Shown here: positions 1-64,000 of the stretch, piece by piece
Numbering within the stretch: position 1 is the stretch's first letter
Layout: each line of letters opens with the position of its first letter
Origin: Alphaproteobacteria bacterium
Lineage (GTDB): Bacteria > Pseudomonadota > Alphaproteobacteria > JANQMY01
Assembly: GCA_028289425.1 (NCBI GenBank)
Contig: JANQPL010000017.1
Location: forward strand, 372,001-436,000
Direction: 5' to 3'
Length of the DNA: 64,000 nt
Program-made: the position numbers and the translations under genes
The notes under the pieces: model-generated
What the model saw: the letters and a program-made list of their open reading frames with translations, nothing else
What the model was told of the DNA's origin: nothing
Database searches by the model: none

Positions 1-1
1 G

Positions 2-1105
2 ATCGTGCCCAAATGGGGCTTGTCCATGGAAGAGGGCAAGATCGACCATTGGTATGTGGAAGAAGGGGAACAGGTTAGCGAAGGCGATGATTTGGTGGAC
101 ATCGAGACCACAAAGATCACCAACACGCTTGAATCTCAGCATGCAGGTGTCTTCCGGAAACTGGTCGCGGAAGAAGGGGAGACCCATCCCTGCGGCATGA
201 TCATCGGCGTAATTGCCGATGCAGGTGCAGCGGATAGCGACATTGAGGCCTTCGTCGAAAGCTTCAAGGAAAGTTACGATCCCGCCGACGTGGCGGTCGA
301 GGGCGGTGGGCCGGAACCGGAAACCATCGAAGCGGCCGGCAAGCGCATTCAATACGTCAAAATGGGCGAGGGGGATGGCACCCCCATCATCTTCGTGCAC
401 GGCTTTGGCGGCGATTTGAACAATTGGCTCTTCACGCAGCCCGCTCTGTCGGAAGACCGGGTCACCTACGCCATCGACCTGCCCGGCCATGGGGGCTCGA
501 TCAAAGAGGTGGGCGATGGAACGCTTTCCAACCTGTCGGGCCCGCTGCGTGACTTCATGAAGGCCATGGACATTGGCCGTGCCCATTTGGTGGGTCATTC
601 TTTGGGCGGCGCGGTCGTTCTGTCGGTCTCGAAAGAAGCACCCGATGCGGTAGCATCGGTCACGGCCATTTGCAGCGCCGGTTTCGGCGGCGACATCAAT
701 ATGGACTACATCAATGGGTTCATTGAAGGAAAACGCCAACGGCAATTAACGCAAACCTTGGGGGCTTTGTTTGCCGACAAGAGCCTCGTGTCGAAAGACA
801 TGGTGGACGACATCATCAAGTTCAAACGTCTCGACGGTGTGGACGCGGCCTTGCGCACTTTGGCGGCGGGTGCCTTTGCCGGCGGCCAGCAGGCAGAGAC
901 GCTCGGCGATCAAGCGGCGGCTTTAGGCGACAGGCTTTTGGTCGTGTGGGGCGAGGCGGACGAAGTCATTCCCTCCGCCCACGCTCAGAATGTGTCGGGC
1001 GGCGCACGTGTGGAAGTGCTGTCCGATGCGGGCCACATGGCGCATATGGAAAAGTCGGCGGACGTGAATGCGCTTATTGTGGAGCATGTGAGCGCATTTG
1101 ATTGA
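2..1105 (+). CDS. acoC: Acetoin dehydrogenase E2-type protein: lipoyl domain fused to alpha/beta hydrolase (5' partial)
   Basis: The frame is open to the left edge, so the first codons are missing; the GTG at position 5 is probably an internal Val. Residues 1-80 form a biotinyl/lipoyl domain with the lipoylation Lys in DIETTKITN (about residue 38). After a linker comes an alpha/beta hydrolase with an HGFGG oxyanion turn near 133, nucleophile Ser in GHSLGG near 200, and a His in DAGHMAH near the end. This order matches AcoC of the acetoin-cleaving dehydrogenase complex (acetoin to acetaldehyde plus acetyl-CoA). E1 subunits would be expected to the left, outside the window. A different lipoyl-hydrolase fusion is possible. 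Confidence 0.85.
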   Translation: MVPKWGLSMEEGKIDHWYVEEGEQVSEGDDLVDIETTKITNTLESQHAGVFRKLVAEEGETHPCGMIIGVIADAGAADSDIEAFVESFKESYDPADVAVEGGGPEPETIEAAGKRIQYVKMGEGDGTPIIFVHGFGGDLNNWLFTQPALSEDRVTYAIDLPGHGGSIKEVGDGTLSNLSGPLRDFMKAMDIGRAHLVGHSLGGAVVLSVSKEAPDAVASVTAICSAGFGGDINMDYINGFIEGKRQRQLTQTLGALFADKSLVSKDMVDDIIKFKRLDGVDAALRTLAAGAFAGGQQAETLGDQAAALGDRLLVVWGEADEVIPSAHAQNVSGGARVEVLSDAGHMAHMEKSADVNALIVEHVSAFD

Positions 1106-1107
1106 GG

Positions 1108-1186
1108 CCCGGCCACCCGCTCCCCCTCCCAACCACCCGAACTAGGGTACCCTTGGGGTGGTTGGGAGGGGGAGCGGGTGGCCGGG
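1108..1186. repeat. Long perfect hairpin with GGTACC-containing loop, copy A
   Basis: The arms at 1108-1138 and 1156-1186 are 31 bp exact reverse complements. The 17-nt loop contains the palindrome AGGGTACCCT. It fills the gap between two convergent genes. No T-run follows on either strand, so it is not a standard intrinsic terminator. Related hairpins occur at 20668-20740 and 50329-50440. Confidence 0.9.
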
Positions 1187-1197
1187 TGATCAAACAA

Positions 1198-2226
1198 TCA
1201 CGTCACAGCAGCCGTAATATCCGCCACTTGCAAAAGCTGCTTGCCGAAATTGGCGCCCTCAAACAAACGCATCAAAGTGCGGGGTGCGTTTTCCAAGCCC
1301 TGTTGCATGTCTTCTTTGTATTTGATTTTGCCTTCTGCCATCCACTGCGCGATTCGCTTTGACGCTTGCGGAAACTGGTTGGCGTAGTCGAGGACAATGA
1401 AGCCTTCCATGGTGGCGCGCCGGAAAACCAGATTGAAATAATTCTGGGGTCCTGCGGGAAGCTGTCCCAATTCGTAGCGGGAGATGCCGCCGCAAATCAC
1501 GACGCGCGCTTTCATGGCAATTTCACCCAGGCAATCATTCAAGACGCTGCCGCCCACATTGTCGTACATCACATTGATGCCGCCCGGGCACAACTCCTTG
1601 AGCCGCTTGCGCACATTGTCGTTTTTGTAATCGATGGCTTCATCGAAGCCGAGTTCGTCCTTGATCCACGAACATTTTTCGGCGCCGCCCGCAATGCCGA
1701 TGACCCGGCATCCGGCAATCTTGCCGATCTGACCAACGACGGACCCGGTCGCGCCGGCAGCACCCGACACAACCAGCGTGTCGCCGGCGACCGGTTTGCC
1801 CACATGCAGCAGCCCAAAATAGGCGGTCATGCCCGTGCCGCCCAACACGCCCAATGTGGCGGTCGGCGGCACCCCGTCCGGCACTTTGTTGAGCGTGTTG
1901 GCCTGCATCACCGGAAAATCTTGCCAGCCGACCATTCCCGACACCAAGTCCCCTTCCTTGAACTTGGGCGAGTTGGATTTGATCACCTGGGCGATGCCCG
2001 AGCCGCGCACCACGTCCCCGATCTCGGTGGGGTCCACATAATTGGCTACATTCTCCAGCCAACCTTTCTGCGCGGGATCGAAGCTGAGATAGAGCGTGCG
2101 CACCAACACCTCACCGTCGCCGGGCTCCTCCAGGGAGACTTCCTGGTATTTAAAGTCGGTGTCTTTCAGTGGGCGTCCGATCGGCCGGTCGGCAATCAGC
2201 CATTGGCGGTTTACATCATTCTTCAT
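1198..2226 (-). CDS. Zinc-independent MDR NADP-dependent oxidoreductase (CurA/LTB4 dehydrogenase type)
   Basis: This 342-aa medium-chain reductase has an N-terminal GroES-like fold (LVRTLYLSFDPAQKGW) and a Rossmann domain with GAAGATGSVVGQ near residue 150. The zinc-ligand Cys residues of alcohol dehydrogenases are absent, which fits the NADPH 2-alkenal/quinone reductase branch (CurA, prostaglandin reductase). It likely reduces an activated C=C bond of an unsaturated carbonyl compound in the cytoplasm. The start is taken at ATG 2226 (MKNDVNRQW) rather than five codons upstream. It is convergent with the E2 gene, separated by hairpin A, and divergent from the acyl-CoA synthetase. The substrate cannot be told from sequence. 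Confidence 0.88.
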   Translation of the reverse strand: MKNDVNRQWLIADRPIGRPLKDTDFKYQEVSLEEPGDGEVLVRTLYLSFDPAQKGWLENVANYVDPTEIGDVVRGSGIAQVIKSNSPKFKEGDLVSGMVGWQDFPVMQANTLNKVPDGVPPTATLGVLGGTGMTAYFGLLHVGKPVAGDTLVVSGAAGATGSVVGQIGKIAGCRVIGIAGGAEKCSWIKDELGFDEAIDYKNDNVRKRLKELCPGGINVMYDNVGGSVLNDCLGEIAMKARVVICGGISRYELGQLPAGPQNYFNLVFRRATMEGFIVLDYANQFPQASKRIAQWMAEGKIKYKEDMQQGLENAPRTLMRLFEGANFGKQLLQVADITAAVT

Positions 2227-2429
2227 GGGTTTCGTCCTCACGTGTTGGGTGTGCGTTCGGCGGAGTAATACGCACCAATCCGTTGTTTTACTTTTCGATG
2301 GGATCGGCCGTATTTTCTTTGACGCCGTGTTTGGGCCAAGAGTATAGGAAGGGACGAAAGACGCAAAACGCTTTTGCGCATCGTGCCATCAACTTGCAAC
2401 AAATTCGTCCGTTGAGGGAGAATTTCCGT

Positions 2430-4016
2430 ATGACCACGCCGATTGAACCGAAAACGCTGGGCGACATTCCGCGGCTTCATGCGCAAACGCGTCCGAATGA
2501 TGTGGCGCTCATCTTCGGTGATCGGGTGACCACCTACGATGCGTGGAACGACCGGGTCAATCAGGTGGCCAACGGCTTGCTGGCGGAAGGCGTCAAACCC
2601 CAAACGCGTATTGCGTTCATGGACAAAAACTCAGACTGCTACTTCGACCTGTTGTTGGGCGCGGCGAAGGCCAATGCAGTGATGGTGGGGATCAACTGGC
2701 GCCTGGCGCCGCCTGAGGTGGCCTACATTATCAATGACGCAAAGGCGGAAGTGCTGTTCGTGGGGCCGGACTTCTTTCCTATCGTCGAACAGATCAAAGA
2801 TCAGCTCACGACCGTTCGCAAGATCGTTTCCATGGCGGAACCCTATGAGGGGTGGGAAGCCTATGAAATGTGGCTTGGCCGCCAAGAAACAAGCGATCCA
2901 AACGTGCCGGTCGCGGGCGAGGATATTGCCATTCAGATGTATACCAGCGGCACCACCGGTCATCCGAAAGGCGTGCAGCTTCGGCATGCGGGCTTTTTCG
3001 CCATGGAGCGGGATCCGGACGACATGCCCAAGGATTTCGAGTTCAATCTGTGGACGGAAGATGATGTCAGCTTGGTGGCGATGCCGGCATTCCACATTGG
3101 GGGCACGGGCTGGGGCCTGCAAGGGTTACGGGCCGGCGCCAAAAACATCGTTCTGGCCGAATTCGTGCCGAGCGTAGTGCTGGATATGATCCAGCAATAT
3201 GGGGTGACCAAAATCTTTATGGTGCCGGCGGCAATGCAGTTTGTCCTGGCGGAACCAAATGCGCGGGAGATCGATTACTCCACCATTAAATACATTCTGT
3301 ATGGCGCATCGCCCATTCCCCTCGATCTGCTTCGGGAAGCGATCGAAGTGTTCCGGTGCGGGTTCATTCAGCTCTATGGCATGACAGAGGCAACAGGGTC
3401 CGTAACCTATCTGCCAGCGGAAGACCACGACCTTAACGGCAATGAGCGCATGCGCAGCGCGGGTAAGCCGTTCCCCGGTGTGGAAATCTGCATCATGGAT
3501 GAAGCGGGCAATCAATTACCCACGGGGCAGGTGGGTGAGATCTGCGTGAAATCCCCCACCTTGATGGTCGGCTATTGGAATTTGGATGACGCTACCAAAA
3601 AGACCATCACGCCCGAAGGTTGGTTGCGTTCGGGCGATGCCGGCTATCTGGATGATGACGGCTATGTCTATGTGCATGACCGCGTGAAAGACATGATCGT
3701 TTCCGGGGCGGAAAACATTTATCCGGCCGAAGTGGAAAGCGCCTTGTTCGGCCATCCGGACATCGCGGATGTGGCGGTCATCGGCGTGCCCGACGAAAAA
3801 TGGGGCGAGGCCGTGAAGGCGGTCGTGGTCAAAAAGGATGGGGCGGATCTCAGCGAGGTCGAGGTTCAGAAGTTCGCCCGTACCCAGATTGCCGGTTTCA
3901 AAGTGCCCAAATCTGTGGATTTCATCGATGCCTTGCCGCGTAACCCAAGCGGCAAGATCCTCAAAAAGGATTTGCGCGCGCCCTATTGGGAAGGCCGCGA
4001 CCGGCAGGTGAATTAG
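2430..4016 (+). CDS. Acyl-CoA synthetase (AMP-forming, class I adenylate-forming enzyme)
   Basis: A 528-aa adenylate-forming ligase. The P-loop motif YTSGTTGHPKGV lies near residue 171, YGMTEATG near 316, the hinge region GDAGYLDDDGYVYVHDR near 400, and the catalytic Lys motif NPSGKILKKDLR close to the C terminus. It activates a carboxylate with ATP to an acyl-adenylate and then a CoA thioester. Chain length is not predictable, but the overall pattern is FadD-like. ATG 2430 is preceded by GAGGGAG at 2414-2420, which fixes the start well inside the longer open frame. It is transcribed away from the MDR reductase. Confidence 0.9.
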   Translation: MTTPIEPKTLGDIPRLHAQTRPNDVALIFGDRVTTYDAWNDRVNQVANGLLAEGVKPQTRIAFMDKNSDCYFDLLLGAAKANAVMVGINWRLAPPEVAYIINDAKAEVLFVGPDFFPIVEQIKDQLTTVRKIVSMAEPYEGWEAYEMWLGRQETSDPNVPVAGEDIAIQMYTSGTTGHPKGVQLRHAGFFAMERDPDDMPKDFEFNLWTEDDVSLVAMPAFHIGGTGWGLQGLRAGAKNIVLAEFVPSVVLDMIQQYGVTKIFMVPAAMQFVLAEPNAREIDYSTIKYILYGASPIPLDLLREAIEVFRCGFIQLYGMTEATGSVTYLPAEDHDLNGNERMRSAGKPFPGVEICIMDEAGNQLPTGQVGEICVKSPTLMVGYWNLDDATKKTITPEGWLRSGDAGYLDDDGYVYVHDRVKDMIVSGAENIYPAEVESALFGHPDIADVAVIGVPDEKWGEAVKAVVVKKDGADLSEVEVQKFARTQIAGFKVPKSVDFIDALPRNPSGKILKKDLRAPYWEGRDRQVN

Positions 4017-4061
4017 GACGTTTGCGTTCCGGTCGGATTTGCCCACCTCGACATTAAATGT

Positions 4062-4230
4062 CGTCATCGCGAGCGGGTGTGAGCTGCCGCTGCGCTGTAG
4101 GGTGTATTTGCGAAGCGTAATACACCGTTGTGGGCCAGCTGCGGCGTATTACGGCTTCGCCTAATACGCCCTACATCATGTCGCCTGCTTCGCGCAGGCA
4201 GGTCGCCCAAAAGGGCTCCTCGTGATGACG
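4062..4230. repeat. Composite REP-like intergenic palindrome cluster
   Basis: The stretch opens with CGTCATCGCGAG and closes with CTCGTGATGACG, an outer inverted repeat. Inside are several small hairpins: GTGTATT/AATACAC (about 4102-4126), GGCGTATTA/TAATACGCC (about 4143-4170) and GCCTG/CAGGC around CTTCGCG. The GTCATC/GATGAC ends recur in other gaps of this window. Confidence 0.75.
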
Positions 4231-4705
4231 CCACTAGCAAAGAGTTCGTGTGTTTATCACTAAATACCAGAACGGCTTAGCGATCCAGCAAAAGCGTTAG
4301 CGAGCTTCGACGTATGTGGTCCGCATGCGGCCATCGAAGCAGAGATTAATCCGCACACTGTTCAAAAACACAAACGGCCTCGACCGCGTTCTTGAGGCGC
4401 GGCGAGGCACGCTTTCTTTGGCGCATATGTATATGGCCGCCCGATTTATGAACCGAGCCTATCAGATTTGTGCAGTTCGACTGCACGCGAAATTCTAAGG
4501 TGTTTAATTGTCTAGGATCAGCTTTCGCTGGTCAGAACTCACTGTCAGGAGGAGTCATTTTCGTAACCTCCCATCGCGGTTGGAATATGTGAAAAGTCTA
4601 CTGCCGAGCGCTCGGAGAGTCAAACAAGATCGGCGGTCGATAGCGCAAAATCGCAAGAATCAAGGCGCCCAAAAGGAAACGGTCCTGCGTTCGTGTGTTC
4701 CCAGA
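4231..4705. other. Intergenic stretch without a recognisable gene
   Basis: About 475 bases of mixed composition lie between the REP cluster and the 3' end of the DUF4153 gene. The only open frames are short (60 and 81 codons), have no convincing ribosome binding site, and give peptides without a recognisable fold. I see no tRNA-like cloverleaf or terminator. It may be decayed sequence. Confidence 0.5.
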
Positions 4706-7090
4706 TTATGGGTTGGGTTCAATATAATCGATGATCATCCGTGTACCATCTAATTCTACATCCAAAATCAGGGGGTGCGTGGTGGTGATGTTGTTCAACA
4801 GATCGGTGCGCGCCTGTTTTAAGCGCCTTTTCCTCTCGATTTCGTCTTCGATTTTTTCGAGTTTCAGTTCATCGGTCCGCCAAATCTCCCCATTTCCCAA
4901 TGGGATCCAATTCCCGTTGGATTGCTGAAACGCTTGGACCACCACATTCTGAACGTCATGCGCCAGTTGGATGACCACATACTCTTCAACATCGTCCGCG
5001 GTTACATCCAAGAATTGGCCATAGCAGGCAAGACTTGTGTCATCTGTGTGGTGGTCGCCGGTGATGCAAAGGGAAAGCAAATTGGTCGGCGGCGTGTCGC
5101 GCAGCACATGTTCCGGCGGTTCGCGGTTGTCCAACACGTTCAGACGTCGGCGCATTGCGTCTTGCGTATACCAGTCACGCTCGGGGCGCGTGATCCTGAG
5201 ACGTTTGCCCTGTACGAGCAAATCTTGCCGGTCCGGCGCAAGCACGCGAGCGCTTGCGAATGCGCTTTCCCAGTCTGATAGGAAACGGCGCTTTTCATCG
5301 GGAGACAGTTCCTGGGAGCGTTCGGGGCGATAACCGCGGCTGCGTTGGTCACCGTAGCTGCGGCCATGCTTCAAGGTGGCCGTGGCGACCCACTCGTCTT
5401 GTGTCTTCTGTATCAGGGCGTGGAACATGACGACGTTGAACACATTCCAATTGCTTTTGTTCGTCCACATCAGAAGATCTTCATCACCGTCCGCGTCCAA
5501 GTCTACCAGGCGCGCCGGACACTGGCCGTCATCCCATTCGCTCGGCAAATCAATGGGGGACATTGAGGGATCGTTTTCCGCTTTGCGCCGGTGCTCTTCC
5601 GCGTACTTAACGCTCTGCTCAAACTGCCGCTTTTGGTTGAGGCAGCCGCCGACAGGGTCGTTTGATCCGGTGGGCAATAGGGCGGCGTCGGGAATCTCAC
5701 CACCTCCGACAAGGCGCAGCGCGGCGCGGCGCTGATTGAGGGAGTGCTGGCCGCGATTGTAACTGTGGAAGGGATCGCCCAGGCGTTCAGCAAGTTCCGC
5801 GATGCGCTCGTCACGTTCCGACCCGCTTCGTGCCTTAAGCTTCGCCAGCGCGGTTTGTCCCCAATGACGCGATCGGTCGGAGGCAAGAAAGCCGAAGTCA
5901 AAATCTTCCGGTGCAACGCGTCCGGAATCGAGCCGCGCAATTTGGTTGCTCACCGACAGCCGCGCCGGGTCGGCGATCGGCGTCATCAGTGCCACGAGCA
6001 GGGCCGCAACAACAGCGGCGCCGGTGATGTTGACGGGCTTTACCAGCGCCATCCAAGGGCCCGGCTTTACGGCTGCGGCCAAATACCCGGCGGCGTGCAA
6101 GCCGACCACGAGCAGTTCGGCGCCGGCCAGCACACGCGCCGGCGTCAATCCATATTGGTTGACCCGAAGCCACAGACCGAGGGCCGCCAACACCACCACG
6201 CCCGCCAGGGGCAGGGCACTGAAGCGCACTACTTGACGCATCAGGGCGGAGTCGGGTGGTTTTCCTGCTTGGAAGGCCGCGTTGATCAGCAGGATCATCA
6301 CCGCGCCGGCATTCAACAACAGGACAGTGGCGTTCTTGGTGTCCCACAGGGGCTGCAGTCCCGTGAACATCAGCGTGACCAGGAACGCGCTCAAAATGCC
6401 GGTCATCAACAGGGCAAGCCAGGACAGCAGGGTGAGCCCGATTTCGCGGGCCCCTCGGGTCAGGCCCGACTGGGCGTCGGTCAGATGAACGCCGAGTGCA
6501 AAGGCGGTGGCAGAAGAGATCCAGCCGAACTCTTCCGAAAAGATCGTGTCGAAAACCCAATGAACGCCGATAATCCAAAAGAGCCACGCGCCAAGTGACA
6601 CCACCGCCCAGAACGCCCCCACAAAAACAAGAGCGAGCGCTGCCTGGAAACCGTGACGCCATGCGAAATCGAAGTAAGTCTCGAAATCGGCAATGGGGCG
6701 CCGGTCCACATAGGCGGCCTGCAGAAACTCATGAACAATGAAAATGACGATGAGTGAGAAGAGCCAGACGGTGAGCACAGGCGGTGCGCCGGACCACACG
6801 GGGGCCGGCGCAAGCCATCCCACCACCGTAAGCATCGCTGTTGCGCCCGCAGTCCAGAGCAGCAGGCGTGGCAGCGGCAGATTGCCTAGGCCGAAGATCA
6901 AGGGCAGTGGCGCGAACACGGCGATGGTCCGCACCATGGTCACGAAATTGCGCCATTGGTCGTTCTCCATCCCGAACTGAGGTTCGTGGACCCGCAGCTC
7001 CGCCGCCCAATAGATCGCGCAGCCCTGGATCAGGCCGATGGCCAGCCTGGTCATGAATGTCCAGCGCTCGTCTTGATCTGTCCGCAGCAT
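4706..7090 (-). CDS. DUF4153-like polytopic membrane protein with C-terminal soluble domain
   Basis: A 794-aa protein. The first about 400 residues hold roughly ten hydrophobic segments arranged as in DUF4153 proteins (RLAIGLIQGCAIYW start, FVGAFWAVVSLGAWLFWIIG). The rest is soluble and contains LVDLDADGDEDLL, an Asp-rich loop like the calcium-binding repeats of FG-GAP/VCBS proteins. Start ATG 7090 has GGGGGAG eight bases upstream; a start 16 codons earlier lacks this. The family has no assigned biochemical function, although some members sit near two-component genes. The DUF4153 assignment rests on hydrophobic pattern and length, not on an alignment. Confidence 0.7.
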   Translation of the reverse strand: MLRTDQDERWTFMTRLAIGLIQGCAIYWAAELRVHEPQFGMENDQWRNFVTMVRTIAVFAPLPLIFGLGNLPLPRLLLWTAGATAMLTVVGWLAPAPVWSGAPPVLTVWLFSLIVIFIVHEFLQAAYVDRRPIADFETYFDFAWRHGFQAALALVFVGAFWAVVSLGAWLFWIIGVHWVFDTIFSEEFGWISSATAFALGVHLTDAQSGLTRGAREIGLTLLSWLALLMTGILSAFLVTLMFTGLQPLWDTKNATVLLLNAGAVMILLINAAFQAGKPPDSALMRQVVRFSALPLAGVVVLAALGLWLRVNQYGLTPARVLAGAELLVVGLHAAGYLAAAVKPGPWMALVKPVNITGAAVVAALLVALMTPIADPARLSVSNQIARLDSGRVAPEDFDFGFLASDRSRHWGQTALAKLKARSGSERDERIAELAERLGDPFHSYNRGQHSLNQRRAALRLVGGGEIPDAALLPTGSNDPVGGCLNQKRQFEQSVKYAEEHRRKAENDPSMSPIDLPSEWDDGQCPARLVDLDADGDEDLLMWTNKSNWNVFNVVMFHALIQKTQDEWVATATLKHGRSYGDQRSRGYRPERSQELSPDEKRRFLSDWESAFASARVLAPDRQDLLVQGKRLRITRPERDWYTQDAMRRRLNVLDNREPPEHVLRDTPPTNLLSLCITGDHHTDDTSLACYGQFLDVTADDVEEYVVIQLAHDVQNVVVQAFQQSNGNWIPLGNGEIWRTDELKLEKIEDEIERKRRLKQARTDLLNNITTTHPLILDVELDGTRMIIDYIEPNP

Positions 7091-7285
7091 GAACTCTCCC
7101 CCTGATGGCGCTTGCACCGCTTGCCCGGCGCCGGCCATATCATGTTAGTACTTAAAGGTGATAAAACGGCGACACCGCCTTCTGGCGGACATAATTGTCT
7201 CCCAACCATCACATACGGCCGATACCATTCGGCCGTGATTCGATGGACAGGCCCCATCCCGGTCATAGACGGAAGGAAGAGTTCG

Positions 7286-8071
7286 ATGAGTACTGCTGCG
7301 CGCCGCCACATCCCGCTTGAGGGCACCCCCAATTTTCGCGATATGGGTGGGTATGAAACCAAAGACGGGCGGACCGTAAAGTGGCGGAAACTTTTCCGCT
7401 CCGGCACGCTGGCGGATTTGACCGATGACGATCATGCGCGGATCGGGGACCTTGCCATTTCTAAGATTTTTGATCTTCGTACGGATGACGAAAGGAAGAA
7501 CTATCCAAGCCGGCTGCCCCAGCAGGGCCCGGCCGTGGTGACCTTGTCTATCCATGGCCGCGACATCGTGCGCGACGAAGATTTCGATTTGGCAGCCTAT
7601 TTGAGGAGCTTGACGTCGGCGCAGCTCGCCGAGAACATCAAACTCTCCTACAACACCTTCGTCACCACCTATGCCCATCAATACCGGTCTCTGTTTGAAC
7701 ATTTGGGGGATCATCAGGACGGCGCGGCTCTGATCCACTGTGCGGCCGGTAAGGATCGGACGGGTGTTGCCTGTGCCCTGGTGCTTCATGCACTGGGCGT
7801 GCCCGACGAGGTCATTTTGGAGGACTACACCCTGACCAACAACTTCCTGGGCGAAGAGTACCGGGAAAAGCGGCGCGCCCAGTTGATCCCGGGTGGCATG
7901 GAGTTCGAGGTTGATTTGGAAGATGCCCTGTTTGAGGCGCGCCTTGACTATATCCATTCGGCCTTTGATGCGATCGCTTCCGAATTTGGATCGCTCGACG
8001 GCTATTTGTCTGGGGCGTTGCACCTTTCAGACGATAAGAAAGAGAAGCTCCGAGACAATTTCCTGGGCTGA
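7286..8071 (+). CDS. Tyrosine/serine protein phosphatase (Y_phosphatase3 type)
   Basis: A 261-aa protein opening with the typical IPLEGTPNFRDMGGY motif. It carries the phosphatase signature HCAAGKDRTG (CX5R, catalytic Cys about residue 152, Arg 158) and the general-acid region upstream. Family members dephosphorylate Tyr, Ser/Thr or phosphoinositides. ATG 7286 is preceded by GGAAGGAAG at 7271-7279, which decides against the longer open frame. It runs divergently from the DUF4153 gene. The physiological substrate is unknown. Confidence 0.88.
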   Translation: MSTAARRHIPLEGTPNFRDMGGYETKDGRTVKWRKLFRSGTLADLTDDDHARIGDLAISKIFDLRTDDERKNYPSRLPQQGPAVVTLSIHGRDIVRDEDFDLAAYLRSLTSAQLAENIKLSYNTFVTTYAHQYRSLFEHLGDHQDGAALIHCAAGKDRTGVACALVLHALGVPDEVILEDYTLTNNFLGEEYREKRRAQLIPGGMEFEVDLEDALFEARLDYIHSAFDAIASEFGSLDGYLSGALHLSDDKKEKLRDNFLG

Positions 8072-8107
8072 ATTAGTTCTTGAAACAGAGCGCCAGAATC
8101 TCGATGT

Positions 8108-9049
8108 TTGAAACGAGATTTCATTTCCAAAGACCGGACTTCTGGAGTGGCAAAGGATCCCTACGAGATACTGGGTGTGGCCAAGTCGGCCAGCGATGAA
8201 GAGATTCGCAAGGCCTATCGGGCGCTTGCGAAGAAATATCATCCGGATTTGAACACCGACAACAAGCAGGCCGAAGACCGCTTCAAGGAAGTATCGCTGG
8301 CCTACGACATTCTGGGCGATCCGGAAAAGCGCAAGAAGTACGACGCCGGCGAAATCGATGCGTCCGGAACCGAGCAGCAGCAGCGGCAATATTATCGGGA
8401 TTATGCCGGTCAGGACCCCCGCTATGCCTATAGCTTCTATGAAGGCAATCCGGAGGCGGATGATTTAGGCGATATCTTTTCGTCCTTCTTTGGCCGGCGC
8501 GGGCGGGCCGGTGGCCGCACCATTCCAATTCCTGGACAAGATGTTCAATACCAATTGACCGTCGATTTCTTGGATGCGGTGCGCGGCTCCAAGAAACGGG
8601 TCACCATGCCGGACGGCAAATCTCTGGACATTTCGATCCCGGCGGGAATCCGGGACGGACAATCCTTGCGTCTCAAAGGTAAGGGCGGCCCCGGCATGAA
8701 TGGCGGGCCCGAAGGGGATGCCTTTGTCACGCTTACCGTGTCGCCACATCCCTTATTCGAGCGCGACGGTGACAACATCCGGATCGAGCTTCCGGTTTCT
8801 CTCGACGAGGCCGTGTTGGGCGCCAAAGTAGATGTGCCCACCGTGGACGGCAGCGTGACGCTGACCATCCCGGCAGGATCGAACAATGGCGCGGTCTTGC
8901 GGCTTAAGGGAAAGGGCGTCGGCGGCAAGGGAGACCAATTCGTCCGCTTGAAAGTGGTGTTGCCCGAGAAGCCGGATGATAAACTGAAATCCTTCTTGCA
9001 AGAGTGGCGGGCGCAGCATCCGCAGCACCCCCGCCGCAATTGGGGATAA
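8108..9049 (+). CDS. cbpA: DnaJ-class co-chaperone CbpA
   Basis: A J-domain spans about residues 16-80 with HPD at 45-47, followed by a Gly/Phe-poor linker and two C-terminal substrate-binding DnaJ-C domains ([18 protein letters not shown] and [13 protein letters not shown]). There is no Cys-rich zinc finger, which separates CbpA from DnaJ. It stimulates DnaK ATPase. The start is uncertain: TTG 8108 gives 313 aa, while GTG 8147 ([10 protein letters not shown]) would match usual family starts; neither has a strong ribosome site. It is followed 5 bp later by its modulator gene cbpM. Confidence 0.92.
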
Positions 9050-9054
9050 AGCGC

Positions 9055-9399
9055 ATGTTCACGGAAGAAGATGTTCTGCGCCTGATACCCGATCTGACAC
9101 GCGATGAATTGTTTGAGTTCGTGGAATCGGGCTGGCTCAAACCGAAGGAAGAAGGGCAAGCGGCATCCGGCCGGTTCGTTTTCTTGAAAGTGGATGTGGC
9201 CCGTGCCCAGTTCATTACGGACCTGCGTCACAGCATGCGCGTGAACGATGAAGCCGTACCGGTAATCCTGTCGCTGGTCGAACAGGTCCACACACTGCGC
9301 AGCGACCTCGACACGCTTGCAAAATGCATTCAAACTCAAGGACCGGATATCCGGTCCAAGATCGAGGAGACCATTCGTCAGCTGAACGCCAAAAGCTGA
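9055..9399 (+). CDS. cbpM: Chaperone modulator CbpM (MerR-like)
   Basis: This 114-aa protein begins MFTEEDVLRLIPDLTRDEL, a MerR-type N-terminal helical segment, and ends in a helix likely to be coiled coil (SKIEETIRQLNAKS). It lies five bases after cbpA. That pairing and size are typical of CbpM, which binds the CbpA J-domain and blocks its activity. ATG 9055 is chosen because an upstream frame extension would overlap cbpA. It is probably co-transcribed with cbpA and possibly with the following gene, whose start is 51 bp downstream. Confidence 0.85.
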   Translation: MFTEEDVLRLIPDLTRDELFEFVESGWLKPKEEGQAASGRFVFLKVDVARAQFITDLRHSMRVNDEAVPVILSLVEQVHTLRSDLDTLAKCIQTQGPDIRSKIEETIRQLNAKS

Positions 9400-9450
9400 C
9401 CGCGGGCGCTGCCCGGGCATTGGACCGATTGCGCAACAATAGGGACCAGA

Positions 9451-12396
9451 ATGCCGTCACCCCGTGCCGATTTGGCGCAAGATCTCGCTCAATTCTTTCC
9501 CGACGCGGAACAATTAAGGTCCGCGCTCAAAAAAGAGCTCACAGAGGAGAGCTCTAATCCCCTTCACAACCCCGTCGACTCAATGGCGCTGAGCATCAGC
9601 GACCGCATCGACAGCGGAAGCCTTGAAGACTGCGACTTGGAGAACCTGGTTCAATATTTGGTGGCCCGCGCTTTCTTGTTTCGCGCCAAACGGCTCAGCG
9701 CCTATGTTGGGGAAACCGACATTGAGAAAAACCAGGTGGCCTTGTGCGAGCGGCTGCGCGCGCTTGCGCATTCCCCCGACGGTACGCGGCTAACCTTCGA
9801 AGCATTTCAGGACGTGCTGGAACAAGAATGGATGGGTTTGGTGATCACTGCCCACCCCACCTTCTGCATGACCGAAATCGCCTCACAAGACATGGCCGAT
9901 TTGGCCGTGGGGCGCGACAAGCAAGGCGATCCTTTGTCGGAAGCGGCGCGCGGCGAAATCCTCGAGCGAACCGGCCTCATACCCCACGGCACCCCGGATG
10001 GCATCGATCTGCAGGGGGAGCTCAGCCAATCCTATGTGGCCGTGGAAGAGATCAACCGGTCCTTGGCGACACTCTATGAATGCGCGATTGATGTTGCCAT
10101 CGATCTTTACCCAGACGATTGGAAACACCTTTCGCCGCGCTTGATTACGGTTGCGAGTTGGGTCGGATTCGATTTGGACGGCCGCCGCGACATTGGATGG
10201 AACACCACCTATCGGGCACGCTTGGAAAGCACCATTCGGCAACTGACCCATTACAAAGAGATTGTCGCCGGCATTTGTAAGGACATGTCCGGCGAGGCCC
10301 CGGCCTTACCGCTCATTGATCTGGAGGAACGCCTTGGCCTTGCCATCAAAATTGCCAAGGCTGATCAGGAGGCTATTCCGCAGGATGCCGACGACATGGA
10401 CGGTGTGGCGGCCTTAGGGCGCCGGCTCGCCACAAATCAGACCGAACGTCTGACCGCGCCGGCGTCACTTTTGCGACGGCTCGATGCTGCCATCCAGGTC
10501 GAACAGTCTCATGATTTGTTGAGGCGGCTGGTGGTTCTGCGCGCACAGATCGCCAATTTGGGTCTCGGGATGGCCCATACGCATTTCCGGCTGAATGCGT
10601 CCCAATTGTTCAATGCGTTGAGCCAGGAAGTGGCGCTTGATACCGCGCCGGACGATCGCGGCAATCGGCGCACCTATCTGCGCGCACTATCCAAGCGGCT
10701 CGATCAAGTAACCCCCGTGCAAACGAACTTCGGCAATGTGGCGTCGGAAAAGATGTCCGCCCGCAGATTGTTCATGCTGTTGTCGCAGATCAAAAAGCAT
10801 GTGGATGCCAAAACCCCTATCCGCTTCCTCATCGCAGAATGTGAAACGGCCTTTGCGGTCCTAGCCGCTCTCTATCTTGCCCGGTTGTTCGATGTGGACG
10901 ATATCGTTGATATTTCGCCCTTGTTCGAAACGTCGACGGCGCTGGAGCATGGCCATGCCATTATCGATGAGCTTCTGTCGAACCCCCACTATCGCGCTTA
11001 TGTGGAGAAGCGTGGGCGCCTGTGCATACAAACAGGCTATTCGGACGCGGGGCGGTATGTGGGACAAGTGGCGGCGTCGCTTGCCGTCGAACGTCTGAAG
11101 ATCAAACTTGCCAATGTATTGGCGCGCCAGGGCATGGGCGACATTCAACTGGTGCTGTTCGACACGCACGGCGAATCCATCGGCCGGGGCGCCCACCCGA
11201 ACAATTTCGAAGACCGTCTCAACCACGTATCGTCACCGGCCTCACGCCTGCAGTTCGATGAAGAGAATGTGCGGGTGAAACAAGAGGTCAGTTTCCAAGG
11301 TGGCGACGGCTATGTTTATTTTCGCAACCGGGCGCTTTCCTTCGGCGTGTTGTCCAGATTGTTCGAACACGGCCACAAAACAGCCTCGCGCGAGGGAACG
11401 GAAGGGGCGCGCAACGACCAATTCTATCTGGATACGGATTACAGCCTCGAGTTTTTCATCAATCTCACGCGCTATAATCAGGAACTGTTCGAAAATCCGA
11501 ACTACGCGACTTTGCTGTCCGTTTATGGGACCAATCTGCTGTACCCAACCGGCTCGCGGAAATCGAAGCGGCAGCATGAAGGGCGGGGTGTCGGCGACCA
11601 CGGCCACCCGTCTCAGATCCGGGCGATCCCCAATAATGGAATCCTTCAGCAGATGGGATTTCTGTCGAATAGTGTGGGGGGCATCGGCAATGCCATCGCC
11701 AAGGACGCCGATCACTTCGCGGAAGTCTATGGGCGTTCGGAGACATGCCAGCGTTTTATGCGGCTCGCGCGCTATGCCTATCGCTTAAGTTCGCTCGACG
11801 TGATTTCGGGCTATCTCGAAACCATGAGCCCCATGTTCTGGCTCCGCCGGGCACGGGTGGAAGGGAGTGCGGACCGGCGTACTCAAATGCAGCGCATTGC
11901 GCGTCTCCTGTCCGACACCCAGCGATACGCCGGGCTTGATCGCGTGTTTCGAGACTTGGCCTACGACATGATCAACCTAAAGGCCGGATTGGATGCGCTT
12001 GATCTTTCCGAACCGGTTGGGGCGCTGGACGATGAATGTTTGATCGATCGCGACTTGCTGCACGCCGTGCGTCTGGCCATGGTGCAGGAAATCCTGTTGC
12101 TGACGGCACGTACGCCACGCTTCAGCAGCGATCCGGAAATCACCATGGACGATGTGGTCAACAGTCTGCTGCACATTGATGTGCTGCCGGCGGTAGACGC
12201 GCTCGATCGCGCGTTTCCCTTGTCAGAGTCGAAAGTCGGCGCGCTTGATTTCGGTGAGCCTGCTACCTATGGCGACGGAAGTGGCTCAGGGTATGCGCCG
12301 ATCCACAGCAACATCATCACCCCGATGATGGAATGGTATGACCGTTGCCGTCGCGCCGGTGTGGGGATCACCTATCTGTCCGGCGCTGTGGGTTAA
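9451..12396 (+). CDS. ppc: Divergent phosphoenolpyruvate carboxylase-family protein
   Basis: At 981 aa it has PEPC length. Recognisable family landmarks appear in order: VITAHPTF near residue 130 (canonical VLTAHPTE), SWVGFDLDGRRD near 234 (canonical SWMGGDRDGNP), GYSDAGRYVG near 529, THGESIGRGAHP near 573 (canonical FHGRGGTVGRGG), and RAIPNN. The essential His of HPT and the GRG are kept, but the Arg of HGRGG is lost, two residues are deleted there, and the usual C-terminal QNTG is replaced by YLSGAVG. PEPC makes oxaloacetate from PEP and bicarbonate; whether this clade does so is uncertain. Confidence 0.72.
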   Translation: MPSPRADLAQDLAQFFPDAEQLRSALKKELTEESSNPLHNPVDSMALSISDRIDSGSLEDCDLENLVQYLVARAFLFRAKRLSAYVGETDIEKNQVALCERLRALAHSPDGTRLTFEAFQDVLEQEWMGLVITAHPTFCMTEIASQDMADLAVGRDKQGDPLSEAARGEILERTGLIPHGTPDGIDLQGELSQSYVAVEEINRSLATLYECAIDVAIDLYPDDWKHLSPRLITVASWVGFDLDGRRDIGWNTTYRARLESTIRQLTHYKEIVAGICKDMSGEAPALPLIDLEERLGLAIKIAKADQEAIPQDADDMDGVAALGRRLATNQTERLTAPASLLRRLDAAIQVEQSHDLLRRLVVLRAQIANLGLGMAHTHFRLNASQLFNALSQEVALDTAPDDRGNRRTYLRALSKRLDQVTPVQTNFGNVASEKMSARRLFMLLSQIKKHVDAKTPIRFLIAECETAFAVLAALYLARLFDVDDIVDISPLFETSTALEHGHAIIDELLSNPHYRAYVEKRGRLCIQTGYSDAGRYVGQVAASLAVERLKIKLANVLARQGMGDIQLVLFDTHGESIGRGAHPNNFEDRLNHVSSPASRLQFDEENVRVKQEVSFQGGDGYVYFRNRALSFGVLSRLFEHGHKTASREGTEGARNDQFYLDTDYSLEFFINLTRYNQELFENPNYATLLSVYGTNLLYPTGSRKSKRQHEGRGVGDHGHPSQIRAIPNNGILQQMGFLSNSVGGIGNAIAKDADHFAEVYGRSETCQRFMRLARYAYRLSSLDVISGYLETMSPMFWLRRARVEGSADRRTQMQRIARLLSDTQRYAGLDRVFRDLAYDMINLKAGLDALDLSEPVGALDDECLIDRDLLHAVRLAMVQEILLLTARTPRFSSDPEITMDDVVNSLLHIDVLPAVDALDRAFPLSESKVGALDFGEPATYGDGSGSGYAPIHSNIITPMMEWYDRCRRAGVGITYLSGAVG

Positions 12397-12989
12397 GACG
12401 ATGCCGTAATCGCTTTGCTGGTGCCGGCGCGCCCGCCGTCCCGCACTAGGGCAAAGCCCGTTTCCGTTAACAGGGTGCACGCCCCGTCATATTCGTTGCC
12501 CGATCGGCTGATGGGGTTGGGCAGCCAAGCGGGCGCGTGGCCTTCATGGTTGCGCAGGATGACAACCAGGCGTCCCCCAGGGACAAGCACGCGCAAAACC
12601 TCCCGGGCCGCGCGTTCAGGGTCCTCCCAAAACTGAAAACAGTGAACGGCAGCCACGGCATCGAACATACTGTCGGCCCATGGTAGCGCTTCGGGCATAC
12701 CCCGTTTCAGGTCGAGTGAGCCCGCCCGTTGCGCAAGCGTCCGGCGCGCGCGGGCCATTTCCACCATTGCCTCGGTCGGGTCGATACCGGCAAGGTGAAT
12801 GTCCTTTGCGCTTTGCGCCAACATCTCAAGCAATCGGCCGGAGCCGAAACCGATTTCCATCAGCCGCTGTCCTGATTGTGGTGCTATCAGTTTGCGGGCA
12901 AGCCGATAACTGGGTGCATTCACGAATTCCATGATGCGACCGAACAGCTTGGTCGGTCTCATGGGCAAGGGGGCATTCCGTTCGGCCAT
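12393..12989 (-). CDS. Class I SAM-dependent methyltransferase (Methyltransf_11)
   Basis: A 198-aa protein with motif I LMEIGFGSGRLLEML near residue 44, an acidic residue in AGIDPTEAMVE for SAM ribose, AVAAVHCFQFWEDP (motif IV region) and VLVPGGRLVVI (motif VI). The substrate is unknown; it resembles small ubiquinone/menaquinone-type methyltransferases. ATG 12989 has AGGA eight bases upstream. The stop codon overlaps the end of the convergent PEPC-like gene by about four bases. It is divergent from the MarR gene, so the two MarR-type palindromes at 13080-13119 may control it. Confidence 0.85.
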   Translation of the reverse strand: MAERNAPLPMRPTKLFGRIMEFVNAPSYRLARKLIAPQSGQRLMEIGFGSGRLLEMLAQSAKDIHLAGIDPTEAMVEMARARRTLAQRAGSLDLKRGMPEALPWADSMFDAVAAVHCFQFWEDPERAAREVLRVLVPGGRLVVILRNHEGHAPAWLPNPISRSGNEYDGACTLLTETGFALVRDGGRAGTSKAITASS

Positions 12990-13079
12990 GCCATGTCCTG
13001 TCTGATTTTCCAGTTTGTTTGTTTTGATTATCCCGTTACGGAGCAATAAGTCGCCTTGCAGCTGGCTTGTGTTCTAATT

Positions 13080-13119
13080 AGACAATGAATACTGTCCATT
13101 TAGACAATGATGATTGTCT
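13080..13119. promoter_or_regulatory. Pair of MarR-type operator palindromes
   Basis: The second site, AGACAATGATGATTGTCT at 13102-13119, is a perfect palindrome with 7-bp arms and a 4-bp spacer. The first, AGACAATGAATACTGTCC at 13080-13097, has the same left arm and a degenerate right arm. The centres are 22 bp apart, about two helical turns. They lie between the methyltransferase and MarR genes, 22 bp before the marR start, as expected for autorepression. Confidence 0.8.
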
Positions 13120-13140
13120 TTATGTCAAGAGGGATATCGG

Positions 13141-13590
13141 ATGTCGCGACAGACGAAACAAGGACAGTTTGCTGAAATAGTCCGGCTGGTGCCCAAGCTC
13201 TATTTCAAGCTCAACGCGCTGACATCGGAAATGTTGAAGCAGTCGGGCGTTTCTCCAGGGCAGCGCGCGCTGATGGAAGATCTGGAGGTCTTGGGCCCTC
13301 AGACGGTGGGTGCGCTTGCGCGCGCGCGGCCCGTGGCCAAGCAGTATGTGCAAAAGCTGGTTTCGGATCTGTCGGCACTTGGTTTGGTACGGCTGCGGGC
13401 CAATCCGGAAGATCGGCGATCGAAGATCGTGTCTTTGAGCAAGCGCGGCGACAAGGCGCTCGCGGAATGGCGACAGTCAGAAAGACAATTGAGCGAGGGT
13501 TTTCTGGCTCAAATCTCGGCGCGCGACGCGGCTGTGACGCGGGCCCTGTTGGGAAAGCTGCACGCAGCGCTTAAGGAAGCATTGGACTAG
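13141..13590 (+). CDS. MarR-family transcriptional regulator
   Basis: A 149-aa winged-helix protein. A helical N-terminal dimerisation region is followed by the recognition core VGALARARPVAKQYVQKLVSDL and a wing LVRLRANPEDRRSKIVSLSKRG with the family's DxRxx signature (EDRRSK). ATG 13141 is preceded by AGAGGGATATCGG; an in-frame TTG at 13114 is rejected because it lies inside the operator palindrome. It probably represses itself and the divergent methyltransferase. The ligand is unknown; many MarR proteins respond to phenolic compounds. Confidence 0.9.
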   Translation: MSRQTKQGQFAEIVRLVPKLYFKLNALTSEMLKQSGVSPGQRALMEDLEVLGPQTVGALARARPVAKQYVQKLVSDLSALGLVRLRANPEDRRSKIVSLSKRGDKALAEWRQSERQLSEGFLAQISARDAAVTRALLGKLHAALKEALD

Positions 13591-13736
13591 ATTGAACCCG
13601 CTTGGTTGGACCTATCTGATCGATGAGTTGATCAACGCCCCTTGAATTTGTCATACAAATGGGTCTTAAGTTGTAAAAACTATGCGCCAGGCGGGGTCTG
13701 GGCATTGTTCTTTTGACGTGGTTAGGGAGTAATTGC

Positions 13737-14390
13737 TTGGCTGAGGACAAACCGCCACGGCGGGCCGGGCGGCCAAAACGCAGCGCCGGCATTGCCGCAA
13801 AGGATATGCGTCACGAGATCCTCATCGCGGCATCGCGGCTTTTTTGCGATCACGGATATGCCGGCACGCAGCTCAATCAAATCGCGGAAGCGGCCGGCCT
13901 GCGCACGCCGTCCCTCTATCACTACTTTGCCAATAAGGACGAGATCCTTCAGGCTTTGCTCGCCCATGCGAACGAAGAGTCCGTACGGTTTGCTGGCGAG
14001 ATACTTCAACAAAAGGGGCGAGCCTCCGAGAAGCTGCGGGCTTTATTGGTAAAGTACATCCACTCGCAAACGTCCGGCCCATATGAGTTATGGTTTTTGG
14101 TGAGCGCTGCGCCACGCGCTGTTCCGACGACTGAGTTTGGGCGACGGTATGCGCAGCTTGCCAGGTCCATCATGAAACTGATCGATCTTGCGGTGAAGGA
14201 AGGCGATTTCGATCCCATCGACCGGCGATTCGCCTTACACATGGTGTTCGGCGGCGTGGTCGGTGCCATGAATTCCTACCATTTTGACCGCATCTCGGCG
14301 CCCGACGAGGCGGCGGACTTTGTCATTCGCTCTCTTGCGCGGCGACCGGCCAAATCCAAACGAAAGCTGGACACACAAGCCGCTGAATAG
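13737..14390 (+). CDS. TetR-family transcriptional regulator
   Basis: A 217-aa regulator. The HTH region is ILIAASRLFCDHGY followed by TQLNQIAEAAGLRTPSLYHYFANKDEIL, the classical TetR pattern. The C-terminal ligand domain is unclassified. TTG 13737 is chosen as start because AGGGAG lies at 13724-13729; a second TTG at 13713 has no such site. The gene is followed after 294 bp by a TonB-dependent receptor in the same orientation, and regulation of that receptor is plausible, though not shown. Confidence 0.88.
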   Translation: MAEDKPPRRAGRPKRSAGIAAKDMRHEILIAASRLFCDHGYAGTQLNQIAEAAGLRTPSLYHYFANKDEILQALLAHANEESVRFAGEILQQKGRASEKLRALLVKYIHSQTSGPYELWFLVSAAPRAVPTTEFGRRYAQLARSIMKLIDLAVKEGDFDPIDRRFALHMVFGGVVGAMNSYHFDRISAPDEAADFVIRSLARRPAKSKRKLDTQAAE

Positions 14391-14573
14391 AAGCGATTCT
14401 TTTCGCAAATTTACATCAGTGTGCGAAATGTGAATGTGCACCGCACACAGATTTAAACTGCGGCAACCCCCTGTTCTACTTTATGAATTTTGCAGTGCCG
14501 GATTCACGAATTCAGTGTGTCATTTTGGCGACAATCGGGTCCGAAAATCGATCTTTCCTGCACGTCATGATCG

Positions 14574-14630
14574 AAATCTAATTAGATTTTGATAACGTTG
14601 ACTCACGTGCACTCACGCCTGTGTGAGTGC
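14574..14630. promoter_or_regulatory. Two palindromes upstream of the TonB-dependent receptor gene
   Basis: AAATCTAATTAGATTT at 14574-14589 is a perfect 16-bp palindrome. A second inverted repeat has 8-bp arms GCACTCAC (14609-14616) and GTGAGTGC (14623-14630). They sit 55-110 bases before the receptor start and are candidate operators, for instance for the neighbouring TetR protein. Confidence 0.6.
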
Positions 14631-14684
14631 TTGTACCAACGACAAAATTGAGTACCTGGGAGGACTCAAGGGGAGGTTCGCGTT

Positions 14685-17063
14685 ATGGCATTACGTCGCC
14701 TAAAGCACGTCTGCCTGGCATCCGCCATCGCCTTTTTCGGAGCCGAAATTGGCATCGCATATGCCCAGATGGACGAAATCATCGTTCAAGCCCGTAAACG
14801 AGAGGAAAGTCTGCAAGACGTTCCGGTGACCGTCGCGGCACTCGGGGAAGCTGATCTCGACCGTTTCCAGATCGACACGATCGCGGAAGTGGCGGGGTTC
14901 ATTCCCAACTTCCAAATTCAACAGGGCGGTTCCGGTTCCGGCGGTACGTTGAGACTGCGGGGGGTCGGCTCCAGTGCCATTAGTGCTGCGTTTGACTCAG
15001 CCATCGCGATTAACGTGGATGGCGTGATCGCCAATACGATGCGCCTGGTCAACAACAACTTCCTGGACATCGGCCAGGTTGAGGTTCTGAAGGGCCCACA
15101 GTCACTCTTCTTCGGAAAAAGTGCCTCGGCCGGCGTGATCTCTTTCCGGTCAAACGATCCAAGCGACGAATTCGAGGTGCTGGGTAAGGCGGCTTATGAA
15201 TTTGAAGAGAAGGGCGTTTACACGGAAGCCGTGATCTCCGGCCCGATCACCGATACGCTCGGTGCACGTTATGCGATCGGCTATACCGACCGCGACGAGA
15301 TTATGAAGAACACCGCACCGGGCGTTCAAAACCCGTCACGCGGCGAGCAATATCTCAGCATGCGCGGTACTTTGAAGTGGGATCCGACGGAAAGCTGGTC
15401 CACCACATTCAAGGCGGCCTATTCCGAAATGGAAAACGACGGTGCGATCCTGTTTGCTCAAGTCTTGTGTACACAGGGTTTCCCGCAAGGCACGCTTTAT
15501 CCTGCGGGCGCGACGCCTCCTCCAGGACTACCGTCCGGTTACGACTGTAATCCGTTCGATGACGAATTCCAGTTGGGTGACCAAAACGCGGTCGAAGCCG
15601 CAAATATTCCGAACAACCGCGGTGGCGTTCCGTTTGAAGAACAAGATACGTTCTTCATGTCCTTGCGGTCTGAGTACAACTTCACGAACGCTTTGACGGC
15701 CGTTTTCCAAACCGGTTTCTACAATCTGGATAACTTCCAGAATGACTGTTTTGGCTACGACATCAATGGTGTTGGTTGTAACTTGGCACAGAACACCACG
15801 CGCAGTTTCTCGCAAGAAGTTCGTATCCAGAGCACCAATCTCACCGACTGGTTCGACTTTATGATCGGCGCCTATTATCAAACGCGCTTCATCACATTTA
15901 AGTCTTATCAGCACGCATTTGGTATCTCTCTGCTGGCCGGTCCTGATCCTATTACGGGTCAAACAGTTGACTGGCTGAAAGAGCACCGGACGGATGCTGA
16001 TGCAGCATCGATCTTCGGTAGCATCACGCTGCGGCCGATCGATCGGGTCGAGATTACGGCCGGTTTGCGGTACACACGTGAGCAGAAGCAGAACCAAATC
16101 AACATTCCGTATACCCACGCAGCATTGCAAGGCGCGCCGTTCTTCGCCGTGCCGGGCACTGTAAGCGGCATCAATTTCGACGATGACGTTTATACGCCGG
16201 AAGTTTCCGTGACGTACGAGCCATGGGACGACATCATTTGGTATGCGGCCTATAAAACAGGCTTTAAGTCGGGTGGCATCGACAACAGTGCGCTTCCCGG
16301 CCTGTCGCTCACGACCTTTGCTGCCGACAACAACTTTGGTGAGCTGATCTTCCAGTCCGAATTCTCGAAGGGCTTTGAAGGCGGCGTTCGCACAACGTTG
16401 TTCGACCAATCGGTTCGCTTCAACATCAGCGGTTTCCGGTATGTCTACGAAGACCTGCAAGTGCAGCAGTTCCTGGCGGATATCATTCAGTTCCGGACGT
16501 TCAACGCCGGTGAGTTGACCACCAGTGGTTTCGAGGCGGACGGTCTGTGGTTCACGCCGATTGATGGTCTGACCCTGCGCGGTTCGGTGGCTTACACCAA
16601 CTCGCCGTTTACGGACACCTTCATCAATGCCGACCTGGACAATTTGGATGGCCGCCAGTCAGCCTCGAGTTCCAAGTGGGCGACCAATTTTGGCGGTATC
16701 TATGAACGGCCGTTGTCCAACACCGATATGGTTCTTAGCGTGTCGGGTTTCGCGCACTATGTCACCGAATACAATACGGGTGATGCGTTGGATGCCTACG
16801 TTCAGGATGGCTTTTGGCGTGGTGACGCGACGCTGGCGATTGGCGATACCGACGGCCGGTGGCAGCTTGCCGTGATCGGTCAGAATATCACCGATAAGGT
16901 CTATGCGATCACCGGCGGTGGCCGTCCGTTTACGGACACAACGGGTGGCGGCCTTGCGTTCTCAGTGACGCCTCCGCCATTCGTCGGACCTTTCACTGAA
17001 GACCAGATCCTGCAGACCAACCGGGGTCGCCAGGTCTCCATCGAAGCGTCCTTCCGCTACTAA
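14685..17063 (+). CDS. TonB-dependent outer-membrane receptor
   Basis: A 792-aa receptor. Residues 1-27 are a signal peptide ending AYA. The TonB box DEIIVQARKREE follows directly, then a plug domain (LQDVPVTVAAL, GFIPNFQIQ, LRLRGVG, VEVLKGPQSLFFGKSASAGVISF), a 22-strand-type barrel and a C-terminal Phe motif (IEASFRY). The plug style is that of the FecA/CirA-like receptors common in sphingomonads and marine alphaproteobacteria, taking up unknown ligands rather than classical siderophores. GGGGAGG at 14670-14676 supports the start. A terminator follows at 17152. Confidence 0.93.
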   Translation: MALRRLKHVCLASAIAFFGAEIGIAYAQMDEIIVQARKREESLQDVPVTVAALGEADLDRFQIDTIAEVAGFIPNFQIQQGGSGSGGTLRLRGVGSSAISAAFDSAIAINVDGVIANTMRLVNNNFLDIGQVEVLKGPQSLFFGKSASAGVISFRSNDPSDEFEVLGKAAYEFEEKGVYTEAVISGPITDTLGARYAIGYTDRDEIMKNTAPGVQNPSRGEQYLSMRGTLKWDPTESWSTTFKAAYSEMENDGAILFAQVLCTQGFPQGTLYPAGATPPPGLPSGYDCNPFDDEFQLGDQNAVEAANIPNNRGGVPFEEQDTFFMSLRSEYNFTNALTAVFQTGFYNLDNFQNDCFGYDINGVGCNLAQNTTRSFSQEVRIQSTNLTDWFDFMIGAYYQTRFITFKSYQHAFGISLLAGPDPITGQTVDWLKEHRTDADAASIFGSITLRPIDRVEITAGLRYTREQKQNQINIPYTHAALQGAPFFAVPGTVSGINFDDDVYTPEVSVTYEPWDDIIWYAAYKTGFKSGGIDNSALPGLSLTTFAADNNFGELIFQSEFSKGFEGGVRTTLFDQSVRFNISGFRYVYEDLQVQQFLADIIQFRTFNAGELTTSGFEADGLWFTPIDGLTLRGSVAYTNSPFTDTFINADLDNLDGRQSASSSKWATNFGGIYERPLSNTDMVLSVSGFAHYVTEYNTGDALDAYVQDGFWRGDATLAIGDTDGRWQLAVIGQNITDKVYAITGGGRPFTDTTGGGLAFSVTPPPFVGPFTEDQILQTNRGRQVSIEASFRY

Positions 17064-17151
17064 AGCAACAGGTGACCCGGCTCTGCGTTATTGCAGGGCC
17101 GGGCACAATGACCAGCAGTCCGTTCCTCCTAATCCGAACAGACCGCAATTC

Positions 17152-17179
17152 AGGCCCGCACCACGCGGGCCTCTTTTTT
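17152..17179 (+). terminator. Rho-independent terminator after the TonB receptor gene
   Basis: AGGCCCGC/GCGGGCCT arms (17152-17159 and 17165-17172) with a five-base loop are followed by CTTTTTT. A weaker hairpin without T-run lies just before it at about 17077-17104. Confidence 0.85.
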
Positions 17180-17197
17180 GCGGATGATGTTAGGGAT

Positions 17198-17539
17198 TTA
17201 GGCTTGGTCTTCTTCAAATGCCTTTACGACACGCTTCGGGGCAACATTCTTCCAAGATGCCGTGACCACGTGTTGGAAGTGGTCCTTGCCGATGTTTTTC
17301 ATGCGGATGCGCGTCCAGCCCTGGTGGGCCCAGCCCCCGATGAAAAAGATGTCAGGCTCGTTTTCCGCGAGCATCTTTTGATAATCGAGCGGTAGCTTCA
17401 CCGTGGCCAGATTGTCTTTGCGATAGATCGTCAGAAAGATCTTGTTCCGCACCCGGAAGGACGGTTCGCCAAAATGGTCTTTCTCTTCCGCTTCCGGAAA
17501 GGAAAGCGCTATCTTGCGGACTGTTTTCTCCGTGATCAT
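17198..17539 (-). CDS. MmcQ/YjbR family protein
   Basis: A 113-aa protein matching the MmcQ/YjbR (CyaY-like fold) family throughout: FPEAEEKDHFGEPSFRVRNKIFLTI in pieces at the N terminus, FFIGGWAHQGWTRIRM in the middle. The family is described as a DNA-binding double-wing fold of unclear role. It starts nine bases after the stop of the MOSC gene, so the two are probably one transcript. Function is not known with certainty. Confidence 0.85.
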   Translation of the reverse strand: MITEKTVRKIALSFPEAEEKDHFGEPSFRVRNKIFLTIYRKDNLATVKLPLDYQKMLAENEPDIFFIGGWAHQGWTRIRMKNIGKDHFQHVVTASWKNVAPKRVVKAFEEDQA

Positions 17540-17548
17540 CGATGGGCC

Positions 17549-18409
17549 TCACCCTGACATGGTCATCTGATCGCCGACGGCCACCGTGCCGCCTTTGACC
17601 ACATTCGCATAAACACCCAAACAACCATCGGCTTCTTTGACAAGCGTGCGCATGATCTTGGGATCTTTTGGAAGGTCTGCAAACCCATGGGTCGTCATAA
17701 CGCAACGTGGGCAAGCCAGCTCGACCTTCAGTTGGGCCGAGCCGATGTCAATTGTCTTGCCGACCCATGCAAGTTCCGGGAAGGGATCGTTTGAAGTTGC
17801 CGCCATCAGGATATTTGGCCGAAAGCGGCGAACATCAAAGGTGCTGTCGGGTTTCGCCGCGGATAGCGATTTAAGGGACTGCTCAGTCAAAATGAGCAAT
17901 GGCAGCGCGTCGAAATAGGTGCCGGGCAGAGACTCATATTCCACGAGTTCTGGCGGAAAAACGGATATGTCCGGCAACGGCTCATCTTCTTCCCGAGCAA
18001 AGACGCGGCGCAGTTCCGTCATCATGTCTTCTTCCAATGGCGCGCCGCGCTTGTAGTGGTCCAGCGCATCCTCCGGCATGAGGGGCCAGAACGAAACCGC
18101 GCTGTTCACCACATTCGAGAGCAATGCGGCAACCTCGTCGTCCGACGTCATGACCGATTGACCGTTCGGCAATGTGATTTGTGCAGGCGAAGAGCCCGTC
18201 GGCGCTGGCTCCTTCAGGTACTTGGCGGCACAGCTCATCAATTCTGGAAAACGTTTGGCGCCGCGAATGCCGCCGCGTTCTTCGTCTCGCACCGCCCATG
18301 CGCGGTCACCAGGGATACCTTTGGACCCAAGCGAAACAGTTTTGAGCGTTTCTCCGCCCATACTCTTGACTGGATATCTAAATAGCGACGTTACAGCACC
18401 AACGTTCAT
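17549..18409 (-). CDS. MOSC domain protein (MOSC_N plus MOSC)
   Basis: A 286-aa protein beginning VTSLFRYPVKSMGGE, the MOSC_N beta-barrel signature. The C-terminal MOSC domain has RFRPNILM and CPRCVMTTHG, where the Cys would bind molybdenum cofactor. Relatives (YcbX, mARC) reduce N-hydroxylated compounds using a sulfur-ligated Moco. GGAG precedes ATG 18409. The Cys in CPRCVMTT is the likely Mo ligand. A moaA gene for the cofactor pathway lies elsewhere in this window at 50517. Confidence 0.88.
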   Translation of the reverse strand: MNVGAVTSLFRYPVKSMGGETLKTVSLGSKGIPGDRAWAVRDEERGGIRGAKRFPELMSCAAKYLKEPAPTGSSPAQITLPNGQSVMTSDDEVAALLSNVVNSAVSFWPLMPEDALDHYKRGAPLEEDMMTELRRVFAREEDEPLPDISVFPPELVEYESLPGTYFDALPLLILTEQSLKSLSAAKPDSTFDVRRFRPNILMAATSNDPFPELAWVGKTIDIGSAQLKVELACPRCVMTTHGFADLPKDPKIMRTLVKEADGCLGVYANVVKGGTVAVGDQMTMSG

Positions 18410-18509
18410 GATTTGCTCCGTGCCTGATCTTTTCCAGACCATTCCACAGGACAACAGCTTAGCGCAATGGTGCGCCGGTACCTCATTCCCGGCGCACCCG
18501 TTTTCATGT

Positions 18510-19721
18510 TTATCCTTTGACGCACAGCACTTGTTTCAGCGTGTGCACCACTTCCACCAGGTCGGCTTGGGCTGCCATGACGGCATCGATGTCTTTGTAA
18601 GCCGCAGGCGTTTCATCAATGACGCTTGCGTCTTTCCGGCATTCGACGCCTTCCGTGGCACGCACATGGTCTTCCACCGTGAAGCGGCGTTTGGCTTCGG
18701 TCCGCGACATCACCCGGCCGGCTCCGTGGGAGCAGGAGGTGAAGGAGTGCGGGTTGCCTTTGCCGCGCACGATGAACGACCGTTCGCCCATGCTGCCCGG
18801 AATGATGCCGAGATCGCCCTCGCGGGCGCGCACGGCCCCTTTCCGGGTGACCCAAACGTTTTGGCCAAAGTGATGTTCCCGCTCCACATAGTTGTGGTGG
18901 CAGTTGATCGCCGTTTTGGCCGTTTTGAAGGGCGGCAGCAAACCGCGCATCACGTGAAGTGTGCGTTCCATCATGATCTCACGGTTCATGGCCGCAAACG
19001 CTTGGGCCCAGCCCACAGCTTCCACATATTCGTCGAACAATTCATCCTCGCCTTCGACGAAGTAGGACAAGTCTTTGTCCGGCAAATAGTGGTCGAGGAA
19101 GCGTTTCTCGATTCCGCGGCGCGCAAGTTCGATGAACATGCGTCCGATCAAGTTACCGATTCCCCGCGACCCGGAATGCAGCATCACCCACACGCGGTCC
19201 GCCTCATCGAGGCAGACTTCGAGAAAGTGGTTGCCGCCGCCCAGTGTACCGAGCTGTTCGAGCGATTTGGCTTTCTCCAACCGCGGATGTTTGGCGCGCA
19301 AATCTTCCAGCGATTGAGCCAATCCGCTTTCACGGAAGCGGTTCGAAGCGCGATCGGGAACATTGCCCCAATTGCCGCCACGACCGTTTCCGTGCGGAAC
19401 GGTTTTCTCGATCGCCGAACGCAAGGTCGCCAAACTGTCCGGCAATTGATCCGCCGTCAGCGTGGTTTGAGTGGCCATCATGCCGCAACCGATGTCCACG
19501 CCCACCGCGGCCGGAATGATTGCGCCTTTGGTCGCAATCACACTGCCGACGGTGGCGCCGCGTCCGAAATGAACGTCGGGCATCGCCGCCACATGGCTGT
19601 GGATGAAGGGCAAATCCGCAATGTTCTTTAATTGCGTTTTGGCACCGTCTTCCACGGGCACGCCGCGCGTCCACATTTTGATCAAGCCACGACCCGTTTC
19701 GATGACGTCGAACGTGCTCAT
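18510..19721 (-). CDS. rtcB: RNA-splicing ligase RtcB
   Basis: A 403-aa protein with all RtcB landmarks: VGVDIGCGM (metal-binding Asp and Cys), GGGNHFLE, HSGSRGIGN and SHGAGRVMSR, whose His is the guanylylated nucleophile. It joins 2',3'-cyclic phosphate or 3'-phosphate RNA ends to 5'-OH ends with GTP and Mn2+. TTAGGAG upstream fixes ATG 19721; the long upstream frame extension runs through a terminator hairpin and is not coding. No rtcA, archease or rtcR is adjacent. The leader region may regulate it (see 19787-20001). Confidence 0.93.
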   Translation of the reverse strand: MSTFDVIETGRGLIKMWTRGVPVEDGAKTQLKNIADLPFIHSHVAAMPDVHFGRGATVGSVIATKGAIIPAAVGVDIGCGMMATQTTLTADQLPDSLATLRSAIEKTVPHGNGRGGNWGNVPDRASNRFRESGLAQSLEDLRAKHPRLEKAKSLEQLGTLGGGNHFLEVCLDEADRVWVMLHSGSRGIGNLIGRMFIELARRGIEKRFLDHYLPDKDLSYFVEGEDELFDEYVEAVGWAQAFAAMNREIMMERTLHVMRGLLPPFKTAKTAINCHHNYVEREHHFGQNVWVTRKGAVRAREGDLGIIPGSMGERSFIVRGKGNPHSFTSCSHGAGRVMSRTEAKRRFTVEDHVRATEGVECRKDASVIDETPAAYKDIDAVMAAQADLVEVVHTLKQVLCVKG

Positions 19722-19786
19722 GGAACTCACTCCTAAGTCTATGTTGCCCGTCGATCGATCCGCAGCTCCGGGAGGGGCCGGACAAC

Positions 19787-19825
19787 AAAAAACCCCTCCC
19801 GCGGACATCGTGGGAGGGGTTTTTT
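19787..19825 (-). terminator. Strong bidirectional terminator hairpin upstream of rtcB
   Basis: Arms of 14 bp (19787-19800 and 19812-19825) pair perfectly around an 11-nt loop. The stem is CCCCTCCC/GGGAGGGG flanked by A and T runs, so a T-run follows the stem on both strands. No plus-strand gene reads into it, so it most likely ends a minus-strand transcript starting near 20001, or works as an attenuator 65 bp before rtcB. Confidence 0.8.
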
Positions 19826-20001
19826 TGGTAAAGCCCGATGGGGTGATTACACCGTCATAGGCTCGGGTCCCTCCCGATTCTGCATGGATTCCGATCGCCT
19901 TCAGGCTGCGATAACGCGCCCGGCACTTGGTATCCAAATATCTTCTGCAATCTGTCTTGCATCGAAAGGTTCCAAACAAACGTCGGCCCATTGCCGAATG
20001 G
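19787..20001 (-). ncRNA. Candidate small RNA or attenuated rtcB leader
   Basis: The unit is bounded by a promoter (boxes at 20031-20036 and 20008-20013) and the terminator at 19787-19825, giving a transcript of about 215 nt. No open reading frame with a ribosome site lies inside. I do not recognise the RNA family. Read-through would extend into rtcB, and I see no separate promoter between the terminator and rtcB. Confidence 0.5.
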
Positions 20002-20007
20002 GCGCGG

Positions 20008-20036
20008 ACTATGATGCCGCTGTGTAAACTTGTCAA
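20008..20036 (-). promoter_or_regulatory. Sigma-70-type promoter reading toward rtcB
   Basis: On the minus strand a perfect TTGACA (-35, 20031-20036) is followed by a 17-bp spacer and CATAGT (-10, 20008-20013, four of six matches to TATAAT). Transcription would start near 20001 and run leftward. Confidence 0.6.
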
Positions 20037-20071
20037 CACCGAAAATGTCTTTGTGGGGAAGAAATTTCAAC

Positions 20072-20164
20072 CGTCATCCTCGCGCAAGCGAGGATCCAGT
20101 AACCAATGTTTTTTGTGATCCGATGAATCCCCGAATACTGGATCCCCTCTTTCGAGGGGATGAC
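20072..20164. repeat. REP-like inverted repeat with GTCATCC/GGATGAC ends
   Basis: The element starts CGTCATCCTCGCG and ends AGGGGATGAC. It contains two hairpins, CCTCGC/GCGAGG and CCCCTC/GAGGGG, and a GGATCCAGT/ACTGGATCC inverted pair around an AT-rich centre. Similar elements lie at 22537, 25258 and 30205. Confidence 0.75.
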
Positions 20165-20243
20165 AATTAGAGATTAGTCGGACTTTCAAACTGGCCACTA
20201 ACTGAGCTATCCTCCTGTCATAACAAAACAAAGGGAGGAACCG

Positions 20244-20651
20244 ATGGCCGTCACAGGGCAATGCCTTTGCGGGCAGGTGAAATATGAAATGCAAAACGCG
20301 CCGGCCATGACGGGCGTGTGTCATTGCAAGAACTGCCAAAGACAAGCGGGTTCTGCGTTTTCAACACTTGCCGGTGTGCCGAAGGCTGAATTCAAATTCA
20401 CGGCGGGCGAGCCAAAGCTCTACGAAGACAGCGACACCAAGAGCGGCAATACGGTACAGCGCTATTTCTGCGGCACGTGCGGCTCGCCGATTTACTCCGC
20501 CATTCCGGATCAACCGGATACCTTGTTTTTGAAAACCGGCACAATGGACGACACCGCCGGTTTCAAACCTATGTTCCATGTTTGGTGCTCGACGAAGCAA
20601 GACTGGGTACAACTTGACGAGGGCGTGCCCCAAATGGCGCAACAGACGTAG
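20244..20651 (+). CDS. GFA/CENP-V family zinc protein
   Basis: A 135-aa GFA-fold protein. Zinc ligands are visible as GQCLCG (residues 6-10), CHCKNC (about 28-33) and CGTCGSP (about 77). The family includes glutathione-dependent formaldehyde-activating enzyme, but most small stand-alone members have no proven activity. GGGAGG at 20232-20237 supports the start. It is followed by palindrome B and an SDR gene. I would call it GFA family without naming a substrate. Confidence 0.9.
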   Translation: MAVTGQCLCGQVKYEMQNAPAMTGVCHCKNCQRQAGSAFSTLAGVPKAEFKFTAGEPKLYEDSDTKSGNTVQRYFCGTCGSPIYSAIPDQPDTLFLKTGTMDDTAGFKPMFHVWCSTKQDWVQLDEGVPQMAQQT

Positions 20652-20667
20652 ATTCTAAAGGGACTCG

Positions 20668-20740
20668 ACCGTCCCACTCCCCCTTCCCAACCACCCCCAG
20701 GGTACCATGTCGGGTGGTTGGGAAGGGGGAGTGGGACGGT
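20668..20740. repeat. Long perfect hairpin with GGTACC-containing loop, copy B
   Basis: Arms at 20668-20696 and 20712-20740 are 29 bp exact reverse complements around a 15-nt loop containing GGTACC. It lies between two genes on the same strand. The arms resemble copy A, but differences in one arm are matched by complementary changes in the other. Confidence 0.9.
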
Positions 20741-20755
20741 TAAGCAATTCAAGCA

Positions 20756-21592
20756 ATGACAAATTATCTCGAAGACAAAGTTATCATCGTCACCGGCGCG
20801 GCCGGTGGATTTGGCCGGATCGTCAGTGAAAAAGCGGCCGCGCGGGGCGCCAAGTTGGTGTGCGCCGACATCAACGAAGAGGAGTTGGGCAACACGGTTT
20901 CCAACATCACGTCAGGCAATGGTGCGGCCACCGCGAAAGTTACCGACGTGACCGACCTTGAGCAGATGAAGGCGTTGGCGGCGCAGGCGGTGGAGCACTT
21001 CGGGCGCATCGACGTCATGGTCAACAACGCGGGCACCATGCCGCTCGCTTTTTTTGCCGACCACAAGGACGCAGCCACGGCATGGTCCCGCTGCATCGAC
21101 ATCAACATCAAAGGCGTCCTGCACGGCATCACCGCTGTTTACGACCAGATGATGGCGCAGGGCCAGGGGCATGTGGTGAACCTGTCGTCCATCTACGGTA
21201 ATTTCCCGGTGGTGGGGGCGGGGGTTTACGGGGCCACCAAGGCGGCGGTGAACTTCTTGTCCGAATCTCTGCGCGTGGAATCCCAAGGCAAGATCAAGGT
21301 GACCATCGTAAAGCCCACCGGCGTTCCGGCGACGGGCTTGTCGTCGGCCATCGTGAATGACCAAGCCGTCGTCGGCATACTTGGTCAGAACGCGGAAAGT
21401 TATTGGGCCAAAATGATGAGTGTCATTGGCGGGGAGGCCGACAAAGAACTGTCAGACCCCGATAGCGTGCAATACAGCGTATTGGATCCCGATCACCTGG
21501 CGGACCAGGTGATCTACGCGATCGACCAGCCCTGGGGCGTTTCCATCGGCGACATCACTGTGCGCGCATCTGGCGACGGCTACATATTATGA
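20756..21592 (+). CDS. Short-chain dehydrogenase/reductase
   Basis: A 278-aa classical SDR. It has the cofactor motif TGAAGGFG (TGxxxGxG) near residue 14, VCADIN with an Asp at the end of beta-2 favouring NAD(H), NNAG near 93, the catalytic Ser in NLSSIYG near 143 and YGATK (Tyr, Lys) near 157. It oxidises or reduces an unknown alcohol/ketone. Sixteen bases separate it from hairpin B, and the GNAT gene starts 13 bp after it, suggesting co-transcription. Confidence 0.9.
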   Translation: MTNYLEDKVIIVTGAAGGFGRIVSEKAAARGAKLVCADINEEELGNTVSNITSGNGAATAKVTDVTDLEQMKALAAQAVEHFGRIDVMVNNAGTMPLAFFADHKDAATAWSRCIDINIKGVLHGITAVYDQMMAQGQGHVVNLSSIYGNFPVVGAGVYGATKAAVNFLSESLRVESQGKIKVTIVKPTGVPATGLSSAIVNDQAVVGILGQNAESYWAKMMSVIGGEADKELSDPDSVQYSVLDPDHLADQVIYAIDQPWGVSIGDITVRASGDGYIL

Positions 21593-21605
21593 TCTGACGC
21601 CTGTC

Positions 21606-22082
21606 GTGCGCTACACCATCCGATCTTATCGGTCCGGCGATGCCGCAGCGATCGCGGACGTGTTTCGGCGATCCGTCGAGGGGGTTGGGCCGAAAGACTA
21701 TAGCGCCGATCAAGTTGCTGCCTGGGCGGGCAGGGCACCCGATGAAGCGGCCGTATCCAAGCGCTGTGAAGATGGTAGGGCAGTGCTCGTTGCTGTCGAT
21801 GAGGACGATGTCCCTTTCGCCTATATTGATCTGGAGTCGGACGGTCACTTGGACCACCTCTACTGTGCCCCGGAAGGCGTGGGGCAGGGGATCGCGTCGG
21901 CGCTTTACGAAGAACTCGAAATGATTGCGCGCGAGAAAGGATTTCGCCGCATTTACGTGGAAGCGAGCGAAGCCGCCAAACGCTTATTTCTGCGGCATGG
22001 GTTTACCGTGGTCACACGCCGCGACTTCGATGTCGCCGGCGTGCCCCTGCACAACTATGCGATGGAGAAAGAGTTGCGCTGA
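21606..22082 (+). CDS. GNAT family N-acetyltransferase
   Basis: A 158-aa GNAT-fold protein (MRYTIRSYRSGDAAAIADVF start) with beta-4 LDHLYCAPEGVGQGIASALYEELE. The acetyl-CoA-binding loop is EGVGQGIAS, where the usual RGxGxG arginine is replaced. It ends with ASEAAKRLFLRHGFTVV, typical of the YafP/ElaA-like branch. The start is GTG 21606, 13 bp after the SDR stop. The substrate is unknown. Confidence 0.85.
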   Translation: MRYTIRSYRSGDAAAIADVFRRSVEGVGPKDYSADQVAAWAGRAPDEAAVSKRCEDGRAVLVAVDEDDVPFAYIDLESDGHLDHLYCAPEGVGQGIASALYEELEMIAREKGFRRIYVEASEAAKRLFLRHGFTVVTRRDFDVAGVPLHNYAMEKELR

Positions 22083-22093
22083 CAATGTGCGCT

Positions 22094-22513
22094 CTACGGT
22101 TGTGTCGCCTCCGGAACGCATGGGTCCCCAAATTCGAACGTGAATGTGAGGCGGACATCTTCTTGAGGTAAACCCACGTCTCCAAAATCATTAGGTCGGT
22201 AGCATACCTTTTTGAGGTTGCTGATCGCAGCGTCATCAAACATGTCGGGTGGTTTGGAGTCTATGACCCTGATGTTTTTTGGCCGGCCGTCCTCGCCTAT
22301 TTCGAACTCGAGTTCGACGAAACCCTCAATGCATTGAGCAATTGCTTCTGCCGGAAAATTTGGTTCCGTCCTTATGATTGGTGTGCCAGGAGGTGGCGGG
22401 GCGAAGCAGGGTTTTTCAGAGTCGTTGTTTTGGCCCGCTCGCACTATGTCCGAGCAATGCAGTCCAGACGCCATCGCAGCGACGAAAGCAAAGAACAAAA
22501 CGAACTTCTTCAC
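22094..22513 (-). CDS. Secreted TonB C-terminal domain protein
   Basis: A 139-aa protein with an N-terminal signal peptide (about residues 1-25). It has the TonB C-terminal signature: a conserved YP-like region replaced by NFPAEAIAQCIEGFVELEFEIGEDGRPKNIRV split over two strands, then FDDAAISNLKKVCYRP. It lacks the Pro-rich spacer of true TonB, so it is likely a periplasmic TonB-CTD protein rather than the energy transducer. It is convergent with the GNAT gene, with 11 bp between stops. Confidence 0.8.
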   Translation of the reverse strand: MKKFVLFFAFVAAMASGLHCSDIVRAGQNNDSEKPCFAPPPPGTPIIRTEPNFPAEAIAQCIEGFVELEFEIGEDGRPKNIRVIDSKPPDMFDDAAISNLKKVCYRPNDFGDVGLPQEDVRLTFTFEFGDPCVPEATQP

Positions 22514-22536
22514 GGTGCTTGCAACTCGCTCTTCAT

Positions 22537-22652
22537 GTCATCCCTGCGAAGGCAGGGATCCATAAACACCATAGTTTAAAGCAAAAGCACAGGGGATATG
22601 GATCCCAGATCTACGCTGCACCATCAAGATGATGCAGCGCGTCTGGGATGAC
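22537..22652. repeat. REP-like inverted repeat
   Basis: Opens with GTCATCCCTGCGAAGGCAGGGATCC and closes with GTCTGGGATGAC-type sequence (pieces of the same family as 20072). Small hairpins CCCTGC/GCAGGG and GCTGCA/TGCAGC are inside. It fills the gap between the TonB-CTD gene start and the 3' end of the next minus-strand gene. Confidence 0.7.
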
Positions 22653-22661
22653 AACAGCACA

Positions 22662-23762
<1,101 letters not shown>

Positions 23763-23792
23763 CTACGTCAACAATCACATAGAGGATGCGCC

Positions 23793-25235
23793 ATGGCTAC
23801 CTTCAAGGAATTCGGGAATTGCGATGCCGTCGGCTTGGCCGAGCTGGTCGCCCAGAAAGACGTGAAGCCTGAGGAGCTTTTGGAAGCGGCCATCGAGCGG
23901 GTCGAAGCCGTCAACCCCAAACTCAATGCGGTGACGGCAACTATGTATGACGAGGCGCGCGCAACCATAGAGGCGGGTCCGCCCGAAGGCCCGTTCAAGG
24001 GCGTGCCCTATTTGCTCAAAGATCTTTATGCGGATTATGCGGGCTTTCCCACCACCAACGGGTCGAGCCTCTATGACGGCGTTATTCCCGACCACAATAC
24101 AACACTGGTAGATCGGCTGCGCGGCTCCGGCCTTGTGGTGTTCGGCAAAACCAACACGCCCGAATTTGGCCTGACGGTCACCACGGAACCGCGCCGGCTG
24201 GGGCCGTGCCGCAGCCCCTGGAACACAGATCACTCCAGCGGCGGGTCGAGCGGCGGTGCGTCGTCGGCGGTGGGCGCGCGCATAGTGCCCGCCGCCCATG
24301 CGTCCGACGGCGGCGGGTCGATCCGCATACCGGCGGCTTGCGGCGGCGTGTTCGGCATGAAGCCAAGCCGTGGCCGGATTTCACTCGGGCCGGATATGGG
24401 CGAAGGCTGGGCGGGTATGAGCATGCAGCACGCGGTCAGCATCTCCATCCGCGACAGCGCCGCTTTGCTGGATGTGGTGGCCGGCCCGGCACCGGGGGAT
24501 CCCTACTATCTGGAAAAACCGTCCACGCCATTCGCGAAAGAGGTCGGCGAAGACCCCGGCACCTTACGCATCGGCTTTTCGGCGGTGTCGCCCTTTGGCG
24601 GCCCGGTAGATCCCGAATGTGTGACGGCCGTGCAAAACGCCGCCAAGCTCTGCGAAGGATTAGGCCACAAGGTGGAAGAAGCGGCGCCAACCTATGACAA
24701 TGAATTGATGCGCGCGTCGGCGGGGACCATCATACAGGCGAGCACAGCTTCCGCTCTCGATGCCGCCAAGGCATTTCTCGGCCGTGACGTCGAAGAGAAA
24801 GACGTGGAATTCAACACTTGGCTCATGGGCAAGGCAGGACGCGGCACCCCTGCGGCGGACTACGCCACGGCTGTGCGCAACATTCATGTCACAAGCCGCC
24901 AGGTGGCGAAATTTTTTGAAACCTATGACGTATTGATCATGCCGGTGCTTGCCAAACCGCCGGTGCCCATCGGTTACATCGATATGAACAGTGGCGATGT
25001 GAGCACCTATGTGAGCCGTCTGTTCGAATACTCGCCCTTCTGCCAAATGGCTAACGCAACAGGACAACCTGCCATGTCTGTGCCGCTGCACTGGACGCCG
25101 GACGGTCTGCCGGTGGGTGTTCAGTTCGTGGGCAGATATGCAGCCGAAGCAACCCTGTTCCGCGTGGCGGCTCAGCTGGAGCAAGCGCAGCCTTGGAAAG
25201 ACAAGAAACCACCGGTTTGCGCGGACGCGGTGTAG
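23793..25235 (+). CDS. Amidase (amidase signature family)
   Basis: A 480-aa protein with the complete Ser-cisSer-Lys machinery: Lys76 in PYLLKDL, cis-Ser in GGSSGG (150-155) and nucleophile Ser176 in SDGGGSIRIPA. It closes with ATGQPAMSVPLHWTPDGLPVG. The family hydrolyses amides, from aryl amides to the GatA reaction; there is no gatB/gatC nearby, so a catabolic amidase or nylon-oligomer-type hydrolase is more likely. It is the first gene after a divergent promoter region shared with the nitronate-type enzyme. Confidence 0.9.
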   Translation: MATFKEFGNCDAVGLAELVAQKDVKPEELLEAAIERVEAVNPKLNAVTATMYDEARATIEAGPPEGPFKGVPYLLKDLYADYAGFPTTNGSSLYDGVIPDHNTTLVDRLRGSGLVVFGKTNTPEFGLTVTTEPRRLGPCRSPWNTDHSSGGSSGGASSAVGARIVPAAHASDGGGSIRIPAACGGVFGMKPSRGRISLGPDMGEGWAGMSMQHAVSISIRDSAALLDVVAGPAPGDPYYLEKPSTPFAKEVGEDPGTLRIGFSAVSPFGGPVDPECVTAVQNAAKLCEGLGHKVEEAAPTYDNELMRASAGTIIQASTASALDAAKAFLGRDVEEKDVEFNTWLMGKAGRGTPAADYATAVRNIHVTSRQVAKFFETYDVLIMPVLAKPPVPIGYIDMNSGDVSTYVSRLFEYSPFCQMANATGQPAMSVPLHWTPDGLPVGVQFVGRYAAEATLFRVAAQLEQAQPWKDKKPPVCADAV

Positions 25236-25257
25236 GTACAGCGTTTTTTATTGAGGC

Positions 25258-25354
25258 GTCATGCCAGGGCTTGTCCCTGGCATCCAGGGCAACTTGTCTC
25301 AACATTTGCGGCCCTAGATCCCAAGAACTCGCTATCGCTCGCCTTGGGATGATG
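25258..25354. repeat. REP-like inverted repeat
   Basis: Begins GTCATGCCAGGGC with the hairpin GCCAGGG/CCCTGGC, and ends CCTTGGGATGATG with hairpin ATCCCAAG/CTTGGGAT. The arrangement matches the other GTCATN elements of the window. Confidence 0.7.
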
Positions 25355-25832
25355 TAAGAGGAATTGGATCGCTTGTCGTAAAAAATTCAATATACGGACG
25401 AAGTAAAAAGTTCAGAGAAATGAAAAAAACACTTGGCGCATGCGTTCGACTGTGTTACGCGTCTCACCTGCCACCAATGGCACAACAGCAACGCGGAAAA
25501 ACCGAATGACGAATGGTTTTAAACACACAGCAGATCACAAAGATTACGTGATGATGCTGATCCGCGCTTGGCTCGATCATCCTACGTGTTCCTAAAGAAC
25601 ACCGTCTGAGATCCGGCCCGGCCCGGATCAGCTCTCAAAAACACTAGATTTTCATTGGGATTAAGCCGTTAGGGGTGCTCGCACACCCTCGAAAGCCAAT
25701 CCCGCCGACAGGAAGCGTTTCCAGGAAAAGTGGATACCGGTTTTCCGTCAGGAAACGCGTTCAAACAAAGGCTTAGAGCACTTCCGTGGTGTGTGAAGAC
25801 CCGGAGGTGTCCTGAGAAAAACGGTTGGAACG
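25355..25832. other. Long leader region before the AAA+ gene, with conserved-type intergenic palindrome
   Basis: No gene is seen in this 478-base stretch. It is locally AT-rich around 25380-25430. At 25711-25780 lies a nested palindrome: GCGTTTCC/GGAAACGC (25715-25722 and 25751-25758) enclosing GGAAAA/TTTTCC (25724-25729 and 25741-25746), ending CAAAGGCTTAGAGCA. From memory, very similar intergenic elements are scattered in Rhizobiales genomes. Confidence 0.6.
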
Positions 25833-27929
25833 ATGAGCAGTTCTTTCAGCCGCAGGACGATTGCGCTTTACCTGCAGCGTCTCGTCCAGCGCACACGCCA
25901 CGATACGCCCGCAGCGGACCTGATCTTCGATTGGTTCGTCGACAATGGCGCGTTCGTGGATATCGACATTTATGTACCATCGGAGGAAGGCGATGCAGAC
26001 GATGACAAAACGAAAAGTCTATTTCGGGCTAAGAAAGGCGTCCGCGTGCGCCGGCGGCGTCATGGAGTCCTGCCAAAAACTTGGCGTGCCCTGGAATCAG
26101 AATTGGGTGCGCGGCTTCACGACACTCGGTCCGTGGTCACGGGTCAATGGGAAGACAATCTCGTGGCGCTCGGCGGCGCATTGGGCTTGGACGATGTTGA
26201 ACAAAGCGTTTTCGATTTCGCGGTACGGGTCTACTCGGAAGATCCGTTCGAGGATCTGTGCGATGATTTGATCCGCAAACGGTATATCTCCAGCAACGCG
26301 CTGACGGCGCTGTGCCTGGGATATACGGAAACGCAAATCGTCGAGGCTTTGCGCGGACCCCATTTGATCCCGTGCGGCTTGATCGACCCGGGTACCAACA
26401 GCGACTACTTCGGCTATGCCTATCGCCCCGGCTATGACGTGCATCATGCGCTTCTGCCGCCCCATGAAGGGCTGTCGGCCATCGAAGCAGCGCTGTTGGG
26501 CCCTAATCTCTTGGCTGAATTGCTTTGGCAAGATTTCGAGCATTTGGGCCGCCAGCGGGATCTCGCGCGAGATCTGTTGGCAGGGGCTGCCCGGGCCGGC
26601 GCCCGTGGGGTCAACATCCTGCTCTACGGCGCGCCCGGTACGGGAAAAACGGAGTTTGCCAAAGCGCTGGCTGCACAAGGCGGCTTCGAACTGCACGCAG
26701 TGGGGGAATCCACCAAAAGCAACTCGGAGCCTGACCGCAGACAACGCCTGCAAGCTCTGTTGCTCGGTCAGCAATTGGCACGGTTCAGATCGGACAAAGT
26801 GTTTCTGTTCGACGAAATGGAAGACTTTATCCAGCCGCGCGGTTTCGGCCGCCGGGCCGGGTCCAAAGTGTTCGTGAACCGTTTGTTCGAGCACAACCCG
26901 GCACCGGTGATCTGGGCGACCAATGACGTGTCATTGGTAGATCCAGCCTATCTCAGGCGGATGAGCTTGATCGTCGAAATGAAAGTCCCGCCGGTTTCCG
27001 TACGGACGAAAATTTTGACGCGGCTCGCCGACAAAGAAGGCATGGCGCTCTCGCAAGCGGATATAGACCGCATGGCACGACAGCACGCCACGTCACCGGG
27101 CTTGATGGCGACCGCTTTGCGGTCCGCCCATCTTGCCCATGGCAATGCAGACGACGTGGAGCTGGTGGTGCAGGGGCTTGCCCGGGTTGTGGACGGCAAG
27201 CCCGCCGCACCACGCCGGGATGAGCCGGCGCCGTTCATGCCGGCGCTCGTCAATGGCGACCAAGACATGGTGGCTTTGGGGGACCGGCTGGCCGACCCGT
27301 CCGTGCCGTCCGACTTTTCCCTATGCCTCTATGGGGCGCCGGGAACGGGCAAGACGGCCTATGTGCGCCATATCGCCCGGGCCATGGGCCTTGAGGTGAT
27401 GCAGCGTCGTGCGTCGGATTTGTTGTCCCCGTGGGTCGGCGAAAGCGAAGCAAATATTGCACGCGCCTTCGCCGATGCGGCCGAAGCGGGCCAGTTCCTG
27501 GTGATCGATGAAGCAGACAGCCTGCTCTTCGATCGCCGGGGTGCCACCCGCAGTTGGGAAGTGGCGCAGGTGAATGAAATGCTGACCTGGATGGAAAGCC
27601 ATCCCACACCGTTTGCCTGCACCACCAATTTGATGGAGCAGTTGGACCAGGCATCGCTCCGGCGGTTCACGTTCAAAGTGAAGTTTGACTATTTGAACGC
27701 GGAACAGGTGGCGGTGGCCTTCCGGCACTTCTTCGGGCTCGACGCGCCAACAGGCTTCGCGGGCGATGTGCAACTGGTGCCGGGCGACTTCGCGGTGGTG
27801 AAACGCAAGCTGCGCTATCGGCTGGGCGATGTGTCGCCTGACGAAATCGCTGCCGAACTGCGCGCCGAAATGGACGCCCGCCCGGGCCACAAAAACCCGA
27901 TCGGCTTCGGTAGCCGGTTGAACAAATAG
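25833..27929 (+). CDS. Tandem AAA+ ATPase of unknown function
   Basis: A 698-aa protein with an N-terminal helical region (about 1-240) and two AAA+ modules. The first has Walker A GAPGTGKT near 266 and Walker B VFLFDEMEDF near 328. The second has Walker A GAPGTGKT near 500, pore-loop-like SPWVGESE, and Walker B FLVIDEADSLLF near 556. The arrangement resembles Cdc48/FtsH-type remodellers, but the N domain is not one I recognise and no protease, ubiquitin-like or phage gene is adjacent. It appears monocistronic with a long upstream region. A role as a protein unfoldase is inference only. Confidence 0.8.
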   Translation: MSSSFSRRTIALYLQRLVQRTRHDTPAADLIFDWFVDNGAFVDIDIYVPSEEGDADDDKTKSLFRAKKGVRVRRRRHGVLPKTWRALESELGARLHDTRSVVTGQWEDNLVALGGALGLDDVEQSVFDFAVRVYSEDPFEDLCDDLIRKRYISSNALTALCLGYTETQIVEALRGPHLIPCGLIDPGTNSDYFGYAYRPGYDVHHALLPPHEGLSAIEAALLGPNLLAELLWQDFEHLGRQRDLARDLLAGAARAGARGVNILLYGAPGTGKTEFAKALAAQGGFELHAVGESTKSNSEPDRRQRLQALLLGQQLARFRSDKVFLFDEMEDFIQPRGFGRRAGSKVFVNRLFEHNPAPVIWATNDVSLVDPAYLRRMSLIVEMKVPPVSVRTKILTRLADKEGMALSQADIDRMARQHATSPGLMATALRSAHLAHGNADDVELVVQGLARVVDGKPAAPRRDEPAPFMPALVNGDQDMVALGDRLADPSVPSDFSLCLYGAPGTGKTAYVRHIARAMGLEVMQRRASDLLSPWVGESEANIARAFADAAEAGQFLVIDEADSLLFDRRGATRSWEVAQVNEMLTWMESHPTPFACTTNLMEQLDQASLRRFTFKVKFDYLNAEQVAVAFRHFFGLDAPTGFAGDVQLVPGDFAVVKRKLRYRLGDVSPDEIAAELRAEMDARPGHKNPIGFGSRLNK

Positions 27930-27932
27930 CGA

Positions 27933-28133
27933 CCTCATCCTGAGGAGCGGCCGTAAGGCCGCGTCTCGAAGGATGAGGCAGAGGAATACCTCCGCCTCTC
28001 CCGGACACAGAGGGGCGGGAGTAAACAAACTACGTCGTCCCCCGGCTTGCCAAAGTCAGCATTGGGGGAGCCAGTATTGAGCTTAGGTGTGCTCAGGAAT
28101 GCCATCCTGGGTTGCCCGATCAAGTCGGGCAAC
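27933..28133. repeat. CCTCATCCTGAGG-type repeat and adjacent hairpin
   Basis: 27933-27978 is an inverted repeat running from CCTCATCCTGAGG through GGCCGTAAGGCC to CTCGAAGGATGAGG; I know this type as a very common alphaproteobacterial intergenic repeat. At 28111-28133 a second hairpin has 9-bp arms GTTGCCCGA/TCGGGCAAC. No gene is seen between. Confidence 0.8.
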
Positions 28134-28157
28134 GACGATTTTGGAAGGAATGCGACA

Positions 28158-28457
28158 ATGGTTGTTGTCATCTTCAGGTCCCGCATACGGGAAGAAAATG
28201 CGGAAGCCTTTCAGCTTCTGGCGGATCAGCTTTACGATATCGCCACCGCCATGCCCGGCTTTGTCTCCTATAAGGTCTTCCACCATGACGATGGCGAGCG
28301 GGTGTCGATCCATGAATGGGAAACGGCAGAGCATCTGCGCGCCTGGCGCGAACATCCGGTGCATCAGGCCGCCCAGAAAATGGGTCGTGAAAAGTTCTAC
28401 GAAAGCTATATTCTGCAGGTCTGTGAATCCCCGCGTGAGTCTCGCTTTCCTGAATGA
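28158..28457 (+). CDS. Antibiotic biosynthesis monooxygenase (ABM) domain protein
   Basis: A 99-aa ferredoxin-like-fold protein: VVVIFRSRIREENAEAF at the start, MPGFVSYKVFHHDDGERVSIHEWETAEHLRAWREHP in the middle in pieces, the conserved ABM Trp and His among them. Members include quinone-forming monooxygenases (ActVA-Orf6) and haem-degrading enzymes. GGAAGGA at 28143-28149 fixes ATG 28158. Its stop overlaps the start of the carbamoyltransferase by four bases (ATGA), so the two proteins are translationally coupled and probably act in one pathway. Confidence 0.85.
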   Translation: MVVVIFRSRIREENAEAFQLLADQLYDIATAMPGFVSYKVFHHDDGERVSIHEWETAEHLRAWREHPVHQAAQKMGREKFYESYILQVCESPRESRFPE

Positions 28458-30193
28458 CCAAACGTTTCTATATCGGCCTAGCCACCACCTTCCATGACCC
28501 CGCGTTAGCCATTGTGGGCCCGGACGGGGACATTCTGTTCGCGGAAGCCACCGAACGGTTTCTTCAGTACAAGCGCGCCGTGAACTGCGAACCCGATACG
28601 GTGACGCGCATGCCAGATCTACTCAAGGAGTATCTGGAACCGGATGCGGAGGTGGTGGTGGCCACCACCTGGAGCGAGCCGTACACGGATTTTCTGAACC
28701 GCAGCGCGGGGGTGGGGCAATTCGAGGTGCCGGAAATCACCAAGCTGCCGCCGGAACTGAACCGGTCGCTCACCCCCATCAAATCGGAGCGCGCCCTTAT
28801 TTCGCAGCTTCATCTCGCCCAGCGGCGGGCGGGGCTCGGCGTGCTGATCGGGTTGGAGCGTGCGTTCGGCCACACAAACATGACTTTGCGGCGCTATCTG
28901 CATCACCAAACGCATGCGGCGCTCGGCTGCTATAGCGCGCCGTTCGATGAGTGCGTCTGCCTTGTGGTGGACGGCATGGGCGAGACCGGGTCCATGGCCA
29001 TTTTCCAGTACAAAGACGGGCAACTCGAAGAGATCCGCCGCCATCGCGGGCGCGAAAGCCTGGGCTTTATGTTCGGTCTGCTCACGGATATTTGCGGGTT
29101 CGACCAATCGAAGGGCGAAGAATGGAAGCTGATGGGCCTGGCACCCTATGGCAAGCGGGACCAAGAGATCTTCGACATCCTCAAACGGATTTACAGTTTC
29201 AAGCGCGGGCAACTTAAGTTTGCCGATGAAGAGACCATTCGCACAGCCGTGCGCGACGTGGAATCGCGCGTCGACATAAAGGATTCAAATTCTCTTGAAG
29301 CGCGGGACCTAGCACGCACCAGCCAGGACATTTTCGAAGAGATCATGGGGGAAGTGCTGCAAGACGTAGAAGCGCGGGGGCTTTCCAAAAACCTGGTGCT
29401 ATCCGGCGGCTGTGCGTTGAATTCATCTTTTAACGGAAAGGTGCTTGCACGCACGGGGTTTGAGAATCTCTACGTCCCGTCCGCGCCCGCCGATGACGGC
29501 AATGCGTTGGGCGCCGCGCTTTTGGCCTTTCACGAAGACAATCCGCAAGCGGACAAAACGCCGACGTTTCTGTCACCCTATCTGGGGACCGACATCAAAA
29601 CCGAACCCGTCGAACGCATCGTGCAGATGGGGTGGGGCGGCAAGATCCGCCATCTGCCGGACACGATCACGCAAGAGACGGCAAAATTGCTGGCGGACGG
29701 CGCGCTCATCGGCTGGGTGCAGGGGCGTGCCGAATTCGGCCCCCGCGCTTTGGGCAACCGCTCCATCCTGGCCGATGCCCGGCCGGCCGATGCCAAGGAC
29801 AAAATCAACGCCAAGGTGAAATACCGGGAAGCGTTCCGGCCCTTCGCGCCGTCCATCCTGCATGAATTTGGGCCCGACTGGTTCGAGGGCTATCAAGAAA
29901 GCCCCTATATGGAGCGCACCTTGCGTTTCAAGGAAGACAAGCGCGCCCTGGTGCCCGCCGTGGTGCATGCGGACAATACCGGCCGGTTACAGTCCGTAAA
30001 GCGCGAGTGGAATGCGAAGTACTACGATCTGATTTCGGCGTTCAACGATCTCACCGGCGTGCCCCTGGTGCTCAACACCAGCTTCAACATTATGGGCAAG
30101 CCCATCCTGCACACGGCCGAAGACGCCATCCAAATGCTTCACACCACCGGCCTTGACGCGGTCATCATCGAGGATTGGCTGCTGGAGAAGTGA
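28454..30193 (+). CDS. NodU/CmcH/TobZ-family O-carbamoyltransferase
   Basis: A 579-aa two-domain enzyme. The N-terminal Kae1-like domain has HHQTHAA near residue 150 (metal ligands), VDGMGETGS and LSGGCALNSSFNGK near 317. The C-terminal carbamoyltransferase domain has WVQGRAEFGPRALGNRSILADAR and VLNTSFNIMGKPI. Family members use carbamoyl phosphate and ATP to carbamoylate hydroxyl groups of antibiotics (TobZ, CmcH) or Nod factors (NodU). It is coupled to an ABM protein; no polyketide, NRPS or sugar-tailoring genes are in view, so the acceptor is unknown. Confidence 0.92.
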   Translation: MTKRFYIGLATTFHDPALAIVGPDGDILFAEATERFLQYKRAVNCEPDTVTRMPDLLKEYLEPDAEVVVATTWSEPYTDFLNRSAGVGQFEVPEITKLPPELNRSLTPIKSERALISQLHLAQRRAGLGVLIGLERAFGHTNMTLRRYLHHQTHAALGCYSAPFDECVCLVVDGMGETGSMAIFQYKDGQLEEIRRHRGRESLGFMFGLLTDICGFDQSKGEEWKLMGLAPYGKRDQEIFDILKRIYSFKRGQLKFADEETIRTAVRDVESRVDIKDSNSLEARDLARTSQDIFEEIMGEVLQDVEARGLSKNLVLSGGCALNSSFNGKVLARTGFENLYVPSAPADDGNALGAALLAFHEDNPQADKTPTFLSPYLGTDIKTEPVERIVQMGWGGKIRHLPDTITQETAKLLADGALIGWVQGRAEFGPRALGNRSILADARPADAKDKINAKVKYREAFRPFAPSILHEFGPDWFEGYQESPYMERTLRFKEDKRALVPAVVHADNTGRLQSVKREWNAKYYDLISAFNDLTGVPLVLNTSFNIMGKPILHTAEDAIQMLHTTGLDAVIIEDWLLEK

Positions 30194-30204
30194 CGGCCAA
30201 AGGC

Positions 30205-30475
30205 CGTCATCCCCGGCCGATTGAAACGAGAGCCGGGGATCCAATAGCGCTTCTACGAGTCTATACGTTTCTCGAAAAAGTGAACGTTTCTATTGATGCG
30301 GGTGCCATTGGATCCTTGCCCGCTGTCGCGGGCAAGGATGACGAGGATTGCTATGGACTGTCACTGCGCCAATCCTGTCATCCCAGAAACGCCGAAGGCG
30401 TTATCTGGGAACCATAACCCCTGTGCTCGCATTTTTGAACTTAGTGGTTATGGGCCCCTGCATTCGCAGGGGCGA
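30205..30475. repeat. Two adjacent REP-like inverted repeats
   Basis: 30205-30342 starts GTCATCCCCGGCC and ends GGCAAGGATGAC with internal hairpins CCCCGGC/GCCGGGG, ATCCAAT/ATTGGAT and TTGCCCGC/GCGGGCAA. 30377-30475 starts GTCATCCCAGA with hairpins AACGCC/GGCGTT, TCCCAGA/TCTGGGA and GCCCCTGC/GCAGGGGC. They occupy nearly the whole gap between two convergent genes. Confidence 0.75.
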
Positions 30476-30486
30476 CACCAGAAACT

Positions 30487-30879
30487 TTAACTCAACGCAA
30501 ACAAGCGGTCCTTGTCGCGCAGCATGAACAGCGCGATGAAGGCGGCAAGCACGGGCACGGCCGCGATAAACAAGTGATTGCCGCCCTCATACGGGTTCAG
30601 CAATTGCTGATAGGTGGACAGGGTGGCGATCCCGTGGATGATCATGCCGGCGCCATAGGAATAGGTTTTCCATAACCCCGCAATAATCGCTACACTGAGC
30701 AATATTTGGGGCACGCCCAAAGCCATGGCAATTTCAGGCGAGATTTCCATCATGTAGAAGTGACTGAAGATGCCCACCGTCTTTTCCGGCGCGAACACTT
30801 TCTCGAACGCCCATTGCAGCATGAAAAGGCCCAAGCTCACGCGGATCAGCAGCAGAGCGGGGCGCAGCGTGTCGGCCAT
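30487..30879 (-). CDS. DoxX-like small membrane protein
   Basis: A 130-aa protein with four predicted membrane helices: LLLIRVSLGLFMLQWAFEK, a segment near 45-62 (MALGVPQILLSVAIIAGLW), GAGMIIHGIATLS and HLFIAAVPVLAAFIALFML. The layout and the RVSLGLFML opening fit DoxX/DoxD-like proteins, whose role in most bacteria is undefined (respiratory or redox-linked in characterised cases). It stands alone. An upstream ribosome site is present in GGGGGATTCC just before ATG 30879. Confidence 0.7.
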   Translation of the reverse strand: MADTLRPALLLIRVSLGLFMLQWAFEKVFAPEKTVGIFSHFYMMEISPEIAMALGVPQILLSVAIIAGLWKTYSYGAGMIIHGIATLSTYQQLLNPYEGGNHLFIAAVPVLAAFIALFMLRDKDRLFALS

Positions 30880-31063
30880 GTCGGAATCCCCCTTCTTGGT
30901 GACCTAAATTGTCTCTTAATCCTAACACTTCGTAAAGATTGACCTACGCCGGCGCCAAGCTGATAAGCCAGGTTTTACGGTTTCTTAGCCATGATTGGAG
31001 ACGCTTGCCTCAAGGATGTCGTCCCGGGCGCTGCCGGGACACCAGCGAGGGAGGAGCCCGTCC

Positions 31064-31594
31064 ATGACCTATGTTGCGCCCGAAAAACCGAAGAAACAGA
31101 AAAGCGAGGCCATCATGCCTCTCTCGGCGCAGATCTCGCTCTGTTTCATTGGTATGCTGACGATGATCGGTGTCATTGGTGGTGTCGCGCTGACGGCCGT
31201 GGACGGCGCTTTGGGCATTGATGCGGAACAGGTCCGTCTTCGCATCTTGGTGGCAACCGGCATTGGCCTTGGCATTGGGGGCATTGTCGGCTGGCATGCC
31301 GAACGCAAAGTGGCCAATTTGGTCAGATCGCTGCGCAAGGAAGTCATGATCAACCAGGCGGCCATTGCACAAACGGCGAAGGAACGGTTTGAAGCCATCG
31401 AGCGTCAAAAAGCCGACCGCCGCAGTGCAGAAATCGCGGACCTTGCGCAAGAAGTGGCCTCGCTCGCCGGCAGCACGGCGGTTGCGACCGCGGAGATCCT
31501 TCAGAGGCTGGAAGAAATACAAACCAAGGAAATCGAAGAACCGCGCACGGTGGACCATCCCACCTGGACGCGGCCTCAAGCACTCAGCGCATAG
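31064..31594 (+). CDS. Membrane protein with cytoplasmic coiled coil
   Basis: A 176-aa protein of no recognised family. After a basic N terminus (EKPKKQKSE) come two hydrophobic segments, about 20-45 (ISLCFIGMLTMIGVIGGVAL) and 58-77 (RILVATGIGLGIGGIVGW), then a long charged helix rich in Ala/Glu/Arg (about 80-160) likely to be coiled coil. ATG 31064 is chosen for GGGAGGAG at 31050-31056. A 7-bp hairpin (GTCCCGG/CCGGGAC) precedes it at 31021-31040. It might be a membrane-anchored scaffold, but nothing proves this. Confidence 0.7.
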   Translation: MTYVAPEKPKKQKSEAIMPLSAQISLCFIGMLTMIGVIGGVALTAVDGALGIDAEQVRLRILVATGIGLGIGGIVGWHAERKVANLVRSLRKEVMINQAAIAQTAKERFEAIERQKADRRSAEIADLAQEVASLAGSTAVATAEILQRLEEIQTKEIEEPRTVDHPTWTRPQALSA

Positions 31595-31670
31595 CGGCTC
31601 TGCATTTTCGGGGTGAACCGCGCGCGTTTCGCCCCATTGAAAAACACGCAACTTTGACTACTGTCACGGC

Positions 31671-32801
31671 ATGGTCCGTGACAGCCTTCAATCCTCCCAA
31701 GCCAACGCGGCGCCAAAGGACTTGGCGCCTCCCGCACGCATTGCCGTCATCGGCGGTGGTGTCATCGGCTTGTCTATTGCGTGGCGCCTTGGCCGGACCG
31801 GCGCCCATGTCACCTTGTTCGACGCGGGCCATGTGGGCATGGGGGGCAGCTGGGCCGCCGCGGGCATGTTGGCGGCATCGGTAGAAAGTCACGCCCTGTC
31901 GCCGGCGTTGCGCCGGTTCTGTCAGTGGAGCGCGGAGCTGTGGCCGGCATTTGCCCGTGACCTGGAAGAAGCGTCCGGGGCCCAAATTGGTTTCCTGTCC
32001 AGCGGCACGCTGCTCCTGTCGGACAAGGTGCAAGTTCCACCTGAATTGGCGCCATTGAGGGCCGCACAGTTGCGCGAAAAAGAACCGCATCTGGCGCCTC
32101 ATATCGAACAGGCCTATTTCTTTCCTCAAGACCATTCGGTAGACAGCCGCATTTTGTTGTCCGCCCTCAGCAAAGCCTGCCGCAACACCGGCGTTGTGGT
32201 CAAAGACAATACCCGCGTGGAACGCCTTGAGACATCGCGCAACAGCGTAACGAAGGTCGAAACCCAACAGGGCGCTTTACCCTTCGACGCCGTGTGCTTG
32301 GCGGCGGGTGCCTGGTCGAAAGACCTTCTGCTCGCGTCGGATTTGGGCCCCCTGCCGATTGCGCCCATTAAAGGCCAAATGCTCTGCCTACAGATGGATG
32401 TGGCGGCACCGCTTGTGCGGCATGTCCTGTGGGGCGACGGCATCTATCTGGTACCGCGCGCGGATGGCCGCTTGATTATCGGCGCGACCATGGAAGATGC
32501 GGGCTTCGACGTGACCACCACGACCGAAGCCATCACCCGCTTGCGCCTTGGCGCGGAAGCGCTGGTGCCCGGCCTCAATACCTTGCCGGTGGTCGAAACA
32601 TGGGCAGGCCTGCGCGCCGGCTCCCCTGATCAGGCCCCCTGTCTGGGGATGCACGGTGCGAAGAATTTGTACGTTGCCATGGGTCACCACCGCAATGGGG
32701 TATTACAAGCGCCCGCAACGGCAGAGGCCCTGGCCGGTCTCATGGAAAATGGACAGCTCCCCGAAGCGGCGCGTGCCTTTGTACCGGCGCGCTTCGCGTA
32801 A
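31671..32801 (+). CDS. thiO: Glycine oxidase ThiO / FAD-dependent D-amino-acid oxidase family
   Basis: A 376-aa flavoprotein. FAD-binding motif IAVIGGGVIGLSIAWRL lies near residue 24, GGSWAAAGML near 59 (typical of glycine oxidases), AAGAWS near 214, and the C-terminal GHHRNGVLQAPAT near 345, close to the ThiO signature GHYRNGILLAP. It oxidises glycine to iminoacetate for the thiazole part of thiamine. No other thi gene is adjacent, so the assignment rests on motifs; a related amine oxidase is possible. Confidence 0.82.
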   Translation: MVRDSLQSSQANAAPKDLAPPARIAVIGGGVIGLSIAWRLGRTGAHVTLFDAGHVGMGGSWAAAGMLAASVESHALSPALRRFCQWSAELWPAFARDLEEASGAQIGFLSSGTLLLSDKVQVPPELAPLRAAQLREKEPHLAPHIEQAYFFPQDHSVDSRILLSALSKACRNTGVVVKDNTRVERLETSRNSVTKVETQQGALPFDAVCLAAGAWSKDLLLASDLGPLPIAPIKGQMLCLQMDVAAPLVRHVLWGDGIYLVPRADGRLIIGATMEDAGFDVTTTTEAITRLRLGAEALVPGLNTLPVVETWAGLRAGSPDQAPCLGMHGAKNLYVAMGHHRNGVLQAPATAEALAGLMENGQLPEAARAFVPARFA

Positions 32802-32808
32802 GCAGATG

Positions 32809-33183
32809 CTAGTGTTCCCGGTGCTGATCTAAGTAAATCTCGTTGCCGTCCGGGTCCTTGACGATCGCCATATAGCCGCCCCAGGGCTGCTGGGTCGGCG
32901 GCATGGAGAATGCCACCCCCAAATCGCTCAAGCGTTGATATTCCGTATCAAGATCATCCACGCTCAGCCCAACGCCGGTGAACCGTCCCACCAGATCCTT
33001 GTAATTGTCGGCGTCGGGTGCAACACGGGCTACCGAAAACCCAACCGTGCCCGTATCGAACGCGGCATAGCCGTGCTCTTCTTCTTGGAACCGCAAGGGC
33101 AGACCCAGCGTGTCCCTATAAAAGGTGACGGCGGCGTCGAAATTGCCCGAGAATATGTTGACGTACCAAAGCTTTGTGGCCAT
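32809..33183 (-). CDS. VOC superfamily (glyoxalase/bleomycin resistance-like) protein
   Basis: A 124-aa protein with two betaalphabetabetabeta modules: LWYVNIFSGNFDAAVTFYRDTLGL at the start and GGYMAIVKDPDGNEIYLDQH at the end, the latter holding the conserved Glu. Stand-alone VOC proteins of this size are usually dimeric and bind a metal and small molecule; function unknown. It is convergent with thiO by eight bases. Confidence 0.85.
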   Translation of the reverse strand: MATKLWYVNIFSGNFDAAVTFYRDTLGLPLRFQEEEHGYAAFDTGTVGFSVARVAPDADNYKDLVGRFTGVGLSVDDLDTEYQRLSDLGVAFSMPPTQQPWGGYMAIVKDPDGNEIYLDQHREH

Positions 33184-33390
33184 GGGCGATCTCCCAATGC
33201 CGGGTTGCAGTATTTGAAACGGACACGCAGATGCCGCCGTATTATAGCGCGATTGTCACGAAACGGCAGCTTTACGGCGCGGCGGCGCCCATGCCAAAGT
33301 GGGGCCGGCGCGCGGTCCATCGTTCCAACAAAAAACACATGCTTGGACCAGGCAGCCGTATGTTTTTGAGGGGAAAATGGGGGCAGGCGC

Positions 33391-34341
33391 ATGACCTTTG
33401 GTCTTGAAATCATTGGTGGCCTCTTATTGTTGGCGTTCGGCGGCGAAGGGCTGGTGCGGGGCGGGATCGGTCTTGCCCGATCGCTCGGGCTTTCCCGTTT
33501 GTTCGTTGGTGTCGTGATCGTTTCGATCGGAACCTCGGCGCCGGAATTGGTTGTAGCGGTCAACGCGGTGCTGGGCGGCCAGCCGGACATTGCCACCGGA
33601 AACGTCATCGGCAGCAACATCTCCAATATCTTCTTGGTCATTGCCATCGGGGCCCTGCTCTATCCCATCGCCATTCACCGCAATACGGTGTTTCGCGACG
33701 GGGCGGTTTTGTTGGGGGCGAGCGGTCTGACCGTTTGGCTTGCCCAAACACAATCCTTCACGTCGACAGTGGGGCAGGTCTTTGTCGCCCTATTGTCTCT
33801 TTACATTGTCGTGCTGCTGATTACCGAACGGCAGGCCAACACAGCCGCCATCGTCGACAACGACATGCTGTCCCAGAACTTTTTCGTCAATCTGCTGATT
33901 GTGGTGGCGGGGGCCGCCGCCTTGATGTTCGGTGCCCAGTTCTTGGTGGCGGGCGCAACCGAGTTGGCGGTGGCCTTAAACGTGCCGGAATCCATCATTG
34001 GCTTGTCGCTGGTGGCGGTTGGCACATCCCTGCCGGAGCTGGCCGCAACGATTGTGGCGGCGATGCGCCGAAACCCGGAAATCGTTGCGGGCAACATTAT
34101 CGGCAGCGGGATCTTCAATTTGTTCGGCATTTTGGGTGTTTCCGCGATCTTGTCGCCGGTGGCGATTACCCTGCCAACCAATATGATCCGCTTCGATGTT
34201 TGGTGGATGCTGGCGGCGTCCGTTATCATCATTCCCTTCCTTGCGTCCAACTGGAGACTAAGCCGGCTTGAGGGAACGTTGCTTCTCACGTTGTATGCAG
34301 CGTATCTGACGATCCTTTTCGGTTATGTGACGCTCGGATAA
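33391..34341 (+). CDS. Calcium/sodium antiporter (CaCA family, YrbG type)
   Basis: A 316-aa inner-membrane protein with the two inverted alpha-repeats of the CaCA family. The first has VVIVSIGTSAPELVVAV and GNVIGSNISNIF; the second has LVAVGTSLPELAATIV and GNIIGSGIFNLF. These Glu and Asn residues coordinate the exchanged cations. About ten transmembrane helices, usual length for YrbG. It exchanges Na+ for Ca2+ or K+-coupled variants. The acyl-CoA dehydrogenase starts 25 bp after it. Confidence 0.92.
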   Translation: MTFGLEIIGGLLLLAFGGEGLVRGGIGLARSLGLSRLFVGVVIVSIGTSAPELVVAVNAVLGGQPDIATGNVIGSNISNIFLVIAIGALLYPIAIHRNTVFRDGAVLLGASGLTVWLAQTQSFTSTVGQVFVALLSLYIVVLLITERQANTAAIVDNDMLSQNFFVNLLIVVAGAAALMFGAQFLVAGATELAVALNVPESIIGLSLVAVGTSLPELAATIVAAMRRNPEIVAGNIIGSGIFNLFGILGVSAILSPVAITLPTNMIRFDVWWMLAASVIIIPFLASNWRLSRLEGTLLLTLYAAYLTILFGYVTLG

Positions 34342-34366
34342 CGACAATGATGCAGGGGCGGCAGCG

Positions 34367-35533
34367 ATGAATTTTGAGCTCACCGAAGATCAACTGGCCA
34401 TAAAGCGCTCGGTGGCGAAACTTTGCGAGACCTATGACGATGCTTATTGGCTCGACCGGGACCGCAATGGCGGCTTTCCAAACGACTTCGTCAAAGATTT
34501 GGCGGCGGGCGGCTGGCTGGGCGTGGCCATGCCCGAAGAGGTGGGCGGATCCGGGCTTGGGGTGACCGAAGCGGCTATCATGATGCAAACCATCACCGAA
34601 TCCAGCGCCGGCATGAGCGGTGCATCGGCGGTGCACATCAACCTGTTCGGGCCTATGCCCATCGTGGTCTTTGGGACGGACGAACAAAAGCAGCGCTTTC
34701 TGCCGCCGCTTATACGGGGCGAAGACAGGTGCTGCTTTGGAGTGACGGAGCCCAATGCAGGGCTCGATACCACCCATCTTGAATGCCGCGCCGAATGGGA
34801 CGGATCGCATTATGTGGTGCACGGACAAAAAATGTGGACATCCACGGCACAAAGCGCCAACAAAATCTTGCTGATCGCGCGCACCACACCGCTCGATCAG
34901 ACCAAGAAGGCCAGCGACGGCCTCAGCCTGTTCTATACGGAACTCGACCGGAACTTCGTTGAGGTTCAGGAAATCGAAAAAATGGGGCGCAAGGCGGTGG
35001 ACTCTAACGCTTTGTTCATCGACGGATTGCGCATTCCGAAGGATGACCTCATTGGCGAAGAAGGGAAGGGCTTTAAATACCTGCTCCATGGGCTTAACCC
35101 CGAGCGCGTCTTGGTGGGCGCCGAAGGGATTGGCATCGGCAAAGCGGCGCTCAACCGCGCGGCACAATATGCGCGGGAACGCGTTGTGTTTGGACGCCCC
35201 ATTGGTCAGAACCAGGCGATACAACATCCGCTGGCCCGCTGCTGGATGGAGCTGGAAGCGGCCAACCTGATGGTGTTCAAAGCAGCCGCGCTTTATGATT
35301 CCGGTCAACCCTGCGGGGCCGAAGCCAATAGCGCGAAGTATCTGGGGGGCGAAGCCGGCTATCGTGCCTGCGAACAGGCGGTTATGACCCATGGCGGTAT
35401 GGGCTATGCCAAGGAATTTCATGTGGAACGATTGTTCCGTGAGGTGATGATTTCCCGAATTGCACCGGTCAGCCGGGAAATGATTTTGAGTTTTATCGCC
35501 GAACGCGTGCTCGAACAGCCGAAGTCATATTAA
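34367..35533 (+). CDS. Acyl-CoA dehydrogenase
   Basis: A 388-aa ACAD. The FAD/substrate motif CCFGVTEPNAGLDTT lies near 123-137, the second signature in the mid-beta domain (GQKMWTST), and THGGMGYAKEFHVERLFREV at 345-365. After it the usual EGTxE loop, which carries the catalytic Glu in medium-chain enzymes, reads APVSRE. Thus the base, if present, must be elsewhere, as in isovaleryl-CoA or related subfamilies. It takes electrons from an acyl-CoA to ETF. A diverged copy of its last about 90 bp occurs at 39580-39673. Confidence 0.92.
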   Translation: MNFELTEDQLAIKRSVAKLCETYDDAYWLDRDRNGGFPNDFVKDLAAGGWLGVAMPEEVGGSGLGVTEAAIMMQTITESSAGMSGASAVHINLFGPMPIVVFGTDEQKQRFLPPLIRGEDRCCFGVTEPNAGLDTTHLECRAEWDGSHYVVHGQKMWTSTAQSANKILLIARTTPLDQTKKASDGLSLFYTELDRNFVEVQEIEKMGRKAVDSNALFIDGLRIPKDDLIGEEGKGFKYLLHGLNPERVLVGAEGIGIGKAALNRAAQYARERVVFGRPIGQNQAIQHPLARCWMELEAANLMVFKAAALYDSGQPCGAEANSAKYLGGEAGYRACEQAVMTHGGMGYAKEFHVERLFREVMISRIAPVSREMILSFIAERVLEQPKSY

Positions 35534-35836
35534 GGGCGTCGCAAATCAACATTTCAACCGCGCGTCGGCAGCAACTGCCTGTGCGAAGCCCAAGCTTCGC
35601 TTGGGCGAAGGCAGGCTGCTCGTCCCGGTCTTGATCTTGTGTCAAGTCGGCTGATGTAGGCGCGGTTCAGCCCCCAGCTACGAGACCTTGGTATCGGTCT
35701 CGCCATCATTTCTGCGATTCAATCTAGGTCAGGCTTGTTCTAGGCGCCCAACATTTCGGCGTGCACGGCTGAAATCGGCTCAAATCAGCGGTTTTTTTCT
35801 CTCAAAATGGCTGCTGTCAGTGCCGCCACACAACAT
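35534..35836. other. Gap between the dehydrogenase and the cassette regulator
   Basis: No gene is seen. A hairpin GCCCAAG/CTTGGGC (35588-35606) sits inside a GC-rich inverted block near 35568-35620. A second one, GAGACC/GGTCTC, is near 35681-35702. Neither is followed by a T-run. The junction between ancestral sequence and the cassette should lie here. Confidence 0.5.
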
Positions 35837-35887
35837 AAACTGACGATAGTCAGTTTTGGGGTTGATTTATAACTGACATTAGTCATA
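35837..35887. promoter_or_regulatory. Two TetR-type operator palindromes
   Basis: AAACTGACGATAGTCAGTTT at 35837-35856 is a palindrome with 8-bp perfect arms and a GATA spacer. A second copy, AACTGACATTAGTCATAA at 35871-35888, has the same left arm and spacing but a weaker right arm. Centres are 33 bp apart. They end about 10 bp before the TetR start, pointing to autoregulation. Confidence 0.78.
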
Positions 35888-35895
35888 ATGGCGAC

Positions 35896-36528
35896 ATGAG
35901 CGGAGAAAACACCACAGAACAGGGCATGACCCGATTTGAACGTCGCAAGGCGTCGACCCGGGCGCGGATTGTTGAAGCCGCCGAGCGGCTGATGCGGGAC
36001 CGAGGGGTCGAGACGGTCACCATCCAAGACATCACCGATGCAGCCGATGTGGGCCACGGCACCTTCTACCTTCACTTCAAAACGAAGGGTGAGGTGCTGC
36101 GACCACTCATCGAGCATCTGTCGGACCAAGTCCATAAGCGGGTTGACCGCGCCGCGCACGGAGAGACGGATCCGGCGTTGCGCATGTCGTTGGGCATCCG
36201 AGTCGTCGTTCGGGCCATTGCCGAAGATCCGTTGTGGAGTTGGTACGCCCGGTCAGGCGCGTCCTTCAGCGAGCTGGTCGCGCAAATGGGCACACCGCCC
36301 GCGGAAGATATGAGGAGTGGCTTGAAAAGCGGCCGGTTCGACATTGCAAACCTTCCCGCAACGGTGAGTTTCATCGACGGCGCGTTTGTTGGAATGATCA
36401 CGTCTCTCAATGAAGGCGCGGATGTCGACGAAACAGCCGACATGACGGCCGAACTCATCCTGCGCGTTTTTGGCGTCCCCGCCAAGGAAGCAGCACAGAT
36501 CGCCCGACAACCTATAGAAATCCACTAG
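35896..36528 (+). CDS. TetR-family regulator of the cassette
   Basis: A 210-aa TetR protein: RIVEAAERLMRDRGVETVTIQDITDAADVGHGTFYLHF in pieces gives the HTH, followed by a ligand domain with a Trp-rich segment (DPLWSWYARSG). It starts at ATG 35896, directly after the two palindromes. The downstream gene begins 48 bp later on the same strand with its own ribosome site (AAAAGGAG), so the regulator likely controls the monooxygenase, decarboxylase-like and GST genes. Confidence 0.88.
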   Translation: MSGENTTEQGMTRFERRKASTRARIVEAAERLMRDRGVETVTIQDITDAADVGHGTFYLHFKTKGEVLRPLIEHLSDQVHKRVDRAAHGETDPALRMSLGIRVVVRAIAEDPLWSWYARSGASFSELVAQMGTPPAEDMRSGLKSGRFDIANLPATVSFIDGAFVGMITSLNEGADVDETADMTAELILRVFGVPAKEAAQIARQPIEIH

Positions 36529-36576
36529 TAGTCTGTCTACGGATAGATCCGGGGTAGAGCCGAAAAGGAGACCAAT

Positions 36577-37797
36577 ATGTCGAGCACTCACCAAGCACCG
36601 GTTCAACTGAAGGATTACAAGATGCAGCACACGCACCTAGAAGCGGCGGAACTCATCGCGGCGGCGGAAAAACTTGCGCCACTGTTGCGGGAGAAAGCCC
36701 GTGAAGCTGAAATTGCCCGCAAACCCCTTGACGAAGTCATCGACGCCATTCGAGAAGCCGGCTTGTTCTCTCTGATGACACCGAAATGTTACGGCGGGCA
36801 CGAAGCGGACTTAGACACGTTTTTTGAAGTTTGCCTCACCCTCTCCCGCGCGGACGCATCAATGGGATGGCTTATTGCCTTTTACATGGAGCACACCTTC
36901 TGGTTCTGCGGTTTTCCGAAAGAGTTCCAAAAAGAATTGTTCTCGGACCAATCTTATGTTCTGGCGCCTGCGACGCTCAACATTGGGGGCGGCAAGGCTA
37001 AAGAGGTCGAAGGCGGCTATCGCATCAGTGGGCGATGGCAGTGGGGAACCGGCATTGTTCACGCCAATTGGGTCTTGGTCGGAGCCCTTGTGGCCGGTGA
37101 AGATGGCCCGCCCGCGCCTATGTTTTTCGCCATGCCCCGCGAAGAAGTGGAGGCGATCGACACCTGGCACGTCGCCGGCATGTGCTCGACGGGGTCCTTC
37201 GACATTAAGGTCGATGACGTGTTCGTGCCGAAGAACCGCACTGTCGCAATGTTTGACCTGACGAATGCGACGACGGCGCAACAGATTCACGATGGCCCGC
37301 TTTATCGGACCCCTCTGATTCCTATCCTCGGATTCGCTTCGGCACTTTCCATGCTTGGTGCCGCGCAAGGCGCGCTTGAGGAATACCAAACGCAGACGAA
37401 GGCAAAAATTGCGGCAAACCAGCAGCGCGCTGGGGGAACCATCAAAGACGAGGGGAAACCTTCCGTCGTTGCAAGCGCCGCGCTCACAATCAACGCCGCC
37501 GAACTGGTTCTGAGAGATGTCTTGCGCGAAGTCATGGAGTATCGAGACGACGCCACGCAGGCCATGAGAGGCAGCTGGCTGTCGCGCATGGCGCACGCCA
37601 TCTTCATGTGCCGAAGCGCCGTCCAGGACATTGTCTCCGTTACGGGCGCAAGCGGCAGCCGTTTGGAAAGCCCGATTCAACGGGCTTTGCGAGATATCTC
37701 AACGGGATCAAATCACGTACTCTTCGATCGCGAGGTGCGATATGCCGACTATGGCCGAACCCTGCTGGATCAACCTATCGAAAGCATGATGGTGTAG
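36577..37797 (+). CDS. Flavin-dependent monooxygenase, acyl-CoA dehydrogenase fold (HsaA/HpaH-C2 type)
   Basis: A 406-aa protein with the ACAD fold but not ACAD motifs. LFSLMTPKCYGG near 63, RADASMGWLIAFY near 90, SGRWQWGTGI near 150, FVPKNRTVAMF near 210 and the C-terminal STGSNHVLFDREVRYADYGR near 375-395 match two-component hydroxylases (HsaA, HpaH C2, DszC group), where that His and a Ser position the flavin hydroperoxide. Such enzymes need a separate flavin reductase, which is not in the cassette. It would hydroxylate an aromatic or steroid-like substrate. Confidence 0.85.
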   Translation: MSSTHQAPVQLKDYKMQHTHLEAAELIAAAEKLAPLLREKAREAEIARKPLDEVIDAIREAGLFSLMTPKCYGGHEADLDTFFEVCLTLSRADASMGWLIAFYMEHTFWFCGFPKEFQKELFSDQSYVLAPATLNIGGGKAKEVEGGYRISGRWQWGTGIVHANWVLVGALVAGEDGPPAPMFFAMPREEVEAIDTWHVAGMCSTGSFDIKVDDVFVPKNRTVAMFDLTNATTAQQIHDGPLYRTPLIPILGFASALSMLGAAQGALEEYQTQTKAKIAANQQRAGGTIKDEGKPSVVASAALTINAAELVLRDVLREVMEYRDDATQAMRGSWLSRMAHAIFMCRSAVQDIVSVTGASGSRLESPIQRALRDISTGSNHVLFDREVRYADYGRTLLDQPIESMMV

Positions 37798-37800
37798 CCC

Positions 37801-38364
37801 ATGACCGCGCCACGCATTGATCCTTTGTCGATTGAAGAATCGACAAAACTCGTCCGGCAGGTCGGGATTGCTGAGGAGAAAGCGATTGGGTCGATTTATC
37901 GTGTCCTGCTTCGGCAGCCGCGGTTCGGGCAACTGGTCAATCAAATGGTTGAAATGCTGTTGACAGAGAGCACTCTAGATCCTCGGCTGCGTGAGCTGGT
38001 CATTATGCGGATCGGTTGGCTGAAGAAAGGCATCTACGAGTGGTCACACCACTGGAACTTGGCGAAACGAGATGGCGTCGAGGAGAGCGACATGCTCGCG
38101 ATGAAGGATTGGGAAGCGCACGATCATTGGTCGCCCGTCGAAAGGACCCTATTTCGCGCCACCGACGAGACACTCGCAAACGGCACGATCTCACAGGAAA
38201 CCTGGGACGACTGTGTGAAGCATTTCCCAACGGAACCGGAGCTGATCGACGTGGTCGCGACCATCGGAGTCTGGAATATGATTTCAGAGATCCTCACCAC
38301 CCTTGCGGTACCGCTTGAGGAGAGTATTGCGCCGTGGCCGCCGGATGGGGCGGCACCCGCATAG
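37801..38364 (+). CDS. Carboxymuconolactone decarboxylase-family protein
   Basis: A 187-aa AhpD-fold protein starting three bases after the monooxygenase stop. The family core LRELVIMRIGWLKKGIYEWSHHWNLAKRDGV is visible; the CxxC of AhpD peroxidase-reductases is replaced by EWSHH, as in the non-redox members often found beside catabolic oxygenases. Its tight spacing indicates one operon with the monooxygenase. Possible roles are lactone or decarboxylation chemistry on the hydroxylated product, but the substrate is unknown. Confidence 0.85.
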   Translation: MTAPRIDPLSIEESTKLVRQVGIAEEKAIGSIYRVLLRQPRFGQLVNQMVEMLLTESTLDPRLRELVIMRIGWLKKGIYEWSHHWNLAKRDGVEESDMLAMKDWEAHDHWSPVERTLFRATDETLANGTISQETWDDCVKHFPTEPELIDVVATIGVWNMISEILTTLAVPLEESIAPWPPDGAAPA

Positions 38365-38421
38365 CTGCACTCACTTATCTTCTGGTGCCGGGCGTTTCAA
38401 CGCTCAATCGGGGTTAACAAA

Positions 38422-38877
38422 ATGAAACGTTTCTTCCTTGGGCTCCTGGTTATTGTCACCATCGCCGTCGGTGCGGTGCTTGTGTCACCCATGAGTCCCA
38501 TTCCCGGCGGCGCTCTTACGGGAGAAGTCGTCAAGGAACCTGTGAATGATTGGTCGTTTGCCACCAATGAGCTTGTTGGTCGGCTGGAAACGCGGGTTCC
38601 AAAACCACGCTCGATCGCTGTGACCTGTATTGTCGCGAATGGTCAGCTTTATGTGGGGTGCAGCTCGTGTTCCGGCAGGTACTGGTCGCAACAACTCATT
38701 GCTGAACCCAATGTGAGGTATCGCGTACGCGGCAAGATTTACAATGTGACGGCAACACGGGTGACGGACCCGGAAGAGATCGACCGCGTCTGGCGTGTGC
38801 GTGCCGCCAGGTATGTGACAGCGAATCCAGATCAGATTGTTGATGGCTTTTGGTTCTTCCGTCTCGTCTCACGCTGA
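38422..38877 (+). CDS. Membrane-anchored small protein, possibly deazaflavin-dependent split-barrel type
   Basis: A 151-aa protein with an N-terminal hydrophobic anchor (FFLGLLVIVTIAVGAVLV). The remainder, with LVGRLETRVPKPRSIAVTCIV, LYVGCSSCSGRYWSQQLIAEPNVRYRVRG (in pieces) and IDRVWRVRAARY, resembles the Ddn/pyridoxamine-oxidase-like split barrel in strand pattern. I am not certain of the family. It lies between the decarboxylase-like and GST genes, in the same orientation, so it may act on the same substrate. Confidence 0.6.
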   Translation: MKRFFLGLLVIVTIAVGAVLVSPMSPIPGGALTGEVVKEPVNDWSFATNELVGRLETRVPKPRSIAVTCIVANGQLYVGCSSCSGRYWSQQLIAEPNVRYRVRGKIYNVTATRVTDPEEIDRVWRVRAARYVTANPDQIVDGFWFFRLVSR

Positions 38878-38919
38878 CGGAATGATCTTCGCGATCTTAG
38901 ACAACGAAAGGGAATTTGG

Positions 38920-39579
38920 ATGCCAAACCTAAAGCTCTATATGATGCCGTTCGCCTGTTCGCGGGTCACGCTCAATGCGCTCGAGGAAGCGGAGCTGGAG
39001 TGTGAACTCCAAGCCATCAACATTTTGAAAGGCGACCAGAAAACGCCCGAATACTTAAGGATCCATCCCAGTGGTAAAGTTCCTGCTTTATCAGTAGACG
39101 GCACAATCATTACGGAAAACGCCGCAATTTTGATGTTCCTAAACGCGTTTCAGCCAGACGCAGGCTTACTTCCGAAGGCGGAAGGTCCGTTGGAGCAGGC
39201 AAGGTTTCATTCCGACCTCATCTGGTGCTCATCCACCTTTCACCCGGCGATCCGTCAAGTGCGCGCTCCCATGCGGTTTACCGACGGTGACATTTCAGGC
39301 GTTTTCGCGAAAGGATTGGAGTACACCGATGATGCGGTCGCCAGAGTTGAGGAGCGGGTCAGCGATGGCCGCTGGTGGTATGGCGACACTTGGTCGATCG
39401 TCGATGTCTATCTGAACTGGTGCTATACGACCGCTGCATCGGCAGATTTTTCGCTCGATAAATTCCATTCTGTACAAGACCATTCGGCGCGCGTTCAGGC
39501 GCGTTCAAGTTTCAAAAGAGCCATGGCGCGGGAGATGCAGGCAATGAAAGATGCCGATATTGCCTTTCCTGGTGAATGA
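38920..39579 (+). CDS. Glutathione S-transferase
   Basis: A 219-aa protein with a thioredoxin-like domain (LKLYMMPFACSRVTLNALEEAEL; active-site Ser or Cys in the first helix), HPSGKVPALSVDG (cis-Pro loop) and ENAAILMFL (glutathione gamma-Glu site), followed by an all-helical domain with WSIVDVYLNW. It is the last gene of the cassette and may remove a reactive product of the monooxygenase or act in ring cleavage. The stop codon is joined directly to a remnant of an acyl-CoA dehydrogenase gene. Confidence 0.9.
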   Translation: MPNLKLYMMPFACSRVTLNALEEAELECELQAINILKGDQKTPEYLRIHPSGKVPALSVDGTIITENAAILMFLNAFQPDAGLLPKAEGPLEQARFHSDLIWCSSTFHPAIRQVRAPMRFTDGDISGVFAKGLEYTDDAVARVEERVSDGRWWYGDTWSIVDVYLNWCYTTAASADFSLDKFHSVQDHSARVQARSSFKRAMAREMQAMKDADIAFPGE

Positions 39580-39581
39580 GT

Positions 39582-39695
39582 GAGGTGATGATTTCCCGCA
39601 TCGCGCCGGGCAACCGGGAAATGATTTTAAGTTTCATTGCCGAACGTGTTCTTGAACAGCCGAAGTCCTATTGGATCACGATAACCTCAGACTAG
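39582..39695 (+). pseudogene. Remnant of an acyl-CoA dehydrogenase 3' end
   Basis: The bases 39580-39673 align without gaps to 35439-35532, the end of the intact dehydrogenase, with about 13 differences in 94. In frame it encodes EVMISRIAPGNREMILSF followed by IAERVLEQPKSYW and stops at 39695. Most differences are at third codon positions, so both copies were once coding. It has no start or upstream part. Confidence 0.85.
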
Positions 39696-39709
39696 ATCGA
39701 GGGTATTCT

Positions 39710-39745
39710 CGTCATTACGAGCGCGCGAAAGCGCCCGCGGCGACG
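39710..39745. repeat. Short REP-like fragment
   Basis: CGTCATTACGAGCGCGCG followed by AAAGCGCCCGCGG is a truncated member of the GTCATN palindromes seen elsewhere in the window, with the small hairpin GCGC/GCGC. It lies between the dehydrogenase remnant and the next, convergent, gene. Confidence 0.5.
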
Positions 39746-39766
39746 TAGGGCGCATTACCGTGGCGT

Positions 39767-40408
39767 TCAGTACGCAGAACAACAACCGTTCAGCACGACG
39801 CCGTTGGTGAAATTGCCGAACATCTCATAGGGCAATTTGTCGGTCGACTGGCCCTCGATGCATTCGCCGGAAGACCGGATGACGAACACCGCGGCTTCGT
39901 CGGTTTTGGCATCGTGAGCTTCGATGGCCCAGGTGGTGGCGCGGTTGACGGCCATTTTAGGAATGCGCGTGTACAGAAGTTGTTCCGTTTCACCGACCGG
40001 GGCAAAACGCGCCTGGCCATCGGCAATGGTTAGCTTCCAGGCCGGGTCGGTGCCGAGACAGCTCAGCCGAGTCGCTAAACTGTTCGGCCGATCATCGCCC
40101 AAATCCGGTTCGAGAAAAACCGAGTTCACCCAGCCCTTCATGTCCCGATAGGCAATGCGGCGCCAGTCCGGCGCTTCTTCTTTTCTTTGTTTTAGAACGC
40201 GGATCTCTTGGGCATCGCTGGGAATGGCGCCGATGATCTTGGCTCTGTGGGTCGGTTCCTCTCTCACATACAGTACGTCCCATTCGTCCACACCCTTGAC
40301 CTTGAACAAGGTCTCTTCATCGCTCGCAATCGAGGGGACGATGGCAAAAAGGGCACCCATGAAGAAGCAGAGCCCTGCAGCCCATTCCAACGCAAAACCC
40401 CGAAACAT
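39767..40408 (-). CDS. Secreted bacterial SH3-like protein
   Basis: A 213-aa protein with an N-terminal signal peptide or anchor (about 1-28, ending in PSIAS). An SH3b-like domain spans 30-90 (VLYVREEPTHRAKIIGAI, WVNSVFLEPD), followed by an HslJ/lysozyme-inhibitor-like domain with paired Cys (LSCLGTDPAW, GECIEGQS) and a Cys-Cys near the C terminus. GGAG precedes ATG 40408, rejecting a nine-codon longer start. It probably sits in the periplasm; partner unknown. Confidence 0.75.
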   Translation of the reverse strand: MFRGFALEWAAGLCFFMGALFAIVPSIASDEETLFKVKGVDEWDVLYVREEPTHRAKIIGAIPSDAQEIRVLKQRKEEAPDWRRIAYRDMKGWVNSVFLEPDLGDDRPNSLATRLSCLGTDPAWKLTIADGQARFAPVGETEQLLYTRIPKMAVNRATTWAIEAHDAKTDEAAVFVIRSSGECIEGQSTDKLPYEMFGNFTNGVVLNGCCSAY

Positions 40409-40546
40409 GTGAAATCTCCACAAAAACGCCATCAAACACTGTCAAAAAGGCTTCTTATCCGGGGATGTGGTGTAAACTCCCCCCGGCGCTGGCCGACTCG
40501 TATGGTATGGGGATTTGGTTGTTAATTGTCTAAAGGAGGCGGGGGC

Positions 40547-41215
40547 ATGCTTGTGCGCTCATTCGTTCTTTCACTTGTCGCTACGATGGTCCTGTTTACG
40601 GCCTCGCCTGGCATGGCTCAGGCCACCAAGCAACAACGGATTGTTGATGATGCAAACACCACGTTTCAGGCCTTTTTGGCCGATCCGGAGCTGGAATGGT
40701 TCCGCGACAATGCCAAAGATGCGAAAGGCTTCCTGATTTATCCAAGCACGTTGCGCGCCGGATTCATTTGGGGCGGTTCCGGGGGCAGTGGCGTTCTGGT
40801 GGGCCGCACGGACAGCGGGTGGAGCTATCCCGCCTTTTACACCCAAGGGTCTGCCACACTCGGCCTGCAGATCGGCCTCGAAGTGTCGGAAATCATCCTC
40901 ATGATCATGACCCAGCGGGGATTGGACGCGCTGTTTTCCGCGGAAGTGAAACTGGGCGCGGATGCCAGCGTAGCCGCCGGCCCAGTGGGGATCGGTGCGA
41001 AGGCCCAAACGGCGGACGTGTTGGCGTTTGCCCGGTCGAAGGGGCTTTATGGCGGCATCAATCTGGAAGGGGCGGTCATCACGCCGCGCAGCAAATGGAA
41101 CCGCCGCTACTACGGCCGGGATGTCAGACCCTCGGAGATTATCCGGGGCAGCTCCGTCTCCAATCCGGGCGCGGAGGCGTTGCGCCGTACACTGAGAGGC
41201 GTTGATCGTCTCTAG
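40547..41215 (+). CDS. SYLF (Ysc84) lipid-binding domain protein, secreted
   Basis: A 222-aa protein with a signal peptide (1-23, ending GMA-Q). The SYLF/Ysc84 domain fills the rest: DAKGFLIYPSTLRAGFIWGGSGGSGVLVGR in pieces, WSYPAFYTQGSATLGLQIGLE and SKGLYGGINLEGAVI. Bacterial members are thought to bind lipids or membranes. TAAAGGAGG at 40531-40539 fixes ATG 40547. Its last five codons plus stop are repeated exactly in tandem (41201-41215 and 41216-41230), leaving a duplicated stop. Confidence 0.88.
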   Translation: MLVRSFVLSLVATMVLFTASPGMAQATKQQRIVDDANTTFQAFLADPELEWFRDNAKDAKGFLIYPSTLRAGFIWGGSGGSGVLVGRTDSGWSYPAFYTQGSATLGLQIGLEVSEIILMIMTQRGLDALFSAEVKLGADASVAAGPVGIGAKAQTADVLAFARSKGLYGGINLEGAVITPRSKWNRRYYGRDVRPSEIIRGSSVSNPGAEALRRTLRGVDRL

Positions 41216-41359
41216 GTTGATCGTCTCTAGGCGGATTAACCGGTCGTTTACCGGCGGCCAAGGTTAACGAAACAGAGATTTAAGGTCTCTCTCCTAATCT
41301 CCGGGTGAACGGGCCGTGCGCTGCGAGGCGCCGTGCCCGCTGGGCCAGGAGAGAAACCG

Positions 41360-41746
41360 ATGAAGAAGCCATCGCAGAAGCGCTGCCTTATTGTGGATGA
41401 CTCGCGTGTCATCAGAAAGGTCGCGCGGCAGACGCTGGAAAAGCTCGATTTCGACATCGAAGAAGCGGAAGATGGTCAACAAGCCTTTAATGCCTGTGAA
41501 AAGACCATGCCGGACCTGGTGCTTCTGGATTGGAACATGCCGGTCATGGACGGCATGGAGTTTTTGAAGAAGCTTCGCAAACAGCCCGGCGGTTCGCAAC
41601 CGATCGTCGTTTTCTGCACGGCGCGTTGTGAAGTGGCCGATATTCAGTTGGCGCTCACCGAAGGCGCTGACGAATACCTCATGAAGCCTTTCGACGGCGA
41701 TTTGCTGCAAGACAAACTCAGGCAGGCGGGCGCCATCGCGCCCTAA
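41360..41746 (+). CDS. Single-domain response regulator (CheY/DivK-like receiver)
   Basis: A 128-aa receiver: CLIVDDSRVIRK (acidic pocket), phospho-acceptor Asp57 in LVLLDWNMPVMDG, switch residue Thr in VFCTARC, Lys in YLMKPF. There is no output domain. AGGAGAG precedes ATG 41360. The region holds other phosphorelay or c-di-GMP parts (Hpt at 47143, DUF2336, EAL). A site resembling the CtrA consensus, TTAA-N7-TTTA, lies 110 bp upstream at 41236-41250. It may shuttle phosphate between a kinase and the Hpt protein. Confidence 0.88.
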   Translation: MKKPSQKRCLIVDDSRVIRKVARQTLEKLDFDIEEAEDGQQAFNACEKTMPDLVLLDWNMPVMDGMEFLKKLRKQPGGSQPIVVFCTARCEVADIQLALTEGADEYLMKPFDGDLLQDKLRQAGAIAP

Positions 41747-41800
41747 AAACTCAAGCCTCCGGCTGGCATGGCGATTGCTTCGTCATTGCCGGAGGCAGGC

Positions 41801-42649
41801 ATGATTTCTTTACACCCTCTTAACCCATCCGTTGATCCCACCCAGGCGATTGCGCAGGCCAGTGCGCGCACGGGCGTGGATTTCGACTATCTGCTCAAGA
41901 CCGCGCAGCGGGAAAGCAGCTTGGATGCGGGGGCGAAAGCGCAGACTTCCAGCGCCGCGGGCCTGTTTCAGTTCATCGAACAAACCTGGCTCGGCATGGT
42001 CAAAAACCATGGCGCAAAACACGGGCTGGCGGATCATGCCGCTGCCATTTCGGTCGACGCGAACGGCCGGTACGAAATTGCCGATCCGGCCAAGAAATCG
42101 GCAATTCTTGCCTTGCGGCACGATCCGGAAACCTCGTCGCTCATGGCGGCGGAATATACTCAAGAAGCGGCATCGGTTTTGGAAGCGGGGCTGGGGCGGG
42201 CGCCCACCGATGCGGAACTTTACATGGCCCATTTCCTGGGCGCGGGGTCGGCGGCCCGGCTGATCCATTTAGCCGAATCCGCACCACAAACCGTTGCGGC
42301 AAACACATTCCCCAAAGCGGCGGCGGCCAACCGGTCGATCTTTTTCGATGGCAACGGCAACGGGCGCAGCGCGGCCGATGTGGTGGCAAATTTGTCGGCC
42401 AAGCATGGGGGATCGTCCGAAGGACCTGTTTTAGCGTCGTTGCCGGCGCTGCCGGCAATGCCCGCAGCTCCAGACATAGCGATTCCCTTGCCGCCCCGTG
42501 GCAACGCCCATGCCCTGCCTCAAGCAAAGGCCGCCACCTTGGAGACCGAACCTTACCCGGTGCAAGGGGTAAGACTGTCCCCCATGATGGTGCAGATATT
42601 GGCGTCGCTTGACCCGCTTGCGGCCACCAAGTCCCAGCAAATCATTTGA
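41801..42649 (+). CDS. Lytic transglycosylase-like (SLT) domain protein
   Basis: A 282-aa protein. The lysozyme-like core is FDYLLKTAQRESSLDAGAKA (catalytic Glu38) then SSAAGLFQFIEQTWLGMV, AELYMAHFLGAGSAARLI. The C-terminal third is low-complexity Pro/Ala-rich. There is no signal peptide, which is unusual for a peptidoglycan enzyme and recalls flagellar-assembly or phage-type transglycosylases exported another way. GGAGGCAGGC precedes ATG 41801, 54 bp after the receiver gene, so they are probably co-transcribed. Confidence 0.85.
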   Translation: MISLHPLNPSVDPTQAIAQASARTGVDFDYLLKTAQRESSLDAGAKAQTSSAAGLFQFIEQTWLGMVKNHGAKHGLADHAAAISVDANGRYEIADPAKKSAILALRHDPETSSLMAAEYTQEAASVLEAGLGRAPTDAELYMAHFLGAGSAARLIHLAESAPQTVAANTFPKAAAANRSIFFDGNGNGRSAADVVANLSAKHGGSSEGPVLASLPALPAMPAAPDIAIPLPPRGNAHALPQAKAATLETEPYPVQGVRLSPMMVQILASLDPLAATKSQQII

Positions 42650-42685
42650 ACATTTCGCCTCGAACAAGTGGCAGCAATAGAAACT

Positions 42686-42787
42686 CGTCATCACGAGGAG
42701 CGACAGCGACGACGTGATCCAGAGCCCCTTGCTGCGGATTTTGTGGCCCTGGATCGCCGCGCCCGCATATGCGGGCTCGCGATGACG
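42686..42787. repeat. REP-like inverted repeat
   Basis: CGTCATCACGAGGAGCG at the left and GGCTCGCGATGACG at the right form the outer arms; inside are GCCCGCAT/ATGCGGGC and GTGGATCC-like pieces GATCCAGAG...CTGGATC. It separates convergent genes. Confidence 0.75.
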
Positions 42788-42838
42788 CGGAATTTGGTAT
42801 TGCTCTTGGTCGAACTACGCCGCACACATATGAGGCGT

Positions 42839-44056
42839 TTAAATCACTTTGGCGCTGCGCAGGTCGGAGATATCGCCGTCGCCCAGTCCCGCTTCCCTGA
42901 GCACTTCGTCCGTATGCTGACCAAGTGTCGGTGCCGGGCCTTGAGGTCCGTCGGCCGTACCGCCGCCTTCTTCTGCCTCGCGGTGGAACCGCACCGGTCC
43001 CGCCGGTGACTTAAACGTGCCAACCCCGTCAGCTTTCGGCACGTCGACGAAGGCGCCGGCCGCATGGGCTTGCGGATCTTCCGCCACTTGGGCGGCGTTT
43101 TGCACAGGTGCCCAAACCAAATCCTGTTCATCCAGTTTGGCGCCCATGGTGTCGTGGTCATATTTGGCAAATTCCTGGTCAATGAGCGCAATCAGCTCGA
43201 CCGCATTGGCGCGGCGGGCCTTGCTGGTGGCGAACCGCTCATCCTCGGCAAGCTCCGGACGACCGATGGCTTTGGCAAGGCGCGGCCAATCCACATTGCC
43301 CATACGCGGCACCAGGCAAATCCAGGTGTCGTCGCTGGTTTGAAAGAAATTGCCGATGGGGTTGGCGGCTGCTTCCCGGGGCCGGGTCGATGCAACCCGC
43401 CCGAGCCTCAATTGGATCGCCATGTCGCTGGCGATGCTGTAAATGCCTGTGCGCAACAGCGAGGTTTCCACCAGCCGGCCCTTGCCCGTGGTGTTGCGTT
43501 CGTGAAGGGCCGCCAAAATGCCCCCCACGGTGGCCAGCGAGGTGGTGTGATCGCCCGCAGCCGTGCGGACAGGCATGGGGGTTTCACCTTTGGGTGTGGT
43601 CAGCCGGGCGACGCCCGAGCGGGACCAAAAGGCCGCGATGTCGAAGCCCGGACGGTCGCGATCCGGTCCTTCCAGGCCGTATCCGCTCACGGTTGCATAG
43701 ATCAGCCGCGGATTGATTTCCTTGAGGTGCTTCCAGTCGAGCTTCGAGCGCTCAAGTCCGCCCGGGCGCACATTGGTGAGAAACACATCGGCGTTCTCCA
43801 CCAGCTTGCAGAGCACATCGCGCCCTTCTTCCGTTGCCGTGTTCAGCGCAACGCTGCGCTTGCCCCGATTGTCCAGCTCAAAGACCGGATTGCCGAGCTC
43901 TTCCGTTGCGGCTAGGGAGGAAAAAAAAGTGCGGATAGGGTCACCCTCAATCGGTTCAATTTTGACAACGTCGGCCCCCCAATCTGCCAAAATTCCGCCG
44001 GCGCCCGGCGCAGCGATATACGTGGCAAACTCAATAACCTTCAAACCTTCAAGCAT
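42839..44056 (-). CDS. Class III CoA-transferase (CaiB/BaiF family)
   Basis: A 405-aa protein starting MLEGLKVIEFATYIAAPGAGGILADWGADVVKIE in family style. The catalytic Asp falls in the ERSKLDWKHLKEINPRLIY/FDIAAFW region (the FDxxxQ-like GFDIAAFWSRSG). C-terminal CoA-binding segments are present. It transfers CoA between carboxylic acids, for instance in carnitine, bile-acid or alkyl-succinate metabolism. Divergent from DUF2336. It sits far from the dehydrogenase and synthetase genes; a link to them is only a guess. Confidence 0.9.
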   Translation of the reverse strand: MLEGLKVIEFATYIAAPGAGGILADWGADVVKIEPIEGDPIRTFFSSLAATEELGNPVFELDNRGKRSVALNTATEEGRDVLCKLVENADVFLTNVRPGGLERSKLDWKHLKEINPRLIYATVSGYGLEGPDRDRPGFDIAAFWSRSGVARLTTPKGETPMPVRTAAGDHTTSLATVGGILAALHERNTTGKGRLVETSLLRTGIYSIASDMAIQLRLGRVASTRPREAAANPIGNFFQTSDDTWICLVPRMGNVDWPRLAKAIGRPELAEDERFATSKARRANAVELIALIDQEFAKYDHDTMGAKLDEQDLVWAPVQNAAQVAEDPQAHAAGAFVDVPKADGVGTFKSPAGPVRFHREAEEGGGTADGPQGPAPTLGQHTDEVLREAGLGDGDISDLRSAKVI

Positions 44057-44217
44057 GGTGTCCCCTTGTCTTTGCTTGGGGACTATTCATGAATCGGCGC
44101 AAATGTGAAGCGAAAATGTTAACGCCCGTTAACGGAGTTAAACGAACCGCCATCCCCTCAAGGCTTCCTTAAGTTCAATCGGGCAAAGTTTTGTCTGGTG
44201 TTTCAATCTGTGGGCAG

Positions 44218-45324
44218 ATGATGGAGCTGGGTCAACAAGATATCGCCGCGTTATTGACGGATCCGTCGGATAGCGTGCGCGCGTCGGTCGCAACCAAGGT
44301 GGCAACGGAAGTATCGGCGGGAGCGCTCACCGAAAGCGAACGCACCATCGCCAAGGCCATTCTTGAAACCATGGCGAAAGACGCGGCGACCCGCGTGCGC
44401 GCGGCGCTTGCGGAAAGCTTGCGATATGCGGACGACGTGCCGCCCGACCTGGTGCGCAAGCTTGCCGAAGATGTGGAGCAAGTGGCCATTCCCATTTTGG
44501 AGTCCTCGCCTGTCCTAAGTGACGAAGACCTGGTGAAGATTGTGCGCGGCAGCTCCGGTCCAAAACTGAGTGCCATTGCCCGGCGTGACCATGTGGCCGA
44601 AAGCGTGGTAAGCGCGCTGATCGAAACCGATGACGCACCGGCGCTTCGCACTTTGGTGAGCAATGACGGTGCCGATATCAGCGAGAAATCCATGGGGGTC
44701 ATTCTGGACCGGCATGGGGAGGATGCGCGCATTTCGGGCGGTATGGCCCAGCGTTCCACTTTGCCGCTCAGCATTACCGAGCGGTTGGTGTCCTTGGTGT
44801 CGGACAGTTTGAAAATCTATCTTGCCGAAAATCACGATCTGCCGGCGGATCGTATTCAAGCGATCATCAATGATACGCGGGAGCGGGTGACGGTCAAATT
44901 AGTTACCGAAGAACACAGTGCTGATGATGTGGTGGATTTGATCAATCAGCTTTACCGCAACGGACGGCTTACCCCGACCATTATCTTGCGGGCGGCCTGC
45001 ATGGGCGACATGCGCTTTGTGGAAGAAGCCTTCGGTTGCCTTGCCAAGATTACTACGCAAAAGGCATGGCTGCTCATACATGACGGCGGGCCGCGGGGCC
45101 TGCAGGCGATTTATCAACGTGCTGGGCTGCCTCAAAACCTTTATCCGGCGTTTCGCGCGGCCATCGACGTCTATCACGACATCGAACCGACAAGCGATAC
45201 GACGGACAATGATCACTTTACCCAGAAGTTCCTGGAACGTGTCCTAACCCAATACGAAGACCTGGATGGGGACGATCTGGATTACTTCTTCAGCAAGCTG
45301 GATAGTATTGCGACCGTCCACTGA
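44218..45324 (+). CDS. DUF2336 protein (HEAT-like repeats)
   Basis: A 368-aa helical protein of the DUF2336 family found in alphaproteobacteria. It begins with HEAT-like repeats (DPSDSVRASVATKVATEVSA, KDAATRVRAALAESLRY) and carries ARRDHVAESVVSALIETDD. No enzymatic motif. The start is taken at ATG 44218; TTG 44191 and ATG 44221 are alternatives. GTTAAC-rich sequence lies upstream. Family members co-occur with motility and signalling genes, which fits the EAL and Hpt genes that follow. Confidence 0.85.
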   Translation: MMELGQQDIAALLTDPSDSVRASVATKVATEVSAGALTESERTIAKAILETMAKDAATRVRAALAESLRYADDVPPDLVRKLAEDVEQVAIPILESSPVLSDEDLVKIVRGSSGPKLSAIARRDHVAESVVSALIETDDAPALRTLVSNDGADISEKSMGVILDRHGEDARISGGMAQRSTLPLSITERLVSLVSDSLKIYLAENHDLPADRIQAIINDTRERVTVKLVTEEHSADDVVDLINQLYRNGRLTPTIILRAACMGDMRFVEEAFGCLAKITTQKAWLLIHDGGPRGLQAIYQRAGLPQNLYPAFRAAIDVYHDIEPTSDTTDNDHFTQKFLERVLTQYEDLDGDDLDYFFSKLDSIATVH

Positions 45325-45345
45325 CGGTATGCGATTGGACGTGCG

Positions 45346-46176
45346 CTAATTCGCGAGTGACGATGGCGGCGTCGCTGAAAGGCCGAAGCGTTCGTCGGAG
45401 ATCACATCCGACCAGGTGGACAACCAATCGACCACGTCGTCGTAGCAGACGGGCGGGCTGATATAGTTGCCCTGCACGCCGGCAAATCCTAATTGCTCAA
45501 TGCTCGACAACGATGCGGCACTTTCGGCCCCCACGGCCACGGCCATGACCCCATTGTCGCTGGCATCGCGTAGGAAGTTCACAATGCGGTCAACACCGGC
45601 GTCTTTGAAACGCGCTTCGATTTCAAGGACCGCTTGAATACTAATCTTGAGGTGCGAGAACACGTCATGGTCGATTCTGATTTCCTTGGTGAAGGCGTCG
45701 GCGCCCAAATGAGCGGCCGTGGCGATCCCCAGATCGTGCAGCTTCATCATGGTTTGCAAGAATCTGGTATTCGGCCGCTCGAGAGGATAGTGGGGCACTT
45801 CGACGATCAGCTTCTGGGACGGAATGTTGAATTCTTGGGCAAGAAGCGCGATCGACGCGGGCAGTGATCCGTCCAGCAGGTCGCTTGAAGAAACGTTAAG
45901 GCCGATGGTGAAATCGAGGCCCTGCCCCTGAGCGTCCGCACACGCGCGCGCCGCCTCGCGGAAGACGTAGCGTGTCAATTCGCCCGTGCGTCCCAATCGG
46001 TCCAGATGGGTCAGGAAAAGTGCCGGATTCAAAACGCCATAATCCGGGTGGTCCCACCGAATGACGGCTTCTGCGGCAAGGACCAACGGCGATGACAGAG
46101 ATATGATCGGTTGGTAGTAGAGTTCGAAGTGCTTATTCTTGAAGCCGTCATCGAAGTCTTGATTGGTAAGCTGCAT
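45346..46176 (-). CDS. Degenerate EAL-domain protein
   Basis: A 276-aa protein that is all EAL domain by fold: FELYYQPIISL, EAVIRWDHPDYGVLNP, GLNVSSSDLL, IVEVPHYPL, GVMAVAVGAES. Active c-di-GMP phosphodiesterases have ExLxR, DDFGTG and EGVE; here the signature is EAV, DDFGTG reads AHLGADAF and the EGVE position is GAES. It is therefore probably inactive and may act as a c-di-GMP or protein-binding domain. Start codons at 46203 and 46230 are also possible. It is convergent with DUF2336. Confidence 0.85.
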   Translation of the reverse strand: MQLTNQDFDDGFKNKHFELYYQPIISLSSPLVLAAEAVIRWDHPDYGVLNPALFLTHLDRLGRTGELTRYVFREAARACADAQGQGLDFTIGLNVSSSDLLDGSLPASIALLAQEFNIPSQKLIVEVPHYPLERPNTRFLQTMMKLHDLGIATAAHLGADAFTKEIRIDHDVFSHLKISIQAVLEIEARFKDAGVDRIVNFLRDASDNGVMAVAVGAESAASLSSIEQLGFAGVQGNYISPPVCYDDVVDWLSTWSDVISDERFGLSATPPSSLAN

Positions 46177-46342
46177 TGACTTGCGTCCAATCGGTCTATT
46201 CATTGTACAGCTCGACGTTCGCGCGAGCACGCTTTACCCTAGCAGCAAGGCGTTAACAGAAAGCCCAAGAACGGCTTGGGCGCTGCGCTAGTTATGAACA
46301 AAAAAAAAGACGCAACCGTAAAACGGGGGAACGACGTTAATC

Positions 46343-47140
46343 ATGCCCGAGAAAGAACCAGCCAAACCTGTACCATCCGCCACTGTCCTTGTGCTCAGGG
46401 ACGGAGAGGGGGAGGCGCCGCTTGAAGTCTTCATGGTTGTGCGCCATCACCAGATCGATTTTGCGTCGGGCGCGCTGGTGTTTCCGGGGGGCAAAGCGGA
46501 CAAATCCGATTTCGATGCGGATTGGAAAAACCATGTGCGTCATGCGCAAGAGTTTGACGATTACAGTCTGGCCCTTCGGGTGGCGGCGATCCGCGAAGCG
46601 TTCGAAGAATCCGGATTGCTGCTGGCACGCAATCCGGGGTCGGAAGAGCTTGTGGATGCGAAACAATTGGCCTCTTACAAAAAACAACGCGATGCGCTAA
46701 ACGCGCGGGAACTCGACTTCTTGGAGTTCATACGTGGTGAAGGGCTTACCTTGGCCTCCCATCAAATGCAGCCCTTCGCCCATTGGATCACACCCAAAAT
46801 GATGCCGAAGCGGTTCGACACCCATTTCTTTCTAGCGGCATGGCGGGAAGGGCAGGTGGGCAAGCATGATGGAAGCGAGTCCGTGGATTCCATATGGATC
46901 AGCCCCCGTCAGGCGATCAAGGATGCGGAAGACGGCAAGCGAACCATTATATTTCCGACACTGATGAATTTGGAGATGCTGGCCCAAAGCGCGACCGTGG
47001 CCGAGGCTTTCGATGCCGCGCAGAAACGCAAGATCGTGACGGTGGAGCCGCAAGTTGAAGACCGCAACGGTACGCCCACCCTTTGCATCCCGGCGGAAGC
47101 CGGATACAGCGTGACGGAACGCCCAGTAGATCAGATGTGA
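46343..47140 (+). CDS. Nudix hydrolase (NUDT19-like)
   Basis: A 265-aa protein. The Nudix box is split by an insertion: GGKADKSDFDADW..., then REAFEESGLLL, which supplies the metal-binding Glu pair. The length and insertion are those of the NUDT19/RP2p-type CoA or nucleotide diphosphatases, for example on CoA thioesters. GGGG(A)ACG lies before ATG 46343. It is convergent with the Hpt gene (stops two bases apart). The substrate is not shown. Confidence 0.82.
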   Translation: MPEKEPAKPVPSATVLVLRDGEGEAPLEVFMVVRHHQIDFASGALVFPGGKADKSDFDADWKNHVRHAQEFDDYSLALRVAAIREAFEESGLLLARNPGSEELVDAKQLASYKKQRDALNARELDFLEFIRGEGLTLASHQMQPFAHWITPKMMPKRFDTHFFLAAWREGQVGKHDGSESVDSIWISPRQAIKDAEDGKRTIIFPTLMNLEMLAQSATVAEAFDAAQKRKIVTVEPQVEDRNGTPTLCIPAEAGYSVTERPVDQM

Positions 47141-47142
47141 GT

Positions 47143-47586
47143 CTAGTCTTCGCTGATCGCGTATTTGGTTTCGACGATGTCTTGCAGATTGTCGGCAATT
47201 TCCTTGCCGACCGGATCGTCCGATTCTTTGATGCCGCCTTGGATAATCGCGCGGATAGCGTCCACATGTGCGTTGATCAGGTCCATTGGCGGTTCCTGTT
47301 CCAAAGCTTTTTCGGTCAGCTTTGACAGGGTGGCCGCCACGCGCGCGGCCAAAGGGTATCCGTAAGTGGAACTTGATCCCTTCATGTCGTGGGCTACAAC
47401 GTGAAGCGACTCGATCGCCAAATCGTTGAGCCCGTCCTCGACGGCGACACGGCGGGCATCAAGCAGCCGGGTCAGCTCTTCGTTCATCCACGTATCGAAA
47501 TTGTCCGAGAGGCCCTGCATCGCCTCTTCGCCGCGCTTAATGAGATCCGCTGAGTCTAAGGTCATGTTCTTGCTTGTGCTCGTCAT
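47143..47586 (-). CDS. Histidine phosphotransfer (Hpt) domain protein
   Basis: A 147-aa Hpt protein: the conserved motif is HVVAHDMKGSSSTYGYP, phospho-accepting His66, with flanking helices. It is likely to relay phosphate between a hybrid histidine kinase and a receiver; a receiver-only protein is encoded 5.8 kb away. The start 47586 has no strong ribosome site; ATG seven codons later is an alternative. TTAA-N7-TAAA at 47726-47740 upstream resembles a degenerate CtrA site. Confidence 0.85.
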   Translation of the reverse strand: MTSTSKNMTLDSADLIKRGEEAMQGLSDNFDTWMNEELTRLLDARRVAVEDGLNDLAIESLHVVAHDMKGSSSTYGYPLAARVAATLSKLTEKALEQEPPMDLINAHVDAIRAIIQGGIKESDDPVGKEIADNLQDIVETKYAISED

Positions 47587-47773
47587 GGGAAGAAAATCCG
47601 CTGCTTCCTGTTAGCGATCTATTCTTTCCCTGTTGCGCCATCACCGGTTTGACGCCGTTTGGGATCATCCGGAGTATGACCCCGCCTACGTCACCAGACC
47701 GATGCGAATTATCGCGCAATTCGCATTAATTTTGGCTAAAGCACGCCGCAGTCTCGGCAGCGTGAGAGCAATG

Positions 47774-48868
47774 CTAGGATTGAGGACGCATTAGGTATTT
47801 ATTCACCATACTGAACACCAGCGGGGCGCACATGATCACCAACATGATGCGCAACACATGCATGGTGGAAACAAACGCCGTATCGACGCCGGTCGATAGG
47901 GCGATCAAGGACATCTCGGTCAGGCCGCCCGGCACGAAGGATAGCAAAATTCCTTGCTGATCGAGGGAGACGATCGGGGCGATGACGAGCGCAGCCGCGA
48001 CCGCCGCCACAATCATGATGCCGCCTGAGGCAATGGCAAGACCCGCAACCTTCCTTAGGAACGGCCAGGTCATGCCGGAAAACCGGCAGCCAATAGCCGC
48101 CCCCACGACGATTTGCGCCACGGCGATCATCTCATTGGGCGGGGGGCTCGACGAAATTCCCATCAGGTGAACGCAGGCACTGATCAGCATGGGGCCGATC
48201 AAGGCGGTGGCGGGCAATGGCACCGGCCGAAAGATCAGGAAACCCAACACCGCGCAACTTGCCAGCACAAAGGCCTCCAGCAGTTCGATGCTGAAAATGC
48301 TGGTGCCAGAAGGCGGCAGGGACGGCACGTCATATCCCAGCACCAGCCGAAAATAGAAGGGCACCGTGCTCACGATAAGCAATATGCGTGTGGCATGCAC
48401 CAGTGTGATTACCCGCACATCGCCGCCGGCTTCTTCGCCCACGATTGCCATTTCGCTGATGCCGCCGGGCGTGCTGGCAAAAAACGCGGTGACATGGTCG
48501 AGGCCGGCCCATTTCCAAAAGAACCAGAAGGACAGGGCATTGGTGATGACGATGAAAATCACCAGCAGCGCCACAAACGCGATCCAGCCGGGGATTTGAG
48601 CCGCTAGTTCCGGCGTGAAGGCGGCCCCCAACAGCACGCCCAATATGGTGATCATACCCGTGCGCAGATCGGGCGGCACGGCAAGCCGCCGGCCGGACAT
48701 GGTCAATACGGTGGTGACCATCATGGCGCCTAGCATCCAGGCAAGGGGGGCGCGAAAATAGGCAAAGACGGCGCCGCCGATTGTCGCGACAATCAGGGTG
48801 ACGACAAAGGTCTGCCAGGTCGGCGTTGGCTCGTCAGTAGACAAACTGTTCGGCGAGGATGCGTTCAT
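47774..48868 (-). CDS. AbrB-family membrane transporter
   Basis: A 364-aa protein with about ten transmembrane helices in two similar halves ([38 protein letters not shown]; each half with a TPGG/VPGG motif: [23 protein letters not shown]). That duplicated PGG(L/I)xEM motif defines the AbrB family (putative ammonia monooxygenase group). Substrates are unclear. The 5' end overlaps nadK by 35 bp; a start at 48886 is also possible. It is probably co-transcribed with nadK. Confidence 0.85.
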
Positions 48869-49610
48869 CCAGATTGTGGCCCGCATCGAACAGCATCTGG
48901 ATCGATATGGAGCGGTCTTCGGTGGCGTCCACCCGAATGACATTGCGGAATTCCGTGTAATCGGCCACGGCGCTCACCGGGCGTTTCTCCGCCTCGAGGA
49001 TTTCGAAAGAAACCCGCGCCCGCCGAGGCAGCAGTGCTCCGCGCCACCGCCTGGGCCGAAAGGCGCTGATCGGGGTAAGCGCCAACAACGCCGCATCAAT
49101 TGGCAGGATGGGTCCGTGTGCAGACAGGTTATAGGCGGTGCTGCCGGCCGGTGTCGAAATCAACACGCCATCGCAGATCAGCTCTGCCATGCGTTCGCGG
49201 TCGTCTACGGTGATGCGTATTTTTGCTGCTTGCCGCGTTTCGCGCAGTAACGAGACTTCGTTAATGGCAAGCGCTTCATGGCTTCGATTATCCGCCGTAA
49301 CGGCCTGCATGCGTAAGGGGTGGATGATCGCCGTTTCTGCCTTATCCAGCCGCTCTTGCAAATCCTCCACGCTGAATTCGTTCATCAGGAAGCCGACGGA
49401 CCCTCGGTTCATGCCGTAGATGGGAAGCTGGCGATCCAGATTTTCGTGCAAGGTTTGCAGCATGCAGCCGTCGCCGCCCAGGGTGACGATTACATCCGCC
49501 GCGTCTGCAGGGACACTGCCGAAACGTTCGGTCAACTGCTTCAGGGCGGATTGTGCTTCCGGAACGGAGCTGGCCGTAAAGTGTATTTTGCTAAAGCGGG
49601 GCGCGGCCAT
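48834..49610 (-). CDS. nadK: NAD kinase
   Basis: A 258-aa enzyme with the NAD kinase signatures TLGGDGCML near residue 43 (ATP and catalytic Asp), [10 protein letters not shown] near 68, NEVSLLR near 117 and the NAD-binding [19 protein letters not shown] near 150. It phosphorylates NAD to NADP. The length is normal for the alphaproteobacterial enzyme. It precedes the AbrB gene with overlap and faces away from the secreted hypothetical protein at 49796. Confidence 0.93.
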
Positions 49611-49795
49611 ACAGGAGCATTTCCGGCCTTGAAAGGGCGAATGGAAGATCTGTCATCGGAATCTTATATCGCGCCGTCCGGGGAGGGTCCAGACGGCGCG
49701 CCGACCGGCCGCTGAGCGGATTTGTCATGACCGCTTCAATCCGGGTCAGACTTGCTCTAAGTGTGGTACACCGACAAAAAAAGGGGCGTATTGCG

Positions 49796-50305
49796 ATGAT
49801 CCGAGTTTTGGCATTCTTCTTTGGCCTGCTGATGGCCGCAACGGTGGCCCATGCGCAAGCCGAGGCGCCGCCGGTCGAGCCGGCCGAACCTAAGAAACCG
49901 TCCCATGAAGGCTATTACTATCCGGCCATTACCAGTCAGGAAGTCTACGTGGCACGGGCGCGCAACAATCCGCAGATCGAACGGGACAGCCGCATCCGCT
50001 TCGTCACCGAATTGACGGCGCTGCAATCCCGCGCCGCCTATGCGCCCCAATACGCGTTGTTTGCGAAAGGGTCCGATGCTCAGAAGCTGATCATTGTCGC
50101 CCTCAATGACGATGTGTTCGGGACCCTTTACAGGGCGCGCGGTGTGCTTGCTCAACTCACGGCTTACGCCAGGCGGACGCCATTCTTCATCGAGAACAAT
50201 GTGGATGACATTTTCACGTTCTTCGATTTGCTGAAGTATTTGGGATTCGAACGGCTGACGATTTCCGACGGGAAGACTTTCTCCCACCAGGTGGATTTCG
50301 AATAA
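49796..50305 (+). CDS. Secreted protein of unknown function next to moaA
   Basis: A 169-aa protein with a signal peptide (IRVLAFFFGLLMAATVAHAQ) and then an Ala/Pro-rich spacer. The body (HEGYYYPAITSQEVYVARA, LIIVALNDDVFGTLYRARGVLAQLTA) is compact and unlike families I can name. Homologues are often labelled molybdopterin-guanine dinucleotide biosynthesis protein A, a label I remember but cannot support from the sequence. It is convergent with moaA, separated by hairpin C. AGGGG lies just before ATG 49796. Confidence 0.7.
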   Translation: MIRVLAFFFGLLMAATVAHAQAEAPPVEPAEPKKPSHEGYYYPAITSQEVYVARARNNPQIERDSRIRFVTELTALQSRAAYAPQYALFAKGSDAQKLIIVALNDDVFGTLYRARGVLAQLTAYARRTPFFIENNVDDIFTFFDLLKYLGFERLTISDGKTFSHQVDFE

Positions 50306-50328
50306 TCGCCTTTTGTTGAATTGCTAAG

Positions 50329-50440
50329 CCATCCCACTCCCCCGGCCCGTGAACCTTGTCCTCGGGCCGCGCGAAGCGCGGACCCGGGGGCACCCCAATG
50401 GTACCCTGGTTCGGGTGGTTGGGCCGGGGGAGTGGGATGG
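50329..50440. repeat. Long hairpin with GGTACC loop, copy C
   Basis: The outer arms 50329-50348 and 50421-50440 match perfectly over 20 bp. The interior holds GGTACC near 50400 and a nested hairpin GGGCCGCGC/GCGCGGACCC. It lies between two convergent genes, in the same setting as copy A. The right arm keeps GGGTGGTTGGG, but its partner on the left has been replaced by an insertion. Confidence 0.88.
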
Positions 50441-50516
50441 TCGAGTCGACAATTAAGTCTGAGGCTCGACATGATCATCTTTTGCCGATTGAAGTTGAGG
50501 GCGGTCCCGCAGACCT

Positions 50517-51560
50517 CTACCCCCCGGTCACCGACATGTGCCGGTTGACGGCCGGCTTGTTCTGGCGGCGGTCGATCACGAAATCATGACCTTTGGGCTT
50601 GCGGCCGATGGCTTCGTCGATCGCCTGCATGAGCAAATCGTTGTCGTCGCTCGCCCGCAACGGCGCGCGCAGATCGGCGGCGTCTTCTTGGCCCAGGCAC
50701 ATGAACAACGTGCCGGTGCAGGTAAGCCGCACCCGGTTGCAGCTTTCACAGAAATTGTGGGTGAGCGGCGTGATAAAGCCGAGCCGGCCGCCGGTTTCCT
50801 CCACACGCACATATCGGGCGGGCCCGCCGGTCCGGTCCGGCAGATCGGTCAGGGTCCAATATTGTTTCAGTTCAGCGCGCACGGCGGACAAGGGCAAATA
50901 TTGATCGGTGCGGTCACCGTCAATGTCACCCAGCGGCATGGTTTCGATCAGGGTGAAATCCATATCGCGGTCATGGGCCCAGCTAACCATGTGCGGGATC
51001 TCATGGGCGTTGACCCCCTTAAGGGCCACCGCATTGATCTTAATTTTCAGACCGGCGTCTTGGGCTGCATCGATGCCGTCCAAAACTTGATCGAGCCGGC
51101 CCCAGCGGGTGATCTCTTTGAATTTGTCCGGGTCGAGGGTGTCGACGGATACGTTGATCCGACGCACGCCCGCGGCGTAGAGGTCCTTGGCATATTTGCG
51201 AAGCTGGCTGCCATTGGTGGTCAAAGTCAGCTCATCCAAATCGCCGGTGTCCAAATGACGGCCCAGACTTTCGATCAGCGTAAGGATCCCCTTGCGGACC
51301 AGCGGTTCGCCGCCGGTCAAACGCAGCTTACGGACGCCGCGCTGGACGAACGCCGAACACAGCCGGTCCAATTCTTCCAGGGTAAGAACCTCGGTCTTCG
51401 GCAGAAAGGTCATGTCCTCTGCCATGCAGTAAACGCAACGGAAATCGCAGCGGTCGGTGACCGACACGCGCAAATAGCTCACATGGCGGCCGAACGGATC
51501 GATCAGATCCGGCTTGGCGCCCGGTGCTTCCATGAAAGTGGGAACGGTGGTTTCGGTCAT
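50517..51560 (-). CDS. moaA: GTP 3',8-cyclase MoaA
   Basis: A 347-aa radical SAM enzyme. The N-terminal cluster motif CDFRCVYC lies near residues 36-43, TTNGSQL near 114, and the second cluster [21 protein letters not shown] near 260-280 (pieces), ending in GG as required for MoaA. It makes 3',8-cyclo-GTP, the first step of molybdenum cofactor synthesis, together with MoaC. No other moa genes are adjacent. The secreted protein upstream in the convergent position is unrelated in enzymology. Confidence 0.95.
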
Positions 51561-51723
51561 TTCCGCCTGCTGTGTACTTGATCCGACAAAGTAGCTTGTT
51601 GGTCTTGAATTTCAACGGTTTCCGGCGCCAATGGGCTTTGCAAATGGCCTCATGTCATGTGCAAGATAGAAGCGAGTGGTTAGCGAGGTGGAATCGGAAA
51701 ACATTTACGAAACAGGAGGTTAA

Positions 51724-52107
51724 ATGATCAAGCTAACGTTTTGCCTAAAAAGAAAGCCGGGCCTGTCGTTGGAGGAGTTCCAAGACTATTGGCGCAACAA
51801 TCATGCGCCGCTGGTGGCCGGGTTCAAAGACGTGCTGGGCATCCGCCGATATGTGCAATGCCATGGGCGGCCATCGGATGCGGATGCGCCCTTGCGGGCA
51901 TCGCGGGCCTCGTCTCTGGAGAATGCGCCCGCCATCTATGACGGGGTTGCCGAATTGTGGTTCGACAGCTTCGAGGCACTAGCCGCAAACAGCGAAAACG
52001 AAGCGGCGCGGGAAGCGGGGCGCGCATTACTGGAGGACGAGCGCAAATTCATCGATCTGGAAAACTCCCCCCTGTGGTTCGGTGAGGAGAATGTGGTTGT
52101 TGAGTGA
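51724..52107 (+). CDS. EthD-domain protein
   Basis: A 127-aa protein with the EthD ferredoxin-like fold: IKLTFCLKRKPGLSLEEFQDYWRNNHAPLV (in pieces; conserved H in NNHAPL), FKDVLGIRRYVQ, and YDGVAELWFDSFEAL. Members help ether-degrading P450 systems, and many are hypothetical. AGGAGG at 51714-51719 marks the start. It stands alone between moaA (divergent) and ccdA. Confidence 0.88.
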   Translation: MIKLTFCLKRKPGLSLEEFQDYWRNNHAPLVAGFKDVLGIRRYVQCHGRPSDADAPLRASRASSLENAPAIYDGVAELWFDSFEALAANSENEAAREAGRALLEDERKFIDLENSPLWFGEENVVVE

Positions 52108-52169
52108 ACGTTTGGTGGAAGTTGGTTTCGATCCGGAATTGTCTGTTGTTAGTTGGCATGACGATAACA

Positions 52170-52205
52170 TATGCGCATTGTTTATGCGCATAAAATGCGT
52201 ATAAT
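52170..52205 (+). promoter_or_regulatory. ccdAB promoter with overlapping repeated operator
   Basis: A promoter TTGTTT (52178-52183), spacer 16, TATAAT (52200-52205) overlaps three ATGCGCAT-type boxes at 52171, 52184 and 52195 (the last ATGCGTAT). ATGCGCAT is itself a palindrome. This is the expected layout for CcdA-CcdB autorepression. Confidence 0.75.
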
Positions 52206-52237
52206 CTTATGTTGTCCAAACGATGAGGAGTGAGAAC

Positions 52238-52489
52238 GTGGCGGACTCCAAGGTACCTGTGGCCAAAAAACGCCGCAGTGTAAATCTGACTATTCCTGAG
52301 AACATCATTAAATCCGCCAAGGCGTTGAATCTGAACGTTTCAGAAGCCGCCGAGGCGGGGATCCGCCGGGCCATCGCGGAAGCGCAGGCGGAACGGTGGC
52401 TTGCAGAAAACAATACGGCGATTGCTGCTCACAATGCGCGTGTCGAAAAAGACGGTATGCTCCTCACACCGGAATGGGCCGAAGATTAG
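52238..52489 (+). CDS. ccdA: CcdA-type antitoxin
   Basis: An 83-aa antitoxin. The N-terminal ribbon-helix-helix DNA-binding part includes RRSVNLTIPENIIKSAKALN; the C-terminal toxin-binding tail ends LAENNTAIAAHNARVEKDGML and EWAED. GTG 52238 has GAGGAG just upstream; ATG 52223 is alternative. One base of the stop overlaps the ccdB start. CcdA keeps CcdB off DNA gyrase and represses the operon with it. Confidence 0.88.
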   Translation: MADSKVPVAKKRRSVNLTIPENIIKSAKALNLNVSEAAEAGIRRAIAEAQAERWLAENNTAIAAHNARVEKDGMLLTPEWAED

Positions 52490-52797
52490 TGGCTCGGTTC
52501 GACGTTTATCGATTTAATTCCCGCGCGGCCCCCCTTTTACTGGATGTGCAATCTGACATTTTGGAGGGCTTGGCGAGCCGTGTGGTCGTTCCGCTGGCGC
52601 CGGCGGCCAAAGTAGGGAAAGAAGAGTTGCCGCGCCTAAAGCCAAGAATATCGATAGACGGCAAAGACTACATCATGATGACGACCGATATCGCGGCCCT
52701 GCCTGTGGCGCGCCTCGGCGCGTTTGTCGCAAGCCTTGAAGAGAGTTACCAAGTAGAGGCATCAAACGCCCTTGATTTCCTGTTTTATGGTTTTTGA
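52489..52797 (+). CDS. ccdB: CcdB-type gyrase toxin
   Basis: A 102-aa toxin, MARFDVYRFNSRAAPLLLDVQ start (GTG), core VVVPLAP, and C terminus SNALDFLFYGF, a form of the CcdB WGI-type gyrase-binding end. It targets GyrA. It begins at GTG 52489, which shares a base with the ccdA stop, so the two are translationally coupled. An upstream frame extension is out of phase with the antitoxin start and rejected. Confidence 0.88.
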   Translation: MARFDVYRFNSRAAPLLLDVQSDILEGLASRVVVPLAPAAKVGKEELPRLKPRISIDGKDYIMMTTDIAALPVARLGAFVASLEESYQVEASNALDFLFYGF

Positions 52798-52855
52798 TGG
52801 TGGATCACTCTGCCGCTCAGGCCCAGTGACGAGACTCTGTCACCAATTTGGGCCG

Positions 52856-53197
52856 TCAGCCATTCCCCCGCTCCTGTCCTAGAAGTATCTGCTTCATATC
52901 GCCATTTGTCTGGAAGCTGATAACCAGCAGATAGACCGCGAAATAAATCATGCCGCCAAATATACACAGGCCGAGCACGATGCCGAGCGGGGTGAAATTG
53001 TGGCGCCAGGCGATCCATAGCCCCGCCAGCAATACGAAGGTGAGAAAGTCCAGATTGAACTGACCTTGCCAATCCATGGCCTGGACGCCGTTGATCGCGG
53101 CGGGAAACAAGTTTGGCCCCACATTGGCCACCACAATCAATGTGTAGATGGTCACCACCAAAAACTGTACGACAAGAAACGCCCGAAACAAGGTCAT
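52856..53197 (-). CDS. Small membrane protein, three or four helices
   Basis: A 113-aa hydrophobic protein: FRAFLVVQFLVVTIYTLIVVANVG, FLTFVLLAGLWIAWRHN, GIVLGLCIFGGMIYFAVYLLVISF. It has a clear AAGGAGG ribosome site eight bases before ATG 53197, so it is real although unlike any family I know. It runs convergently with ccdB and in the same direction as the WS/DGAT gene 135 bp upstream. Confidence 0.7.
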   Translation of the reverse strand: MTLFRAFLVVQFLVVTIYTLIVVANVGPNLFPAAINGVQAMDWQGQFNLDFLTFVLLAGLWIAWRHNFTPLGIVLGLCIFGGMIYFAVYLLVISFQTNGDMKQILLGQERGNG

Positions 53198-53332
53198 CCA
53201 AATGCCTCCTTAATGCCAGCCTGCCAAACGACAATGTAGCGACTGCTACAAAAAATGGCAAGACAGCATTGGTAAGGGCAGCGACCGCTCACCGCGGCCG
53301 CGGCGTCCCCGGCATCAGGGCACAATGGCCGG

Positions 53333-54832
53333 CTAGTTTACCGAGTCTTGCGGGGCCTCGGGCTGAGGCACCGGTGCATGGGGCAGGATGCGAATGTCGC
53401 GCGGGGAAGCGTCTTCGGCGACGCCTTCCATCTCTTCGCCCAACGTGAGCAGTTTCAGGATTTGTAGTTCCCGCCGGATGCCGCTGCTCAGCTCTTCCAG
53501 ATCCGGCACCGCCTCCGAGCACGCGACCAATCCGAAATCCATGCCGCCATTATAACTTTGAACGGTGATGTTCAGGCCGCAACTATGGCCAATCGCCGAC
53601 ACCGGATAATTGCCCACCATCTCACAGCCGTCGATTTGTAGCGGGAACGGCGCCGTGGGCACATTGGAGATCAGGACGTTGAAGGCAGGCCAAATCTGGT
53701 TGGAAATGCGTGAGGCTTCGAAGATGCGGCCCACACCGGCGATGAGCAATGGCAGCCCGGGTATGGATATGTCGCCGCTGTAAGCGTCTTTCCACAGGGC
53801 TGCGCTCTCCTTGGCGTGGGCCGCGGAGTCATGAATGCGATAAAGCCGCACGACGGCATCTTCCGTGTCGGTGTGCAGGCTTGTCAGCATGATACCGACA
53901 CGATTGGCATAGGCCGCGTCGGTTTTGTCTCGGAAGGAAACCGGCACCGCCGAAAGCAATGGTTTGCGCGGAAGTTCTCGCTTCTTTTTCAAGTAATGTC
54001 TCAGGCCGCCGGCGCACGCGGCAAGCACCACATCGTTGATGGTCGTGTTGGTGGCATTCTTGATGCGCTTAATGTCGTCAAGCGGCCACGAGAACATGGA
54101 GAAGGCACGCTTGTCGGCCACGTTTACATTGAAGCGGGTGCGGGGCGCTGTGAAAGGAAGCGGCGTTCGCTTGTCCGGATTGCCGAACCAATGGCGCACC
54201 ACTTTGCTGCCGGTGCCGATGAGGGACAGTCCGTCGGCAGCGGCTTTGAAGGGCAGCTGCATGAACTGACCGACCGCATCCGCCAGCATGTCGATCGCGT
54301 CCGGTTTTTTGGTGTCGCGGGCCGCCGGCTTTCCCATAAGCGACGGCAACGCTTGGTCGGCGCCGTCATACATGGCCATGGTCAACATCGCGCCCATGGC
54401 GCCGTCGATGTAACAGTGATGCAGCTTGGCAAAGAGGGCTACAAAGCCGCTTTCCAACCCGTCAATGATGTAATACTCGAAGAGCGGCCGCGAACGATCC
54501 AGCGGCTTGCTATGCAAGGCCCCGCATAATTCCATGAGTTGCTTCGTGGTGCCGGGCGCGGGCAGGCCCATCATCCGCACATGATCTTCGAAGCGGACGT
54601 CATCAAAATCGACCCATGCCGGGTGATCCAGATTCCAAGGGGTCTTTGTCAGTTGCCACTGGAAGGGGACGGCCACATCGCGTCGTTCGTACAGGCGTTT
54701 GACGAACCTGTCGTAGAACGCGCGCGCGCCGCCGGGCGGTGCCTTGAAGAGCTGAACGGCCCCGATGTGAAACATCATGCTGGGGGACTCAAGATAGAGC
54801 CACGCTGCGTCTTGTGCGGAAAGCTTTTGCAT
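53333..54832 (-). CDS. Wax ester synthase/diacylglycerol acyltransferase (WS/DGAT)
   Basis: A 499-aa protein of the bifunctional WS/DGAT family. The catalytic HHxxxDG motif is HHCYIDG at 138-144, with NVLISNVPTAPFPL near 390 and the usual Asn-rich middle; TPWNLDHPAW near 64 is the second family motif. It esterifies acyl-CoA with fatty alcohol or diacylglycerol for storage lipid. Nearby are a phasin and a lipase-like hydrolase, together suggesting a storage-granule group. Confidence 0.93.
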   Translation of the reverse strand: MQKLSAQDAAWLYLESPSMMFHIGAVQLFKAPPGGARAFYDRFVKRLYERRDVAVPFQWQLTKTPWNLDHPAWVDFDDVRFEDHVRMMGLPAPGTTKQLMELCGALHSKPLDRSRPLFEYYIIDGLESGFVALFAKLHHCYIDGAMGAMLTMAMYDGADQALPSLMGKPAARDTKKPDAIDMLADAVGQFMQLPFKAAADGLSLIGTGSKVVRHWFGNPDKRTPLPFTAPRTRFNVNVADKRAFSMFSWPLDDIKRIKNATNTTINDVVLAACAGGLRHYLKKKRELPRKPLLSAVPVSFRDKTDAAYANRVGIMLTSLHTDTEDAVVRLYRIHDSAAHAKESAALWKDAYSGDISIPGLPLLIAGVGRIFEASRISNQIWPAFNVLISNVPTAPFPLQIDGCEMVGNYPVSAIGHSCGLNITVQSYNGGMDFGLVACSEAVPDLEELSSGIRRELQILKLLTLGEEMEGVAEDASPRDIRILPHAPVPQPEAPQDSVN

Positions 54833-55190
54833 TGGAGCACCTGCATTTGTGCGCTGGGCGCGATCAGGTAACAGGCAATGGGCGCGTCGTCCGATCGCAC
54901 GACCAAATTAAGCAAACGGTGCGACCATCTTTCCAAGAAACATGATCGTCGTTCCGTATCGTGTCTGCGGTGCACCTTCACGTTAAGAAGTCACCGCATT
55001 CTTCTGTTCCAATTGAACATTTTCAAACAGCGGCAAATGACAAACCGTGCGCTGTGTGACTGGAACAGAACAAAAAGGTGATGAACGCGAATATACGGGT
55101 GATCTCGCGCCCTGATTTGTGTTCAGTGCGCGAATTATTGATACCTGATTCGGTGTGACCCTTTGTTGAAGGATTGATTGAACATCAATG
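54833..55190. other. Upstream region of the WS/DGAT gene, no gene seen
   Basis: The 358 bases have only short frames. A perfect 10-bp inverted repeat TTCTGTTCCA (55002-55011) and TGGAACAGAA (55061-55070) frames a 49-nt interval. No clear -10/-35 pair is evident. Confidence 0.5.
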
Positions 55191-55231
55191 AAAAAGGGCT
55201 CCGACAGTTTACTGCCGAAGCCCTTCTTTTT
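55191..55231. terminator. Bidirectional terminator downstream of the phasin gene
   Basis: Arms 55194-55207 (AAGGGCTCCGACAG) and 55212-55225 (CTGCCGAAGCCCTT) pair with one mismatch around TTTA. An A-run on the left and a T-run on the right let it work on both strands. It lies just past the phasin stop (minus strand). Confidence 0.8.
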
Positions 55232-55261
55232 CAATTTGGATGTTGGGTGCTGAGCGCTTTT

Positions 55262-55816
55262 TTATGCAGCTCTGCGCAAACCAGCTTTCTTGAACGTGTC
55301 ACCAACGCTCTTGGTGATCGGCTCGATGGAGTCGCGAGAAACTTGCGTGACCATCTCGGCAATTTCGCGCGTCTGCTTGACGCCTTGCTGGAATTGTTCG
55401 CGAATGAACTGGCCTTGAATTTCGGCAGCTTCACGAAGGCTGGTTGCTTGCGCAAGTTCTTTTGTCATTTCGAAGAAGCGGTTCGCATCGTTCTGCGCGT
55501 TCTCCAAAATCTGCAGGTTGACCGCGCGGGTGCCGTCGGCCGCGATGGTCGCGGAAGACCGGATCACATCACCGGCGTCTGCGGTTGCCGTGCGAATGCT
55601 GTCGATTTGCTCGCGGAACTGTTCGCCCGATACCGGGATGCGCTCGCGCTGCTGGTCGATGAAGTCACGGAAGCCTTGGAAGTTGGTTGCCGCGCCGTTT
55701 GCCTTCGGGGCAGCTTTTGCTTTGGTGCGCTTCGCTGCGGTAGCCCGGCGGGCCGTCTTAGGTGCAGCTTTCTTGGTGGTGCGCCGCTTTGCGGTCGTCT
55801 TCGTCTGGGTTGCCAT
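55262..55816 (-). CDS. Phasin (PHA granule-associated protein)
   Basis: A 184-aa protein. The N-terminal 45 residues are Lys/Ala/Thr-rich (KTTAKRRTTKKAAPKTARRA), like the histone-H1-type tails of some phasins. The rest is helical and amphipathic with the Phasin_2 pattern: FQGFRDFIDQQRERI, NDANRFFEMTKELAQATS and IREQFQQGVKQTREIAEMV. It coats polyhydroxyalkanoate granules. TAGGAG is nine bases before ATG 55816. A terminator follows its stop. Confidence 0.9.
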   Translation of the reverse strand: MATQTKTTAKRRTTKKAAPKTARRATAAKRTKAKAAPKANGAATNFQGFRDFIDQQRERIPVSGEQFREQIDSIRTATADAGDVIRSSATIAADGTRAVNLQILENAQNDANRFFEMTKELAQATSLREAAEIQGQFIREQFQQGVKQTREIAEMVTQVSRDSIEPITKSVGDTFKKAGLRRAA

Positions 55817-56076
55817 GAGAGCTCCTACGTCTGATCCATTTGCAAGGGAAGTGTCAGGCATACTGTCCAATCCCTGTATCCAAAATCTAAGAGTTAAACT
55901 TGTGAATACGCCCACAAACAGACATGGGCGGCTCGATGGGCGGGTATATAGCACCGCTTTTGCACAGGCGCAAGTGCACTGCACAAATTTTTTTGCATTG
56001 CGAAAACGTCAGGTTTTCTGCGGGCTCGTGTGGTTAACCGCTGTGCGGATGCCGCAGGTGCAACCAAACTGCGAGG

Positions 56077-56934
56077 TCAGGCAACCGGTGCAACCCTCTT
56101 TGGATACAACGCCGGAATTGCCAGATGAAGCGGTGCACAAAAGTACTCTTGCGGGTTGAACGGCGCCCAATCTTCCACATCGGCCACGAGCCGGTCGCAA
56201 ATGGCGATCAGCGAAACGGGATTGACGCCCATGCCGCAATGAGATCCCAGAATCTCGATGTTCTCCCGCGGCATCGGCCCGTCATGCATGAGGTCCACAT
56301 GGGGGATCATGGTGACGTGCTTCGAGACCACCCCGTCGAGTTGGCTGTAGATCGACACCAGGGGAATGCCCGGCGGGGGCCGGTAGATCTTGGTGAGCTT
56401 CGCCGTTTCAAGATGCAATTCAGCGGGCGCGCCGGTGACCGCTTGCAGGGCGACCGTCACCATCTTGTTGAGATGGCCGATCTTCCGGGGGTTGATGTAA
56501 GCGGGGCTGCCCAAAGTGATGACCCGGTCCACATAATTGGGATAGGCCCGCGCCAGTTCGCGCCCATAAATGCCGCCCAGACTTTGGCCGACGATCGACA
56601 CTTTATTACCGGTCTTGTCGGCCATTTGCTTAAGCCGCGGTGCCAGCAGGTCTGCGAGGAATTTCATGTAATCCTGGCCGCTGGGACCGCGATTGGTGCC
56701 AAGCCCCCAGGATTTTGCATAAAAGCCTTGGGCGCGCAGAAATCGCACCAAAGGGATCAGCGACGCTTCCGGGCCTGAAAAGCCCGGCAAGGTCAGCACC
56801 CCTTGGGACGGGTCGCCCTTCGCTGCGAGTTGATGCAAAACCGGTCTGGAAAGAATGGAAGCGCTCCATTCTCCAAACGCCCATGCCAGGTCGATATTGA
56901 ACCGGGCAAGGTCAATGGCGGTCCGTACTGGCAT
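56077..56934 (-). CDS. Alpha/beta hydrolase, lipase-like
   Basis: A 285-aa protein with nucleophile motif IVGQSLGG near residue 117, oxyanion region VLTLPGFSG near 48, an Asp (YSQLDGVVSK) near 200 and His (ILGSHCGMG) near 231, forming a full triad. There is no clear signal peptide. The fold resembles PHB depolymerase- or lipase-type triacylglycerol hydrolases. Placement between the phasin gene and a DUF3617 gene, all near WS/DGAT, hints at storage-lipid turnover. AAGGGGATGGGG precedes the start. Confidence 0.82.
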   Translation of the reverse strand: MPVRTAIDLARFNIDLAWAFGEWSASILSRPVLHQLAAKGDPSQGVLTLPGFSGPEASLIPLVRFLRAQGFYAKSWGLGTNRGPSGQDYMKFLADLLAPRLKQMADKTGNKVSIVGQSLGGIYGRELARAYPNYVDRVITLGSPAYINPRKIGHLNKMVTVALQAVTGAPAELHLETAKLTKIYRPPPGIPLVSIYSQLDGVVSKHVTMIPHVDLMHDGPMPRENIEILGSHCGMGVNPVSLIAICDRLVADVEDWAPFNPQEYFCAPLHLAIPALYPKRVAPVA

Positions 56935-57219
56935 GTCCCCATCCCCTTTTACGCAAATCTACACGGGGATCTTGATGTCCCTTCACGGGCACAATTATGC
57001 CCGATCCCCCATTTGATGTCGTTAATATGACAGAAATATTCGCTAAAAATATAACAATTGCAACTTGAGCAATTTGTCTTATCGGACAAAATACACGTTA
57101 TCCGCGATGGCTTTGCGGGCAAACCAGTGGCGGTTCTGCATTGCGGCGCTGGGGACCATTTGTTGAATGGCTTCCACGCGCTAGCATGACGACTCACCTA
57201 GGCTTAGAGGGGAGTAAGC

Positions 57220-57651
57220 ATGACCACATCTTTTGTCAGAGTTCTCGGCGCGGCAGCGCTCAGCCAGCTGGTTTTTCTCGGGCCCGTCGCAGCCGACGGC
57301 CTGCAAATCACGCCCGGCCTTTGGCGCATCACCTCCACCACCACAAACATGATGGGCCCGCCAAAAACCGAAACCGAAGATCAATGCATGCAGGACGAGA
57401 CATTTGATCCGATTGCGGAGCTTCAGGACGACAGCCAGACCTGCACGATCACGAGTCAGGATCTTACCGACAACACGCTCACCTTCGAAATGAGCTGCGC
57501 AGGCGCCGGCGGCCCTCCGGCCACGGGCAGCGGCCGATACACCATCAACGGCAATAGCGGCGACGGCGAAATGACCTACAGCATGTCCTTTGGCGGCCAG
57601 AACATGACCATGACGAACAGTTGGACGGCCGAACGTATCGGCGATTGCTGA
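57220..57651 (+). CDS. DUF3617 family secreted protein
   Basis: A 143-aa protein with signal peptide (AALSQLVFLGPVAADG). DUF3617 pattern: ITPGLWRITSTTTNMMGPP, then paired Cys (QCMQDE, QTCTI, EMSCAG, IGDC). Function unknown. It may be periplasmic. It is convergent with the dehalogenase gene, 46 bp apart. The GGAG-like GAGGGG sequence just before ATG 57220 supports the start. Confidence 0.85.
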   Translation: MTTSFVRVLGAAALSQLVFLGPVAADGLQITPGLWRITSTTTNMMGPPKTETEDQCMQDETFDPIAELQDDSQTCTITSQDLTDNTLTFEMSCAGAGGPPATGSGRYTINGNSGDGEMTYSMSFGGQNMTMTNSWTAERIGDC

Positions 57652-57697
57652 TTCCCGATCGAGCGTCTGAGCCGGTCTTGAGAGAACGGCTCAAACG

Positions 57698-58783
57698 CTA
57701 TTCCGGCTGCACCTCATCGCCGGCGCCGTCATCCGTACCGTCTTCAAATTCGAGCAGGTCGAACGCCGGTTCCGGCGGGAAATTCCGCACCGCCCAGTCG
57801 ACAATGCCGTCGCCGATTTCTTGCGGGTGATCTTCCTGAACGAAATGAAGGCCGGTGCCTAGTTTGACCGCTTCCGTGTTCGTCCAGGTGTCAGCAATGC
57901 GTTGCGCCGCATCTTGGGTGATCAGCGCGCCCGGCTCGAAATAGAATAGTAGTTTTGGTACGGACGATGTCGGCAACCACTTGATGAAGGCATTGACGCG
58001 CCGGGCCACGTCTTCCGGTTCGCCGTCGAACGGGATTTGGCGTGGCCACACCAGCGTGGGAAGGCGCGATCCATAGGTGGGGAAGGGCTCGCGATAGGCC
58101 GCCATCTCATCTTCTGTCAGCTCGCGCACAACGCTGAACGGCAAGACCCGCTCCACAAAGCCGTTAAAGCCCAACACGATCAGTTCGCCGACGCCCGGTG
58201 TGCGAAACGCCGTGAACATGGCTTGCGGTACCGTCGACAGGTCACTCATGTTGGGCACCCTGTAAATCGCCTCCATGAAGGCAATGCCGCGCACATTGTC
58301 TTGATTTCGGTAAGCGTAATCGAAGCCGAGCGCCGATCCCCAATCGTGAATGACCAGGGTGATGTCCTTCAACTCCATTGCTTCGATGAAGCCGTCAATG
58401 TAAGGCGCGTGCTCCACAAAGGTGTAGCCGATGTCAGGCCGGTCGGAGGCGCCGAACCCGATATTGTCGACGGCAATGGCCCGCGCACCGGATGCGGCCA
58501 CGACCGGCACGATATTGCGCCACAAATAAGAAGACGTTGGATTGCCGTGCAGGAACAAAAAGACCGGCCCGTCCGGGTCACCTTCGTCAATATAGTGCAT
58601 GGCGCTGCCATTGACGGTGATGTAGTGGGATTCAAACGGATAGTCCGCCCACACTTCCGACATTTGGCGCTGTTCTTTGACCACCGGGTCGGGCCCGAGC
58701 GTGGTGAGGTAAAAGCCGAACCCGGCGCCCACGACGATCAACAATAGGAATAGCCGGAAGATCCACTTCAGAATAAAGCCCAT
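57698..58783 (-). CDS. Haloalkane dehalogenase (HLD-II type) with membrane anchor
   Basis: A 361-aa protein. Residues 1-28 are a hydrophobic helix (FILKWIFRLFLLLIVVGAGF). The enzyme part has Asn81 in HGNPTSS, nucleophile Asp147 in VIHDWGSALG followed by Trp148 (halide ligands), Glu171 in FMEAIYR and a His in GLHFVQEDHP. These are the triad and halide pocket of LinB/DhaA-type dehalogenases, which convert haloalkanes to alcohols plus halide. The anchor is not found in the well-known soluble enzymes. AGGGGGG precedes ATG. Confidence 0.9.
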   Translation of the reverse strand: MGFILKWIFRLFLLLIVVGAGFGFYLTTLGPDPVVKEQRQMSEVWADYPFESHYITVNGSAMHYIDEGDPDGPVFLFLHGNPTSSYLWRNIVPVVAASGARAIAVDNIGFGASDRPDIGYTFVEHAPYIDGFIEAMELKDITLVIHDWGSALGFDYAYRNQDNVRGIAFMEAIYRVPNMSDLSTVPQAMFTAFRTPGVGELIVLGFNGFVERVLPFSVVRELTEDEMAAYREPFPTYGSRLPTLVWPRQIPFDGEPEDVARRVNAFIKWLPTSSVPKLLFYFEPGALITQDAAQRIADTWTNTEAVKLGTGLHFVQEDHPQEIGDGIVDWAVRNFPPEPAFDLLEFEDGTDDGAGDEVQPE

Positions 58784-58952
58784 ATCACCCCCCTAGATGT
58801 CGGCCTTTTGTTGTTGATCCCAGCATACGCGCCTTGAGAGAGATCACAACAAATCACTGCAACCGATCACCATAGAGTGATGCAAACAGTTGGGCGTGCA
58901 CAGGCCGAAAATGCCGCGCTGACCGGTGCAAATTTGCGCCGGAAGATCTTTT

Positions 58953-59834
58953 CTAAGTAGCGGGTTTGACCGCCATGACCTTCACGCTCGCGGCATAGTC
59001 ATTGACGTTGTAGCGCTTGAGCAGGTCGGCGAGGCGCTTATACACGTCCGGGTCTTCCGCTGGGGACTCGCTGGCCGTCGGGCCGCAACACGCGCTGGAC
59101 GCCTCTTCCTCCATGGCCGGTCCACAGCAGGCGGATTGGCCGTCCAAGGCGCCATAGGCGTTTAGGTCGGCGCCGCTGTCCTGAATGTCCACCGCGCTAA
59201 AGCCAGCCTGCGTAAGACCGTTGCGGTAATCATCAACGGAAATGGCCCCGGCGATGCATCCGATATAGGCGCCGATGTCCGACGCTAATTCGGGCGGCAA
59301 GTCGGCGGTGATCGCAATGTCGCTGATGGCCACCCGCCCGCCGGGCTTCAGTATACGGAATATTTCGTGGAACGCCTTGTTCTTGTCGGGTACCAGATTG
59401 ATCACGCAATTGCTGATGACACAATCGGCCGTGTGATCGGGCAGGGGAATATCGTCGATCTCCCCCAGCACAAAGTCGGTGTTGGTGTGCCCGGCCTGTT
59501 CGGCGTTTCTGTTGGCAAGCGCGATCATGTCCGGCGTCATGTCGATGCCGATGGCACGGCCGCCCGGCCCCACCGCTTGAGCTGCCAGGAACACATCCAA
59601 ACCGCCGCCGGACCCTAAATCGACCACGGTCTCGCCCTGCCGAAGGCTCGCCAGGGCGGTGGGGTTGCCGCAGGAAAGACCCAGATTGGCGTCCTGGGGC
59701 AAGCTTGCCAATTCCTCGTTTGTATACCCGAAGGCTTTGGCAACGACGTCGGCAGCACCGGCCTGCTGGGAGACCCCCTGCCGGGCAACCGCGCCGTAAC
59801 CTTCGCGCACGGCCTCTTTGATGGCGTCACTCAT
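58953..59834 (-). CDS. arsM: Arsenite methyltransferase
   Basis: A 293-aa SAM methyltransferase. SAM motif [16 protein letters not shown] lies near 70-86. The three Cys used for As(III) binding appear as GLSCGNP (Cys55), SNCVINL and GCIAGA. A C-terminal segment carries two CCGP motifs, [10 protein letters not shown] and ACCGPTAS, probably extra metalloid ligands. It makes volatile methylarsenicals. No arsR or arsC is adjacent; the ArsR-type regulator at 62497 is near but separate. ATG 59834 is chosen over a 22-codon extension. Confidence 0.9.
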
Positions 59835-60111
59835 AGTTGGTTTCCGGTCGTTAATCGTACAGACGTCAGTTTTGTTACAGATCAGCTTTCGGCCCGGCAA
59901 GTCCAGTTGACTTAAATTGTTCGTGTTCGCGCGCTTGGCGCTGCCCCCATTCGTTGACAGTCTGGCTCAACAGCGGCACTCTCAGCCGCATACACCGCTA
60001 TTTCGGCCGGGGAGGATGGGCGCCCAATTGAGCGCAACCGGCCAGGGACCAAAGACGGCGCCGGCCGCAAGCGGGTCCCGCACAGATTGACGCAAAAGAA
60101 AGGTTTCAAAC

Positions 60112-60885
60112 ATGTCGGTCGCTCATGAAATCAAACACAGATCGGTCCGCGATCAGGTCTCGGACGAAGAATGGCAAGTCCGTGTCGACCTTGCCGCGGT
60201 CTACCGCTTGGTCGCCCATTACGGCTGGACCGATATGATCTTCACCCATCTATCTGCCCGGGTGCCGGGGCCGGAGCATCACTTCTTAATCAACCCGTAT
60301 GGGCTTCTGTTCGACGAAATCACCGCGTCCAGCCTGGTCAAGGTGGATACGGAAGGCGAGATCGTGATGGAAACGCCATACCCGATCAATCCGGCGGGCT
60401 TTACGATTCACTCGGCCATTCACATGGCCCGTGAAGATGCCCAATGCGTCATGCATCTGCATACGGATGATGGGGTTGCCGTGTCGGCACAGAAGGAAGG
60501 TCTGATGCCGCTTACCCAAACGGCGATGAACGTGCTGGCCCAAGTGACGTATCACGACTATGAGGGCATTGCGTTGGACCTTGACGAACGCGAACGGCTG
60601 GTGGCGGATCTGGGGGACAAGTATCTGATGATCCTGCGCAATCACGGCACGCTTGCGGTGGGCCGCGATTGCCCCAGCGCCTTTATGGCCATGTTCTTCC
60701 TAGAGCGTGCCTGCACCATGCAGATCCGGGCGCTCTCTGGCGGTACGCCCAACATGCCCAATCCGGGTGTGGCTGAAAAAGTAGCGCAACAAAGCAGCGG
60801 CATGTATGAAGGCCGGTTCGGACAACTGGCCTGGCCCGCTCTCTTACGCAAGCTCGATCGGGAAGACCCGAGCTACCGCGACTAG
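60112..60885 (+). CDS. Class II aldolase/adducin family protein
   Basis: A 257-aa protein with the aldolase II fold: FTHLSARVPG, INPYGLLFDEIT, metal-binding HxH in VMHLHTDD, and RNHGTLAVG (third His). Zinc-dependent family members cleave L-fuculose- or ribulose-phosphate, but several similar proteins are non-phosphate decarboxylases/aldolases. It is separated from the next gene by a terminator. The 277-base region before it contains no other gene. Confidence 0.88.
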   Translation: MSVAHEIKHRSVRDQVSDEEWQVRVDLAAVYRLVAHYGWTDMIFTHLSARVPGPEHHFLINPYGLLFDEITASSLVKVDTEGEIVMETPYPINPAGFTIHSAIHMAREDAQCVMHLHTDDGVAVSAQKEGLMPLTQTAMNVLAQVTYHDYEGIALDLDERERLVADLGDKYLMILRNHGTLAVGRDCPSAFMAMFFLERACTMQIRALSGGTPNMPNPGVAEKVAQQSSGMYEGRFGQLAWPALLRKLDREDPSYRD

Positions 60886-60909
60886 AAGAATTGCAATAAT
60901 GGTTTCGTG

Positions 60910-60940
60910 AGCCCGGGGCACGTCTGTGCCTCGGGCTTTT
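60910..60940 (+). terminator. Rho-independent terminator after the aldolase-family gene
   Basis: AGCCCGGGGCAC (60910-60921) pairs with GTGCCTCGGGCT (60925-60936), one G:U, loop GTC, followed by TTTT. Confidence 0.85.
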
Positions 60941-60972
60941 ATGTGGTGGGTCCTTTTGAAGGAGAGGATAAG

Positions 60973-61938
60973 ATGAAGGCCGTGGTCTACGACCGCTATG
61001 GTCCGCCTGAGGTTCTCCGCATCAAGGACGTCGAAAAGCCCACGCCTGAGGACGATCAAATCCTAATCAAGATCCGCGCGGCCACGGTCGGCAAAGCCGA
61101 TGGGGAAATGCGCAGCTTCACCTTTCCCCTCTGGCTGCAATTGCCTTTGCGCTTGATGTTCGGGGCGAAAAAGCCCCGGATCAAGATCCTCGGTCAGGAA
61201 ATTGCGGGCGATGTGGAAGCCGTTGGCGCGCATGTTAGTGACTTTAAAGCAGGGGATGCCGTCATGGCCGCTCTTGAACGGTTTGGGGGACATGCGGAAT
61301 ATATCTGCGTTCCTGCGAAAAGCGCGGTCGTGCAAATGGCCCCGGATGTACCCTACGAACAGGCCGCCTGTCTTACGGTGTTCGGCCTCAATGCGCTTCA
61401 TTTCATTCGCAAGGCAAAGATCAAGCCCGGCGAAAATGTGGTGATCAACGGTGCGGGCGGCAGCATCGGCACGGTCATGGTGCAACTTGCCAAGCTGGAG
61501 GGTGCTGAGGTTACGGCCGTCGACAGCGCCGATAAACTCAGCATGCTGAGCGGCATTGGCGCGGACCATGTGATCGACTTCGCGCAACATGACTTCACGC
61601 GCTTGGGAAACAAATTTGACGTGATCATCGATGTGGCCGGCACCGGGTCCTATTCCCGCTGCCTCAGGGCGCTCAACCCAGGCGGCCGTTACGTGATGGC
61701 AAACCCCATGTTCATTCCCATGGTGCGCAGCCTGTTCACCAACCGGATCGGCACCAAACGGGTGTTGTTCCAATTTGCAAGCTACTCAAAGGAAGGGCTT
61801 ACTCATTTGGGCGCCCTTGCGCAGGCAGGGAAACTCACACCAGTGATCGACCGGACATACAGTTTGGATGAGATTATCGATGCCCATCGATATGTGGATA
61901 CCGGCGCCAAGCAGGGCAGTGTGGTCGTCACCATGTAA
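60973..61938 (+). CDS. Zinc-independent MDR oxidoreductase (quinone reductase-like)
   Basis: A 321-aa MDR protein: KAVVYDRYGPPEVLRI N terminus, GQEIAGDVEAVG, and NADP-binding INGAGGSIGTVMVQLAK near 158-174. Cys zinc ligands are absent. Most like quinone oxidoreductases/NAD(P)-dependent alcohol dehydrogenases of the ZTA1 group. GGAGAGG at 60961-60967 fixes the start after the terminator of the previous gene. Substrate unknown. Confidence 0.88.
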   Translation: MKAVVYDRYGPPEVLRIKDVEKPTPEDDQILIKIRAATVGKADGEMRSFTFPLWLQLPLRLMFGAKKPRIKILGQEIAGDVEAVGAHVSDFKAGDAVMAALERFGGHAEYICVPAKSAVVQMAPDVPYEQAACLTVFGLNALHFIRKAKIKPGENVVINGAGGSIGTVMVQLAKLEGAEVTAVDSADKLSMLSGIGADHVIDFAQHDFTRLGNKFDVIIDVAGTGSYSRCLRALNPGGRYVMANPMFIPMVRSLFTNRIGTKRVLFQFASYSKEGLTHLGALAQAGKLTPVIDRTYSLDEIIDAHRYVDTGAKQGSVVVTM

Positions 61939-61969
61939 CGCACCAGGGCGACCGCTAATGACGTGACAC

Positions 61970-62095
61970 GGATTTCCCATCCTTCGAGACGCTCGCTTGC
62001 GCTCGCCCTCAGGATGAGGAAATCCGTTTGGGCTTCTCGGTGACCTCACCCTGAGGAACCGTCCAAAGGGCGGTGTCTCGAAGGGCGAGGTCACC
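61970..62095. repeat. Two CATCCTTCGAGA / CTCACCCTGAGG-type inverted repeats
   Basis: 61970-62025 has outer arms GGATTTCC/GGAAATCC around CATCCTTCGAGACGC and CCTCAGGATG. 62039-62095 has arms GGTGACCTCaCCCT/AGGGcGAGGTCACC and central GGAACCGTCC. They belong to the same repeat group as 27933-27978. Confidence 0.8.
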
Positions 62096-62260
62096 AAACA
62101 TAACTCTCATACTTGACAGGTGTGGGAGATCAGATGCCGCATCCGACACCGGCGCATCCCTAAACTTTAAACTTTGTTTACGAAGCGGCATTTAGGGCCG
62201 ATTAGGCTCTTTGGGGTTTGATGGTCGGCATCACACAACGACAAACCCGGCCCGCCCCCA

Positions 62261-62500
62261 ATGTTCGATACGTCGCGCCCATCGCTTTGGAAATTTGGAC
62301 TCGCCCAAGGTGCCGCCTTTTCGCTGCTTTGGGGCAGCCTCATGTGGCTGTGCCAATGGCAGCACCAACTGTTCATGACGCCGGTCACGGCCATTGTCAC
62401 GTCGGTGCTGGCGGGCGCGGGGTTCGGCTATGCGATGATGCGCGTGAAGCAACACCACTATTATTTGCGACTAAACCAGGAGCAGGACACGGACGGCTAG
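62261..62500 (+). CDS. Small two-helix membrane protein
   Basis: A 79-aa protein with two hydrophobic stretches (FGLAQGAAFSLLWGSLMWL, VTAIVTSVLAGAGFGYAMM) and a charged C terminus (RLNQEQDTDG). It resembles no family I know. The stop overlaps the end of the convergent regulator gene by four bases. The ribosome site is weak (CCCGG). Confidence 0.6.
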   Translation: MFDTSRPSLWKFGLAQGAAFSLLWGSLMWLCQWQHQLFMTPVTAIVTSVLAGAGFGYAMMRVKQHHYYLRLNQEQDTDG

Positions 62501-62838
62501 CCGCTCTTGACGGTTTCCTGTTCCATGTCGGTTTTCATCTTGTCCAGCAGGGTCACCGCCTCTGCCGCGTAAGCACCGATCCACCGGTCGTGGATGCGTT
62601 TGATCGGAATGGCGTTGAGGTAATTCCAGCGCACGCGGCCCACGCGGCGCACCAGCACCAGGTCCGCATCCTCCAACACCCGCAAATGCTGCATCACCGT
62701 GCACCGGTCCAGATGCGCGAACAGGGCGCACAGCTCTCCCGTTGTCTGCGGATTGTCGCGCAGTGCATCGAGCACTTCACGGCGCACGGGGGCTGCCAGG
62801 GCCTTGAAAACCTTGTCGTCCTTTTTTGTCTTTGACAT
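62497..62838 (-). CDS. ArsR-type winged-helix regulator
   Basis: A 113-aa protein: VFKALAAPVRREVLDALRDNPQTTGEL then CTVMQHLRVLEDADLVLVRRVGRVRWNYLN, with the ArsR wing. Metal-binding Cys pairs of true ArsR are not evident (one Cys in ELCALF and one in DRCTVM), so it likely senses something else. ATG 62838 is preceded by AT-rich sequence with an inverted repeat. Divergent from the SRPBCC gene, a common arrangement for ArsR-AHSA1 pairs. Confidence 0.88.
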   Translation of the reverse strand: MSKTKKDDKVFKALAAPVRREVLDALRDNPQTTGELCALFAHLDRCTVMQHLRVLEDADLVLVRRVGRVRWNYLNAIPIKRIHDRWIGAYAAEAVTLLDKMKTDMEQETVKSG

Positions 62839-62860
62839 GTTATAAATATATAACATAATA
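62839..62860. promoter_or_regulatory. Operator-like inverted repeat between divergent genes
   Basis: GTTATAAATATATAAC (62839-62854) has 6-bp arms GTTATA/TATAAC and spacer AATA, overlapping an AT-rich promoter zone (ATAATATAG downstream). It lies directly next to the regulator start and 32 bp before the SRPBCC start. Confidence 0.6.
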
Positions 62861-62885
62861 TAGAGCAAAACAAGGAGGCAATACG

Positions 62886-63347
62886 ATGGATCTCAAATTT
62901 GACGTGACGGTTCGGATCGACCGACCGGTGGCAGAGGTATTTGAAGCCGTGGTCAACCCGGAAAAACTCTCAGCCTACTTCACCACCGGCGGCGCCAAGG
63001 GACGCATCGAAACCGGCGCGACGGTCACCTGGGATTTTCATGACTACCCGGGCGCCTTCCCTGTGAAGGTGGTGGAAGTGGAAAAAGACCGGCGCATCAT
63101 CCTGCAATGGCAGGCCGAAGATGTGGATAAGGAAAAGGACGAACCCTACAACTCCACCGTCACCATGCGTTTTGAACCGATGGATGACGGCCGCACCTTG
63201 GTGTCGATTGCGGAAGAAGGCTGGCGCGATACGCCGAACGGGCTGAAGGCGTCTTACGGCAATTGCCAGGGCTGGACGCAAATGCAATGCGCGCTCAAAG
63301 CCTATCTGGAGCACGGCATTAATTTGCGCAAAGGCTATTTCAAATAG
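62886..63347 (+). CDS. SRPBCC (AHSA1-like) protein
   Basis: A 153-aa START/Bet v1-fold protein: VRIDRPVAEVFEAVVNPEKLSAYF, GAKGRIETGATVTWDF and WTQMQCALKAYLEHGINLR. Such proteins bind hydrophobic ligands. It is the usual partner of ArsR-type regulators. AAGGAGG is nine bases before ATG 62886. Confidence 0.9.
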   Translation: MDLKFDVTVRIDRPVAEVFEAVVNPEKLSAYFTTGGAKGRIETGATVTWDFHDYPGAFPVKVVEVEKDRRIILQWQAEDVDKEKDEPYNSTVTMRFEPMDDGRTLVSIAEEGWRDTPNGLKASYGNCQGWTQMQCALKAYLEHGINLRKGYFK

Positions 63348-63350
63348 CGC

Positions 63351-64000
63351 TTACCACCGCGTGGTTTTGCTGCCGCTTACGATCGTACCGTCCGCCTGCA
63401 AGGTCAACAGCCAGGCATCGCCATCCTCTTTGGACGGATCGTAAGAGCGGCCGACAAACAGAAGAGTGTCGTCGTCCAACTCGGTCATATCGGTAATGGC
63501 GGAATCGAAGGACCGCACAAGAGTTTGCCGCCAGATTGGAGTGCCGTCCGCCGCCAAACGCACGATCGCTATCGTGACGTCCTGACCTTTCTTGGGGAAG
63601 GACTGCAGGACCATGACAAAGTCGCCATTGGCGGCACGCAAGCTGGTGGCGGGCAATGTGGCGGCGGCGCTTTTCGGTTCCGACCAAAGTTCGGCGGGTT
63701 GTCCGGCGTCAAGCCGCGTCAGACTTACCGGGTCGCCCACATCGTCCGACAGCAAATGGCTGCGCCACAACATGGTGGTAAGAGCGTTCGGTGTGCCCCC
63801 GTCAAACGTGCCGAAGGACAGGCCAAGGGCCTTGCCGTTAAAGATCCGTTGTGTTGATCCCGATTGACGATCGATCCGCCAAATACCGGGCCGTGTGGGC
63901 TGGCCGAAATAGGAAAACCTGCCGGAGACAAGAAGGGCATCTGTGCCGACGTCTTCCCGGATATGAAACAATTTGACCCTTTCCTCCGTCAGCGGAGCAA
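63351..64000 (-). CDS. Hypothetical beta-propeller-like protein (5' partial)
   Basis: The frame is open to the right edge without a stop, so the start is outside the window. The visible 216 residues have repeated short strands with W/Y and GD motifs (LWSEPKSAAATLPATSL, IWRQTLVRSF, DTLLFVGRSYDP, DAWLLTLQADGT), which fit a beta-propeller such as a PQQ-like or WD-type sensor. No function can be given. It ends two bases past the SRPBCC stop in convergent orientation. Confidence 0.55.
   Translation of the reverse strand, partial: APLTEERVKLFHIREDVGTDALLVSGRFSYFGQPTRPGIWRIDRQSGSTQRIFNGKALGLSFGTFDGGTPNALTTMLWRSHLLSDDVGDPVSLTRLDAGQPAELWSEPKSAAATLPATSLRAANGDFVMVLQSFPKKGQDVTIAIVRLAADGTPIWRQTLVRSFDSAITDMTELDDDTLLFVGRSYDPSKEDGDAWLLTLQADGTIVSGSKTTRW

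Follow-up and report, generated by a model that had tools for sequence, protein, structure and literature searches.

Long intergenic repeats with an inverted-repeat organisation are known in Alphaproteobacteria from the Caulobacter CIR repeats, which are defined by CcrM GANTC sites. REP elements measure 20-40 bp and carry a CCA-like tail as well as a tag, either GTAG or CGTC; the CGTC REPs, which have stems of 8-9 bp and no associated transposase, predominate in Alphaproteobacteria (PMC3733652). Other gene-less intergenic palindromes of ~100 bp, such as ERIC/IRU and Bru-RS, are reported from a single genus or family; Bru-RS measures 103-105 bp, with 35-40 known copies (PMC2267715), and RU-1 measures 127 bp (PMC2759123). 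At individual loci, quasipalindromes have been described as hotspots of template switching by DNA polymerase (PMC7202029, PMC8604942), a process that, between inverted repeats, leads to homogenisation of the arms and inversion of the spacer (PMC8604942).

Within a stretch of 64,000 nucleotides (the window) of an alphaproteobacterial genome of 5.42 Mb (G000), three hairpins, A, B and C, share a palindromic element, hereafter H. These copies and their neighbouring genes, the latter predicted by a simple hexamer-based gene finder developed for this analysis, are the following:

2-1105, + strand: gene preceding copy A, with a stop codon adjoining the hairpin
1108-1186, no strand: H copy A, its loop carrying AGGGTACCCT at 1144-1153
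1198-2226, - strand: gene converging on copy A
20277-20651, + strand: gene whose end just precedes copy B
20668-20740, no strand: H copy B, with loop AGGGTACCAT at 20699-20708
20756-21592, + strand: short-chain dehydrogenase gene, starting just past copy B
49796-50305, + strand: gene whose end just precedes copy C
50329-50440, no strand: H copy C, with loop ATGGTACCCT at 50398-50407, branched by an insert
50344-50391, + strand: insert of 48 nt nested within the left arm of copy C, itself a dispersed repeat in G000
50517-51560, - strand: gene converging on copy C

A preliminary description of the window had reported hairpins with arms of 31, 29 and 20 bp, of which the hairpins themselves and the last two lengths held (B, 20668-20696/20712-20740, 29 nt and 100% complementary; C, outer arms 50329-50348/50421-50440, 20 bp), whereas the arms of copy A (1108-1141/1153-1186) measured 34 nt, 33 of them paired (97% complementary). 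It had rightly placed two of the three, A and C, between convergent gene ends; copy B lies between tandem genes. All three folded far better than their shuffles, none of which was equally good, both as single-strand DNA (z of -12.4, -10.2 and -7.6 for A, B and C) and as RNA of the + strand (-11.9, -9.3 and -7.6). Copy C was recovered by covariance model R1 as a 148-nt match, and its insert has other copies in G000 and in the sister species (G001) at 93-100% identity, recurring within further H copies (L315, L316). Palindromic repeats nested in H arms or loops comprise this 48-nt one and another of ~105 nt, GCGTTTCC...GGAAACGC; the sites are window 50344-50391, L315, L316, C6:41503-41777 and C17:57235-57549. 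Elsewhere in the window, an ordinary bidirectional intrinsic terminator (19787-19825) consists of a hairpin bordered by an A-run and, opposite, a T-run, and an inverted pair, GTCATCCTCGCGCAAGCGAGGATCCAG... (20073-20164), looks like a CGTC-type REP dimer separate from H.

Like REPs, H is a short intergenic palindrome present in many copies, and the preliminary description had compared it to REP/BIME elements. This comparison did not withstand closer inspection: with arms of 29-34 nt and a length of ~80 bp against 20-40 bp, H is two to four times too long, its loop is asymmetric and conserved, and its foot varies between copies and genomes with no constant tetranucleotide tag, as judged by eye from alignments. 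Mobilisation of H as a REP/BIME-type element by a REP-associated tyrosine (Y1) transposase is accordingly a highly improbable explanation, despite the high copy number of this intergenic palindrome and the occurrence of Y1 genes in 7 of the 8 genomes checked. The search for a partner Y1 gene that had been suggested covered eleven loci and found H near a single one, in G000 at a distance of ~0.4 kb, where the Y1 gene has a different hairpin of its own beside it, unlike the association expected of GTAG-type REPs; moreover G311, a genome with a single pattern match, lacks Y1, and both length and tag misfit the REP definition (PMC3733652). No transposase or other partner gene of H was found; CGTC REPs likewise have no associated transposase. 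One Y1 transposase gene, at L188:1094-1881 (G000:C19:351.4k), carries its own, different long hairpin (GGTGACAGTGCAC...).

H resembles ERIC/IRU and Bru-RS in being a gene-less intergenic palindrome of about their length, but its core occurs in at least 17 families, a separation drawn from the descriptions of those repeats rather than base by base. It differs from the Caulobacter CIRs, as defined above, in that GANTC is absent from the H consensus A1/A2. Searches of Rfam gave no match at gathering score for the window; H itself drew matches below threshold only, nearly all of them from microRNA families, as generic hairpins are expected to do. A search of open-licence papers, covering the arm sequence and palindromes of sphingomonads or Alphaproteobacteria, turned up nothing recognisable. 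H is thus a real and, as first supposed, apparently undescribed family of interspersed palindromic DNA repeats, which are themselves a known kind of element.

This family is patchily distributed across Alphaproteobacteria. An exact-core pattern, AACCACCC-N3-20-GGGTGGTT, matched 44 times in G000 (reversed control, 0), 39 times in G001 and 10 times in a genome of another family (G002), which disposes of the idea that only three copies exist. With a covariance model derived from 17 copies, 150 strand hits were obtained at ~80 places in G000, and the real copy number may exceed ~80, 150 of 1360 candidates having been scored; the G000 counts come from searches and from roughly 1 Mb of stretches mostly picked for holding H. 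H accounts for over half of the 22 strong hairpins detected along 400 kb of contig C3. Among GTDB species genomes, a pattern fixing just the inner core and AGGGTA matched at least 108 stretches, in nearly all of which the outer arms, left free by that pattern, were conserved; the titles of these records are alphaproteobacterial wherever a class or lower rank is given, and otherwise read merely Pseudomonadota bacterium or Bacterium. A second model, with 11 candidates scored per genome, detected H in 26 of 385 sampled alphaproteobacterial genomes, belonging to 17 families. In a phylum-wide sample, whose proportion of other classes was not displayed, 9 of 9 matched genomes were alphaproteobacterial.

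H also occurs on plasmids of Novosphingobium, Sphingomonas and Sphingopyxis, one plasmid copy lying between convergent genes; a window copy had no match in the plasmid collection, nor a Novosphingobium copy in phage records. Two near-identical viral contigs carry H (L335:9177-9210 and L336:1740-1773), and the ORFs of the former, read by eye, include Mu-like head and portal-type proteins; a viral contig of this type is a possible vehicle for the transfer of H. In a Minwuiaceae MAG (L053, L068, L074, L075, L090), the flanks beyond H are common to the copies and genome-specific, e.g. AGAGTCTGTTCAAGA...TGCGTCGCGA.

H arms are ~30 bp long and built of four G/C-runs, with the consensus GGCCNGCCC[GA]CTCCCCC[NN]CCCAACCACCC, part of the core having been fixed by the pattern used to collect the copies. 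In distant members, the inner core is altered on both arms, from AACCACCC to GACCACCC, GGCCACCC or AACCTCCC. The loop of ~16 nt is asymmetric and reads 2-3 nt, AGGRTA, N3, T and 4-5 nt. GGTACC, which the preliminary description had presented as the core of the loop, is indeed found in 3 of 3 window copies and is the commonest loop form, yet it is not the conserved one: the conserved unit is AGGRTA-N3-T, and the rest of the decamer varies.

In a class-wide alignment of the arms, the positions of the G/C-runs hardly vary while the linkers vary freely, with compensation. Such a pattern could be expected if the arms were conserved as G-quadruplexes, or as G-runs read by a protein, the palindrome presenting one per strand; in line with this, the G3+N1-7 motif is matched by 130 of 144 arms, and in 400 kb 20 H arms were counted against 42 G4 motifs, roughly half of the total. 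We nevertheless regard this explanation as improbable, given that a perfectly complementary arm competes with a quadruplex and that the invariance of the core was partly imposed by the search pattern.

H lies mostly just past the ends of genes. Only 3 of 72 copies in the G000 stretches fall inside predicted ORFs and 62 of 63 copies in other genomes are intergenic; the median distance from the end of a standalone copy is 16 nt to a stop codon but 61.5 nt to a gene start, and 21 of 62 copies in other genomes occupy convergent gene pairs, compared with 87 of 503 neighbouring pairs. T-runs are depleted, as TTTTT occurs within 40 nt of 1 of 144 strand ends in G000 against 6% in the background, in agreement with the initial observation that no terminator T-run follows the hairpins; a role as intrinsic terminator was rejected on this ground. 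A putative role of the hairpin in protecting transcript 3' ends is plausible.

These placements, directly past stop codons and enriched between convergent genes, together with the extreme stability of the RNA fold whichever strand is transcribed (-71 to -91 kcal/mol), are what would be anticipated from a functional RNA marking a bidirectional transcript 3' end, through T-run-free termination or exonuclease protection, with selection on the RNA fold generating the co-variation of the arms. The depletion of T-runs and the lack of an Rfam family speak against such an RNA element, as does the comparative evidence from the arms themselves.

Arm changes are two-sided within G000, between genomes and at loci orthologous between the sister species. 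An alignment of 42 copies, most of them drawn from different genomes, had 94.8% of its arm cells paired. It contained 160 two-sided changes, compared with 48 for shuffled sequences and no more than 35 for slid controls; one-sided changes were few, and G-U type intermediates were rare relative to two-sided changes, which goes against the RNA reading. The dispersed family with genome-wide co-varying arms anticipated from three hairpins is thereby substantiated. Among 333 arm pairs compared at orthologous loci of G000 and G001, 16 differed by compensated double changes and 26 in ways not perfectly compensated, and the loop had opposite orientations at 8 of 16 loci. In the cleanest pair (L235:3229 versus C3:275092), the two copies agree in their outer arms and near flanks and differ just by one inner arm pair, changed on both sides, and by an inverted loop. 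Some orthologous copies may nonetheless be replacements by other copies rather than in-place changes.

The ortholog of copy A in G001 (L299:10145) retains H with a compensated arm change, and that of copy B has kept the left arm, the remainder being replaced by another palindromic repeat. At several orthologous sites only one of the sister species has H, and several sites occupied in G001 are empty in G000 or filled by other repeats. Since sites stand empty in G000 and copy B is broken in G001, individual H copies look dispensable. At three places in G001 (L286:209, L289:1513 and L272:12914), a recurring AAA...CCGATATTGGCCAA-like stretch takes the place of one H arm, resulting in a branched structure.

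Copies missing or broken between sister species fit poorly with a functional RNA, and selection on the fold would not predict an inverted loop at half of the orthologous loci; we therefore judge the RNA element unlikely. Homogenisation of arms with spacer inversion is the published signature of template switching between inverted repeats (PMC8604942), so that co-variation alone is no proof of selection on the fold, and because H exhibits both outcomes, template switching is the best-supported source of its co-variation. What sets H apart from the quasipalindrome hotspots, whose homogenised arms and inverted spacers it shares, is that the process appears to act across a whole dispersed family. 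The preliminary description had offered either copying through a hairpin intermediate or selection on the folded form, and the compensated double changes and loop inversions make the former the likelier; from these sequence comparisons, we infer that the co-variation in H arose by template switching.

On balance, H probably represents non-coding interspersed palindromic repeats of Alphaproteobacteria whose pairing results largely from template switching. The hairpin or cruciform would cause the replicating strand to switch templates inside the palindrome, so that a mutation in one arm would be copied into the other and the loop would sometimes be inverted. Perfect pairing would then be largely a product of the mutation process, since template switching copies arm changes across. 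More tentatively, H may spread as a non-autonomous element through an activity acting in trans, and it may be tolerated mainly just past stop codons, where its hairpin could stabilise the transcript 3' ends of both strands. The conservation of the core motif across distant families argues against a purely mutational account; as mutation alone does not explain it, either the motif must be recognised by something or H must have been transferred horizontally in recent times.

As regards a non-autonomous transposon of the MITE type, the observations are mixed: about half of the H copies are flanked by direct repeats of 21 bp (R), but no partner gene was found, and no clean target duplication was detected at standalone H copies or elsewhere outside the R-flanked subset. 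R is close to 35 of 72 H copies, usually on both sides and ~126 bp apart, and both R-H-R-H-R arrays and solo R sites occur (examples in G000: L204, L320 (C5:350399) and C12:270270-270541; in G001: L328). The prevailing sequence of R is ATGGGTGCATGGGGTTCATCC in G000 but ATGGGCGCATGGGGTAGATCC in G001, the two species differing at nearly all sites including orthologous ones, and R is absent from G002. Among five candidate loci compared, a solo R in G001 faces R-H-R in G000 at L330 and, less surely, at L331. Other candidates were set aside: L268 opposes H-R to H-R-H-R, L291 contains half an H with R, and the orthology of L328 and L324 is doubtful.

Such arrangements could reflect a cassette (R, R-H-R, R-H-R-H-R) growing and shrinking at R by a site-specific or replicative process, in which both R and the H loop would be recognised by co-evolving proteins, and R would therefore be species-specific, orthologous loci included. 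We consider this a speculative and rather unlikely reading.

Hairpins with perfectly co-varying arms are usually taken as proof of selection on the RNA or DNA fold. With a large natural family available in sister species, in which co-variation goes hand in hand with loop inversion, H makes a mutational explanation of co-variation directly testable on genomes, and it offers a loop motif conserved class-wide together with a species-specific companion repeat undergoing concerted change.
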